A DNA stretch of 37,416 nt from the NCBI GenBank assembly GCA_015521115.1, contig WAOT01000017.1:1-37416 (forward strand). The letters run 5' to 3'. This document shows positions 1 to 37,416 of the stretch, in pieces; positions within the stretch are counted from its first letter, which is position 1, and each line of letters begins with the position of its first letter. The DNA is from Desulfurococcales archaeon. Its GTDB lineage: Archaea; Thermoproteota; Thermoprotei_A; Sulfolobales; Acidilobaceae. Both the position numbers and the translations under genes were made by a program. Below the pieces are notes generated by a model that worked only from the letters and a program-made list of their open reading frames with translations, was not told where the DNA came from and ran no database searches.

Positions 1-95
1 GTTTTAGACAGTAGCTCAAATTCTTTTTTTAAATCATCAAGAGCGATTTTTATAGGTTTATCGAAGGGTGTTGGCTCTTGCAATTTAGCTCCCAT
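1..95 (-). CDS. Partial hypothetical protein running off the left edge
   Basis: A minus-strand reading frame runs off the window edge. It begins at an ATG at 95 and gives 31 visible residues starting MGAKLQEPTPFDKP. A TATA-like stretch (CTTTTTAC read on the minus strand, about 116-124) lies about 25 bases upstream, which would make the message leaderless. The frame stays open upstream of this ATG to about 145, so a longer or decayed gene is also possible. Codons are clearly more AT-rich (AAA, GAT, TTA) than in the genes to the right, which suggests transferred or mobile DNA. I recognise no family. Confidence 0.35.
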   Translation of the reverse strand, partial: MGAKLQEPTPFDKPIKIALDDLKKEFELLSK

Positions 96-238
96 AATAT
101 CAAAGAATCGTTGGGAGTAAAAAGGTTTTCCCCTTGGAATAGGTCTGTTTGTTAATCTGACTCTTTAAGCTATACCAATGTAGGTTTGACAATATAATAG
201 AGTAAAAATTTAAAATATTATAAATTTTAAAATTTCTA

Positions 239-397
239 TTAATAATATATTTTTAATTTCTCGATGAGAGGCTTGTTAACGGCTACTATAGATATCTTAG
301 GAGCGTTGTTAGAGAAGTCTAGTTCTATTTTGGGATCGATCTAAGAAGTTACGTCATTATGTATGCCAACTGTGAAGGCTTCAAAGCTTAGATTATG
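239..397 (-). pseudogene. Decayed C-terminal remnant of an unknown gene
   Basis: Read on the minus strand, 340 down to 239 gives a protein-like ending (IDPKIELDFSNN, then ISIVAVNKPLIEKL) closed by TAA at 239-241. The same frame continues upstream with a plausible segment (FEAFTVGIHNDVTS) but is cut by TAG at 341-343 and by TAA at 398-400. No start codon or ribosome-binding site fits. It looks like the tail of a gene broken by point mutations, with the same AT-rich codon use as the partial gene at the window edge. The family is not recognised, and chance translation of AT-rich DNA cannot be excluded. Confidence 0.3.
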
Positions 398-426
398 TTA
401 GTGCAGGATCCGGGCAGAAATGTGGT

Positions 427-442
427 GGGCCCTTGGGGGCCC
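427..442. terminator. GC hairpin after the ESCRT-III gene
   Basis: GGGCCC-TTGG-GGGCCC forms a perfect 6-base-pair stem with a 4-base loop, 17 bases beyond the stop codon of the minus-strand ESCRT-III gene. It may mark the 3' end of that transcript. There is no long T-run directly after it, so the terminator role is an inference. Confidence 0.35.
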
Positions 443-458
443 GTGGGAAGAACAGTGT

Positions 459-1139
459 TTACTTGCCCTCCTCGATTGTCGCCCCGGGTATTCCGGATGC
501 TTCGGGTGCTGTGATGTCGAGTTTTGGTAGCTCTGGGAACTTCTCCTTGAGCCTCTGCTCCGCTACTAGGCTTGCCTCCTTTATGATCTTCTGTGCCTCC
601 TCGCTCACGTGGGTTGCGCTTATCAGCTCGGGTGCGGCTGCGGTTGTTGCCATGAGCGTTGTCTGTAGGCTCTCGTCTACCTCTAGTAGCTCTGTGAACA
701 CGTCTGGCATCATTCCCCTCAGGTAGCCTGCCACCTGCTTGAGTGCTACTACTGCTGGGGCTAGGTGTGCGTGTGTGTCTCCAACTATTAGGGCGGTGTC
801 GAGCCTGATCTTCACCCTCTCGAGGGCGTATTTGACCGTCATTATCACCTTGGCCATCTTCCTGATCTCGACTATCTCGTTAGCGTACATTGCCGCCCTG
901 GTCTTGTCCCCGTCTATTATGGCGTTTACCACCTTCTCGAAGAGCTGCTTGTCATAGCTCTGCAGCTTCGCAATACTGTACTCGAGCCTGTTTATCTGGC
1001 TGCTGATCTTGTATGCAGCCTGTATTATCTGGGCCCTCAGGGGGCCGGGAGGGCTTACAGCGTTCTTAAGCTTCCTACCGATAGTTACCCTCGTGGGCTC
1101 ACTCCTCCACTTCTTAGCCCAGGACTCATATCCGACCAT
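459..1139 (-). CDS. ESCRT-III-like cell division protein, CdvB paralogue (Snf7 family)
   Basis: A 226-residue, largely helical protein of the archaeal ESCRT-III (CdvB) family, which polymerises at the membrane neck during division and is remodelled by the AAA ATPase CdvC/Vps4. The basic helix and long helical hairpin of the core span about residues 30-150. The tail carries FPELPKLDI (201-209), which resembles a MIM2 motif for binding the CdvC MIT domain. The C-terminal winged helix found in CdvB proper is absent, so this matches the shorter paralogues (CdvB1/B2/B3 type). The ATG at 1139 is chosen because GGTGAG lies 8 bases upstream; the frame can be extended to 1205. It diverges from cdvA. 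The family is confident; the exact paralogue is not. Confidence 0.85.
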   Translation of the reverse strand: MVGYESWAKKWRSEPTRVTIGRKLKNAVSPPGPLRAQIIQAAYKISSQINRLEYSIAKLQSYDKQLFEKVVNAIIDGDKTRAAMYANEIVEIRKMAKVIMTVKYALERVKIRLDTALIVGDTHAHLAPAVVALKQVAGYLRGMMPDVFTELLEVDESLQTTLMATTAAAPELISATHVSEEAQKIIKEASLVAEQRLKEKFPELPKLDITAPEASGIPGATIEEGK

Positions 1140-1217
1140 TTGGGCACTCACCGGTAGAGAGTATAATGTCCCCAGTCTAAAGTAACGGGTTCTGTCTAGT
1201 AGCACTGGCTTGACCCT

Positions 1218-1226
1218 CTTTATACG
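1218..1226. promoter_or_regulatory. Shared TATA box between the ESCRT-III gene and cdvA
   Basis: CTTTATACG on plus reads CGTATAAAG on minus, so one element can serve as a TATA box in both directions. Counting about 25 bases each way gives leaders of roughly 57 nucleotides to both start codons (1139 minus, 1306 plus). This would co-regulate the two division genes. The spacing is seen; its use is inferred. Confidence 0.45.
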
Positions 1227-1305
1227 CAGAACAGACTGAAGGTGTTACCCTGGGAAGACCCCGCCCAGGGGTATACTCCAGTTCAGTGGTGAGGTGTAGC
1301 CGCAG

Positions 1306-2028
1306 ATGGCTCCGAGACTTGAAGAGGTGGCCCCCCTAGTCGGTGGAGACGTGTTCGACGAGTACGGTCGTGTAATCGGGGTGCTGGTGAGTTTCTCCAG
1401 CAACGTCAACGGCATAATAGAGTACGTCGAGGTCAAATACACTGACAGGGGGCTCGAGAGGATAGAAGGGGACAGGCTAAGGATAGAGCAGGGGAGGCTG
1501 GTCGTCACACCCCCTTGGAAGCACAGGGCCGTGAAGATCATAGAGGCACTAGACAGGGCATACAGGAGGAGGAACGCCCTCGAGCAGATAACGGCAGGAG
1601 ACCTCCCAGCAGAGATAGTTGAGGGGATGAAGAGGAAGATAGAGGACGAGATAAAGAGGCTTAAGGTGAAAGCTGACGAGAGCATGGCCGAGATCCGGGA
1701 GAGGCTGGGCAAGCTCGACGACGAGCTCACACATGTTGCCAGCGCTATAGCATTCCTACAGATGTCCTACTTCAGCGGAGAGCTAGGCGATAGGAACTTC
1801 GAGCACGGGATGAGCCACCTGAGAAAGCTGAAGCAGAGCCTGATATCTGAGAAGGAGGATGCTAAGAGGGTCATGGAGAAGCTCGATAAGACGCTCAAAG
1901 CCCTGACTAGCCCGGCGGCTAAGATAACACACGCCCCCAAGCACAAGACCGTGGAGCCGGAGAGGGTAGTGCAGCCATCAGTACCCGCGAAGGACTCGGG
2001 CATACTTAGCGTGAAAGTGGAAGACTAG
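1306..2028 (+). CDS. cdvA: Cell division protein CdvA
   Basis: CdvA recruits ESCRT-III (CdvB) to the membrane at mid-cell in crenarchaea. This 240-residue protein has the expected layout: an N-terminal PRC-barrel-like beta domain (about 1-70, containing GDVFDEYGRVIG), a long charged coiled coil (about 72-200), a proline-containing linker, and a short C-terminal strand (SGILSVKVED) in the place of the E3B peptide that binds the CdvB winged helix. The ribosome-binding site GGTGAGGTG lies about 10 bases before the ATG. In most crenarchaea cdvA, cdvB and cdvC are adjacent. Here cdvA diverges from a wH-less CdvB paralogue and no cdvC lies nearby. Confidence 0.9.
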   Translation: MAPRLEEVAPLVGGDVFDEYGRVIGVLVSFSSNVNGIIEYVEVKYTDRGLERIEGDRLRIEQGRLVVTPPWKHRAVKIIEALDRAYRRRNALEQITAGDLPAEIVEGMKRKIEDEIKRLKVKADESMAEIRERLGKLDDELTHVASAIAFLQMSYFSGELGDRNFEHGMSHLRKLKQSLISEKEDAKRVMEKLDKTLKALTSPAAKITHAPKHKTVEPERVVQPSVPAKDSGILSVKVED

Positions 2029-2147
2029 CCCCAACAATAGTTTCCCGCCGACCCAGGGGCCTGCTCGACCCAAAGGGTTTTCCTCTAGAGTTTAGAGTCC
2101 ATGGTACTGTTTCCTAGATCATCCCGTGCTGTTGTAGCTGTCAGTGT

Positions 2148-2978
2148 TCATCCACTATAGAGGACGAGGTAAGAAGCCTGATAGTACTCGCCTCCAAACT
2201 CTGCTATTATTAGTAGTGTCAGCCCGTTGATCGGTCTAGGTGACTCTATGTAGAAGTACAGCGACCTCGACTGGGAGGCGTCTAATGGTATGAACCATAC
2301 TGGGAGTTGGAAGTCGTCCGGCGCTGTTGGGTAGGCCTTCTTGATCATCTCGAGCATCTTAAAGTCGGTAGGTATATCTATGACTATGTTGTTTGCAAGC
2401 ACTCTAGTGGGTCTGAGGCTGTAGTCGGGGTCTGTTTTCAGGGTCGCGTTGTTATATATCTGGGTACAGGATAAGATACCGTTTGAGACCTGGACATACG
2501 GCCCGTCGGGCTCCCCGCCTACCAGGTCTACAGTGCCGTTGTGGTCGTAGTCCTCAGCGTACCAGATTATGAGTGTCCTCGTCGGTGGTACTGTCGTGTA
2601 GTCTATTGGGACGAACTGGATCACGGGGCTGAACTGGATTATCCCGTTGGGGCCTGGGAGTCCCGGGACAATTGTTACACCGGGCCTTAGAATTGAGCCT
2701 GCCTTGTTGTGTAGTGTGAGCATCCCACAATAGATATACTTGTTCATGGTGCTGGTGTTCGTCCCGTTGGTGAAGGCCTCGACTGTGACCTTTATGCTCG
2801 TGGAGTACGTGCTTATGAGGTTGATCTTCTCCTCGGTCGTCGACTGCTTAGTGTATACTCCTGTGAAGTAGGCGTATAGGAGGAGGGCTAGTGCTACCGT
2901 TATCGATATTAGTATCATTAGTGTGATAACGTTGGCCTGACCCCTTCTACCCGGCACTGAGTAGCACCCCGACCTCAT
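2148..2978 (-). CDS. Type IV pilin-like secreted protein
   Basis: This 276-residue protein starts with a class III-like signal: a short basic stretch ending GRRG, then QA and a hydrophobic helix (about 16-40). That matches prepilin peptidase sites in crenarchaeal pilins and archaellins (RG followed by a hydrophobic segment). The rest is a polar, beta-rich ectodomain with many N-x-S/T sequons and repeated YNN and proline-rich stretches. It could be a minor pilin, an adhesin or another pilin-anchored surface protein. No pilus assembly ATPase or membrane gene lies next to it, so it is an orphan. The ATG at 2978 has GAGGGAT 11 bases upstream. Confidence 0.6.
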   Translation of the reverse strand: MRSGCYSVPGRRGQANVITLMILISITVALALLLYAYFTGVYTKQSTTEEKINLISTYSTSIKVTVEAFTNGTNTSTMNKYIYCGMLTLHNKAGSILRPGVTIVPGLPGPNGIIQFSPVIQFVPIDYTTVPPTRTLIIWYAEDYDHNGTVDLVGGEPDGPYVQVSNGILSCTQIYNNATLKTDPDYSLRPTRVLANNIVIDIPTDFKMLEMIKKAYPTAPDDFQLPVWFIPLDASQSRSLYFYIESPRPINGLTLLIIAEFGGEYYQASYLVLYSG

Positions 2979-3042
2979 CGATATACTCTATCCCTCGACG
3001 GCAAAAAAAGTTAGGACTCCCCATAACCCGGACACCCTAAAC

Positions 3043-4260
3043 CTATGAGGGCGGGATCTCCTCGGGTATCGGGCTCCTTGTTATAGCGGCTGCCGCGATA
3101 GTTGCTATGAGGGCGCTCATTATGATCGCACCCGCGAGGTCGTGGGGGAGCTTTCCAGTGGCCTCCCCCGTGAAGGCTATAACGGTTGAAACCGTTAGAC
3201 GGGCGCCGAATACTGAGGTCAGTTTGAGCCTCACCCTCCTGCTACCTGTGAGGGCTTTGAGGGCTGCATGTGTGAATAGTACCTTCGCGGGGAATGTTAG
3301 GAGTAGGAGGAGTGCGGCGATCTCAGCGTAGAGGAGCGGGTGTTCGGGTTTTGCGTGGAGGCCTGCGTCTATGAAGAATATTGGCGCTAGTACGCCGAAG
3401 GTGAGGGCTGTCAGTTTTGTCCCGAGATCCCTGCTCTTCTCGACAGTGTCCCTAGTCGCTATCCCGAGGAGGAAGGCGAAGAGTATGGCGTGCACCCCTA
3501 CATACTCGCTTATCAGCGCGGCAGCGGTGAGGAATGCGAGGATGAGCTTTAGCTCGACCTCATGGAGCCCCCCGCTGGCCCACTCAAAGAACCTGGCGAG
3601 CAGTATGATCACCGCCACTATCCCCACGAGGTAGAGGCCGACGACCACGCTAATACCGGCCTCAACTGCCACGAACGCTAGTATGCTAGCAACATCAGCG
3701 ACCATGGCGGTGGCGAGTATAATCTGGCCTATAGGCCTCCTCGTCAGGCCCCCTCTTCTGATGATAGCGTAGACGACTGCCACGCTAGTAGTCGCAGTCC
3801 CAATAGCGGCCAGCAGGCTCTGCTCCCAAGTGTATCCGAGGAAGTGGTGAACCCCTAACGCGGCAACCACCATGGGGGCTAGGAAGCTCACCACTCCCGA
3901 AATAGTACTGCTCAGTAGGTTCCTTCGCAGGAGGTGGGGGTCGATCTCGAGGCCTGCCATGTACATTATAAACACGCTCCCCACGAGGGCCAGGAGCTCT
4001 ACACCCTCAACGCTAGGTACACCTGCCTCGGCAGCTAACACACCGAGGACAAGCTCGACGACAGCGGGGGCCACGTCGAGCGCCTCAGCGAGGAGGGCGG
4101 CACCAGCTAGGAGGAAGCTTATAGCGCTGAGACTGTAAAGGCCGGGGTGGCCCATGAGCTTGTCGTGAAGGGCTATAGACCCTACTAGCACTATCGCTGA
4201 GAGGGTTAGCCCCGCGACAGCACTCTCCCGTCTCCCCCGGGCCTTGAAAGGTGTTGGCAA
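3043..4260 (-). CDS. CPA2-family sodium (or potassium)/proton antiporter
   Basis: A 405-residue integral membrane protein with about 12 hydrophobic segments and the layout of the CPA2 (Kef/NapA-like) exchanger family. Landmarks are MAGLEID (about 101-107), the unwound-helix region ILATAMVADVASI (161-173) with the ion-binding aspartate at 169, and the GVHAILFAFLLG helix near 255-266. The residue before Asp169 is Ala, where electrogenic members have a second Asp (DD) and many electroneutral ones have Asn, so stoichiometry cannot be assigned. No TrkA-N/RCK domain is attached. The start is TTG at 4260 with GAGGT 8 bases upstream; no ATG fits better. Confidence 0.85.
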   Translation of the reverse strand: MPTPFKARGRRESAVAGLTLSAIVLVGSIALHDKLMGHPGLYSLSAISFLLAGAALLAEALDVAPAVVELVLGVLAAEAGVPSVEGVELLALVGSVFIMYMAGLEIDPHLLRRNLLSSTISGVVSFLAPMVVAALGVHHFLGYTWEQSLLAAIGTATTSVAVVYAIIRRGGLTRRPIGQIILATAMVADVASILAFVAVEAGISVVVGLYLVGIVAVIILLARFFEWASGGLHEVELKLILAFLTAAALISEYVGVHAILFAFLLGIATRDTVEKSRDLGTKLTALTFGVLAPIFFIDAGLHAKPEHPLLYAEIAALLLLLTFPAKVLFTHAALKALTGSRRVRLKLTSVFGARLTVSTVIAFTGEATGKLPHDLAGAIIMSALIATIAAAAITRSPIPEEIPPS

Positions 4261-4325
4261 CAGGTGCTACCTCTCAGTCCAGCAGGGGGTGTTCAACATC
4301 CCCCATGATATCATGCCACCCCTAG

Positions 4326-4334
4326 ATATTAAAG
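4326..4334 (-). promoter_or_regulatory. Possible TATA box for the antiporter gene
   Basis: CTTTAATAT on the minus strand lies in the 84-base gap between the ttuA stop and the antiporter start. It predicts a transcription start near 4304 and a leader of about 44 nucleotides, so the antiporter may be transcribed separately from ttuA. Confidence 0.4.
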
Positions 4335-4344
4335 AGAGGGGATG

Positions 4345-5313
4345 TCACATCCACCCCAGCCTCTCAAGCTGGGCTCTGGCGTATTCCCTCACAGACCTCC
4401 CAAGCGGCTCCCCACGGAGCCTTCTAGTCGTCCTACAGAAGCTGCACTCGCCCCCTGAGGAGAGCAGGCCGCATGAGCTGCAGGGGGAGGGCTCCCACCG
4501 CTCCCTCGGGTACTGGTTGGCGTTCTTGGCGTGCTTTGATAGGAAGCCGAGCTTTAACCCCGGCCTCTCCTCCTCCAGCCTGTTAATCATCTCCTTAATG
4601 CGGAACTCCAGGCTCGTCAGCCTCGCATGCGGGCACTCCTGGTGGTAGTGGGGTAGCCCCCTTACTAGTGCGTAGAGGTATGACTCTTTCTCGTAAACAC
4701 TATAGAGGGGTCTTATCCTCTCAGCCGCTAGACCCTCTATACCGGGTGTCCGTGGGGCAAGTTTTGGTATGGAGCTGAGGTCTTGGGTTATGAAACCTTT
4801 AAGGGCGAAGCTCATGATGTCGTCCGCATTATGCCCCGTAGCAACCTTAGCCCGGCCCTCGACGCCGAAGGCGTTGTAGATGTAGCGCTTGACCATACCG
4901 CAGACGCTGCAGGCGGGCCTCCTGAGCCTCATAGCCATCTCGGGGATGCTATAGCCGAGGGCCTCCTTCACTGGGAAGACTATGAGTGGGACTCCGAGAT
5001 CCCTAACTAAGGACTCGACCGCCCTCCTACTCTCCACGCTATACTCCCCTATGCCAAGGTCAATGTGGAGAGCGGCAAGCTGGTACCCGAACTCCCGCTT
5101 CAATCTGGCGAGCACGTCGAGGAGGACTGCACTATCCTTCCCGCCGCTTACAGCGGCTAGAACCCTATCCCCACCCCCAACTAGCCTGTACTTCCTTAGA
5201 GTCCTCCTAACCTTAGACAATACGTGATCGGCGAAGTGCTCTGCACAGTAGTATCTCCTCTGATAGGGTACATAGGCTATAGCAGGCTTCCCGCAAATGC
5301 TGCACTTAGCCAC
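4345..5313 (-). CDS. ttuA: tRNA 2-thiouridine synthetase, TtuA/Ncs6 family
   Basis: A PP-loop ATP pyrophosphatase that adenylates a tRNA uridine and installs sulfur from a ubiquitin-like carrier, stabilising tRNA at high temperature. The 322 residues show an N-terminal zinc site (C4, C7, C23, H26), the PP-loop SGGKDS (56-61), three cysteines placed as the [4Fe-4S] ligands of TtuA (C135, C138, C227), and a C-terminal zinc knuckle (CSSCG...CSFC). The GTG start at 5313 lies inside the end of the carrier gene, overlapping it by 8 bases, so the two are translationally coupled. Whether it makes s2U at position 54 (TtuA) or 34 (Ncs6) is not certain; the iron-sulfur cysteines occur in both. Confidence 0.88.
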   Translation of the reverse strand: MAKCSICGKPAIAYVPYQRRYYCAEHFADHVLSKVRRTLRKYRLVGGGDRVLAAVSGGKDSAVLLDVLARLKREFGYQLAALHIDLGIGEYSVESRRAVESLVRDLGVPLIVFPVKEALGYSIPEMAMRLRRPACSVCGMVKRYIYNAFGVEGRAKVATGHNADDIMSFALKGFITQDLSSIPKLAPRTPGIEGLAAERIRPLYSVYEKESYLYALVRGLPHYHQECPHARLTSLEFRIKEMINRLEEERPGLKLGFLSKHAKNANQYPRERWEPSPCSSCGLLSSGGECSFCRTTRRLRGEPLGRSVREYARAQLERLGWM

Positions 5314-5506
5314 CGCTCAGCACCCTAACGACAACGACCTCCCCCGCACCTATCTTCTCAGTCTCGGGGACAGGCGTGCCCCCCACCAGGACAACATGTG
5401 TCTCACTCGAGAGTCCGAGTGCCCTCAGGAGATCCCTGACAGTGTCCCCCTCCTGGAGGTCAACCTCGACGACCTTCCCCTCCGGTAGAAGCTTAACCCT
5501 AACCAT
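5306..5506 (-). CDS. Ubiquitin-like sulfur carrier protein (TtuB/Urm1/SAMP type)
   Basis: A 66-residue beta-grasp protein ending in the diagnostic C-terminal Gly-Gly (VRVLSGG), which E1-like enzymes adenylate and load as a thiocarboxylate. It includes VEVDLQEGDTVRDLLRALGL and VLVGGTPVP, typical of the ThiS/MoaD/TtuB fold. The ATG at 5506 is preferred over a GTG at 5515 because GGAGG lies 9 bases before it and would overlap the GTG. The 8-base overlap with the downstream thiolase gene strongly suggests it feeds sulfur to tRNA, though roles in molybdopterin or protein tagging (SAMP) are possible. No E1 gene is in the window. Confidence 0.85.
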   Translation of the reverse strand: MVRVKLLPEGKVVEVDLQEGDTVRDLLRALGLSSETHVVLVGGTPVPETEKIGAGEVVVVRVLSGG

Positions 5507-5690
5507 ACCCGCCACCCTCCCGCTCCAGTAGTGTTAGCAGGGTTAAGGTGTCTACTCCAGATCTCTGAGAGAGTCGTGCAGAGCATAATGGGTAGAGGTC
5601 TAATCCTACTGGTAGGAGGCTGCTAATGGCACGTGTTACACACAGTTTTATCCTAACACTAACAGCTCCAAGATACTGGGGTGTATAGGC

Positions 5691-7331
5691 TTGCCTTTGG
5701 AAGGCCTAGAGCACCTCTCAATGGCTTATGGGTTGAACCACTACTCCCTGGATAGGGATTTGAGGGAGACACTCAAGTACTTCCTAGGGTATGAGCCCGA
5801 TCTCAACGCCCTTGGCAAGTACACGGGGACGACACTATATGAGGTAGCATACCGTGTGGACAGGATGAGCCCACCAGAGCTGATAATGTGGGACGTGAGG
5901 GGTGAGAGGGCGGAGGTCACATGGCTAGACCCGATGGAGAGGATGGTAATAAGGGATCTAATGCTGGAGTACGGCGTCAACAAGCCCCCCTTCACGGGCG
6001 GGAGCTGGCACGAGCACTACGCGGCAATAAACCTCATAGGAGACCCGGGAGTTGCATGTATCTTCACAATAACAATCCAGACAGCATACGCCCTCAGGAA
6101 ATATGGGCCGGACGAAGTGAGAGGATACTATGAGAACCTGGTGGGCCTAAAAGAGCCGCTGATGCTGGGGGCCACATGGTTCACGGAAGTCCAGGGAGGG
6201 AGCGATCTAGGGGCGAACACGACGAAGGCAGAACCCCGCGGCCGTAAGTGGGTTCTGAACGGTTACAAGTACTTCAGCAGCGGGGCGGGCATAGCCGATA
6301 TAGCCCTCGCAACCGCAAGACCCCCGGGGGCCAGGCCTGGGGCCAAAGGTCTCGCTCTCTTCGTCGTCCCTAGGCTGCGCGAGGACGGCTCCCTCAACTA
6401 CTATGTGAGGAGGCTTAAGCTAAAGAGTGGCACTGTCGCGGTTCCCACTGGCGAGGTCGAGTTCATCGACTCTGAGGCCTACCTCGTGGGGGAGGCGGAG
6501 AAGGGCATATACTACACGCTCGAGGACTTAATGGTCTCAAGGCTGAGCAACGCGGCGGGTAGTGTTGGGATAAGTAGGAAGGCATACCTTGAAGCGTACC
6601 ACTACGCCCTCCACAGGAGGGCCTTCGGGAGGAAGATAATAGACCACCAGCTCGTGAGGAGGGATCTCCTCGAAATGGAGCTCCTAACACTCGAGAGTGC
6701 AGTCATAACGCACAAGGCAGTCGACCTATTCGAGAAGTCTAGCAGCGACACGCCGCCCTACACGCCCCTATACCACTACGCCAGGCTCATGACCCACATA
6801 GCAAAGAACATAACAGCCTACAACGCTGCGAGGGTGACAATGCTTGCAATGGAGCTCTTCGGGGGGATAGGCTTCCTTAGCGAGTACATGATAGAGAGGT
6901 GGCATAGGGAGGCCCTCATAACACCGATATGGGAGGGGACTAGCAACATACAGGCACTCGACATGCTCGAGGCTATAGCTAAGAAGAGGGCGCACGAGCC
7001 CCTCCTACAGGACATGGAGGCCCTAACAAGAGACGCCCTTGACAAGAAGCTCGCCAACACAGCGTTTAACCACCTGACCGAGACCCTCAAAGACCTTGCA
7101 AGCATGAGCCCACAAGAGGCAGAGTACAACGCTAAATACGCCCTCGAGGATCTCGGCCACTCAGCCACAATAATAGTCCTGGAGAGCATGGCCGCCAAAC
7201 TAGGGGAGGAGAGATTGCACCATGCAGCCTCCCTTCTCCTAGAGAGTGTGATGAGGAGGAGACCAGTACCTAGACCACAGGAAAAAGTCCTGGAGGACAT
7301 AATATCCCTGGGAGGGGAGCTCCCACTCTAA
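5691..7331 (+). CDS. Acyl-CoA dehydrogenase, AidB-like subgroup
   Basis: A 546-residue FAD enzyme of the acyl-CoA dehydrogenase superfamily. The order of landmarks is typical: TEVQGGSD (165-172, counterpart of TEPxxGSD in the FAD/substrate site), RRAFGR (309-314), MELFGGIGF (387-395) and WEGTSNIQ (414-421). The N-terminal region of about 130 residues and the C-terminal helical extension of about 120 residues resemble AidB and other long members more than the 380-residue fatty acid enzymes. No other beta-oxidation gene is nearby, so the substrate is unknown. The start is TTG at 5691, preceded by TTTTAT near 5646. The Glu in WEGT corresponds to the usual catalytic-base region, but some subgroups place the base elsewhere. 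Confidence 0.85.
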   Translation: MPLEGLEHLSMAYGLNHYSLDRDLRETLKYFLGYEPDLNALGKYTGTTLYEVAYRVDRMSPPELIMWDVRGERAEVTWLDPMERMVIRDLMLEYGVNKPPFTGGSWHEHYAAINLIGDPGVACIFTITIQTAYALRKYGPDEVRGYYENLVGLKEPLMLGATWFTEVQGGSDLGANTTKAEPRGRKWVLNGYKYFSSGAGIADIALATARPPGARPGAKGLALFVVPRLREDGSLNYYVRRLKLKSGTVAVPTGEVEFIDSEAYLVGEAEKGIYYTLEDLMVSRLSNAAGSVGISRKAYLEAYHYALHRRAFGRKIIDHQLVRRDLLEMELLTLESAVITHKAVDLFEKSSSDTPPYTPLYHYARLMTHIAKNITAYNAARVTMLAMELFGGIGFLSEYMIERWHREALITPIWEGTSNIQALDMLEAIAKKRAHEPLLQDMEALTRDALDKKLANTAFNHLTETLKDLASMSPQEAEYNAKYALEDLGHSATIIVLESMAAKLGEERLHHAASLLLESVMRRRPVPRPQEKVLEDIISLGGELPL

Positions 7332-7337
7332 ACTATC

Positions 7338-8033
7338 CTATCCTAAGGGTTGAAGCACGCCCCGATCAGTATCGTAGTGTTTAGCGGTCAAAGAGTCGCT
7401 CGGGCCCAACGCCACAATGACGCTAACACTACCCCTACCCTCAAGGTTCCTGTCATAGACGTCTCCGGTGTTGAGGGGCCTGCTGAACTCTATGACCGTC
7501 ACACCGTTGGCCTGCTTACCGCCATAGGCTAGAATATCGTTTGTCCCTCCCAGCTTAGTGTCTGGCGGGTGGGGCCCTGTAGTTCCGGTACTGTTAAGGT
7601 CTAGTACTACTACTGTCCCGTTACTGTCGTAGACCCAGCCGAAGATCATGTCCGCGTCCTTCATCACGGTGGTAGGCTCGAAACCGATGGCAACCCAGCC
7701 CGTTGTTTTCCCTACGAGGGCCATGTATAGCGTGCCGTTCTCCACCCTCCAGTACACTATTAGGTCGCCGTCCATGAAACTCGCATTATACTCGTACTCC
7801 CCCCTCTCAACTACCCCGTCCGGCTTCCATGCTGTTAGGGACGTGGTTGTCGATTGGGGTGTTGTAGTGGTCTGCGTCGTTGTTGTTGTCGTCGTAGTCT
7901 GGTTTCCTACGGGTGCACCGCCACCCTGCTGAGCACCCGGCTGGCCTCCCCTGCCCGCAAGATAGTATGCACCTGCTAATACAATAATAACTATAATTGT
8001 GATAGCCGCTAGAGCAGGAGTCCTCCCCGCCAA
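7338..8033 (-). CDS. Membrane-anchored DOMON-domain (heme-binding type) protein
   Basis: A 231-residue extracytoplasmic protein. Residues 8-26 form an N-terminal membrane anchor, 45-66 are a threonine-rich linker probably glycosylated, and 67-225 form a DOMON domain like that of dopamine beta-monooxygenase and cellobiose dehydrogenase cytochromes. Signature segments are GWVAIGFEP (112-120), MKDADMIFGWV, an AYGG strand, and HYDTDRG near the end. Met124 and His219 are placed where heme b axial ligands sit in cytochrome DOMON domains. It lies alone, convergent with the acyl-CoA dehydrogenase (6-base gap). The start is TTG at 8033 with GGTGGTG just upstream and a TATA-like TTTTAATC near 8064-8072. 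Electron partner unknown. Confidence 0.75.
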   Translation of the reverse strand: MAGRTPALAAITIIVIIVLAGAYYLAGRGGQPGAQQGGGAPVGNQTTTTTTTTQTTTTPQSTTTSLTAWKPDGVVERGEYEYNASFMDGDLIVYWRVENGTLYMALVGKTTGWVAIGFEPTTVMKDADMIFGWVYDSNGTVVVLDLNSTGTTGPHPPDTKLGGTNDILAYGGKQANGVTVIEFSRPLNTGDVYDRNLEGRGSVSVIVALGPSDSLTAKHYDTDRGVLQPLG

Positions 8034-8143
8034 TCCACACCACCATTTTTCCTATCAGCCTAAGTGGATTAAAACTGTTTCGAGGGAGAACCCTTTTTTA
8101 CCTAATAGTCCAGCTGAGCTGATTAGAGCTAGGGTGAGTATTC

Positions 8144-8545
8144 TTGGGTGTATGGCCTGGGTTATTAGGAGCTAACACACCCGTGATCCCGACGTTTGAG
8201 AACGTGGCGAGCCTCATACACTTCCTAGCCGCCCTCCTCTTTTGCACTATTGGGTGCGGGAGGAGGTTTTTCACTTACTATACCATATATCAGTTTATAA
8301 CAACTATTGTGAAAACAATGCTTATACCCGGGGAGTCAGTGCAGGACTGGACGTGGGACATAGTAGGGGATCTCGAGGAATACCTTGCGGGGATGGGTAC
8401 CGCTCTCCTAATAGGTATTAGTGGTAAGATGTCCGGTTGGAGGCATAGTGGTAGGATTTGCAGTCATAGGGGGCTGCTCTCCCTGTTCAGCTTGCTCATG
8501 ATAGTATGGGCCTTGGTTCTATTGAGATACATTGGGGCCTTTTAG
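8144..8545 (+). CDS. Small multi-pass membrane protein of unknown function
   Basis: A 133-residue hydrophobic protein with about four membrane segments (near 20-40, 42-60, 79-96 and 110-130) and a short acidic stretch before the third. I recognise no family. Support for coding: GGTGAG 6 bases before the TTG at 8144, a TATA-like TTTTTTACC near 8092-8100, and good spacing to both. Its stop overlaps the end of the convergent gene by 4 bases. It could be a small sensor or a transporter-associated membrane subunit, but nothing in the sequence decides this. Confidence 0.55.
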   Translation: MGVWPGLLGANTPVIPTFENVASLIHFLAALLFCTIGCGRRFFTYYTIYQFITTIVKTMLIPGESVQDWTWDIVGDLEEYLAGMGTALLIGISGKMSGWRHSGRICSHRGLLSLFSLLMIVWALVLLRYIGAF

Positions 8546-9057
8546 AGTATTAGTTTCGCATCCCTGGGAGGCTTCCAGGCGATCTTCTCGAGCCCCACAA
8601 CCCCCTCGGCCATGCCGAGTAGGCCGGCGTGAACGATGCTGTTAGTACTCCCTAGGATAACCCTGAACTTCGCATGCTCCACGCTGGGATCGTCCTCCCC
8701 GCACTCCAAGAGCCCCCTGTAGAGGGCGGCAGGGGGTGCTAGGAGGAGTACCGCTAGGTCGAGTCCTGTGCTGACACCGTAGAGGGCTGCGAGGTAGGCG
8801 AAGAGATCCTCTGGGAACTCATCTATCGTCTTCTCCAGCTCCCTCATCTCCCCAGCCTCCCTCAGGAACCTGGCGAAGGCCGACCTGTACTCTACAAAGG
8901 AGAAGACAGCGTCTTGGAGCGTTTCTACTACAAGTTTGAACATGCCCCTACTCATACGCTTATATAGCTTCCTACAAGACTCCCTCACGAGCTTGTAGGC
9001 CTCCTCAAGCCTCGACTCCCCATTACTCTTCCCCGTCTCCCCGTTCTCCCCTGCCAA
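8542..9057 (-). CDS. Hypothetical helical protein
   Basis: 171 residues, acidic and rich in leucine and alanine. The N-terminal 18 residues (MAGENGETGKSNGESRLEE) look disordered. Residues 20-90 are amphipathic helices with many Arg/Lys/Glu, and a hydrophobic stretch at about 96-116 (LDLAVLLLAPPAALYRGLL) may be buried or membrane-associated. I recognise no family. The start is TTG at 9057, with GGAGGAT about 10 bases upstream and CTTTAG near 9110-9118 as a possible TATA box. Codon use is normal for the window. Confidence 0.6.
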   Translation of the reverse strand: MAGENGETGKSNGESRLEEAYKLVRESCRKLYKRMSRGMFKLVVETLQDAVFSFVEYRSAFARFLREAGEMRELEKTIDEFPEDLFAYLAALYGVSTGLDLAVLLLAPPAALYRGLLECGEDDPSVEHAKFRVILGSTNSIVHAGLLGMAEGVVGLEKIAWKPPRDAKLIL

Positions 9058-9216
9058 TCCGGTGCCATCCTCCTCTACAAAGTCTCTAGATAGTGAGTGT
9101 GGGGTGGGAGGCTAAAGTGTAGAGTGTCCCTCCCATCCCACCGTCCCACCAGCTTGCCCATACAGGGCCACCCTAAGACCCCCCACCGACAACCCTCCCG
9201 CAACGTATAAGACGTG

Positions 9217-9224
9217 TTTAAAAC
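9217..9224 (+). promoter_or_regulatory. TATA box for the 59-residue gene
   Basis: TTTAAAAC predicts transcription starting near 9246, just upstream of the GGTGAT ribosome-binding site and the ATG at 9262. Confidence 0.5.
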
Positions 9225-9261
9225 CTTCGGATGGCCTAGTAGGGGTGGGGTGATAAGAGAA

Positions 9262-9441
9262 ATGAACGGGATATATGCAAACATAAGGAGAGTGCTGGGT
9301 AGGATGCAGAGGTCGGCTGTTAGGCCGGCCATGAATATAGACCTGCCGGCAGACCCAGTAGAGGCTGAGAGGAGTAAGAGGGAGAAAGAGAGGGTATACG
9401 CCAAGTACGGCTACCTACTCTTCATTAACCCCTACCACTAG
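9262..9441 (+). CDS. Small basic protein next to a radical SAM maturase
   Basis: A 59-residue protein (MNGIYANIRRVLGR... ending LLFINPYH). The ATG at 9262 is preferred over upstream GTG codons because GGTGAT, an exact match to the archaeal anti-Shine-Dalgarno, ends 7 bases before it. The first half is basic and the second half is a charged helix with four tyrosines towards the end (VYAKYGYLLFINPYH). It ends 23 bases from the convergent end of the radical SAM/SPASM gene. I recognise no family. It may be an unrelated small DNA- or RNA-binding protein, or a peptide substrate of the neighbouring enzyme; the latter is speculation from position. Confidence 0.55.
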   Translation: MNGIYANIRRVLGRMQRSAVRPAMNIDLPADPVEAERSKREKERVYAKYGYLLFINPYH

Positions 9442-9464
9442 ACACCCATTAACTAATAGGTTTT

Positions 9465-10982
9465 TTACGCGGTCTTGGGCGTCCACTTCTTAACAACCCT
9501 AATCTTATGTTTACCGGTGATCTCCTCCCAGACCTTCTTGTTGAGTATACAGCCGGGGTCGGGGCCTAGCGGGTCTCCTGTGTATGAGTAGGCCCTTGCC
9601 CTGCAGCCCCCGCATATGTACTTGTAGGGACACTTACCGCAGAAGCCCTTCAGCTTCTCCCTGTCGCGGAGCTGCTGTAGGAGCGGGCTGTTCTCCCAGA
9701 TGTCCCAGAAGGTCTTCTCCCTCAGGTTGCCGACCTTTACCGGGAAGAACACGCATGGCGTCACATCGCCGTTCGGCTGTATAGCGGCATAGATCCTGCC
9801 GGCACCGCAGCCTCCGATGAACTCTGCGAGCGCTTTGACGATCTTGTCGTTGCCCATGTAGAAGTGTGTTGGTGCCACCTCCTCGTTACCGCTTAGCTGT
9901 AGGGCCACTCTACCATACTGTGGCGCAGTGCTGGCTATCTCGATCTTCCTCTTCTTATGCTCCCTGTATAGGAGCCTGAGGATCTCCTCCCTCTCCTCGG
10001 GGGATAGGTCTATCCAGGCGTTCTCCTCACCCCTACCTACGGGTACGAAGTTGAAGACTATCACCCTCTGCACTCCGATACTCTCTGCAAGGTCTAGTAT
10101 GTCTAGGATCTCGTCCTTGTTCACCTTCGTAATGGTAACAGCAAGCCCATTGCTCACACCAAGCTTAACAGCGTTCTCCAACGCCTTAACAGCCCTCTCC
10201 CAGCTCCCCTTCACCCCACGGAACCTGTCATGAACCTCCGGTTTCGCACTGTCAACGCTCACCTCAACATAGCGGAGCCCCGCCTCGACCGCCTTCTTAA
10301 GGTAGTCCATGTTAGCAAACCTCCACCCGTTGGTAGCAACAGCGACGTAGATGCCCCTATCTGCCAGCTCCCTCACTATCCTGAGGAAGTGCGGGTGTAT
10401 TGTCGGCTCACCACCACTTAGCGCTACGGCAGCGACACCCGCCCTGTCCAGCTGATCCACGACGTTTAGCTTCTCCTCGAGAGTGAGCTCGTCGGGAGTA
10501 GGCTTATCAGCCCTCTGGTAGCAGTGGATGCACCTTAGGTTGCACATGTTGGTGAAGTTCCACACTATCAGGAAGGGGGCTGGTAGCCTTTGGGGGACTG
10601 TGACCCCGTACATTGCTAGGCCTCTAAAGACTAGGGCTATACCCCTCCTAACAGCGGGATCCCTCAGGGCCTGCCTAGCCTTCTCCCAGTCCCCCCTGAG
10701 TATCTTAACTCCCGCCCTGACTGTAGCCCTCATGAGGAGGGAGGCAAACCTAGCCCCCAGAGGGCATGACACGCTCTCCCCTGCTAGCTGGCTAAGGGCG
10801 TGGTAAACTACCGCGGCCCTTACACTCCTACCACCATAATCGCACTCGACCTCCCGTGCCGCGCCACGGAGGAGTGCTCGAACGACTGGGTTGCCGAAGA
10901 GTAGGCGTACACCGGCAAGCATGTGGCCTAGCCCGCCCTTCCCCTCCTTCCCGTCCATGGGCGGGAGCCTCTCGTCCACCAT
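9465..10982 (-). CDS. Radical SAM/SPASM-domain oxidoreductase (maturase type)
   Basis: A 505-residue iron-sulfur enzyme that should generate a 5'-deoxyadenosyl radical. Residues 1-130 are a helical N-terminal extension. The radical SAM barrel follows with CNLRCIHC (cysteines 147, 151, 154) and the SAM-binding SGGEP (189-193). The SPASM domain binding auxiliary clusters has cysteines 392, 410, 448, 451, 457, 460 and 478. SPASM enzymes modify peptides or proteins or assist cofactor assembly. The tungstate transporter just upstream on the same strand suggests a link to tungsten enzymes, as proposed for tungsten-cofactor oxidoreductase maturases, but no such oxidoreductase lies in the window. The ATG at 10982 has GGTGA 6 bases upstream. 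Confidence 0.85.
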   Translation of the reverse strand: MVDERLPPMDGKEGKGGLGHMLAGVRLLFGNPVVRALLRGAAREVECDYGGRSVRAAVVYHALSQLAGESVSCPLGARFASLLMRATVRAGVKILRGDWEKARQALRDPAVRRGIALVFRGLAMYGVTVPQRLPAPFLIVWNFTNMCNLRCIHCYQRADKPTPDELTLEEKLNVVDQLDRAGVAAVALSGGEPTIHPHFLRIVRELADRGIYVAVATNGWRFANMDYLKKAVEAGLRYVEVSVDSAKPEVHDRFRGVKGSWERAVKALENAVKLGVSNGLAVTITKVNKDEILDILDLAESIGVQRVIVFNFVPVGRGEENAWIDLSPEEREEILRLLYREHKKRKIEIASTAPQYGRVALQLSGNEEVAPTHFYMGNDKIVKALAEFIGGCGAGRIYAAIQPNGDVTPCVFFPVKVGNLREKTFWDIWENSPLLQQLRDREKLKGFCGKCPYKYICGGCRARAYSYTGDPLGPDPGCILNKKVWEEITGKHKIRVVKKWTPKTA

Positions 10983-11167
10983 ATCCCTTCACCCACATGA
11001 TTATAGGGCGGATTGAAATAGATACATGCTCTTGTAGATCCCTACAGGTTTGTCACATGGCAAAGTGTAGATGTTGAGGCAGCCCCTCTCCGGGCATGTT
11101 TGACTAGAGGTGTAGGAACCCTTCCCAAAGTCTAATCACAGGGTGATCTCTAATCCTAAGCTGTGCT

Positions 11168-11884
11168 TCAATGGTCGGGTAAGCCTTCCTGTAGGGTGAG
11201 CCCCCTCGCGATATCCTCTACTGATCCTTCCATAATTATGCGGCCCTCCTCAAGGTAAATGGCATGTGAGGCTAGCTGTGTGAGTGTAAGTGTGTCGTGT
11301 GACGCTATCGCTATTGTGACACCATTCCTCACAAGCTCCTTAACCGTTTTTATAATTATTGGTCTTCTAATATGGTCTACATTGGCAAGTGGCTCGTCAA
11401 GGAGGAGTGCCTCAGGCATGAGAACTAGTGCGCGGGCGATCGCCACAAGGTGCCTCTGCCCAGTGCTGAGAGCCTTAGCTCTCTCCTTTAGTATATTATC
11501 GATGCCAAGGGATCTAGCAGTCTCGACAGCTAGACGAACAGCCTCTTTCTTAGGCATACCCCTGAGGCGGAGGGGGAGGGTTATGTTATCTAAAACCGTT
11601 CCGCGTAGCATTGGCGGCTTCTCATGGACGTATACAACCCTCCTCCTCACATGCACTACTGAGCCGTCCCTCCAGGGGTCTACCCCCATAATCTTGACTC
11701 TACCCTTCACGGGCTTGAGGAGTGCAGCCGCCATCTTTAGTAGTGTCGTCTTCCCCGCAGCGTTAGGCCCCATCACTCCTGTTATTCTACCCGGTTTGAA
11801 TGTGACGGTTACACCCTGGAGGGCTTCTCTGTCCTGCCCGGGGTACCTGTAGTGGACGTTTTCTAGCTTAATCTCTACTCCCAC
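11168..11884 (-). CDS. tupC: Tungstate/molybdate-type ABC transporter, ATP-binding protein
   Basis: A 238-residue ABC ATPase with Walker A GPNAAGKTT (39-47), signature LSTGQ (139-143), Walker B ALLLDEP (159-165), and the switch histidine in ASHD. The Q-loop position reads YVHEKPPML, with no clear glutamine, which is unusual. The GTG start at 11884 overlaps the end of the permease gene by 10 bases, so the two are coupled. It powers the Tup-type importer encoded directly upstream. The C-terminal regulatory TOBE/Mop domain of ModC is absent, as in TupC. Confidence 0.85.
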   Translation of the reverse strand: MGVEIKLENVHYRYPGQDREALQGVTVTFKPGRITGVMGPNAAGKTTLLKMAAALLKPVKGRVKIMGVDPWRDGSVVHVRRRVVYVHEKPPMLRGTVLDNITLPLRLRGMPKKEAVRLAVETARSLGIDNILKERAKALSTGQRHLVAIARALVLMPEALLLDEPLANVDHIRRPIIIKTVKELVRNGVTIAIASHDTLTLTQLASHAIYLEEGRIIMEGSVEDIARGLTLQEGLPDH

Positions 11885-12507
11885 TCCCTCCTCACCGCCC
11901 TAGCTAGTATTGAGAATGTTACCGTTATGGCTAGCAGTATTAGGCCCAAGGTTATCGCCTTATCATACTCGCCCATGCTTGTGTAGAGGGCTATACTAGT
12001 CGTCATAGTTCTAGTCAGTCCTGCTATGTTTCCTCCCACAATTAGTGCCACACCGAGTTCCCCTATTGCACGGCTGAACCCCATGATAACAGATGATGTT
12101 AGCCCTGGTAGGCTCTCACTCAGCACAAGTCTCGCCGCTTGACTACTTGTTGCTCCGAGGGTTGCGGCGAGCTCCCACAGCTCCCTCGACTTCTCGGAGA
12201 GAACCCTGTAGGAGACGGCTACTAGTAGGGGTGTGATTAGGAGTGCTTCCCCAATTACTATTGCCTGTGGAGTGTAGAGGAGGCCGAGCCATCCTAGTGG
12301 CCCCTGCCTGCTCAGTAGGGCGTATAGTAGGAGGCCTACTAGGACGGTTGGGATTCCGACTAGCGCCTCAAAGGCGTAGACTAGTGGTGTCAGCCTCCTG
12401 TGGGTTGAGGCGTGATATGCTAGGGGTATGCTCCAGGCTGTTGCTATCAGTGTTGCGCTCCCACTAATTATTATACTCCTGGCAACTATGCTTGGAAGCG
12501 AGTCCAT
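11875..12507 (-). CDS. tupB: Tungstate-type ABC transporter permease
   Basis: A 210-residue membrane protein with five or six transmembrane helices and the cytoplasmic coupling loop of type I importers: LWELAATLGATSSQAARLVLSESLPG (EAA-like motif, roughly 111-135), followed by FSRAIGELGVALIVGGNI, characteristic of TupB/WtpB permeases. It lies between the binding protein (7-base gap) and the ATPase (10-base overlap) in a compact operon. The ATG at 12507 overlaps no alternative frame and has weak ribosome-binding sequence, consistent with coupling to the gene before it. Confidence 0.87.
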   Translation of the reverse strand: MDSLPSIVARSIIISGSATLIATAWSIPLAYHASTHRRLTPLVYAFEALVGIPTVLVGLLLYALLSRQGPLGWLGLLYTPQAIVIGEALLITPLLVAVSYRVLSEKSRELWELAATLGATSSQAARLVLSESLPGLTSSVIMGFSRAIGELGVALIVGGNIAGLTRTMTTSIALYTSMGEYDKAITLGLILLAITVTFSILARAVRREWE

Positions 12508-12514
12508 GGCGCCA

Positions 12515-13426
12515 CTACCCGTTCGCCAGTATTCTCCATGCCTCTTGGAGGTACTCTATTTTTCCCGCCGCTGGGTAGAAGAGGGGGTGGGGGTACTCCC
12601 CCCTTCCATACTCCGCTATTAGGCTCTGGGCCTCGCTACCGGCTAGCCATTCTATGAACTGCAAGCCATCCCCCATCTCTTCACTGGAGCACCTAGTTGA
12701 GGTGTATGCACTATAGATGTTTATTAGCTCAGTACTGTTCGTGTATAGGACTGTAAGCGTGTGGAGCCTCCCCTCGAGCTCGTATTTGAGGTATGTACCG
12801 ATATCGCTCAGCGTGTACGCCCCCTTCTCATCCGCTATCACCAGCGTCTCCCCCATGCCCTGGCCCGTCTCGAGATACCAGTCCTTACCGTGTGGGTCTA
12901 GGCCTGTCATGTTCCAGATCATGAGCTCCCTCACGTTGGTTCCACTCCTATCTCCCCTGCTGACGAAAAGCGCCCGCCCCTCCTCCCCCGCGATATATAT
13001 TTTTCTGAACGCTTCCACAGCGTTTGAGGCGTCCCTAACACCCGCTGGGTCGTCTTTCGGGCCCAGTATGACGAAGTAGTTGTAGGCGAATATTACGTGA
13101 TTGGATATGTAGCCCTCCTCTAAATACCTCTTCTCAAGGCTGGGTGCGTGCACTAGGACTATGCAGGCGTCCCCCCTTGCAGCTCTCTCTAACGCTTCGC
13201 CGCTCCCTACCGCTATGTAGTCGATAACCACGTTTGGATGAGAGGCCTCATAGTGGTGGGATAGGTAGTCGAGTAGGCCTGTAGCGTAAAGGCTGGTCGT
13301 GGTTGCTGCCCTCAGCCTCGTGGCGCTACTACCATATAGTTGAGTGTATACTATTGATAATATTACCGCTACCACTATTAGTGACACTATTACGAAGAGT
13401 ATGGCCTTTCTACCTGTTATCCCCAT
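12515..13426 (-). CDS. tupA: Tungstate-type ABC transporter substrate-binding protein
   Basis: A 303-residue extracytoplasmic oxyanion-binding protein anchored by a hydrophobic N-terminal helix (8-28). After it comes the Tup/Wtp signature TTTSLYATGLLDYL (42-55), then VGSGEALERAARGDA (73-87) and LVHAP (91-95), which line the oxyanion site, and later SRGDRSGTN and YTLSDIGTY segments. These mark TupA-type tungstate binding more than ModA molybdate binding. It is the first gene of the operon and diverges from the primase-like gene across about 90 bases containing AT-rich elements (13461-13500). Selectivity for tungstate over molybdate is inferred from family resemblance. Confidence 0.87.
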   Translation of the reverse strand: MGITGRKAILFVIVSLIVVAVILSIVYTQLYGSSATRLRAATTTSLYATGLLDYLSHHYEASHPNVVIDYIAVGSGEALERAARGDACIVLVHAPSLEKRYLEEGYISNHVIFAYNYFVILGPKDDPAGVRDASNAVEAFRKIYIAGEEGRALFVSRGDRSGTNVRELMIWNMTGLDPHGKDWYLETGQGMGETLVIADEKGAYTLSDIGTYLKYELEGRLHTLTVLYTNSTELINIYSAYTSTRCSSEEMGDGLQFIEWLAGSEAQSLIAEYGRGEYPHPLFYPAAGKIEYLQEAWRILANG

Positions 13427-13516
13427 GCCTCAACGCCCTGGAGCGGTGATAGGGTGGTGTACCAAAAATAATACGATTATGAGTATAACACAGCATTCTG
13501 AGGGTGCGGGTTTAGG

Positions 13517-14995
13517 ATGACTAACAGAGTGAGACCGGAGGCTTACTATAGTAGGGAGTGGGTTAGAGAGGAGATCGCAGGCTTTCTACGTGGTAGGTGG
13601 GCTGCATACACCAGGGGAGACCTCTGGGTCAGGTGGGTTGAGGGGGATAGGCCGCTTAAGATCTCCTCACCCGGTGAGGTGTGGGAGGCGGTATCGAAGG
13701 GTGGGGCTAGGAGCTTCTACGGGACAATTGAGGTTTTCAAGAGGTTGGAGGATAGGGCTGACATTGAGTGGGGGTACCTCGAGAACGTGGTGGGGGCTGA
13801 TGGGTTCATTGATATCGATATAGTCCGGGAAGACCAGGTGGGGGCTGCATGGGAGTACGCTATCCGGGCCGCTAAGGTGTTGGTCGAGTGGTTCAAGCTC
13901 CACGGGGTAAGGGAGGGCCTCTACATCCTATGGAGTGGAGCCGGGGTGCATGTAAGGCTCCACAGGGCCTCAATAGATCCGTTCAAGGCGGGCCTTGACC
14001 CGGTTCAGGCCATGTACGTGTTGATGGAGTATGCCTTGAGAGAGAACCTCGACCGGCTGAGGGCCATAGCGGAGGCCAGCCAGGGCCTGGTCAAGGTTGA
14101 GAACGTCATCGGTAGGAAGCGCCTCTTCACAGCCCCACTTAGCCTGCATAGGATCTTAGACATGGCGGCTATCCCCCTAGACGTTGAGGATCTCAGGGGG
14201 TTCACGCCGAAGTGGGCTGACCCGGAGAACCCCCGCTATACTCCAGGGGTCTGGGATCGGTACAGCAGGGGGGAGGCGCAGGAGATCCTGGTGGATGCCC
14301 TTAATAAGCTGGGCCCCTCGCCCGAGAGGACTGTCATATCAGCTGGCATGACGGCTAGGAGAATTGAGAGGATGAGGAGGGCTTCTCCCAGGATCGGGAG
14401 GTTCCCCGTAATGGCCCTCCTCCAAGCGGCCAGGTACTACATCCTCAACGGTGACTTGGAAAAGGCGAAGAGCTTCGGACTAAATAGGGCAATATTCTAT
14501 GCCTGGGCGAAATACTACGGCCCGGCGAGGAGCGCGGCAGCAAGACTCCGAAGGCCGCCTCCAAAATGGGGAGGGAGGAGGGTTGAGTCAAGCAGTGTAG
14601 AGCTGAAACGGGTGCCCGGGATGAATGAGGAGGCTCCAATGAGCAGGGACGGTTGGTTCGTGATGGGAGGTGTAGAGCAGAGGCCGGAAGACTATGACCG
14701 GAACGTCGCTAGAAGGTTCGAAGAGGCCGGGATACCCTATGACCTAGCCTGGAGGGCCGCATTAGAGTACGTGTCACGCTTCCCAAGGAGTATACTACGA
14801 GACCCACAGAAGTTCTATCAACACGTCTACGAGCCGGTGAGGGATCAGTTCGTCGAGAGAGTCCTAGGCCTCTCAAAACCTACACGAATAGCGTTCAAAC
14901 AACCCCCAGGTGTGAATCGTATGGGACAGAAGGAGAGGAGGATTGAGAAGAAGCAGAGGACGCTGCTTGAGTGGTTCAGGGAAGACGGGGAATAG
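13517..14995 (+). CDS. Archaeo-eukaryotic primase-like protein with C-terminal PIP box
   Basis: A 492-residue protein with the three catalytic motifs of the archaeo-eukaryotic primase (AEP) superfamily: FIDIDI (97-102) with metal-binding D99/D101, the nucleotide-binding SGAGVH (140-145), and a late PLSLHRILDMAAIPLD segment (207-222) where D222 would be the third acidic residue. A helical C-terminal region of about 150 residues follows. The extreme C terminus has QRTLLEWF (480-487), an exact fit to the PCNA-interacting consensus QxxhxxAA. I see no cysteine in the chain, so the zinc motif of PriS is missing. It is longer than PriS (about 330-350 residues) and not next to priL. It probably acts as a polymerase or primase-polymerase in repair or damage tolerance. 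The start is ATG at 13517. Confidence 0.75.
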   Translation: MTNRVRPEAYYSREWVREEIAGFLRGRWAAYTRGDLWVRWVEGDRPLKISSPGEVWEAVSKGGARSFYGTIEVFKRLEDRADIEWGYLENVVGADGFIDIDIVREDQVGAAWEYAIRAAKVLVEWFKLHGVREGLYILWSGAGVHVRLHRASIDPFKAGLDPVQAMYVLMEYALRENLDRLRAIAEASQGLVKVENVIGRKRLFTAPLSLHRILDMAAIPLDVEDLRGFTPKWADPENPRYTPGVWDRYSRGEAQEILVDALNKLGPSPERTVISAGMTARRIERMRRASPRIGRFPVMALLQAARYYILNGDLEKAKSFGLNRAIFYAWAKYYGPARSAAARLRRPPPKWGGRRVESSSVELKRVPGMNEEAPMSRDGWFVMGGVEQRPEDYDRNVARRFEEAGIPYDLAWRAALEYVSRFPRSILRDPQKFYQHVYEPVRDQFVERVLGLSKPTRIAFKQPPGVNRMGQKERRIEKKQRTLLEWFREDGE

Positions 14996-15018
14996 TCTCA
15001 ACTAAGAGGCCCGGAACG

Positions 15019-15026
15019 TATATATA
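15019..15026 (+). promoter_or_regulatory. TATA box for the small ORF / structured leader
   Basis: GTATATATAG is a strong archaeal TATA match. It predicts transcription starting near 15048, giving a leader of about 60 nucleotides before the GTG at 15109. Confidence 0.5.
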
Positions 15027-15069
15027 GTAGTACAAACACTCCAATAGACCCTGCAATCGGGGGGTGCCC

Positions 15070-15090
15070 GGGGGGATCACTAGTCCCCCC
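15070..15090 (+). promoter_or_regulatory. Leader hairpin upstream of the small ORF
   Basis: GGGGGGA (15070-15076) pairs exactly with TCCCCCC (15084-15090) around a 7-base loop. It lies in the predicted leader, just before the GAGGTG ribosome-binding site (15094-15099), so it could control translation or be part of a structured RNA. Confidence 0.45.
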
Positions 15091-15108
15091 AGAGAGGTGC
15101 ATAATGGG

Positions 15109-15225
15109 GTGTATGTAAAGGGCCAGTACGGATGGCTGAGGGAGAAGAACCCAGTTCTACGCAGGGAAAACCCCGTAAAGGCTGAGTTAAAGATTAGATA
15201 CGAGAGAGCTGCCCAAGGGGATTAG
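15109..15225 (+). CDS. Small basic protein, 38 residues, short ORF
   Basis: The frame GTG-TAT-GTA-AAG starts at 15109 and stops with TAG at 15223-15225, giving a 38-residue basic protein (VYVKGQYGWLREKNPVLR, then ENPVKAELKIRYERAAQGD). GAGGTG lies 9 bases before the GTG, a TATA box sits at 15019-15026, and codon choice (AGG/AGA, AAG, GAG) matches neighbouring genes, so it looks translated. The size and charge resemble small ribosomal or nucleic-acid-binding proteins, but I recognise no family. The stop codon falls in the loop of the downstream hairpin. An RNA gene with two strong hairpins is the main alternative. Confidence 0.5.
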   Translation: MYVKGQYGWLREKNPVLRRENPVKAELKIRYERAAQGD

Positions 15226-15270
15226 CCCTTGGGCACTCCTTCGCCCAGCATCCACCCAATTTTTTCTTTT
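15211..15270 (+). terminator. Hairpin plus T-tract terminator over the small ORF's stop
   Basis: GCCCAAGGG (15211-15219) pairs perfectly with CCCTTGGGC (15226-15234); the six-base loop GATTAG contains the stop codon of the small ORF. A T-rich tract (about 15260-15270) follows 25 bases later, as in archaeal poly-T termination. The combination probably ends this transcript before the next gene. Confidence 0.5.
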
Positions 15271-15315
15271 ATGTAATTTTGAACTATTAATACCGGTATT
15301 GTCAGGTGGCAGATA

Positions 15316-16836
15316 ATGGGAGATCGCGAACCGGACTCTGTCTACCCGATACTACAAAAGGTTGGGGGAGGAGGGTTTGAGTCCATTAGGAACTACTTCC
15401 TAGAGGGGCACTACAGCAGGTTCATTAAGTTCCTTGGAAGCTCGTCTGAGAGGGATCAGGTAAGGAGGGTTAGGGTTGGAGAGTACATTCTATTCGTGAA
15501 TGAGAGGTTGCTTGAAAACTGTACTGAAGACGTTCGGGGATGGGTCGAGGATATAATAGAAGGCTTCAGGGAAGAGTGTCCCCTATACCCTGAGCCGGGG
15601 CTGTTCCATGTGTTGAGAGAGGCTATTAGGGGTTCTAGTGTTTGTAGTAGGCCACCTCTTGCTGTAGTCGGCTACGATAGGGACACGCGCAAACTATTCG
15701 CCCATGTCCCCCCGGAGAGCCTGGCCCCACTACTCTCACTCAACCCGGAGAGCCTCCGTGATGGAGGGGTTAGCGAGGGGGTAGTTAGGGCTCTCCTCGG
15801 CTTCACACACCACCGCTGGGAGGTCGAGGATCTCAAGCCGGGCCTGAGGGTGAGGGTTCAGGGGGATCTAGTACTCGAGGTTCTAGGCGTCTTCAGCGAT
15901 AATGAGGACTTGGTCAACGCTCTGGCCTCACTTAAAGCCGCATATAGGGCGGCATTAGAGTCTTTCAAGGCCCTGTCCGGTCTCCATAGGGGGCTTTCGA
16001 GGAGCGATCTCCTCGACGGTCTTAGGGGCGACGAGGATGTAGGGGTCGTCCAGTCACTCATATATTTTGAGGCGCGGAGGGTGCTCGAGAGGGTATTCCC
16101 CAAGCCGTTGCAGGATGCTGTGAGGGTATCCGTAACTAGGGCAGTCCCCGACCCCCTATCGGATCACGTGCTAACGTTCATAATACTGTTAGAGGCCGGC
16201 CGCTTTGGAGAGCCGGAATGCAACCCGGTCTCATGTAGCGGGTTCCATCTCCAAAACCTCCCATCGCTCGAGGAATGCCTCCCTGGCGTAGCTGGAGGGG
16301 TCTCTTGGATACTAGCCTCCACCATAGGAGAGGGCTCGCAGCTGCAGCTCATACTCCCTGCTGGTGAGAGGTTCCATGTTGTCAGGTTCGATAGCCTGCC
16401 GTATTCAGCACACCTACTGGCCAGGGCCTATGCTATAAAGCTGCTCGACGAGGGTGTAGAGCCGGAAAAGTACCTCGGGAGGGAGGAGACCCCTGGGCCG
16501 GCTACTGTTAGGGTGATGGATCACAGGGTTATAGGTGAGGGGATCGCCTTGCTCCGCGCCCCACTTATTGAGATGCTGTACGTTCTGGGATCCGCTGCAC
16601 GGCATCTCAGTAAAGTTTCAGGAATGCTTCATGATAACCCTCCGGGTGGTGTTGGTGACGTGGTTGAGAGGCTCCTCCTCTCCCATGCGGGCGGCCTCAG
16701 CGGTTACCTGTTAGGGGTCGAGGGGGGCTCCGACCTAGTCTTCGAGCATAGGGAGCACGGGACTGCCCGGCTGCATGTTAGTAGGCCTGTGCTCCTCAGG
16801 GCTTATACCATGCCTCACTCGCTCTCTATCCGGTAG
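15316..16836 (+). CDS. Hypothetical protein, 506 residues
   Basis: A long, soluble, mixed alpha/beta protein that I cannot place in a family. Visible features are an acidic N-terminal third, several cysteines in the middle (ECPLYPEPG, FGEPECNPVSCSGFHL), and a C-terminal helical part with SAARHLSKVSGMLHDNPPGG. There are no membrane segments or obvious nucleotide-binding motifs. The ATG at 15316 has AGGTGG 6 bases upstream and a TATA-like CTATTAATA near 15283-15291. Its 3' end overlaps the convergent GNAT-ABC gene by 11 bases. Codon use fits the chromosome, so it is probably a lineage-specific gene and not a recent import. Confidence 0.65.
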   Translation: MGDREPDSVYPILQKVGGGGFESIRNYFLEGHYSRFIKFLGSSSERDQVRRVRVGEYILFVNERLLENCTEDVRGWVEDIIEGFREECPLYPEPGLFHVLREAIRGSSVCSRPPLAVVGYDRDTRKLFAHVPPESLAPLLSLNPESLRDGGVSEGVVRALLGFTHHRWEVEDLKPGLRVRVQGDLVLEVLGVFSDNEDLVNALASLKAAYRAALESFKALSGLHRGLSRSDLLDGLRGDEDVGVVQSLIYFEARRVLERVFPKPLQDAVRVSVTRAVPDPLSDHVLTFIILLEAGRFGEPECNPVSCSGFHLQNLPSLEECLPGVAGGVSWILASTIGEGSQLQLILPAGERFHVVRFDSLPYSAHLLARAYAIKLLDEGVEPEKYLGREETPGPATVRVMDHRVIGEGIALLRAPLIEMLYVLGSAARHLSKVSGMLHDNPPGGVGDVVERLLLSHAGGLSGYLLGVEGGSDLVFEHREHGTARLHVSRPVLLRAYTMPHSLSIR

Positions 16837-18820
16837 CCGTTTTTTCTACTGAGATCGTCCCGTAGCCTACGAATACTATCTTGTCCGGCTTCAAGGCATC
16901 AATGACCTCCGGCCTGTTGGTCGCTACGATCAGTGTTATACCTGCCCTCCTAGCGAGCGAGCCTACCTTCCTGGCGACCCTCACAGCTGTTAGCGTGTCG
17001 AGGTGGGCGGTGAACTCGTCGATCACCATTATACTCGGCTTCTCAGCGAAGAGGCTTGCGAGCTTAGCCCTCTCCTTCTGCCCGGTGCTGAGCTCGTTAA
17101 ACCTGGCCCTGTAGAACACCGCGTCGCTCAGGCCGACCATGTTTAGTATTTCCACAGCGGCCGCGGGGTCTCCTGTCTTCTCAGTTACATGTTCTAGGAG
17201 GGTTTCTCCGCCGAACTTTGGCTCCCACTCCCCCGGTAGGAGTACCGAGATCCTCGCACCGCTCGGGGCCTCAGTACGGCCCTCGTTAGGCCTGTACGCC
17301 TCGTTCTCCTCTGCTAGCTCTGGTCTTAGGCTTCCAATGATCATGCGGAGGAGCGTTGTCTTCCCGGCGCCGCTGGCTCCCACGACTACGACGATCTCCC
17401 CTGGGTTGATCGTGAGGTCGGCGTTCCTGAGGACATACTTCTCGACAACCCTCTTCTCCACGCCGAATGCGAGGAGAACCTCGCGGAGGCCTGGTGGGAG
17501 CCTCTCAACGTCGAGGACGCTCCTATAGAGCTTCGTTATGCCCCATAGCCTTATCGGTGAGGGTAGAGGATCCACACGGCCATACCTGCTCCTATACAGC
17601 TTTCCACCGTGCTGGCGTGCGATGGGGTCTTCTCTGAGGAACTTCTCGATCCTCTCCTTAGCCTCCCCTGTCAGGGGGTACATGAGTACGGGCCTGCCAC
17701 TCTTAGTGTCCCACATGTAGTAGAAGCCTGCCTTCTCGAAGAACGGGTTGTAGCGGGCCATCATTGCTATTGTCTCGACAACATGCTTCTTCCTCTTCAT
17801 CTCGGGGACTCTTCTCTCCCTTATCCACTCCAGTGCCGCCTTCACCGCTAACACTCCCAGTCCGTCGCCGCGGTAGTCAGGGTGTACTACTACCCTCGCT
17901 ATTCTAGCAGCTGCGGTGTTAGCCCTGCGGAGCGCTATCTGGCTTATCCGTTCACCTATCATCGCCCTAGCGATGACCGGCCCGTAGAGCCTCTTCAGCT
18001 CCCTATACTTTGCGAGGATCCTCTTCCTCTCCGTTATGGGCCAGAAGGTTGGGTGGAACCAGTCTGGAGGGAACACTTTCTCCCTTATCAGCCTCTCATA
18101 GCCCCCGTCGGGGAGCCTCCGGTTCATTAGTGGTATGGGTGTGTCTACCCTCACATAAGCAACTATCCTGGGCTCGTACTCCTTACGGGAGACTAGCTCT
18201 AGGACTAGGAACCTGCTGCTAGGTAGGCTCCCCCTTATCTCCTGGAGCTTCATGGGCACCCCGTGTTCCGGGCAGACCGGCTGCACGTTCCCTTCAGCGT
18301 ATCGGCCGCAAATTGGGCATCTCCATACCGCTACTATCTCCTCCTTGCTCGCGTAGTGGTGCTGTTCGAGGCCTACGATGTCAACATAGTCCTGCTCTGT
18401 TACTGCTTCCCTAGCGACTACACGGTATTCGTAGACTTTTCTAACGTTCAGGCTATCCCTCCTCTCAAGCCTATACTCCCTCCGCCAGGGGGGCCATACG
18501 AGGATCTCCTCCCCCTCCCACACCCTGTACAGCCTGTAGTCCTGGGGGCCGAGGACTTTGACTCCGCCGACCTGTTTGGGCTCGTCTAGGAGCTCTAGTA
18601 CCACCCTCTCACGTGCACTAAACCACTGGGATATGGTTCCGGTCATCCACAACAGTACCTCTTCTCCCCCATCATACTTGACTGGGAGGACGCCGAACCA
18701 CTTGTAGCCCCTCCTCGTGGTGAGCTTGAATGGGTCTCTACTAACGTACCCCGTGACCCTGACTCCGCGCACAGTCAAGAACTGGCACCCGTATAATTTA
18801 ATGACGGGTGGGAGCACCAC
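16826..18820 (-). CDS. GNAT acetyltransferase fused to an ABC-type ATPase
   Basis: This protein, up to 664 residues, joins three parts. Residues 1-200 are a beta-rich region with a zinc-ribbon-like CPIC...CPEH (C168, C171, C183, H186). Residues 205-400 are a GNAT domain with the acetyl-CoA motif RVVVHPDYRGDGLG (309-322). Residues 455-660 are an ABC ATPase with Walker A GASGAGKTT (481-489), signature LSTGQ (577-581) and Walker B SIMVIDEF (596-603). The usual switch histidine is replaced by Asn in ATNRP (about 633-637). No membrane segments are seen, so it is not a transporter subunit. GTG at 18820 overlaps the upstream gene, while GTG at 18772 sits 26 bases after a TATA-like TTAAATTATA and may be the true leaderless start. 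Confidence 0.8.
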   Translation of the reverse strand: MVLPPVIKLYGCQFLTVRGVRVTGYVSRDPFKLTTRRGYKWFGVLPVKYDGGEEVLLWMTGTISQWFSARERVVLELLDEPKQVGGVKVLGPQDYRLYRVWEGEEILVWPPWRREYRLERRDSLNVRKVYEYRVVAREAVTEQDYVDIVGLEQHHYASKEEIVAVWRCPICGRYAEGNVQPVCPEHGVPMKLQEIRGSLPSSRFLVLELVSRKEYEPRIVAYVRVDTPIPLMNRRLPDGGYERLIREKVFPPDWFHPTFWPITERKRILAKYRELKRLYGPVIARAMIGERISQIALRRANTAAARIARVVVHPDYRGDGLGVLAVKAALEWIRERRVPEMKRKKHVVETIAMMARYNPFFEKAGFYYMWDTKSGRPVLMYPLTGEAKERIEKFLREDPIARQHGGKLYRSRYGRVDPLPSPIRLWGITKLYRSVLDVERLPPGLREVLLAFGVEKRVVEKYVLRNADLTINPGEIVVVVGASGAGKTTLLRMIIGSLRPELAEENEAYRPNEGRTEAPSGARISVLLPGEWEPKFGGETLLEHVTEKTGDPAAAVEILNMVGLSDAVFYRARFNELSTGQKERAKLASLFAEKPSIMVIDEFTAHLDTLTAVRVARKVGSLARRAGITLIVATNRPEVIDALKPDKIVFVGYGTISVEKTATG

Positions 18821-19763
18821 CTAATAAGCGGGTAACCCTCCCCAGCCCCACCTTCCCTGGGGCGAGTAGGAGGATGAGCATCATTGTACCACCTACCAGC
18901 AGGCCTACGAGGTTTGCGGTGAGCGTCCCGAGTAGCCCCAGGGCTAGACCGCGGGATAGGGCGAGGCTCCATCCCAAGGCCGAGGCTGGGGGTATTATTG
19001 CTGCCGCTATAGCCACCCCTGTGAGGGCCTCGACAGTCTCGGAGGTCACTGCTACCACGCTGGCGGAGCCTAGGAGGAGGGCTAGGACTATGTCAACAGC
19101 CCCCGGCCTAGCTCTCGAGAGGATCTCGCTCGTCGCTGGTAGCGTGTAGCCTGCGGCGCTCACCACAGCACTCGACATGAACCCAGAGAGGACGGCGAGA
19201 CCTATGAGGGCTAGCAGCGTCTTAAGGCTCCTCAAGGCAGTCTTCGGACGCCCCAGGGTGACGCTGACGCTAAACGAGTATATTGGGCCGAGTATTGGGC
19301 TTATCAGCATCGCACCTATAATGGTGTAGGGGTTGTTCGCGGCGAGCCCGGCTAGTGCTACAACACCCGCTATTAGCACGAGTATCGCAGCGGTTGGTGT
19401 GAGGATGCTCCGCTCCTCAGCCTCCTCCATCAGGGCTTCAGGGGGCCTCTGGAGGAGCCGTTTAGCCTCCTCCAGGAACCTGCGGGAGGTCAGCTTGTAT
19501 GGGCGGCCTGACCCGTGTTCCACGTCTAATATTATGATGGCGTTCTCCTTCTTCCTCAAGTCTAGGGCTGACTGGAGCTCTGCTATCACGTCCGGGAGGA
19601 TCTGTCTTGGCGCGTAGAAAAGGACATGGCATACCTCCTTATCCCCTCTAAGGAGCACCTTGTCAGAGTACCAGTAGATCTTCTTCTCCTCTAGGATCTT
19701 GTAGATCTCCTCGCATTTCTTTTTCTCAGCGAATATCTCGACCTTCTTCATAGCGCTCGTCAA
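18798..19763 (-). CDS. DUF389 (TIGR00341-like) membrane protein
   Basis: A 321-residue protein with a cytoplasmic alpha/beta N-terminal domain (about 1-100) followed by six or so transmembrane helices. The family signature AANNPYTIIGAMLISPILGPIYSF lies at about 142-165, and EALTGVAIAAAIIPPASALG follows near 240-260. DUF389 proteins occur in archaea and bacteria; their function is not established. The start is TTG at 19763 or ATG at 19751, with a TATA-like AATATACTTA near 19806-19817. The 3' end overlaps the first codons of the longest GNAT-ABC frame, so the two may form one transcription unit. Confidence 0.85.
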   Translation of the reverse strand: MTSAMKKVEIFAEKKKCEEIYKILEEKKIYWYSDKVLLRGDKEVCHVLFYAPRQILPDVIAELQSALDLRKKENAIIILDVEHGSGRPYKLTSRRFLEEAKRLLQRPPEALMEEAEERSILTPTAAILVLIAGVVALAGLAANNPYTIIGAMLISPILGPIYSFSVSVTLGRPKTALRSLKTLLALIGLAVLSGFMSSAVVSAAGYTLPATSEILSRARPGAVDIVLALLLGSASVVAVTSETVEALTGVAIAAAIIPPASALGWSLALSRGLALGLLGTLTANLVGLLVGGTMMLILLLAPGKVGLGRVTRLLGGAPTRH

Positions 19764-19845
19764 GGATCCCGACCATGATATCGTGAGAGGGAAGAGTTAC
19801 GGGTCTAAGTATATTGCCCATCTGGCAAGCGGGCTAACTGGCGGG

Positions 19846-21609
19846 TTATACGCGTGTGTACACGTTTCTAGCCACGACCTCTAGGAGGTCATAGTTCTCT
19901 ACGGGGAAACTGTATGTGCGGGTCTTCATCCTTACAAGGCCCCTATCAACAAAGAACACGCTGGCCTTAACCGTCTTAAACCTTCTACACCTCTCGAGCA
20001 GCCTCCTCAATATCGTAACCGCCCTAGTATAGGGGGACTGCCTCATGCCCTTCCACTCGCCGTCATCGCATTGGACTCTGACTGTTGCGGTGGCTAGGGG
20101 GTCAGGCGTTAGGCTGTCCCCGTGGTATCTCATGGCGAGGTCTGGCCTGTCAGCCGGGAAGTACGTTTTCCCTAGTGGAGTGTAAATATAAGCCACATAC
20201 CCGTGCTCTTGCAACCATCTGAGACCTGCCTCTACCCTCTCCCTCGGAGCCCCTAATAGTTGGGCTAGCATGTCGGAGGGCATGGGGCGGGTGTATAGTG
20301 GCTCTAGCAACCGCCTGTGCCTGCTCTTCTCTATTAGTGCTCTGACCGTGTCGGTCTCGACAGGGACGTGGACACCGGCCTTAGCTGCCTGGGAGAGACC
20401 GTCTATGAGCGAGTCTACGTCGACGGTGTCGGGTGTGACTATGAAGACTACAGCCTTCTGCGGCCTCCTCGGGCTTGGCCTTAGGAGGCGTCCGAGGCGT
20501 TGTATGAAGCGGAGTGGGCTTGAGGTGTGGCTCCAGACTATGAGGAGATCCGCCTCTGGGAGGTCAATACCCTCCTCACCAGCGCTGGTTGATATTATGA
20601 CGTCTACGCCCCTACGCCTAGCTCTCTCGAGCGCGGCCCTTGGCTCGACCTGCCTCCTGCCTAGGATGAGGGCTGTCCTGTGACCCCAGCCTTCCAGGGC
20701 TTTTGAGACGAGCCTTGCAATGACGACTCTGTCTATGAAGACTATGGCCTTCTCATACCCTTCATGGTCGAGTAGAACCCTGTTGAGGGCCCCCAGCTTA
20801 TGGGCGGGCCTGACGTCCGGGTGGAATATTAGCTCCTCAAGCCCGCTCAGCAGGGCCCTGATCCTTCTACTCCTCTCATAGCTCTCTCTGAGGGACTCGG
20901 CACCGTCTCTCACTAGCCACCTCAGCGCCAGCCCTAGGAGTGCCCTATTTCTTCCACGGGTTGACTCCCACCTGGACTCTATCTCGGTGTAGAGCTTGTA
21001 TTCTACTGGGTTGAGCTCTGCCTCGTAGATCTCTGCTGCATAGGGTGGGACGTAGCGTGCAATCTCTGGGTGCTCCCAGCTCCAGCACCTTATCCTGCCG
21101 ATGTACTCCTCGATCTCCTTCTTCCTCCCTGGGGGTACATGGGCTGTTAGGCCCAGCCTGTAGGGGAAGAAGTGCCTCTGGACAACCTGCTTGTAGGGGT
21201 CTTGGCCTGTGGTGTGGTGGCACTCATCAACTACTAGAGCGTCAAACCCCTCCTCCTTGAACCTCTCCCACTCAGACACTATGATCTCAGGTGTCGCGAC
21301 TACAACCTCTCCGCCCCAAGCCCTCTCCCTCTCGGGCCTGGGGAGGCTTCCGTGGAGTGGGCGTGCGTCTAGGCCGAGGAGCTCCCGGAGGACTTTGCTC
21401 GTCTGCTCGACTAGGAAACGTGTAGGCTCTAGTACTAGGGCTTTCCTAGCCTTTCTAGCCTCTAATAGTCTCCGGATCCAGAGGCCGGCGACTATGGTTT
21501 TACCCGTCCCGGTCGGCATGCACAGTACTGACTGCTCCTGCTTGAGGGCCCACTCGAGGGCCTCTACCTGGTATGTCCTCGGCTTTATCCGGGGCCTTCT
21601 TAGGGGCAT
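19846..21609 (-). CDS. SF2 DNA/RNA helicase with DECHH motif
   Basis: A 587-residue superfamily 2 helicase. Motifs in order: I, MPTGTGKT (31-38); Ia, EPTRFLVEQ (61-69); Ib, ATPEII (105-110); II, VVDECHH (126-132); III, GLTAH (153-157); V, STSAGEEGIDL (340-350); VI, QRLGRLLRP (370-378). The core resembles the helicase part of archaeal Hef/XPB-like enzymes, with a C-terminal region of about 190 residues that includes a winged-helix-like stretch (LAQLLGAPRERVEAGLRWLQEHGYV). No nuclease motif is visible. It follows the endonuclease IV-like gene by 22 bases, suggesting a shared transcript and a repair role. The ATG at 21609 has only a weak GGGGA upstream. Confidence 0.85.
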   Translation of the reverse strand: MPLRRPRIKPRTYQVEALEWALKQEQSVLCMPTGTGKTIVAGLWIRRLLEARKARKALVLEPTRFLVEQTSKVLRELLGLDARPLHGSLPRPERERAWGGEVVVATPEIIVSEWERFKEEGFDALVVDECHHTTGQDPYKQVVQRHFFPYRLGLTAHVPPGRKKEIEEYIGRIRCWSWEHPEIARYVPPYAAEIYEAELNPVEYKLYTEIESRWESTRGRNRALLGLALRWLVRDGAESLRESYERSRRIRALLSGLEELIFHPDVRPAHKLGALNRVLLDHEGYEKAIVFIDRVVIARLVSKALEGWGHRTALILGRRQVEPRAALERARRRGVDVIISTSAGEEGIDLPEADLLIVWSHTSSPLRFIQRLGRLLRPSPRRPQKAVVFIVTPDTVDVDSLIDGLSQAAKAGVHVPVETDTVRALIEKSRHRRLLEPLYTRPMPSDMLAQLLGAPRERVEAGLRWLQEHGYVAYIYTPLGKTYFPADRPDLAMRYHGDSLTPDPLATATVRVQCDDGEWKGMRQSPYTRAVTILRRLLERCRRFKTVKASVFFVDRGLVRMKTRTYSFPVENYDLLEVVARNVYTRV

Positions 21610-21631
21610 GCCGGCTTGTTTCCCCGCATGG

Positions 21632-22513
21632 CTAGCTTAGGTGGTCTACCGCCTCCCTCATTATGGAGGCGAACAGGGTTATGGTGTCCTTGTACTTCGT
21701 CTGGGGCCTGCCAGTATATATTATGTGCATCCTCATCTTCAGCCCCTTACCCCTCACCCTCCTAACCATGAACTCTGCTAGAGCGGAGGCTAGAGGGTCT
21801 AGGTCTGGGTATCCGCGGCCTAGTGGAACCCTCTTCTTGAGGATCCTTGAGCCGATCGCGAAGCCTATCACCTGGGAGAAGCGTAGGCTCACGTACTCTT
21901 CTGTCAGCCCTAATGCTTTCTCAAGTATGTTTAGCCAGAAGGTCTTATCGGCCACCCTGTTAGCACCCTCAAAGTCCCCCGTCTCCGAGGCCCCTGTCTC
22001 GAGCATCCACACGTTTTCTAGCTGGAGTGACACTATCAGCCTGTTCCCGACCATCTCCCTTAGGGCCTTTACCTCATCCCATACCCCCAGCATGCGCCTC
22101 GTATACGGGATCTCAACGCTAACATAACCGTCTGGGCCCATCTCCTTGACAAGCTTCTTGAGAAGCTCTCCGGCTAGCTCCAGATCCCTCTCATCCATAT
22201 AGGCCCTCCAGCCCAGGTGGAGGTTGAATATCTCTGCGCCAGCGATCTTCGCCTTCCTCGCAGCTGCAACCAGCGCCCTCCAGCTCCTCTCCATTACTTC
22301 CCGGTCTGTGCTAACAACATTGTAGTATGGGGCGTGTGCGACGATTGTTGTGAAGGCCTCCCTCGCAAACTCAGCATACCTCCTGAAATAGTCCTCGCCA
22401 CGGGCCCTCCGTGAGAAGTCGTATGGCGGGATCTCGGTGAGCTTCATGCCCAATGTTGCGGCGAGTGGGAGCTTAGTTAGAGCGTTATAAGTCCCCCAGT
22501 CGAACAGGATCAT
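21632..22513 (-). CDS. Endonuclease IV-like TIM-barrel protein with degenerate metal site
   Basis: A protein of about 293 residues in the AP endonuclease 2/xylose isomerase-like TIM-barrel superfamily. The N-terminal half keeps AHAPYY (His60), NLHLGW (His99) and VSVEIPY (Glu134), matching the first three metal ligands of endonuclease IV. Further on, the position of the D-x-x-H pair reads QLENVW, and the later His/Asp pair and final Glu are not recognisable, so the three-zinc centre is probably incomplete. The ATG at 22513 is chosen because GGTGG ends 5 bases upstream and a TATA box predicts a leader of about 11 bases; GTG at 22525 is the longer option. Cotranscription with the helicase suggests DNA repair, but a different hydrolase or isomerase is possible. 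Confidence 0.7.
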   Translation of the reverse strand: MILFDWGTYNALTKLPLAATLGMKLTEIPPYDFSRRARGEDYFRRYAEFAREAFTTIVAHAPYYNVVSTDREVMERSWRALVAAARKAKIAGAEIFNLHLGWRAYMDERDLELAGELLKKLVKEMGPDGYVSVEIPYTRRMLGVWDEVKALREMVGNRLIVSLQLENVWMLETGASETGDFEGANRVADKTFWLNILEKALGLTEEYVSLRFSQVIGFAIGSRILKKRVPLGRGYPDLDPLASALAEFMVRRVRGKGLKMRMHIIYTGRPQTKYKDTITLFASIMREAVDHLS

Positions 22514-22545
22514 CTCTACCACCACAATATAAACGTGGCCTCTAG

Positions 22546-22555
22546 GTTTTTATAA
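22546..22555 (-). promoter_or_regulatory. TATA box for the endonuclease IV-like gene and helicase
   Basis: ATTATAAAAAC on the minus strand predicts a start of transcription near 22524, about 11 bases before the ATG at 22513. Confidence 0.55.
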
Positions 22556-22587
22556 TCGTTTTGATCCCCGCCTATCATAATAGAGTA

Positions 22588-23313
22588 CTAGGGTCTCCTC
22601 CTAATCCTCAGGTGTCTTAGGAGGGGGCTCACCCGCTCCAGATCCTCCTCCCCCCTCGGGGTGTGGGGGAGGATGAATGAGAGCACACCCCTCCACCTGC
22701 TCACCAGTCTCAGGGCTTGCGGTAGAAGGCACTCCACTCTCCCCCAAGCGGCCTCCTTTATACAATCCAGAAACTCCCTAACTACCCCTCTTGAGCTTGA
22801 GAGGGCGGCTAGGACAAGTAGCCTAACAACGTTTAGGTTCAAGATGACCCTCTCCCCATGAACCCCCTCAAGGTGGACAAACAGCTGGTGGCTTTTAGGG
22901 GCGAACTCGATCTCGAAGCCCTCCCTCTCCACCTTACCTAATTCGTCTTCATCAACGGGAAGATGAACCCCATTGTAGACGACCTCGTGGAGCGGGCCAA
23001 TAACGTGCACTACACGTAGGACAAACCTAAGACTGCCCCACCTATAAAGGGTCGCCTCAACAGGAGTAAGCTTCCTAGCTAAAGACCAGAACCTCCTAAC
23101 CCTATACTGATAACATCCGATGTCATATAGGAGCCTGGACGTGACGGCAGGGACGTCCCTACAGTCCAAGCCCAGCTCCAGACAGCCGATGACAACCCTC
23201 TTAGCCGCCTCAATACCTGCCTCAACAAGTATAGCAGGGACACCCCTAAAGCCACGCCCGCCCGACATCCTCCCTCTACTCCTGGCCGAGGTCGTTCTCT
23301 GAGCGTTCCTCAA
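22588..23313 (-). CDS. Hypothetical basic protein
   Basis: 241 residues, basic (many Arg) and helical, with no membrane segments. The N-terminal 22 residues are Arg/Gly/Ser-rich. A central part contains DIGCYQYRVRRFWSLARKLTPVEATLYRW, and a beta-rich segment (EFAPKSHQLFVHLEGVHGERVILNLNVVRLLVLAALS) follows. I recognise no family; RNA or DNA binding is a guess from charge. TTG at 23313 is supported by a TATA box centred 26 bases upstream (CTTATATATG, 23336-23345), which would make the message leaderless; ATG at 23268 is a weaker alternative. Confidence 0.6.
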   Translation of the reverse strand: MRNAQRTTSARSRGRMSGGRGFRGVPAILVEAGIEAAKRVVIGCLELGLDCRDVPAVTSRLLYDIGCYQYRVRRFWSLARKLTPVEATLYRWGSLRFVLRVVHVIGPLHEVVYNGVHLPVDEDELGKVEREGFEIEFAPKSHQLFVHLEGVHGERVILNLNVVRLLVLAALSSSRGVVREFLDCIKEAAWGRVECLLPQALRLVSRWRGVLSFILPHTPRGEEDLERVSPLLRHLRIRRRP

Positions 23314-23335
23314 CTATGTGTGCGGGTTATCACCG

Positions 23336-23345
23336 CATATATAAG
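23336..23345. promoter_or_regulatory. Bidirectional TATA box, CATATATAAG
   Basis: On minus it lies 26 bases before the TTG of the basic protein gene. On plus it predicts a transcript starting near 23366, exactly where the strongly structured intergenic stretch begins. Confidence 0.5.
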
Positions 23346-23365
23346 TTGAATGACACCCGTCCCGG

Positions 23366-23580
23366 GAGCGCCAGGTATATCTCCTTAGGCATGTCCACCA
23401 ATACCTGGGGCCGGTGACAGGATACCCCGGGACTGCTACAAGAGCCACCGTGTCGGAGCCGGTGGGATGACTGGGTGGTCCTCCGTGAGGCCCCTCCCAT
23501 GGGAATGAGGATGGCTAGATTGGCCGAGGCTCTAGCGCGGTGAGGAGGACGCCCGGTCCGACCCTCCTGCTCGCTACTCT
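23366..23580 (+). ncRNA. Candidate structured non-coding RNA
   Basis: This GC-rich intergenic stretch has no credible ORF but dense complementarity. CCAGGTAT (23371-23378) pairs with ATACCTGG (23401-23408), and CGGTG (23412-23416) with CACCG (23446-23450). A long helix joins 23469-23484 to 23544-23558: 15 pairs including G-U pairs that preserve the fold, and one bulged G. Inside it are GCTAGA/TCTAGC (23514-23519/23531-23536) and CCTC/GAGG hairpins, forming a multibranch junction. A TATA box at 23336-23345 sits at the right distance upstream. I do not find the conserved blocks of SRP RNA or RNase P RNA, nor tRNA, and no C/D box pair. The strand is inferred from the promoter position. The ends are approximate. 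Confidence 0.45.
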
Positions 23581-23627
23581 AGAATACACTAGTATACATT
23601 GCTTCATATCCTTGTAATGAACCATTA

Positions 23628-23638
23628 TTTTTATATAG
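23628..23638 (+). promoter_or_regulatory. TATA box for the hypothetical gene at 23677
   Basis: TTTTTATATAG predicts transcription from about 23660. This excludes the upstream in-frame start codons near 23599 and supports TTG at 23677 as the real start. Confidence 0.5.
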
Positions 23639-23676
23639 TATTTCTTGTCAAACATTATTTGTGGTGTTCTACAGGG

Positions 23677-24651
23677 TTGCCTGACATACCATCTTCAAGG
23701 GACATACTCGAGTCTCTTAAACCCTTCAACGCGGAGCCCGAGGATATACTCTCCCGAGGATGTCCTGGTGATGTCAAGCGGGCGGTCAAGACGTTGAAGA
23801 GTTTGGGTGAGTTAGCTGAGGTTATAGGCCTTGACCTAATCGGGGCCTCATTAATCGGCGACCATGAGGGCGTACAGCGTCGGATGACGGACTACTCTAA
23901 AAGGGACGGCTACGTGGTGCCGAGGCTCTATCTCCACCATAAGATGGTATACGGGGAGGATCGGGGAGGTAGGATATATGAGGCGGGCGTGGCCGGATAC
24001 CCTGTAATAGTGTTGTGGGCTTCATCCTTTCATTGGGCCAGGAAGTGGCTCGCTGGGATGGGTGTGATAGGATATAATGATGTTGGGGACTATGCCAAGG
24101 CGATTTTTGAGCTTGCACTTCAACACAGTATACGTTACCTTACCCCGGAAAGGATGGAGCCCCTCCACCGCCGGCTCATGGACAGGTTAGAACCTGAGGA
24201 GGGTGAGGATCAGGCGAGATCACTCTCTTTTAGGGAGCATGCTGAATTCATGGAGAGGAAGCTCAAAATGTTCGACGTTGACAGGCTCTACATCAACACA
24301 TACAAGCAAGCCAGAAAGACATGCAAGCACTACTGCTTGGAGCCCCTAAACTGCATGCTCGTCGCCCTCTTACTCCAAGCCTCAGCACTATACTCGGCGT
24401 TCACTCATATCACATATACCGGCTCATATTCCAATATTGAGGAGGCAGCCTACTATGTTGGAGCCTACACCTTCCCATTAAACACAATGTTAATTGGACT
24501 CTTACCCAATGGGGGGCTGAGAATCATGTACGCAGGCCTTTCCACCGTCGAGCTTATCGGCCGTATTGCAGCTATACAGGAGTCCGTTGCCTCAATACTA
24601 ATGGAGAAGTTTGAGACCCTAGGACGGAATGTGGCAGTGGTCATCGGCTAA
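23677..24651 (+). CDS. Hypothetical protein, 324 residues
   Basis: A soluble, mostly helical protein not matched to a family by eye. The N-terminal half includes YVVPRLYLHHKMVYGED and GYPVIVLWASSFHWARKWLAG. The C-terminal part contains TCKHYCLEPLNCMLVALLLQASALYSAF and a weakly hydrophobic end, suggestive of a helical bundle. The frame is open from 23599, but a TATA box at 23628-23638 predicts a start after about 23660; TTG at 23677 has GGTG about 10 bases upstream. Two cysteine pairs (TCKHYC, and PLNC) could bind metal. Codons are slightly more AT-rich than the average gene here. Confidence 0.55.
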   Translation: MPDIPSSRDILESLKPFNAEPEDILSRGCPGDVKRAVKTLKSLGELAEVIGLDLIGASLIGDHEGVQRRMTDYSKRDGYVVPRLYLHHKMVYGEDRGGRIYEAGVAGYPVIVLWASSFHWARKWLAGMGVIGYNDVGDYAKAIFELALQHSIRYLTPERMEPLHRRLMDRLEPEEGEDQARSLSFREHAEFMERKLKMFDVDRLYINTYKQARKTCKHYCLEPLNCMLVALLLQASALYSAFTHITYTGSYSNIEEAAYYVGAYTFPLNTMLIGLLPNGGLRIMYAGLSTVELIGRIAAIQESVASILMEKFETLGRNVAVVIG

Positions 24652-24854
24652 CAGATCCGATTGTGAATGCGGGCGGTCGGCCCTAAAGCACCTCACCACT
24701 ACCCCATAATGGGGCTAGTGCACTGGTGTCACTCCTCACCCCGCCCAGCTCCTCCTTTGTGGGAGGGGGGACTTTTATTAGGCATGTGCAGCGCTCCTGG
24801 CTCGAGCCTTTTTTGAGCGCCACCTCCCCACGCTTCTGTATTGGGTGGGATCTG

Positions 24855-25337
24855 TTGGCCCTCACGAGTGTGAGCATACCTGAGAGCGTGTTGGAGAGGC
24901 TCAGTATCGAGGTGAAGAGGTTAGGCCTAGTCCTGGAGGAGTACCTTGTTGATCTTGCACTCTCCGACTTAGATAGCCAGGAGAGGAGCAGAGAGCTGGC
25001 CAAGGCCGCCCGTCACGCCCTAATGGCGGCGAAGGAGAGGATCTCATCAGAGGACATCAGGGAGGCCGCCAAGTGGCTATGGGTTGCAGCCAGTCTTAGC
25101 ATTAGGGCGTTCTCCGAGTGGAAGGAGGGTAGGAGGCTTCACACCCACGGTGACCTGTGGAACTACGCTGGCAGGCTCGTGGTAGAGCTCGGGGAATGGG
25201 CGCATGAGTCCTGGACTATGGCTGAGGCCATGCACGTCTGCTACTATACAAGCCTGTGCCCCTCCGGGAACCTGGGAGAAGTTGCTAGGAGGGTTGCCAG
25301 GCTCGTAGAAGAGATTGGTAGAATGGTGGGGGGCTGA
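24855..25337 (+). CDS. PaREP1-like (HEPN-type helical) protein
   Basis: About 160 residues. The segment from ELAKAARHALMAAKER through AAKWLWVAASLSIRAFSEWKEG and the late W-x-x-A...H...YY pattern (SWTMAEAMHVCYY) resemble the PaREP1 family, abundant in crenarchaea and related in fold to HEPN helical bundles. HEPN proteins are often RNases or toxin-antitoxin components, but the RxxxxH nuclease motif is not obvious, so a catalytic role is unproven. TTG at 24855 is chosen because GGTGG ends 6 bases upstream; the open frame reaches back to 24726 but that part is unlike protein. A TATA-like TTTTATTAG lies near 24772-24780. No nucleotidyltransferase partner is adjacent. Confidence 0.6.
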   Translation: MALTSVSIPESVLERLSIEVKRLGLVLEEYLVDLALSDLDSQERSRELAKAARHALMAAKERISSEDIREAAKWLWVAASLSIRAFSEWKEGRRLHTHGDLWNYAGRLVVELGEWAHESWTMAEAMHVCYYTSLCPSGNLGEVARRVARLVEEIGRMVGG

Positions 25338-25367
25338 GTAGGTGGATGGGATAGTCGTGTTTTCCTG

Positions 25368-27605
25368 TTAGAGCCTCTCCGCCCTAGCAAGGACATATGT
25401 TATAGCGCTTAGGGCGTAGGCTATCAGTACGAGGACAGGGTTTCCAGTTACTGCTAGGATACCGAATATGCTTAGGACTACCCTCCATACCCTACTGTTG
25501 ATCTTACCTCCAAAGTAGCCTGCGAAACCTGCGCTAGCAGTTATGATTACTGCCGCTATTGTTATGAGGCTCCAGGCGAACATCCAGGGTGTAGCATAGC
25601 CCTCCAGTACAGGGAGTACTAGCATGGCGGGGTTTACTGCGAATACAAAGGGTAGGACGTACTTCGTGAACCCGAACCTCGTCGCGTTTATAGCTGTCTT
25701 CCAGAAGTCGGCCCTCGCCACGGTGGCCCCTGCGAACGCCGCAAGTGCTACAGGCGGTGTGAGGTCTGCTAGGATGCCGTAGTAGAATACAAACATGTGT
25801 GCCCCGAGCAACGCGGCAGGTTTTGCTATCCCGAGTACATTCATAGCGGCTTTTGCGATTGCTAGGGCTCCTATGAGGCTCGTTATGACATAGTTTGCTG
25901 TTGTGGGTACCCCCATTCCAACTAGTATGCTGATAAGGCCTATGAATATTAGGAGGAGGTATATGTTATTGTGGGCTATAGTAATGAGTTTATCTCCTAG
26001 TGTAGTGCTTAGGCCTGTTAGTGTTAGGCTTCCTTGGACTACTCCCGCCATTGCAGCGGCCATGAAGACGGGGACGCTGTTCCTTACAGCTTGTTCTATG
26101 CTCTCTAGGATTACCCAGGCAAATCTTTTATATTCTTTCGTTATTATTAGTGCTAGTGATATTATAAGGAAGAACACCCCCGTGAAGTAGAGAGCGCCTC
26201 TATAGTTCATTCCAGTGGCAAACGCTATCAAGCCCAGAAGTATGAGAGCTATAGTATATCCAATCTTACCGGAGAGCTTAATGTCCTCCATAGCCCAAGC
26301 GGCTGAAACTAGGGCAAGGCTTAAGCTAGCGACGACGCTGTGCTGTGGAGGGAGCCTCACGACCAGGAGTATCGTAATCAACACTATCGGGCTGAGTAGG
26401 TAGAGCTTCCTGGCAAGCCTCCTCGGATTAGGCAACTGTTCCTTCGGTATACCCTTCAGACCCAGCCTCTTGGCCTCGAGGTCAACGAAGTAGTAGAGGC
26501 TGAGGAAGTATATTGTCGCTGGGATGAATGCTGCGATCACAATCTCCCCATAAGGCCTCCCCAGGTATGAGGCCATAATGAAGGCTGCAGCCCCCATAAT
26601 AGGAGGCATTATCTGACCTCCAGTGCTCGCACTGGCCTCAATAGCCCCGGCCACTTCACCTGGGAAACCGCTTTTCTTCATAAGGGGTATTGTGAAGGTG
26701 CCCGTAGTAAACACGTTCGCCACACTACTACCACTCAGCATCCCCATAAACCCGCTTGAGACTATCGCCACTTTCGCGGGCCCGCCCGCCCTGTTACCGA
26801 AAAGGCCGAGCATCATATTCGTAATATATTCGCCAATTCCAATTCTCTCAAGGAATGTCCCGAAGAAGAGGAATGCGAAAACGTAAGCGGCCATCACTTG
26901 GAAAGGTACGTTGAAGAGACCACTGGTTCCAGCGAACATATCACCGGCCCACTTGCTTAGGAGATTATAGGTGGTCGGCATAGCCATTGTACTATGATAG
27001 AAATAGAAATAATATAGTAAGAAGGCTGAAACAACGGCAGTGAGCCACGGGCCTACAGCCCTTCTTGTTAGTTCGAAGACCAGTGCAAAAGCTAATATAG
27101 TAGCTATTATGGAGGGGACTACAGCGTCAGGTGGGATAGAGCTCTCATTAGCTTCGAAATAAGGTCCCAGGTATGCCCTGTAGCCGAATGCAACTAGTGC
27201 TAAAACGGCAAGTATAATATCTATAACTGGAATATTATCAATATATTTTCTTTTATATTCTCTTAACTCCTCGTCGGTAGCTTTTAGCGGGGGCCTCTTA
27301 ACGGGGAATATAAGGAATCCTATAAAGACAAGTGAGCCCATCACCAGGGCTTTAACACTTTTATCCGAGATCGTGAGAGTCTGCAACATCTTGTTGCCTA
27401 GCTCCTCAGATATAGTTCGACCTATGAAATCTGAGATGTTTCCCAGAAAGTTCATAACATAGAATATTTCGATTGCTGCCATAAAAATAGCGAAAATAAA
27501 GACAGTCCACTTAAACCAGCCAGTCCTAGCCCTCATCTGCACTATGTGAAAAGGAGTAAGCAGTTCTTTACTGCTGCCCTCCCTATTCTCACTCAAGGTC
27601 TCCAC
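25368..27605 (-). CDS. TAXI-type TRAP transporter, fused 4TM/12TM permease
   Basis: A 745-residue membrane protein that fuses the small (DctQ-like) and large (DctM-like) TRAP permease subunits, the layout of TAXI transporters. The N-terminal third carries about four to six helices, and the large subunit follows with GSSVANVFTTGTFTIPLMKKSGF, ASASTGGQIMPPIMGAAAFIM and VGMGVPTTANYVITSLIGALAIAKA, family landmarks. It imports an organic acid or other carboxylate with sodium or protons, delivered by the TAXI binding protein. GTG at 27605 is the longest start; TTG at 27596 has GGTGG spaced 5 bases before it and fits better. A TATA-like TGTATATATAGG (27711-27722) may give it a second promoter. Confidence 0.9.
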   Translation of the reverse strand: METLSENREGSSKELLTPFHIVQMRARTGWFKWTVFIFAIFMAAIEIFYVMNFLGNISDFIGRTISEELGNKMLQTLTISDKSVKALVMGSLVFIGFLIFPVKRPPLKATDEELREYKRKYIDNIPVIDIILAVLALVAFGYRAYLGPYFEANESSIPPDAVVPSIIATILAFALVFELTRRAVGPWLTAVVSAFLLYYFYFYHSTMAMPTTYNLLSKWAGDMFAGTSGLFNVPFQVMAAYVFAFLFFGTFLERIGIGEYITNMMLGLFGNRAGGPAKVAIVSSGFMGMLSGSSVANVFTTGTFTIPLMKKSGFPGEVAGAIEASASTGGQIMPPIMGAAAFIMASYLGRPYGEIVIAAFIPATIYFLSLYYFVDLEAKRLGLKGIPKEQLPNPRRLARKLYLLSPIVLITILLVVRLPPQHSVVASLSLALVSAAWAMEDIKLSGKIGYTIALILLGLIAFATGMNYRGALYFTGVFFLIISLALIITKEYKRFAWVILESIEQAVRNSVPVFMAAAMAGVVQGSLTLTGLSTTLGDKLITIAHNNIYLLLIFIGLISILVGMGVPTTANYVITSLIGALAIAKAAMNVLGIAKPAALLGAHMFVFYYGILADLTPPVALAAFAGATVARADFWKTAINATRFGFTKYVLPFVFAVNPAMLVLPVLEGYATPWMFAWSLITIAAVIITASAGFAGYFGGKINSRVWRVVLSIFGILAVTGNPVLVLIAYALSAITYVLARAERL

Positions 27606-27710
27606 CTTCCATGCCGTCCCCCTTGCTATTTGAACCCCTAGTTCCCCAGCACAGGGGGATAATGAGGGTTAACGTGTACCTTACATGGAACGAGATGTTG
27701 AATGCTCCCC

Positions 27711-27722
27711 CTATATATACAT
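27711..27722 (-). promoter_or_regulatory. Possible internal promoter for the TRAP permease
   Basis: TGTATATATAGG read on the minus strand lies in the 139-base gap between the DUF1850 gene and the permease, predicting a start near 27690. Confidence 0.35.
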
Positions 27723-27744
27723 AGCAGTTAGCAGCATCTGCTAA

Positions 27745-28242
27745 TTAAGGTGTGACTATGATGAGGGCGTGTTCAACCACTGAGCAACTAACCCACCTAT
27801 CCCCGCTCCATACGGTTATATTTGCCGGGAAATCTGGGCTCCCCATAATCTCTAGTCTCGGCCCTATCGTGTAGTTGGCTGTATAAACTAGCCACCCGTT
27901 GACCTCTCCCTTAAAGACTCCTCCTATCTCCTCTGCATTGTAGGGGTGTCCTGCTCCGAATGATTTGGCCCTTGTCTCGATTAGGGTTAAGCCTTCCGGT
28001 GTTACCTTATATATTTCTACTATGGGTGTACCTTCTACGCTATGTGTCCAATTATATTCCAGTTTTTCGTTACCAGTGAGGGACAGCTCCACTTTTATCC
28101 CGTCACATTCAAGTAAGAGCTTCGGCCGCTCGTTGTCTGTCACCGCTCCCCCTTCAGGTCTTAAATGGGGAGCGAGACTATATCCTGCTGTGACGGCTCC
28201 CAGTAGGGCTAGTGCGAGTATTAGGGCTACTTTACGGTTCAA
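27745..28242 (-). CDS. DUF1850-domain secreted protein of the TRAP operon
   Basis: A 165-residue extracytoplasmic protein with an N-terminal signal or anchor (about 4-24) and a beta-rich domain: ELSLTGNEKLEYNWTHSVEGTPIVEIYKVTPEGLTLIETRAKSFGAGHPY is the recognisable DUF1850 segment (roughly 52-100), ending with an R-L-like strand pair. DUF1850 genes commonly lie between the binding protein and fused permease of TAXI TRAP systems, as here. Its role in transport is not known; it may help presentation of substrate or membrane assembly. The start is TTG at 28242 with GGGTGT just upstream. Confidence 0.8.
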   Translation of the reverse strand: MNRKVALILALALLGAVTAGYSLAPHLRPEGGAVTDNERPKLLLECDGIKVELSLTGNEKLEYNWTHSVEGTPIVEIYKVTPEGLTLIETRAKSFGAGHPYNAEEIGGVFKGEVNGWLVYTANYTIGPRLEIMGSPDFPANITVWSGDRWVSCSVVEHALIIVTP

Positions 28243-28342
28243 TGTCTACACCCTTTGCAACTTCATTATGTGTAGTGTTTTAAGGTTTTTTATAAAATAT
28301 TATGAAAAACTTTCTTAGTAGTTTAAAAGTTAGGGGAAAAAG

Positions 28343-29386
28343 TTAGCCAGAGGTGGGTTTGAACTCATCGGGTACCTGTAGGCCCTTCTCGACGTAGTAC
28401 TGGTATGCTCCCTCGTGGAGCGGTATGCTTAGGCCGTCGAGGGCGTGGTCTAGGCTGATGTACTGTACGCTTGTCTTGCCCACCTGGCTCTTCAGCTCGT
28501 CAACGTGCTCGAAGAGTATCTTTGTCATTAGGTAAACTATGTCCTTGGGCACGTCCTTGTGCACTAGGAGCATGCTCATGACTGCTACAGTCTGAACGTC
28601 CTGGTCTAGCCCGTTATAGGTTCCGGCTGGTATGGTCTGCTGCACGTAGAATGGGTAGTTCTGAATGAGCTTCTGGTATATCTCAGTCGGTACCGGGATG
28701 ATCTTAATCGGTACCTCGGATGCTAGCTGTTCTATAGCACTTGTTGGTATACCGGCCGTGTAGAATGCCGCGTCTACGGCCCCGTTCTTAAGATCCTCCT
28801 TCGCATCGCTAAACTTCTTGTAAACGGGCACTATCTGATCCCAGACGCCGGCTGCCTCTAGGATCTGCCTGGCGTTCCAGTACGTACCAGAGCCCTCAGC
28901 TCCCACGACAACTTTCTTACCCGCTAGGTCTTGCAGCGTGTTTATGCCGGAGTCTTTGAGCGTAACTATCTGGATGGTCTCCGGGTATAGGACTGCTACC
29001 GCCCTGATACACTTCTGGGGTTTTCCTTCGAAGGCGCTGATCTTAACACCGTTATATGCATAATAGCTTATATCGTTCTGCGCAAGGCCAGCGTTTGCAG
29101 TCCCCTTACATATCTCCTGTATGTTTGAGACGCTGGCCTTACCTTCCAAGCCGGTTGCGCTAATCTTCCCGTTGCTGTACTTGTTTAGTAGTTTAGCGTA
29201 GGTCGTCCCTACAGGATAGTACGTCCCGCCTACTCCGCCTGTTAGGATGGTTATCTTGTAGGGGCCCTGTTCTCCGGCTCCCTTCTCTCCGCCCTTCTTA
29301 GCCATATAGTAGGCGGCGCCTGCGATTATGATTATAATGATTATGATTGCGGCCGCGATTGTGGCCGTGCTCGCTCCTCTCCTCAA
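28343..29386 (-). CDS. TAXI-type TRAP transporter substrate-binding protein
   Basis: A 347-residue binding protein held outside the membrane by an N-terminal hydrophobic helix (about 8-28), without a lipoprotein box. The TAXI signature TGGVGGTYYPVGTTYAKLLN (49-68) is followed by ATGLEGKASVSNIQEICKG, NAGLAQNDISYYAYNG and VVVGAEGSGTYWNARQILEAAGV. It captures a ligand (family members bind glutamate, other amino acids or dicarboxylates) and hands it to the fused permease. It is the first gene of the operon. The start is TTG at 29386 with GGAGG 8 bases upstream. The ligand is unknown here. Confidence 0.9.
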   Translation of the reverse strand: MRRGASTATIAAAIIIIIIIIAGAAYYMAKKGGEKGAGEQGPYKITILTGGVGGTYYPVGTTYAKLLNKYSNGKISATGLEGKASVSNIQEICKGTANAGLAQNDISYYAYNGVKISAFEGKPQKCIRAVAVLYPETIQIVTLKDSGINTLQDLAGKKVVVGAEGSGTYWNARQILEAAGVWDQIVPVYKKFSDAKEDLKNGAVDAAFYTAGIPTSAIEQLASEVPIKIIPVPTEIYQKLIQNYPFYVQQTIPAGTYNGLDQDVQTVAVMSMLLVHKDVPKDIVYLMTKILFEHVDELKSQVGKTSVQYISLDHALDGLSIPLHEGAYQYYVEKGLQVPDEFKPTSG

Positions 29387-29434
29387 GAGATATCCCTCCT
29401 ATGAAGGTCTGGGGTTGTGTGAGCCTGATCGGAG

Positions 29435-29442
29435 TATTAAAG
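29435..29442 (-). promoter_or_regulatory. TATA box of the TAXI TRAP operon
   Basis: CTTTAATA on the minus strand predicts transcription from about 29412 and a leader of about 25 nucleotides before the TTG of the binding protein gene. Confidence 0.5.
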
Positions 29443-29496
29443 CGTGGATTGGAAGGAAACCAATACATTAAAATATGTTAGTTATTATTGTATATG

Positions 29497-30456
29497 TTAG
29501 TATGTTACCCTAGTTATTTTAACCCTCCTGGCGGCCTCATATATCCGGAGCCAGTCCTCCTTGGGGAGCCTCCATCCCATCGCTCCGACGTTATCCTCCA
29601 CCTGCTGGGGGGTCTTGGCCCCAGGTATAGGTATTACTACGTCACTATAGCTTATCAGCCAGTTTAGGGCTACCTGTGCTGGTGTTTTGCCAAGCTTTGA
29701 CGCGACCTCTTTTATGATGTCTGCTACCTCCAGTATCTGCCTGTAGTTCTCCGGCCTGAAGAGCGGCTCTCCCGCCCTGACGTCTTGGAGCTTCTCTGCC
29801 TCCTCTATAGTGTATTTACCTAGTACTGCACCTTTCGCCAGGGGGCTCCATGCGAGCACGCTCATATCGTTCTCCTCAGCGTATGGTATGAAGGTCTTCT
29901 CTGCCTCTAGCTCAACGGGGTTGAACCTCACCTGGAGCACGTCTACATCTGCACGGGCCAGGCAGGATCGTGCTTCTTCAACGAGAGCTATTGGGTGGTC
30001 GCTGAGCCCTATCGACCTTATGAGGCCGAGGTTTAGGAGCCTCTCTAGTGCCCTCATGTACTCGCACGTCGGAATATTGTGCCAGCAGGGCGGCCAGTGG
30101 ACTTGCATCAGGTCAATGTAGTCTGTCTGGAGCCTCTCCAGGCTCCTCTTAGTAGCTTTGAACACGTCATCGTAGGAGAGCATCTCTTCCGGGATCTTTG
30201 TTGCTATAACGACCTCATCCCTCTTAACCCCGAGCTCCTTCAATGCCCTGCCTATGAAGGTCTCACTCATACCTCTACCATAGACGATCGCCGTATCAAT
30301 GAGGTTGACACCCAGCTCCAAGGCCCTAGCAATAACCTTCTTAGCGGCCTCGTATTCCGTAACACCCCATGCCTGGCTGAACTGCCAAGCGCCCAGGCCT
30401 ATCCTTGAGACCTTTATATCGCTCTGACCCAGCATAGTATACTCTACGCCCAACAA
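29497..30456 (-). CDS. Aldo/keto reductase family oxidoreductase
   Basis: A 319-residue TIM-barrel NAD(P)H-dependent reductase. The catalytic tetrad is visible: Asp54 (NLIDTAIVYG), Tyr59, Lys87 (ATKIPEE) and His120 (LMQVHW). The C-terminal NADP-binding signature is IPIPGAKTPQQVEDN. Similar proteins reduce aldehydes and ketones, and the substrate is not predictable. Conserved Cys124 and Cys131 (PPCWHNIPTC) lie near the active-site face and could be redox-active. The start is one of two consecutive TTG codons at 30456, with GAGGTG 5-8 bases upstream. It is separated from the TRAP operon by about 110 bases and may or may not be linked to it. Confidence 0.9.
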   Translation of the reverse strand: MLGVEYTMLGQSDIKVSRIGLGAWQFSQAWGVTEYEAAKKVIARALELGVNLIDTAIVYGRGMSETFIGRALKELGVKRDEVVIATKIPEEMLSYDDVFKATKRSLERLQTDYIDLMQVHWPPCWHNIPTCEYMRALERLLNLGLIRSIGLSDHPIALVEEARSCLARADVDVLQVRFNPVELEAEKTFIPYAEENDMSVLAWSPLAKGAVLGKYTIEEAEKLQDVRAGEPLFRPENYRQILEVADIIKEVASKLGKTPAQVALNWLISYSDVVIPIPGAKTPQQVEDNVGAMGWRLPKEDWLRIYEAARRVKITRVTY

Positions 30457-30543
30457 CCTACACCTCTAAACATCGTTAGGCCAAAGTATCGCCCTCCCAC
30501 TTATATAGGATAGTATATGAGCGGTGTTGCATCGACCACATCG

Positions 30544-30690
30544 TTACTTGTCTGGCACCGTAACACGTACTATCACCTCTTTGCGGTGGAGGTGTCTCAT
30601 CCTCTCGCTAAGCTCCTTTGGAATATAGATACAGAGTAGTTCATGACTGGTCTTGGAAATCCTTGCATGGAATACGTACTCCTCGGGCAA
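30544..30690 (-). CDS. AbrB-like small protein, short ORF
   Basis: A 48-residue protein (MPEEYVFHARISKTSHELLC, then IYIPKELSERMRHLHRKEVIV and RVTVPDK) in an otherwise empty stretch. The pattern of an initial strand, IYIPKEL, a short helix, and a strand ending VRVTV resembles the AbrB/MazE swapped-hairpin fold that acts as a DNA-binding antitoxin or transition-state regulator. The TTG start at 30690 is preceded by GGGGTTGG, and a TATA box (CTTATAAG, 30727-30734) predicts a start of transcription near 30706. No toxin is adjacent. The family assignment is from pattern only; the fold could also be another small beta protein. Confidence 0.5.
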   Translation of the reverse strand: MPEEYVFHARISKTSHELLCIYIPKELSERMRHLHRKEVIVRVTVPDK

Positions 30691-30726
30691 CGTATTCCAA
30701 CCCCAAGTTTATTTGCTACAGAAAAG

Positions 30727-30734
30727 CTTATAAG
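30727..30734. promoter_or_regulatory. Palindromic TATA box, CTTATAAG
   Basis: The self-complementary CTTATAAG can act both ways: on minus for the AbrB-like gene at 30690, and on plus for a transcript starting near 30757 at the head of the G-rich stretch. Confidence 0.45.
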
Positions 30735-30744
30735 AGTTTCTGTA

Positions 30745-30935
30745 GAACGTGTCAGAGTGGTAGGGGATGAGCTCGATGAGCTAGGTGAGGGGGACTATGG
30801 GGTGAACCGCTCTTCGCCGAGGGGAGCACGGCCCCCGCAGGCGGGGAGAGGGGGATAGGGGAAGCCGTGATGAACCCAACCGTGTCAGAAACACAGAATA
30901 ATACAATTTGATAAATGAAGACACGGTTCGGGCGA
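30745..30935 (+). other. G-rich structured non-coding stretch
   Basis: No believable ORF. The stretch is purine-rich on plus (GGGG runs between about 30750 and 30866) and holds CCCCG-CAGG-CGGGG (30834-30846), a C-box-like GTGATGA (30867-30873), and a perfect inverted repeat AACCGTGT/ACACGGTT (about 30878-30885/30920-30927) around a 35-base AT-rich loop. CGTGTCAGA occurs twice, near 30748 and 30880, about 130 bases apart. A TATA box precedes it. It might encode a structured RNA, but no known class is recognised and no matching D box is seen. Confidence 0.3.
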
Positions 30936-31263
30936 ACGGCTACAGTGTTGCAGCACAAGAGAACACTCGCCGCCATTACAAGCGACCCATACTAGTGCAG
31001 CATAACCGGGGGATGTTGAGGGCCTGGAGGAGTATACGGGCCTACCAATCAATTCTCCCCCGTCGAGGTCTACTATCTCCAGGTTTACGGCCATAGCGTG
31101 AGCCTTTAACTGGGATCCCGTAGAGCCCGTAGTCAGCGCCATCGACCCTCCTGAGTGCCTCTCGAAGGACAGGTCTGAGGCCTAGAACCCTGGCGGAGTA
31201 GAGCACCTCTCCTAATAGTCCTCTTATGCCTGCCAAAACCGATCTCCTTAACACTACCATCAT
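30885..31263 (-). pseudogene. Probable frameshifted small gene
   Basis: From ATG at 31263 one frame reads MMVVLRRSVLAGIRGLLGEV through DYGLYGIPVKGS with native codon use. After about 31110 that frame turns to rare codons (CGT, CGA, CGG), while the frame one base on reads a natural sequence (LKAHAMAVNLEIVDLDGGELIGRPVY) with usual codons. A single-base change near 31100-31115 would join them into a protein of about 125 residues. The start is well supported: a TATA box (GTTTTTATCC on minus, 31283-31292) is centred 25 bases before the ATG, giving a leaderless message. Either a broken gene, a sequencing error, or two overlapping short genes. No family recognised. Confidence 0.45.
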
Positions 31264-31282
31264 TGTCAGATAGAGTCTGGGA

Positions 31283-31292
31283 GGATAAAAAC
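31283..31292 (-). promoter_or_regulatory. TATA box for the 31263 gene
   Basis: GTTTTTATCC on the minus strand is centred 25 bases from the ATG at 31263, the spacing expected for a leaderless archaeal transcript. Confidence 0.5.
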
Positions 31293-31362
31293 CCGGTGAA
31301 GGTATAGCTGCGTTACGGGTTATTAGCGTGGGTTTAGGCCCTCCAAGTTTGGGGTAGAGGGC

Positions 31363-32640
31363 ATGCATCATCTCCCTTTGAAGGGTTTTAGGTCTGCGTT
31401 CAAGGTTTTGATAGCCTTATTAATAATAATATACATGTTAAAAACCGTAATACCACCGCCAGTATCATACCTCTTCGGCTTCCTAGCCCAGGCCATCATA
31501 TCCTTCATGGTAATAGCCTTCATAGTGTTCATAGCCCTATACATAGGCTATACACTCCTCTCTGAAGCGGGTAGGGAGCTATCATCTGCCAAGTGGAGAT
31601 GGCGCGAGGAGATACGGAGGCGGGGAAGACTCCTATACGAGCAGAGGAGGACGTATAGACCCCGCATAGGCCATAGGCATCATAGAAGATCCAGCCCCCA
31701 GAGCCCAGGGCTTCGTAGGACAAGCTCTATCGCACCAAAACCGGTTGAGACTGAAGGGGTCTCCATGGGTGACACTAGCGGAGGTGCTGGCAGGGAGGAA
31801 GAGTTTCCATCGGCCCTGGCCTCGAGGTTCAAGCCCTTGCAGTTCATCGGGAGGGGAGGTTTCGCACGTGTATGGCTTGTAGAGTACCGTGGGGAGAGGT
31901 ATGCCCTCAAGATCCCAGTCCTCCCGAGGGAGGGTGGGGTTAGGGGTAAGATCCTGAGATCACTTACGAGGGAGGCAGTCCACTGGGAGGATCTCGGGAG
32001 CCACCCCAATATTGTAAGGCTCTACGAGTGGGGGCTCGAGCCCCTCCCATGGCTCCTCCTCGAGTACGTCGAGGGTCACAGAGAGGGTGGGAGGACTTAC
32101 AGGAGCCTTGCAGACCTACTGGCGTCGCGTGGAAGGCTACCACTCTGCACCTCCCTCCTCATAGCCCGTGACACGCTTTCAGCCCTGGAGCACGCTCATA
32201 GGAGGGAGATAGCCCACCTAGACGTTAAGCCCAGCAATATCCTACTAGTCCAGGGCCCAAGGGCTAAGCTGACAGACTGGGGTCTAAGCAGGGTGGCGTC
32301 GGGGGCTAGTAGTGTTAGCGGTGTTACACCAGCGTACATGGCACCGGAGCACACACCATTCTATTCCCGTGGGAAGGGTATCGGCTGGTGGACGGACATA
32401 TACCAGGCCGGCCTTGTACTATTCGAGATGCTCACAGGCCGGAACTACAACATGCTGATACAGGGGGGAGAAGACCCTGAAGAGGCATTAAAGGAAGCCC
32501 CTCACAGCCTGAAAGACCTATTGTGGAGGATGCTCTCGATAGACCCCAATAATAGGCCCAGCGCCCGCGACGCACTCACGGAGGTCAATAAACTGCTATC
32601 AGAGAGTTGCGGGGATCACGCCCCGACAATGCCATTATAA
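31363..32640 (+). CDS. Membrane-anchored Hanks-type serine/threonine protein kinase
   Basis: A 425-residue protein with two N-terminal membrane helices (about 12-30 and 35-62), a basic linker with His/Arg/Ser clusters (about 78-135), and a protein kinase domain (155-420). Kinase motifs: glycine loop GRGGFARV (163-170), ATP lysine 183 in ALKIP, catalytic loop HLDVKPSN (285-292, Asp287), metal-binding loop DWG (305-307) in place of DFG, and APE (327-329). The key residues are present, so it is probably active. The kinase faces the cytoplasm if the positive-inside rule is followed. The ATG at 31363 has GGGG/GAGGG just upstream. It is followed by the amidohydrolase on the same strand, 63 bases on, with no evident functional link. 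Confidence 0.88.
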   Translation: MHHLPLKGFRSAFKVLIALLIIIYMLKTVIPPPVSYLFGFLAQAIISFMVIAFIVFIALYIGYTLLSEAGRELSSAKWRWREEIRRRGRLLYEQRRTYRPRIGHRHHRRSSPQSPGLRRTSSIAPKPVETEGVSMGDTSGGAGREEEFPSALASRFKPLQFIGRGGFARVWLVEYRGERYALKIPVLPREGGVRGKILRSLTREAVHWEDLGSHPNIVRLYEWGLEPLPWLLLEYVEGHREGGRTYRSLADLLASRGRLPLCTSLLIARDTLSALEHAHRREIAHLDVKPSNILLVQGPRAKLTDWGLSRVASGASSVSGVTPAYMAPEHTPFYSRGKGIGWWTDIYQAGLVLFEMLTGRNYNMLIQGGEDPEEALKEAPHSLKDLLWRMLSIDPNNRPSARDALTEVNKLLSESCGDHAPTMPL

Positions 32641-32703
32641 GATAAGGGGTTAAGGGTTTAGGGATCCCTAGCCCCACCTCCTTTAGCCTCGGTGGAATGT
32701 ATC

Positions 32704-34176
32704 GTGGCCTCATTCATTGTTAGGGCGGTTGAAGTCCTCTCCCACAGTCTCGAGCCCCTGGGGGACTCGGTCTTAGTGGATAACGGGGTCATAGTGAGGG
32801 TCGGCCGCGGGCTATCCCGAGGATATGCGGGAGAGGTCGTGGTGGACGGCTATGTGACACCCGCTTTTGTCGACGCTCACCTCCACCTCACGGGCATCGG
32901 CCTCTCAAGCATGGGGGTAGACTTGAGGGGGGCGAGGAGTGCTGAGGAGGTCGCTCTCATGATCTCCAAGGCGAGGGGGCCGATAGCGTATGGTAGGGGC
33001 TGGGATCAGGAGCTCTTCGAAAACCCAGAGGATCTCCCCACTAGGAGCCTCCTAGACAAGGTGGTGCCAGACAGGCCTGCCGTAGCCGTTAGAGTGTGCG
33101 GCCACATGGCCGTTGCTAACTCCCTCGCACTCAGGGAGAGCGGTGTCTCCACTAGGTACCCCGGGCTCGTCGACACTGAGAAGGGCATAGTCTATGAGGA
33201 CGCGGTTGAGGCCCTCATCAACCTCATCCTCACTCGGATAGACGTGGGGGCACTGGTCAAGAAAGCCCTGAAACTGTTAGTAGAGAACGGGATAGCCGGT
33301 GCTTCCAGTATGGCGTGCACGCCCTCGGAGGCCAGAGCCCTTGCTGACCTATACAGGGGATCCGTCACCCCTCCCGGGCCCCCAAGGGTGGCCTGCTACC
33401 CCGAGCCCAAGCACCTTGGGGAGGCCCTCAAAGCCCTCGCAGACTCCATGTACGTGGGCGTGGTTGGGATCAAACTATTCGCAGACGGCAGCCTAGGTGC
33501 GAGGACAGCACGCCTCTCAGCACCCTACAGCGACAGCCCCGGCACGAAAGGCCTCCTACTATTGGATGCCAACAAGATAGTCGAGGAAGCCCGCAGACAC
33601 CTAGCCAATAGCCTAAGAGTTGCGGTTCACGCCATCGGGGATGAGGCCCTAGACCACGTTATCAAGGCCTACCATACGCTAGGAGTGGGAGACAAGGGGA
33701 GGGTTGAGCATGCAAGCATAGTGAGGCCAGACCAGGTAGCGCAACTCTCTAGCCTCCAGGCACACGTAGTGGTGCAACCACACTTCAGGGTATCAGACTG
33801 GTGGATAGGCAAGCGCCTAGGCCCAGAGAGGCTGGGATGGGCATACCCCTTCAAGACCATCAAACAAGCGGGGATAAGGCTGGCCTTCTCAACAGACGCC
33901 CCAGTAGAGCCCCTCGACCCCCTAGAGACCATAAGAGCAGCAGAATCCCAATGCGACACACCCGCATGCCGCCCCGAGGAGGCCCTGAGCAGGAAAGATT
34001 CGTTCGAATCATACACCCACCACGCAGCCCAAGCCTCAGGAGGCCCCGTTGCGGTGCTGGGGAGAATAGGATCAGGGCACCCGGCACTCCTCATACAATT
34101 CCCAGACGACCCCCGCAGCCGACCCCTCGCAAGGCCCACCTGGATCCCCAGAGCTTCACCACAGCTCAACACCTAG
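32704..34176 (+). CDS. YtcJ-like metal-dependent amidohydrolase
   Basis: A protein of about 490 residues of the amidohydrolase superfamily, cleaving C-N or related bonds with a TIM-barrel metal centre. Motifs: DAHLHLTG (first metal His pair, about 57-64), GIKLFADGSLGARTA, VHAIGDEALD, RVEHASIV and FSTDAPVEPLDP (late Asp), matching the YtcJ/Exo1 branch. The substrate is unknown; relatives act on N-acyl compounds. GTG at 32704 is chosen because GGTGG lies 8 bases upstream; GTG at 32692 is a longer frame with no better site. Its 3' end overlaps the convergent HerA-type gene by 11 bases. Confidence 0.85.
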   Translation: MASFIVRAVEVLSHSLEPLGDSVLVDNGVIVRVGRGLSRGYAGEVVVDGYVTPAFVDAHLHLTGIGLSSMGVDLRGARSAEEVALMISKARGPIAYGRGWDQELFENPEDLPTRSLLDKVVPDRPAVAVRVCGHMAVANSLALRESGVSTRYPGLVDTEKGIVYEDAVEALINLILTRIDVGALVKKALKLLVENGIAGASSMACTPSEARALADLYRGSVTPPGPPRVACYPEPKHLGEALKALADSMYVGVVGIKLFADGSLGARTARLSAPYSDSPGTKGLLLLDANKIVEEARRHLANSLRVAVHAIGDEALDHVIKAYHTLGVGDKGRVEHASIVRPDQVAQLSSLQAHVVVQPHFRVSDWWIGKRLGPERLGWAYPFKTIKQAGIRLAFSTDAPVEPLDPLETIRAAESQCDTPACRPEEALSRKDSFESYTHHAAQASGGPVAVLGRIGSGHPALLIQFPDDPRSRPLARPTWIPRASPQLNT

Positions 34177-35842
34177 AAGCTGTCCTAAGGGCTACGCCCA
34201 TGAGGCGGTAAAGGTTTACCACGACCACTCCTTTAAGCCCTACTAGTAGGCGTGGTGCCCTCTTCATGCACTTCCTAGTGACACAGACTACCACAACCCT
34301 ATCATAGATATCGAGCCTACCCCTAATTTTCTCTCTCGACATGTTGGTGCCTGTCTCAACTTCTACAGCGATCGTCTCCCCACAGCACTCTACGAGGAGG
34401 TCGGGGGCTTTCCTGTCACGTAGGATTGTGGGGTCACAGCCTGCTCTTAAATAAGTCTCATACGACTTCACAACACCATATTCGTGCTCGGGGGACGGGT
34501 TCATCCCAGGGATCTTTATCAGTTTAGGCGGCCTTCCCGGGCCTCCTGTATAAACTGATACTGTCTTCACGCGAGCGCTCTCAGAGAGATACTTTAGGGC
34601 TGTATAGAAGGTCTTACCGTCTAACCCTAGTGCAGCCCTCCTCTCCCTCACGGAAAGCCATGGTCTCTCCCTAACTGATTTAAGTATGAGCTCGGCCGCG
34701 GGAGGGATATTATGGGGCTCGGGAACCTGTACCTTTACCCGTGTGGGGATAGGGAGACCGTCTCTGATCATGATCGCTTCTCCCCTCTCTAGTGCCTTGA
34801 CCTCTTCTAATACAACTCCTCTCCCGACTAGAGACTGTAGGGGCGGGGAGTCTGTTGCTGGCAGGCGGAATATCGCATAGTTCCCTATGTAGTCTAAGTA
34901 GCGCCTATCTAATCCGGTGAAGCCGTGTACAACCATGACCATTCCTACACCCCTCTTCCTGTAGTGTGCAAGGTCTATGAGTAGTGGCGAGTCATAGAAG
35001 GGGCCCGGGCGGAGGTAGTGGTCGGCCTCCTCCAGCACTATGAGGTAGTCGGCCTTAGACTTTGAGGGGCTCCTAGCCATGACCTGGGCCCTCAGCCTAG
35101 CCATAGCCATTTCCGCAACAGTCCTGGCAATAAGTCTCGACCTCCTCGACAGGGGAGATAGGTCTATCACTATCCTCCTCCTAAGGGCATTCATAAGGTC
35201 ATCCGTATCCCTGGTTAAACTGGACAGGGGGCCGTCGAGGAGCAGGTCAAGCCTATATAGGACTGCCATGCTCGTCTGCTGCCTCACCTCTCCCTGGAGA
35301 CCTCTAAGCCCCTCTCTGAAGCAAGAGCTCCCTACAGCCTTCTTGTAAACGCAGCTCTTAACCGCAAATTTAATGGCGAAAGACATGGGCGCTGAGACCT
35401 CCCAGCCCATACCCTTAATATAATCGGTCAAGGTAGTAGACAAGGCGTGGACGTACTCTGACTCGTCCATACCTGGTGGGGGCCTCCATAGTGCGAGTGA
35501 CATTTTATCGGCTCTTAACAGATCCGCCCCTGCCAGCGAAGATAGAGGGGCATATTCTCCCTCATAGTCATAAACTATGAACCCTAATCCGAGACGGAGA
35601 GACTCGAGGAGGAGACCCTTGACAAGAGTTGTCTTCCCACTCCCAACTACACCAGCAATAAGTAAGTTCCTGGAGAGCTCCTCCGGTGTAAAGTAGTAGG
35701 GCTCTCCAAAAGAGGTATATCCCACTCTGAGTGCGGCGTCTGAGACGTCCCGGTCAACACGTGCAGGGGTGACGTCGTCCTGCCGTATACCCTCCGGGCA
35801 CCCGACATAGACGCACTCAAAAGCGTCACCCCTCAAACTCAT
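34166..35842 (-). CDS. HerA/DUF87-type ATPase fused to winged helix and nuclease-like domain
   Basis: A 558-residue protein with three parts. Residues 40-370 are a HerA/FtsK-like ATPase: Walker A GVVGSGKTT (64-72), Walker B YLIVLEEADH (266-275) with the catalytic Glu, and MVMVVHGFTG. Residues 380-445 look like a winged helix-turn-helix (VRERRAALGLDGKTFYTALKYLSES). Residues 455-540 resemble a PD-(D/E)XK nuclease fold: PDLLVE (480-485), then AVEVETG with E494 and E496 in place of the usual D/E-x-K. The terminal Lys of the motif is absent, so catalysis is unsure. The ATG overlaps the stop of the zinc-ribbon gene before it (ATGA), showing coupling. Probably a DNA translocase or a defence or mobile-element processing protein. 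Confidence 0.75.
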   Translation of the reverse strand: MSLRGDAFECVYVGCPEGIRQDDVTPARVDRDVSDAALRVGYTSFGEPYYFTPEELSRNLLIAGVVGSGKTTLVKGLLLESLRLGLGFIVYDYEGEYAPLSSLAGADLLRADKMSLALWRPPPGMDESEYVHALSTTLTDYIKGMGWEVSAPMSFAIKFAVKSCVYKKAVGSSCFREGLRGLQGEVRQQTSMAVLYRLDLLLDGPLSSLTRDTDDLMNALRRRIVIDLSPLSRRSRLIARTVAEMAMARLRAQVMARSPSKSKADYLIVLEEADHYLRPGPFYDSPLLIDLAHYRKRGVGMVMVVHGFTGLDRRYLDYIGNYAIFRLPATDSPPLQSLVGRGVVLEEVKALERGEAIMIRDGLPIPTRVKVQVPEPHNIPPAAELILKSVRERPWLSVRERRAALGLDGKTFYTALKYLSESARVKTVSVYTGGPGRPPKLIKIPGMNPSPEHEYGVVKSYETYLRAGCDPTILRDRKAPDLLVECCGETIAVEVETGTNMSREKIRGRLDIYDRVVVVCVTRKCMKRAPRLLVGLKGVVVVNLYRLMGVALRTASRC

Positions 35843-36327
35843 ATCACCCTGGGCACCAGGATCCTAATGGCCACAGAGCCCTCCCCTCTCGGTTGGCGCA
35901 CTACTAACTCCCTAGGCGGGTGTATACCGTGTTCTCCCTCTAGCACATCATTATATGTTTCATCTCTTTCTCCTCCCTCTACCTGCATACTACTGTCCGC
36001 CTGTGCTACCATACCGAAGTCCTCGCCACCATAGTAGGGCGTGGCCAGGCTACTACCGTCATTCCTGGGCCTATGCCTCAACCGATATAGGGTTAGAAAT
36101 TTTCTAACCCTCTTCTCTGCTGCAAGTACTAGGCTGGGGGGTATAGGGCTCTTGCAGTGTCGGCAGTAGCCTCCTTCAACAGGTGTTATTCGGAGACAGT
36201 TTGGGCACACAACTAGGCCTTCCGGTAGCTCGAGCTTAGTTGGTAGGGGGCTCTTGCAGTGATAGCAGACGCCTTTGTCCGTGGGTGTCATCCTGCCGCA
36301 GACTATACATTGTATATACCTGGCCAT
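35839..36327 (-). CDS. Double zinc-ribbon protein
   Basis: 162 residues with two near-identical zinc knuckles: C7/C10/C21/C24 and C41/C44/C55/C58, each ending in HCKSP. The rest is low-complexity and acidic (SSMQVEGGERDETYNDVLEGEHG), then a basic end. No catalytic motif. It probably binds nucleic acid or bridges proteins. GTG at 36333 is in frame, but ATG at 36327 has GGTGAG 5 bases upstream and is preferred. It sits between the second zinc-ribbon gene (39-base gap) and the HerA-type gene (4-base overlap), so it is likely an accessory or regulator of that ATPase. Confidence 0.75.
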   Translation of the reverse strand: MARYIQCIVCGRMTPTDKGVCYHCKSPLPTKLELPEGLVVCPNCLRITPVEGGYCRHCKSPIPPSLVLAAEKRVRKFLTLYRLRHRPRNDGSSLATPYYGGEDFGMVAQADSSMQVEGGERDETYNDVLEGEHGIHPPRELVVRQPRGEGSVAIRILVPRVI

Positions 36328-36366
36328 GCCCACTCACCACTGTATCCGTGCCCCTTTGCGGATCTA

Positions 36367-36981
36367 TTACACCCTAACGACCTTCGGCGGTTTCGTGTCG
36401 ACCTCATCGCTACCTTCTACATCGTTGGACTCGCGAGAGGAGAGTGTAACAGTTTCACTAGCGAGACTACTAACGACGATATCGTTTGTCTTATCAATAT
36501 TATATTTCTCGAAGTGATCTATGTCATCATAAACTAGAGTGCGGAAGGGCGTGTACTCTATTACTTCCTTCATAACAAGCCCCTGGTGAGGCCAATTTAT
36601 GAGCTGCTCGATCCCTTTATCCTCGGGCCTAGCCACCTTAATGTCAATCCCCTTAATCTCCCTCTTATTAGTGTCGAATTTAATCCCTACAAATGCATAA
36701 AACAGGTTTCCACACACAGGACACTTAAGAGGGTTCGCCAGGTGGGTCTCCCTGAACCTAACATTAGGGACATGCCTAACCCCGTCAGCCTCAAACATCT
36801 CAGGATCAACGTCCTCTGCAACCAGACCCAAGGTCTTAGCCCCGAGAATAGCACTACAATGAGGACACGTTAGATGCCGTATTATGACAATAGCTGCAAT
36901 CCTAGTAGTCAGCTTCCTCCGCCTCCCACTTAGAAACCGAAAAATAGACATTGAGGCCCTAGAAGCCCGGATCACAGCCAA
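36367..36981 (-). CDS. Zinc-ribbon protein, first gene of the HerA operon
   Basis: 204 residues with cysteine pairs CPHC (C39, C42) and CPVC (C87, C90) that would form one ribbon split by a beta-rich insert, preceded by a basic and weakly hydrophobic N-terminal region. A long acidic C-terminal tail (DKTNDIVVSSLASETVTLSSRESND) follows. TTG at 36981 has GGAGG 7 bases upstream and a TATA box near 37011-37018; ATG at 36951 has no ribosome-binding site. It leads a three-gene unit with the double zinc-ribbon protein and the HerA-type ATPase. Function unknown. Confidence 0.7.
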   Translation of the reverse strand: MAVIRASRASMSIFRFLSGRRRKLTTRIAAIVIIRHLTCPHCSAILGAKTLGLVAEDVDPEMFEADGVRHVPNVRFRETHLANPLKCPVCGNLFYAFVGIKFDTNKREIKGIDIKVARPEDKGIEQLINWPHQGLVMKEVIEYTPFRTLVYDDIDHFEKYNIDKTNDIVVSSLASETVTLSSRESNDVEGSDEVDTKPPKVVRV

Positions 36982-36993
36982 CTTTCAACCTCC

Positions 36994-37018
36994 AGAGGGT
37001 ACACCCTCTAACTATATA
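36994..37018 (-). promoter_or_regulatory. Promoter with palindromic operator for the HerA operon
   Basis: TATA-like CTATATAG (37011-37018) predicts transcription starting near 36988. Between it and the first gene lies AGAGGGT-AC-ACCCTCT (36994-37009), a 7-base inverted repeat with two central bases, overlapping the presumed start. A dimeric repressor bound here would block initiation. Both elements are seen; regulation is inferred. Confidence 0.5.
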
Positions 37019-37416
37019 GAGTGCAGACTAAGACCAAAGTCTGTTATATATAAAGGGGCTAAGTACCTCACACCAATATTAAAAATATGAAACCCGGATA
37101 TCATCCTCCCTCCACAAAAATGGACGCCATTTAAAAACCTAACGCCCCAACACCTCCACAAAACCAATTAACAAAACCCTGAACCCTCCACAAACACCAC
37201 CCACCCCCTCCACAAAACCTCTCCAAACCCCCAATCGAATTCCCCAAAAATGGCGGCCTGGAAAAGAGGTGATATCAGGAACCGCCCAAATCTAGACCTG
37301 GGTTTAAAGCATAGAATTCATCTATAACATCACTTTGTCCATCTTCCACCTATTCATTCTCTACCTCAGAATCTTAGGTGGAGAACGATATAACATGTAG
37401 CAGGTGTAGACATAAC
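37019..37416. other. Right-end non-coding stretch
   Basis: About 400 bases without a convincing gene. It contains AAATGG-ACG-CCATTT (about 37117-37131), a strongly G-poor segment (about 37132-37250), a TATA-like GGTTTAAAGC (about 37303-37312), and an imperfect hairpin TCTCTACCT/AGGTGGAGA near 37358-37385. The last 30 bases do not match a CRISPR repeat I know. A promoter for a gene beyond the window is possible. Confidence 0.4.
37109..37217 (+). repeat. Four copies of CCTCCACAAA in a G-depleted tract
   Basis: CCTCCACAAA(A) occurs at 37109, 37153, 37185 and 37207 with unequal spacing (44, 32, 22 bases). Read on minus each copy is TTTTGTGGAGG, an A/T-then-GGAGG element. The intervening plus strand is almost free of G. 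Not tandem and not CRISPR-like; the role is unknown. Confidence 0.55.

Follow-up and report, generated by a model that had tools for sequence, protein, structure and literature searches.

A candidate clamp-tethered primase-polymerase, LigD/Prim-PolC-like by predicted fold, in a family of Thermoproteota and Asgard archaea

Ku and Y-family polymerases are missing from many archaea, and the sections consulted of two papers (PMC4538821, PMC12019639) treat it as an open question by what means such organisms fill gaps, join ends and bypass lesions. In excerpts of PMC7442782, mycobacterial Prim-PolC, one of the closest described systems, is said to act in excision repair by filling short gaps, and excerpts of PMC12019639 report microhomology-mediated joining without Ku for PriSL of S. 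islandicus. Here we analyse a gene of a heat-loving Desulfurococcales archaeon (GCA_015521115.1), carried on a stretch of DNA of 37,416 nucleotides (contig WAOT01000017.1), the whole of which is referred to as the window. The gene is a member of a coherent unannotated family in Thermoproteota and in Asgard metagenome-assembled genomes (MAGs), and no description of this family was found in the consulted parts of the open-licence papers searched. The family offers a concrete, testable candidate enzyme for archaeal gap filling, joining and lesion passage, and it comes with an apparent clamp tag of its own, with paralogues that provide natural dead-enzyme controls, and with a conserved domain that lacks a known fold match. 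Related genes across many archaea hint at a repair route that has seemingly gone undescribed so far.

The gene is single-copy in its own genome and has the following features.

13517–14995, plus strand: whole gene, ATG start, 492 amino acids, encoding an archaeo-eukaryotic primase (AEP) domain, a C-domain, a linker and a PIP-like (PCNA-interacting) tail
13517–14311, plus strand: AEP (primase-polymerase) domain, approximately residues 1–265, from structural alignment to Prim-PolC, NHEJ polymerase and PriS
13811–13819, plus strand: motif I, D99-I-D101, from conservation in full-length relatives
13934–13951, plus strand: motif II, S140-G-A-G-V-H145, from conservation in full-length relatives
14099–14101, plus strand: E195, putative third metal-binding carboxylate, a conserved acid that is lost in degenerate paralogues
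14129–14149, plus strand: motif III region, T205-A-P-L-S-L-H211, which aligns with KRIxRxPxxLH of PriS
14390–14866, plus strand: conserved C-domain, residues 292–450, from conservation, with no known fold matched
14867–14953, plus strand: linker, residues 451–479, mostly of low confidence in the model
14954–14977, plus strand: PIP-like motif, Q480-R-T-L-L-E-W-F487, with a predicted short helix at 483–489

The AEP and PIP motifs named in the initial annotation, FIDIDI (D99, D101), SGAGVH (S140–H145), TAPLSLH (T205–H211) and QRTLLEWF (480–487), are all present in the protein, and chance is ruled out as their origin because they are conserved across relatives and the core of the tail is enriched over controls. 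The window protein had no match in Pfam or NCBIfam, including the PriS profiles PF01896 and TIGR00335 and the LigD_Prim-Pol profiles PF21686 and TIGR02778, and its sequence had none among PDB sequences. Its relatives score weakly: PF01896/TIGR00335 in 9 of the 63 members of alignment A2 (best 0.0038), DNA_primase_S in 9 of the 29 full-length members of alignment A1 (best E 8.7e-5) and LigD_Prim-Pol in 3 of these 29 (best 0.01), while two relatives that are AEP-only or carry another tail reach 17.7 and 17.0 bits for LigD_Prim-Pol against a cut-off of 27.4. For these reasons many genomes probably carry its members under the label hypothetical. As a profile against PDB sequences, A1 placed archaeal PriS at the top (1g71, E 0.0057), with DxD, SGxGxH and the KRxxxxPxxLH region in register.

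An AlphaFold2 model of the full protein, built from 63 aligned sequences (the window protein and 62 of the 80 named loci), reached a pLDDT of 87.7 and a pTM of 0.68, and contained the AEP fold that had been proposed from the motifs. Its best PDB chain was Prim-PolC 6sa0 (Z 20.2, rmsd 3.4, 250 residues aligned), followed by the Methanocella NHEJ polymerase 5dmu (Z 20.0, rmsd 3.0, 225 residues) and LigD PolDom (Z about 19), so that the top PolDom-type matches lie at Z 19–20 over 220–255 residues; the PriS chains 1zt2 and 1g71 scored lower (Z 15.6), and the best Foldseek E value against the PDB was 2.6e-6. Because the best matches are of that type and PriS ranks below them, the AEP domain is LigD/Prim-PolC-like by its predicted fold. 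Judged by the profiles and partners that define LigD and PriS, however, the protein is a member of neither. In addition, the genome encodes a canonical, separate PriS elsewhere (L171), and the protein is therefore most likely not the replicative primase; the earlier distinction from PriS is supported on both grounds, gene content and fold. The same genome also encodes a second AEP-like protein of 439 amino acids (L172, G000:C13:91778-92044), which adjoins an ORF that by eye resembles a plasmid/virus-type helicase.

Conservation of individual sites was scored in 81 full-length members, namely the window protein and the 80 named loci. D99, D101, G141, G143, H145, T205, P207 and H211 are each present in 81/81, S140 is serine in 80/81, and position 195 is glutamate in 80 and aspartate in the remaining one. 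Because this position, 12 residues before P207, is acidic in all 81 and non-acidic in nine degenerate copies (as judged from the five commonest residues listed for them), E195 is taken as the putative third metal-binding carboxylate. Glutamate in place of aspartate at the third carboxylate is unusual in the AEP superfamily. Position 199 is aspartate in 57/81 and glycine in the window protein. The proposal that IPLD supplies the third catalytic aspartate was mistaken, since the conserved acid of the motif III region is E195 and IPLD lies downstream of it.

The initial annotation also stressed the absence of cysteine. This is correct for the window copy, which has none, but does not extend to the family, as full-length relatives carry 0–4 cysteines; what is general is the lack of any conserved cysteine column in the alignment of 29 full-length members. 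These observations bear on whether the protein could reprime in the manner of eukaryotic PrimPol, by synthesising primers downstream of lesions at forks that carry the clamp. Such an activity would accord with an AEP core related to PriS and with the failure to find a Y-family polymerase match in the genome. It is harder to reconcile with the lack of a primase-type zinc or iron–sulphur initiation module, seen in the missing cysteines of this copy and the missing cysteine column of the alignment, and with the fact that LigD-like enzymes mainly extend, and we regard repriming as quite improbable.

The C-domain (residues 292–450) is strongly conserved, with the successive blocks RFxVMALLQAARYYxLxGDxxKAKSFGLNRAIFYAWAKYYG, QxPEDxD and FYKxVYEPVRDxF. 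Modelled alone, it reached a pLDDT of 83.0 and a pTM of 0.73. It gave nothing beyond noise against Pfam and no match as a profile against the PDB; the best values of its model against PDB folds were E 1.8 in Foldseek and Z 2.4 in VIA-align 2, and against viral folds (BFVD) E 0.49. A relationship to PriX, PriCT or PriL-CTD was not detected by PDB profile, Foldseek, VIA-align 2 or BFVD. The absence of a fold match for this model does not prove a new fold.

At the C-terminus, QRTLLEWF fits the PIP motif QxxhxxaA and follows a linker of low confidence: in the model, pLDDT is below 50 at residues 454–481, and a short helix at 483–489 coincides with the motif. The core of the tail was scored as [LIMV]xx[FWY][FWYLIMV] within the last 20 residues. 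It occurs in 70 of 112 distinct family C-termini compared with 115 of 699 neighbouring ORFs, and when the family tails were shuffled 200 times it turned up in 8.4 of them on average (maximum 16). In a quick maximum-likelihood (ML) tree of the 81 members, from which the tail columns were not specially excluded, the window protein falls in a supported clade of 31 rows, in which 25 of the 27 testable tails carry the core (four rows were untestable) and both core-less tails are from Thermogladius; over the whole tree the state changes nine times. Order-wide, the core is present in 47/52 full-length relatives, with tails taken as the sequence after the last PVRD-like match, a count that is slightly low because L028, scored as a miss, has LLSYL in its full tail. 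Among all full-length relatives it is present in 60/92 and missing in 32/92, mainly in Bathyarchaeota, Brockarchaeota, Thaumarchaeota MAGs and Asgards, in many of which the tail has been lost or eroded. Glutamine at the first PIP position is rare in full-length orthologues. The expectation of a PIP box in close orthologues is thus borne out for the hxxaA core, in the clade as in the order, but not for the glutamine. As a positive control, the genome's two FEN1 copies have the comparable C-terminal sequences QTSLDAWFG and HVGLDAWFG, the second of which also lacks the glutamine. PCNA binding by such tails is established for FEN1 in general, and we infer it for the tail of the window protein as well; the genome contains three PCNA genes. 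The two FEN1 genes (L173 on G000:C40 and L174 on G000:C47) differ from each other and may be paralogues or reflect contamination, which is estimated at 2.81%.

Queried with A1, genome contigs yielded 198 relatives. The hosts of the best 80 of these 198, which were kept, include Desulfurococcales, Sulfolobaceae, Thermoproteus, Thermofilales, Bathyarchaeota, Brockarchaeota, Methanomethylicota, Nezhaarchaeota, 'Thaumarchaeota' MAGs and Asgard groups; the window protein as a single-sequence query matched neither genome contigs nor viral contigs. Relatives at E <= 0.001 occur in 74 of the 197 genomes of the source's order, a count that is the same with a profile of the C-domain only, and matches are found in 145 of 398 genomes of the phylum. 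The order-wide search found no family member in two further genomes from the genus of the window. Therefore, the gene is accessory, and the initial suggestion that it adds a new component to the replication machinery of the lineage was an overstatement. Within the order, the family is present in 8 of 30 genomes with a Y-family polymerase (PF00817) and in 66 of 167 without one. Its presence does not track the absence of the polymerase, and the idea that it stands in for this enzyme as a pattern is unsupported.

The genomic context of the full-length form is not conserved. No conserved neighbour was found in 81 loci or in 36 loci, and a conserved operon was accordingly rejected. The commonest neighbour cluster, an ABC ATPase, was found in 12/81 loci at scattered positions, and neighbour clusters at a fixed offset derive from groups of three to six loci. 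The seven neighbours scanned in the window comprise ABC-transporter parts, a radical-SAM protein, DUF389, a helicase and a GNAT–ABC fusion; the last is a 664-aa chain (16826–18820, minus strand) that unites GNAT acetyltransferase and ABC ATPase domains. Downstream of the gene lies a 506-aa ORF (15316–16836, plus strand) with no Pfam or NCBIfam match. In comparison with the two genomes of the genus, the flanks match at scattered places. A mobile-element or defence origin was rejected as well: the family had no match in 72,556 plasmid records, no relative was found on viral contigs, and the phage matches were two remote ones at 23–26%. Among the recurrent neighbours, judged from their first residues, no mobile-element or defence gene was recognised.

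The family also includes copies that have lost catalysis. Rows of the order-wide search provided nine loci with dead-AEP paralogues of 366–457 amino acids (L058, L060 and L063–L069) and eleven with C-domain-only paralogues, which consist of C-domain and tail and measure 209–279 amino acids as called. The dead-AEP paralogues have no aspartate at 99 and no histidine at 145 among the residues listed, yet all nine keep R295, Q303, R306, R324 and D443 of the C-domain, and eight keep the tail core. In the C-domain-only paralogues, the core is present in 10/11 and the glutamine is in place in 9/11. As tail and C-domain outlive catalysis, the tail is probably functional and non-catalytic partners appear to exist; this persistence is the strongest argument that the sequences offer for both. 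The same observations could mean that the C-domain and PIP form the core of the family, for example as a clamp-bound adaptor for DNA or protein, with the AEP domain as an optional add-on. In line with this are the strong conservation of the C-domain, the survival of C-domain and PIP together where the active site or the entire AEP has been lost, and 12 genomes, among the 74 of the order that match, in which only degenerate copies, C-domain-only copies or fragments were seen. However, an active-form AEP copy is present in the other 62 (some truncated by contig ends; the split was made by eye from the search rows), and the invariance of DxD and H145 in the 81 full-length relatives also argues against an optional AEP. 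We consider this explanation very improbable.

Taken together, we lean towards the most economical reading, in which the gene product is a repair primase-polymerase that is tethered to PCNA, does not depend on Ku and acts in gap filling and lesion tolerance. In its favour we count the predicted fold, the kept active-site residues, the tail and its survival after loss of catalysis, the comparable FEN1 tails and three PCNA genes, the lack of a Ku or Y-family polymerase match in the genome, and the KaiC-type ATPase beside AEP-only relatives described below. In this mechanism, the N-terminal LigD/Prim-PolC-type AEP would bind a primer-template or short gap and add nucleotides by two-metal catalysis through D99, D101 and probably E195, with S140 and H145 placed at the incoming nucleotide. 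The C-domain may position DNA or a partner protein, and the flexible linker with the C-terminal PIP would hook the enzyme to the clamp. Most likely, it would serve excision or break repair, independently of Ku, by filling gaps or by lesion-tolerant synthesis. Clamp-bound action in bypass or repair, as first suggested, is plausible, and we infer the polymerase activity, its substrate and its pathway. Such chemistry is plausible in the lineage because PriSL of S. islandicus is reported, in the consulted sections of PMC12019639, to join independently of Ku. Counted against this reading are the patchy distribution of the gene, the lack of a conserved neighbour that would tie it to a repair pathway, the rarity of the PIP glutamine in full-length orthologues, the loss or erosion of the tail in Thermogladius and in many members of the groups named above, the unusual glutamate at position 195, and a presence that does not track the absence of the Y-family polymerase. 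The report on S. islandicus PriSL, together with a fold nearest Prim-PolC and the NHEJ polymerases 5dmu and LigD and a genome in which no Ku match was found, could instead point to a Ku-independent end-joining polymerase, in which the AEP would bridge microhomologies at double-strand breaks and the C-domain, the clamp or both would replace Ku. We judge this unlikely, as the recurrent neighbours in 81 and 36 loci include no ligase, phosphoesterase or Ku, and a PIP would seem to suit replication-coupled gaps better than free ends.

Beyond the full-length form, which has no KaiC-type neighbour, the phylum search also yielded AEP-only proteins and AEP domains with another C-terminus. Twenty such loci were fetched (15 under 330 amino acids, 5 longer), and D99 is conserved in 20/20, D101 in 19/20 and H145 in 20/20. 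A KaiC-type (RecA-fold) ATPase (PF06745) is present in 12/20 of these loci and lies directly upstream on the same strand in 8/20, the two genes being −35 to 94 bases apart; TIGR03881 (KaiC_arch_4) was above cut-off in all three ATPases scanned. At L181, L183, L185–L188, L190 and L194, the AEP-only gene directly follows the KaiC-type ATPase gene, often with overlapping stop and start. This arrangement resembles an operon of two genes, one for a RecA-fold ATPase and one for a primase-polymerase. The initial annotation had missed these relatives, as well as the C-domain and the dead-AEP and C-domain-only paralogues with the same tail. On a tentative and rather doubtful view, Thermoproteota and Asgard archaea would possess their own repair system organised by the clamp, made up of a LigD-like primase-polymerase with a new C-domain and a PIP tail, non-catalytic partners and an AEP-only arm run by a KaiC/RecA ATPase, in place of Ku–LigD and the Y-family polymerases. 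In such a system, the dead-AEP and C-domain-only copies could occupy other subunits of heterotrimeric PCNA.

The family can be set against several described systems. With mycobacterial Prim-PolC (LigC-associated; 6sa0/5op0) it shares the AEP fold and a chromosomal, non-mobile setting; in contrast to Prim-PolC, no ligase partner was seen, the C-domain and PIP tail are additional, and the window protein is not recognised by Pfam LigD_Prim-Pol. The AEP fold is likewise shared with the Methanocella paludicola NHEJ polymerase 5dmu and LigD PolDom (Z 19–20), whereas the family has no recurrent Ku, ligase or phosphoesterase neighbour and its genome of origin no Ku match. PriS has the same fold and is the top sequence match of the family profile, but the window protein lacks a zinc motif and has its own C-domain and PIP. 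In the plasmid primases PolpTN2, pRN1 ORF904 and PrimPol-PV1, an AEP domain is also followed by a mostly helical accessory domain; theirs is PriCT/PriL-CTD-like, while no match of the C-domain to PriCT was detected, and the family has no helicase fusion, plasmid match or viral-contig relative. NucS and NreA, clamp-docked archaeal repair proteins (PMC4929162), also carry a C-terminal PIP; unlike them, the window protein has a polymerase-type domain, and the word primase does not occur in that review of clamp-docked repair proteins. The fold class is known; as far as the search reached, what is new is the combination of a LigD-like AEP, an unmatched C-domain and a PIP tail with dead and partial paralogues.

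Follow-up and report, generated by a model that had tools for sequence, protein, structure and literature searches.

What does an archaeon do with a HerA-type ATPase that carries its own nuclease-like domain and is encoded together with two zinc-ribbon proteins? A three-gene operon on the minus strand of the window, the whole 37,416-nucleotide stretch of a Desulfurococcales contig that was analyzed, raises this question. The first gene, ZR1 (36367..36981), begins at a TTG codon, 7 nt upstream of which lies a GGAGG (36989-36993), and encodes a protein of 204 aa. Its two CxxC pairs (C39/C42, C87/C90), invariant in 6 relatives, form a split zinc ribbon, and it contains the conserved motifs F(R/K)xTHLxNP and WPHxGLV; no family model matched it above cut-off. 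The second gene, DZR (35839..36333), encodes a 164-aa protein with a Pfam Double zinc ribbon match (3.6e-6), eight cysteines, four per ribbon, and a tail that varies across the alignment. Its stop codon overlaps, via ATGA, the start of the third gene, which encodes an ATPase of 558 aa (34166..35842). This layout had been described in a sequence-only reading, which joined a HerA-type ATPase, a winged helix and a nuclease-like fold in one chain, coupled it by ATGA to a double zinc-ribbon gene and placed a second zinc-ribbon gene ahead of that; the gene coordinates, the split CxxC pairs of ZR1, a DUF87/HerA match and structural models bear out each element.

The order ZR1-DZR-ATPase is kept in 7 other genomes, and one further genome has the order DZR-ZR1-ATPase. 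Since the genes keep their order and strand from genome to genome, the three-gene observation is confirmed and is more than chance. Of 214 genomes in the order, 11 have the ATPase, 10 have ZR1 and 8 have both. The zinc-ribbon genes are retained alongside the ATPase, as the sequence-only reading required. Genomes with only the ATPase or ZR1 are accounted for by contig ends, one rearranged contig and one pseudogene.

The ATPase contains a RecA-like HerA/FtsK motor core at aa 38-375 (34718..35731, minus strand), with a Walker A motif (GSGKT), a Walker B motif (..EEAD) and a conserved arginine (RKRG); G67/G69-K70-T71, E272-A273 and R295 are invariant in the alignment. Its Pfam DUF87/HerA match is above the cut-off (E 3.8e-6), and the best Foldseek matches of the motor are the DndH C-domain (7es4, 1.1e-15) and Sulfolobus HerA (4d2i, 3.1e-15). 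Based on Walker A, the acidic Walker B, the arginine and the RecA-like fold (Foldseek 1e-15), it belongs to the HerA/FtsK motor superfamily. It is not a canonical HerA, having neither the HAS barrel nor a full-length model match (HerA_Thermprot, 21.5 bits versus a cut-off of 800). The N-terminal aa 1-34 are disordered in the full-length model (pLDDT < 50), with the core beginning at aa 38, and many relatives have an additional zinc ribbon at this end. Downstream of the motor, aa 376-435 (34538..34717, minus strand) are predicted to form a winged-helix-like domain from the secondary structure of the full-length model, in which helices at 381-392, 398-405 and 409-421 are followed by strands at 426-429 and 440-443.

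The remainder of the protein, aa 436-558 (34169..34537, minus strand), is a predicted PD-(D/E)XK domain with invariant H453, D481 and E494-x-E496. The histidine, the aspartate and the E-x-E are invariant in 16 relatives, the acids being D46, E59 and E61 in domain numbering. Folded alone (AlphaFold, 16-sequence alignment), the C-terminus reaches a pLDDT of 93 and displays the alpha-beta-beta-beta-alpha-beta order of PD-(D/E)XK enzymes. It matches no Pfam family and no PDB sequence; its top Foldseek matches, which are weak (best E 0.003), are mostly PD-(D/E)XK proteins (YaeQ, HindIII, archaeal Hjc, VRR_NUC, FokI and Bax1). This modeled secondary structure, the three invariant acids and the prevalence of such proteins among the top matches support placing the domain in the PD-(D/E)XK superfamily, and with it the suggested C-terminal nuclease fold.

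Upstream of the operon, the sequence includes a TATA-box-like element, TTTATATATAA (= TTATATATAAA; 37044..37054, minus strand), and directly downstream of it the dyad CAGACT-N8-AGTCTG (37024..37043), which had been proposed as a palindromic operator. The palindrome exists, but with arms of only 6 bp it is one of 3 such pairs in the upstream region, where 0.8 would be expected, and relatives do not retain it; we reject it as the main operator. The accompanying claim that the operon is regulated is supported in part, with its stronger footing in four phased CCTCCACAAA repeats that adjoin the dyad at 37109-37217 and had been missed. Three copies read TTTTGTGGAGG (37109..37119, 37153..37163 and 37207..37217) and one reads TTTGTGGAGG (37185..37194), all on the minus strand. 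Their best period is 10.9 bp (searched 9.8-11.3; P about 1e-4), a post hoc value from 9-10 spacings. The repeats were themselves spotted post hoc in the window, and relatives, above all locus L113, serve as the test set; phased TTTTGTGGAGG repeats upstream of the operon are common to relatives.

The operon is absent from most relatives among the 214 genomes, and the distribution of the ATPase family is patchy and horizontally moved. In the ATPase tree, the window copy is placed with that of a Thermodiscus MAG (47% identity, support 100/100) and not with the copies of two congeners (33% identity); two other congeners lack the ATPase. The islands in which the operon lies include, in 7 genomes, the divergent partner gene DV1, and their content extends to DV2 and to adjoining VapBC and MNT/HEPN toxin-antitoxin arrays. 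The DV1 protein has hydrophobic stretches, and neither DV1 nor DV2 falls into a Pfam, PADLOC or PHROGs family. A search of the rest of the window genome gave no DV1, which may have been lost there or may lie within an assembly gap. In two genomes (G002/G004), the island includes E1/E2/JAB genes and abuts a tRNA-Ala that adjoins the ATPase. Toxin-antitoxin genes also stabilize plasmids. They build up in every kind of island, and PIN_2 genes occur, more sparsely, in relatives that lack the operon (20 matches across 27 genomes versus 33 in 13); for these two reasons we do not accept the array as proof of function. It seems unlikely, though conceivable, that the operon, DV1/DV2 and the tandem cassettes constitute one functional system, in which a DNA-sensing or DNA-processing motor-nuclease under phased-repeat control would be coupled to swappable toxins (PIN, HEPN and the like), the antitoxins of which have nearly the same promoter and N-terminus throughout.

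A sister family in other families of the same phylum (L093-L097) has an ATPase of zinc ribbon-HerA-wHTH-PD-(D/E)XK architecture, like that of the main family, and two small zinc-ribbon ORFs directly upstream of it in 3/5 loci (L093, L094 and L095). It differs from the main family in its zinc-ribbon sequences, in not keeping the lysine after E-x-E, and in its neighbors. These are mostly an integrase and Cdc6-like genes (a tyrosine recombinase and a Cdc6-like gene are near L094, L095 and L096), and they also include AbiE toxin-antitoxin genes and an Eco57I/MmeI-type methylase.

We infer a translocase-nuclease activity from what was observed, namely the order of the genes, their domains, the conserved residues of catalytic type, the co-occurrence, the repeats shared upstream and the neighboring genes. 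The ATPase would assemble into a hexameric ring like that of HerA and use ATP to pump double-stranded DNA; the winged helix and zinc ribbons would choose or grip this DNA, and the ring-borne PD-(D/E)XK domains would cut it during passage. The phased TTTTGTGGAGG repeats are probably bound on one face by a protein that controls expression. The operon would most likely act in conflict with invading virus or plasmid DNA. It would then be a variant of the 'capture' systems that pair HerA/FtsK with a nuclease, working next to the toxin-antitoxin cassettes and, in some genomes, next to the E1/E2/JAB operon of the same island. This role is favored by the conserved three-gene unit and its tight co-occurrence, the intact Walker A/B and arginine, DndH as best fold match, the invariant acids of the PD-(D/E)XK-type domain, the patchy distribution, the island content (DV1/DV2, the toxin-antitoxin arrays and, in G002/G004, E1/E2/JAB and tRNA-Ala), AbiE and Eco57I/MmeI-type genes near the sister family, a separate canonical HerA-NurA pair, and the published model of capture systems (PMC10853773). 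Counted against it are the absence from the locus of a conserved modification enzyme or self/non-self discriminator, the partial nature of the PADLOC matches and the plasmid-stabilizing role of toxin-antitoxin genes. We tentatively propose, as about an even call, that the translocase-nuclease is used against invading DNA; in broader terms, the operon is probably an undescribed DNA-conflict system in a toxin-antitoxin-rich island.

Because the sister family adjoins integrases and Cdc6-like genes, the module may instead serve a mobile element. As such an element's own DNA-processing module, it would act in transfer, resolution or segregation, with the repeats as an iteron- or centromere-like site and the toxin-antitoxin array stabilizing the element. 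The phased direct repeats, which have only one chance-like copy elsewhere in the window genome, the tRNA-Ala at the island edge in G002/G004, the recombinase and Cdc6-like gene near three sister loci and the horizontally moved distribution are all consistent with this main rival. Weighing the other way, no ATPase relative occurs in 72,556 plasmid and 50,697 phage records, and the viral contigs of IMG/VR contain no relative of the ATPase, ZR1 or DV1, results on which we also reject a viral origin; the main-family flanks that were scanned contain no integrase or replication gene, and in one genus (G016/G024) the operon was vertically retained with the same flanks. We regard a mobile-element module as a genuine but somewhat doubtful possibility. 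The earlier range of DNA processing, defense or mobile-element function still holds, with the island pointing to conflict and the sister-family neighbors to a mobile origin.

A lineage-specific HerA-NurA variant for end resection in double-strand-break repair would likewise couple a motor of this superfamily to a nuclease. It is improbable, given that the window genome already has a canonical HerA (C52:4620-6104, E 1.3e-123) beside NurA (C52:6228-7226), a separate pair that also leads us to reject a housekeeping HerA. Moreover, most relatives do without the operon, which is not the pattern of a repair core; its nuclease layout is PD-(D/E)XK; of the three NurA matches in the genome, one lies beside the canonical HerA and none is on the contig of the operon; and no mre11/rad50-like gene was seen beside it. 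Very improbable is a component of a crenarchaeal Ced-like DNA-import system, to which a short match to NCBIfam CedD (2.1e-6) and the hydrophobic stretches of DV1 might point. That match spans ~47 residues around the P-loop (26.7 bits versus a cut-off of 600), on which ground we reject membership, and no CedA-like gene was recognized in the locus. CedD is described in PMC11868833 as a CedB paralogue related to VirB4.

To our knowledge, defenses other than CRISPR are poorly known in hyperthermophilic archaea, and the operon looks like one more: a compact motor-nuclease system with defined partners and control region. Nor is it a local curiosity, since families elsewhere in the phylum have ATPases built in the same way, often accompanied by two zinc-ribbon ORFs. 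With motor, winged helix and nuclease in a single chain, the protein lends itself to studying how DNA is fed to a nuclease by pumps of the HerA type; its invariant residues are direct targets for mutation, and the island makes the question of defense versus mobile element answerable.

Among known systems, HerA-NurA also joins a HerA-type motor with a nuclease, but here the nuclease is fused and PD-(D/E)XK-like, and the model contains no folded N-terminal HAS-type barrel. The anti-phage systems SIR2-HerA and DUF4297-HerA combine a HerA ring with an effector enzyme, and their motor matches well structurally; here there is no SIR2 or DUF4297 match, and the effector is C-terminal and of PD-(D/E)XK type. 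No known HerA anti-phage family matches over the full length (NCBIfam HerA_antiphage, 27 versus a cut-off of 800), and PADLOC, NCBIfam and PHROGs gave partial matches to the ATPase core only (PADLOC best, mad8, 3.2e-11). No such three-gene operon was found in the open-access literature, which, within the scope of these searches, agrees with the initial impression of an unfamiliar arrangement. HerA/FtsK + REase + wHTH 'capture' systems, including DndH, have been modeled in the literature (PMC10853773). No Orc/Cdc6, inactive REase, DndF or DndG partner is conserved in the main family; Orc/Cdc6 or DndFG-type partners were not found in the operon or among the scanned island genes, a Cdc6-like gene being near the sister family only. 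Here, in contrast, a single chain of 558 aa comprises motor, wHTH and nuclease, and two zinc-ribbon genes accompany it. What the operon shares with the capture systems is the combination of HerA/FtsK motor, REase and winged helix (the last, here, from secondary structure only), its setting in conflict islands and the fold of the DndH C-domain.

The operon comprises three minus-strand genes: ZR1 (36367–36981), which comes first, DZR (35839–36333), and a 558-residue ATPase (34166–35842), the last two overlapping as ATGA, as the sequence-only reading had it. Of its two proposed zinc-ribbon partners, DZR matches the Pfam Double zinc ribbon family (3.6e-6), and for ZR1 the Pfam search returned no family above cut-off. 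The ATPase matches DUF87/HerA (Pfam, 3.8e-6), and its motor matches the HerA/FtsK domain of DndH (Foldseek, 1.1e-15) and Sulfolobus HerA (3.1e-15), in agreement with the HerA-family assignment made earlier. Nine ATPase sequences (alignment A1) have in common the Walker A Lys/Thr, an acidic EEA(D/E) motif, and one arginine. The predicted full-length model (pLDDT 83.7) is disordered at residues 1–34; after these come the motor, a helix-helix-helix-strand-strand unit interpreted as a winged helix, and finally an alpha/beta domain.

This C-terminal domain, the last 123 residues, was folded separately on 16 sequences (pLDDT 93.2), with secondary structure in the order H16-31, E35-38, E47-51, E54-61, H68-77, E80-85. 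G1, H18, D46, E59, and E61 (domain numbering) are invariant; D46 immediately precedes the second strand, and the third carries E59-x-E61. PD-(D/E)XK enzymes usually place their acids before the second strand and on the third, so these positions correspond to the usual placement. Sequence searches matched no named family, and the best structural matches are mostly PD-(D/E)XK proteins (YaeQ, HindIII, Hjc, VRR_NUC, FokI, Bax1), although with weak E-values of at least 0.003. Based on the invariant acids and these matches, the modelled domain likely has a working metal site, and the nuclease-like fold suggested from the sequence is supported.

A genome search found full-length ATPase relatives in eight related genomes. 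The order ZR1-DZR-ATPase, on a single strand, recurs in seven other loci (L032, L034, L035, L036, L037, L083, and L101), so the arrangement is conserved; L102 has DZR-ZR1-ATPase, and L113 contains ZR1 and DZR, after which the contig ends. Of 214 genomes from this order, 11 have the ATPase (E <= 1e-50), 10 have ZR1, and 8 have both. Three have the ATPase without ZR1: in G021 and G010 the contig stops upstream of the ATPase or DZR, and on a short contig of G032 the ATPase is abutted by a fragment of DV2, a large unnamed gene from beyond the upstream region. That fragment (L007 267–1247, minus strand) is 58% identical to the L113 DV2 and only the DZR tail remains, which we read as a deletion, rearrangement or misassembly. 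ZR1 occurs without the ATPase in G012, at a contig end, and in G019, where it is decayed, with five stop codons (C22, 26158–26487; L125); no ATPase remnant was found in G019, and the operon has been lost there. In the ATPase tree the window groups with G021, a Thermodiscus MAG (100/100 support), apart from G002 and G004 of the window's own genus, a pairing which suggests that the ATPase has moved horizontally.

Upstream, a TATA-like box (37044–37054) precedes a short dyad, previously taken for a palindromic operator over the transcription start. The dyad is present but weak (three such inverted repeats observed versus 0.8 expected), and nothing similar is conserved in relatives. CCTCCACAAA repeats occur four times at 37109–37217, with 0.09 expected across the whole window, and TTTTGTGGAGG has four copies in the genome, three in the repeat region and one within an open reading frame on contig C31. 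Taken together, the upstream regions of seven loci contain 16 forward copies of TTTGTGG and one reverse, versus about one forward expected (0.01–0.26 per region). L034 lacks it and has GTGGA variants in its place, it is absent upstream of L101 and L102, and L113, examined only once the motif had been defined, has two copies. Neighbouring repeat spacings (22, 32, 44, 54, 54, 53, 31, 33, 54, 87) are phased at ~10.9 bp, a fit equalled by 0 of 20,000 random sets (0.00015 without L035) in a post hoc analysis of few spacings. This phasing points to a protein that would bind one helical face.

Across the upstream region from the operon lies DV1, a gene whose product, of 490–830 residues, belongs to no known family and has hydrophobic stretches as well as conserved cysteines (CYGxYID among others). 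Scored only where that side is visible, DV1 points away from the operon in seven genomes: L034 (1996–4494, minus), L036 (5530–7560, minus), L113 (9009–10487, minus), L032, L037, L083, and L035, where its first residues are seen. It was not found in the assembly of the window's genome. DV2 is the next gene in L034 and L036 and, judging by position, in L113. Past it are same-strand toxin-antitoxin cassettes, consisting of PIN_2 toxins with small antitoxins and nucleotidyltransferase/HEPN pairs; the PIN_2-partner antitoxins are alike at the N-terminus (ITIEVEVPE) and in a promoter-like GATATAAAC block. Within any one genome, tandem cassettes (L116 9693–14492 and L115 3127–11843, both minus) keep this block and N-terminus near-constant while the remainder of antitoxins and toxins varies, as if they had been duplicated and swapped. 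In L033 the PIN genes are downstream of the ATPase, not on the upstream side. PIN_2 matches concentrate at the island (5/5 in G002, 5/7 in G016, 4/6 in G012 with fragments counted, 4/7 in G010); relatives without the operon have PIN_2 genes too, but sparser.

Between DV1 and ZR1 in G002 and G004 lies a trio (L034 4730–6948, minus) of E1-like (ThiF, 1.8e-15) and, below Pfam's cut-off, E2-like (UQ_con, 2.6e-4) and JAB-like (4.6e-5) genes, which we read as a ubiquitin-like conjugation operon within this island. These genomes also have tRNA-Ala ~180–300 bp past the ATPase. In the window's genome, contig C1 (1–600, L122) starts within two degraded VapBC pairs that are similar to the G002 ones and face the way expected if C1 follows the window's contig, C16 (window end 37416), from which we infer that C1 continues it across an assembly gap. 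Two genes off the operon is a membrane-anchored protein kinase (31363–32640, plus; Pkinase 1.9e-34), to which a 724-residue ORF on C1 (L122 6593–8767) is related.

A sister family (L093–L097), from other families of the phylum, has the zinc ribbon-motor-wHTH-PD-(D/E)XK architecture in common. In L093, L094, and L095, two small zinc-ribbon ORFs, different in sequence from those of the main family, are directly upstream of the ATPase. L094, L095, and L096 have a tyrosine recombinase nearby, together with a Cdc6-like gene (identified in L094, assigned by homology in L095 and L096), AbiEi/AbiEii are near L093 and L096, and an Eco57I/MmeI-type methylase is near L093. Beside the ATPase are also proteins of unknown family, of 652 residues (L093 5331–7289, plus) and 1137 residues (L094 1718–5131, minus), 80% identical over ~650 residues.

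The window's genome encodes a separate HerA adjoining NurA, so the operon is an extra system. Among the DNA-processing, defence, and mobile-element functions first envisaged, we tentatively prefer, at close to an even chance, a DNA translocase-nuclease deployed in conflicts with invading DNA. Its strongest rival, possible but more doubtful, is a DNA-processing module serving the mobile element that carries it, a reading favoured by the upstream repeats, the adjacent tRNA-Ala, and the integrase and Cdc6 found with the sister family; however, no relatives were found in the plasmid, phage, and viral collections searched. Ranked below both are a role in repair, which is improbable, and one in DNA import, more improbable still. 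That the operon is regulated, as also proposed, is favoured by the phased repeats but not by the weak dyad.

The arrangement was not recognised in the initial reading, and we found no description of it in open-access papers. We rate the operon as belonging with HerA/FtsK-nuclease systems, as a variant without earlier description in the open-access papers searched. Its combination of motor, nuclease, and DNA-binding modules, its patchy and apparently horizontally moved distribution, and its location in islands with many toxin-antitoxin and ubiquitin-like genes recall the HerA/FtsK capture systems that others have proposed (PMC10853773).
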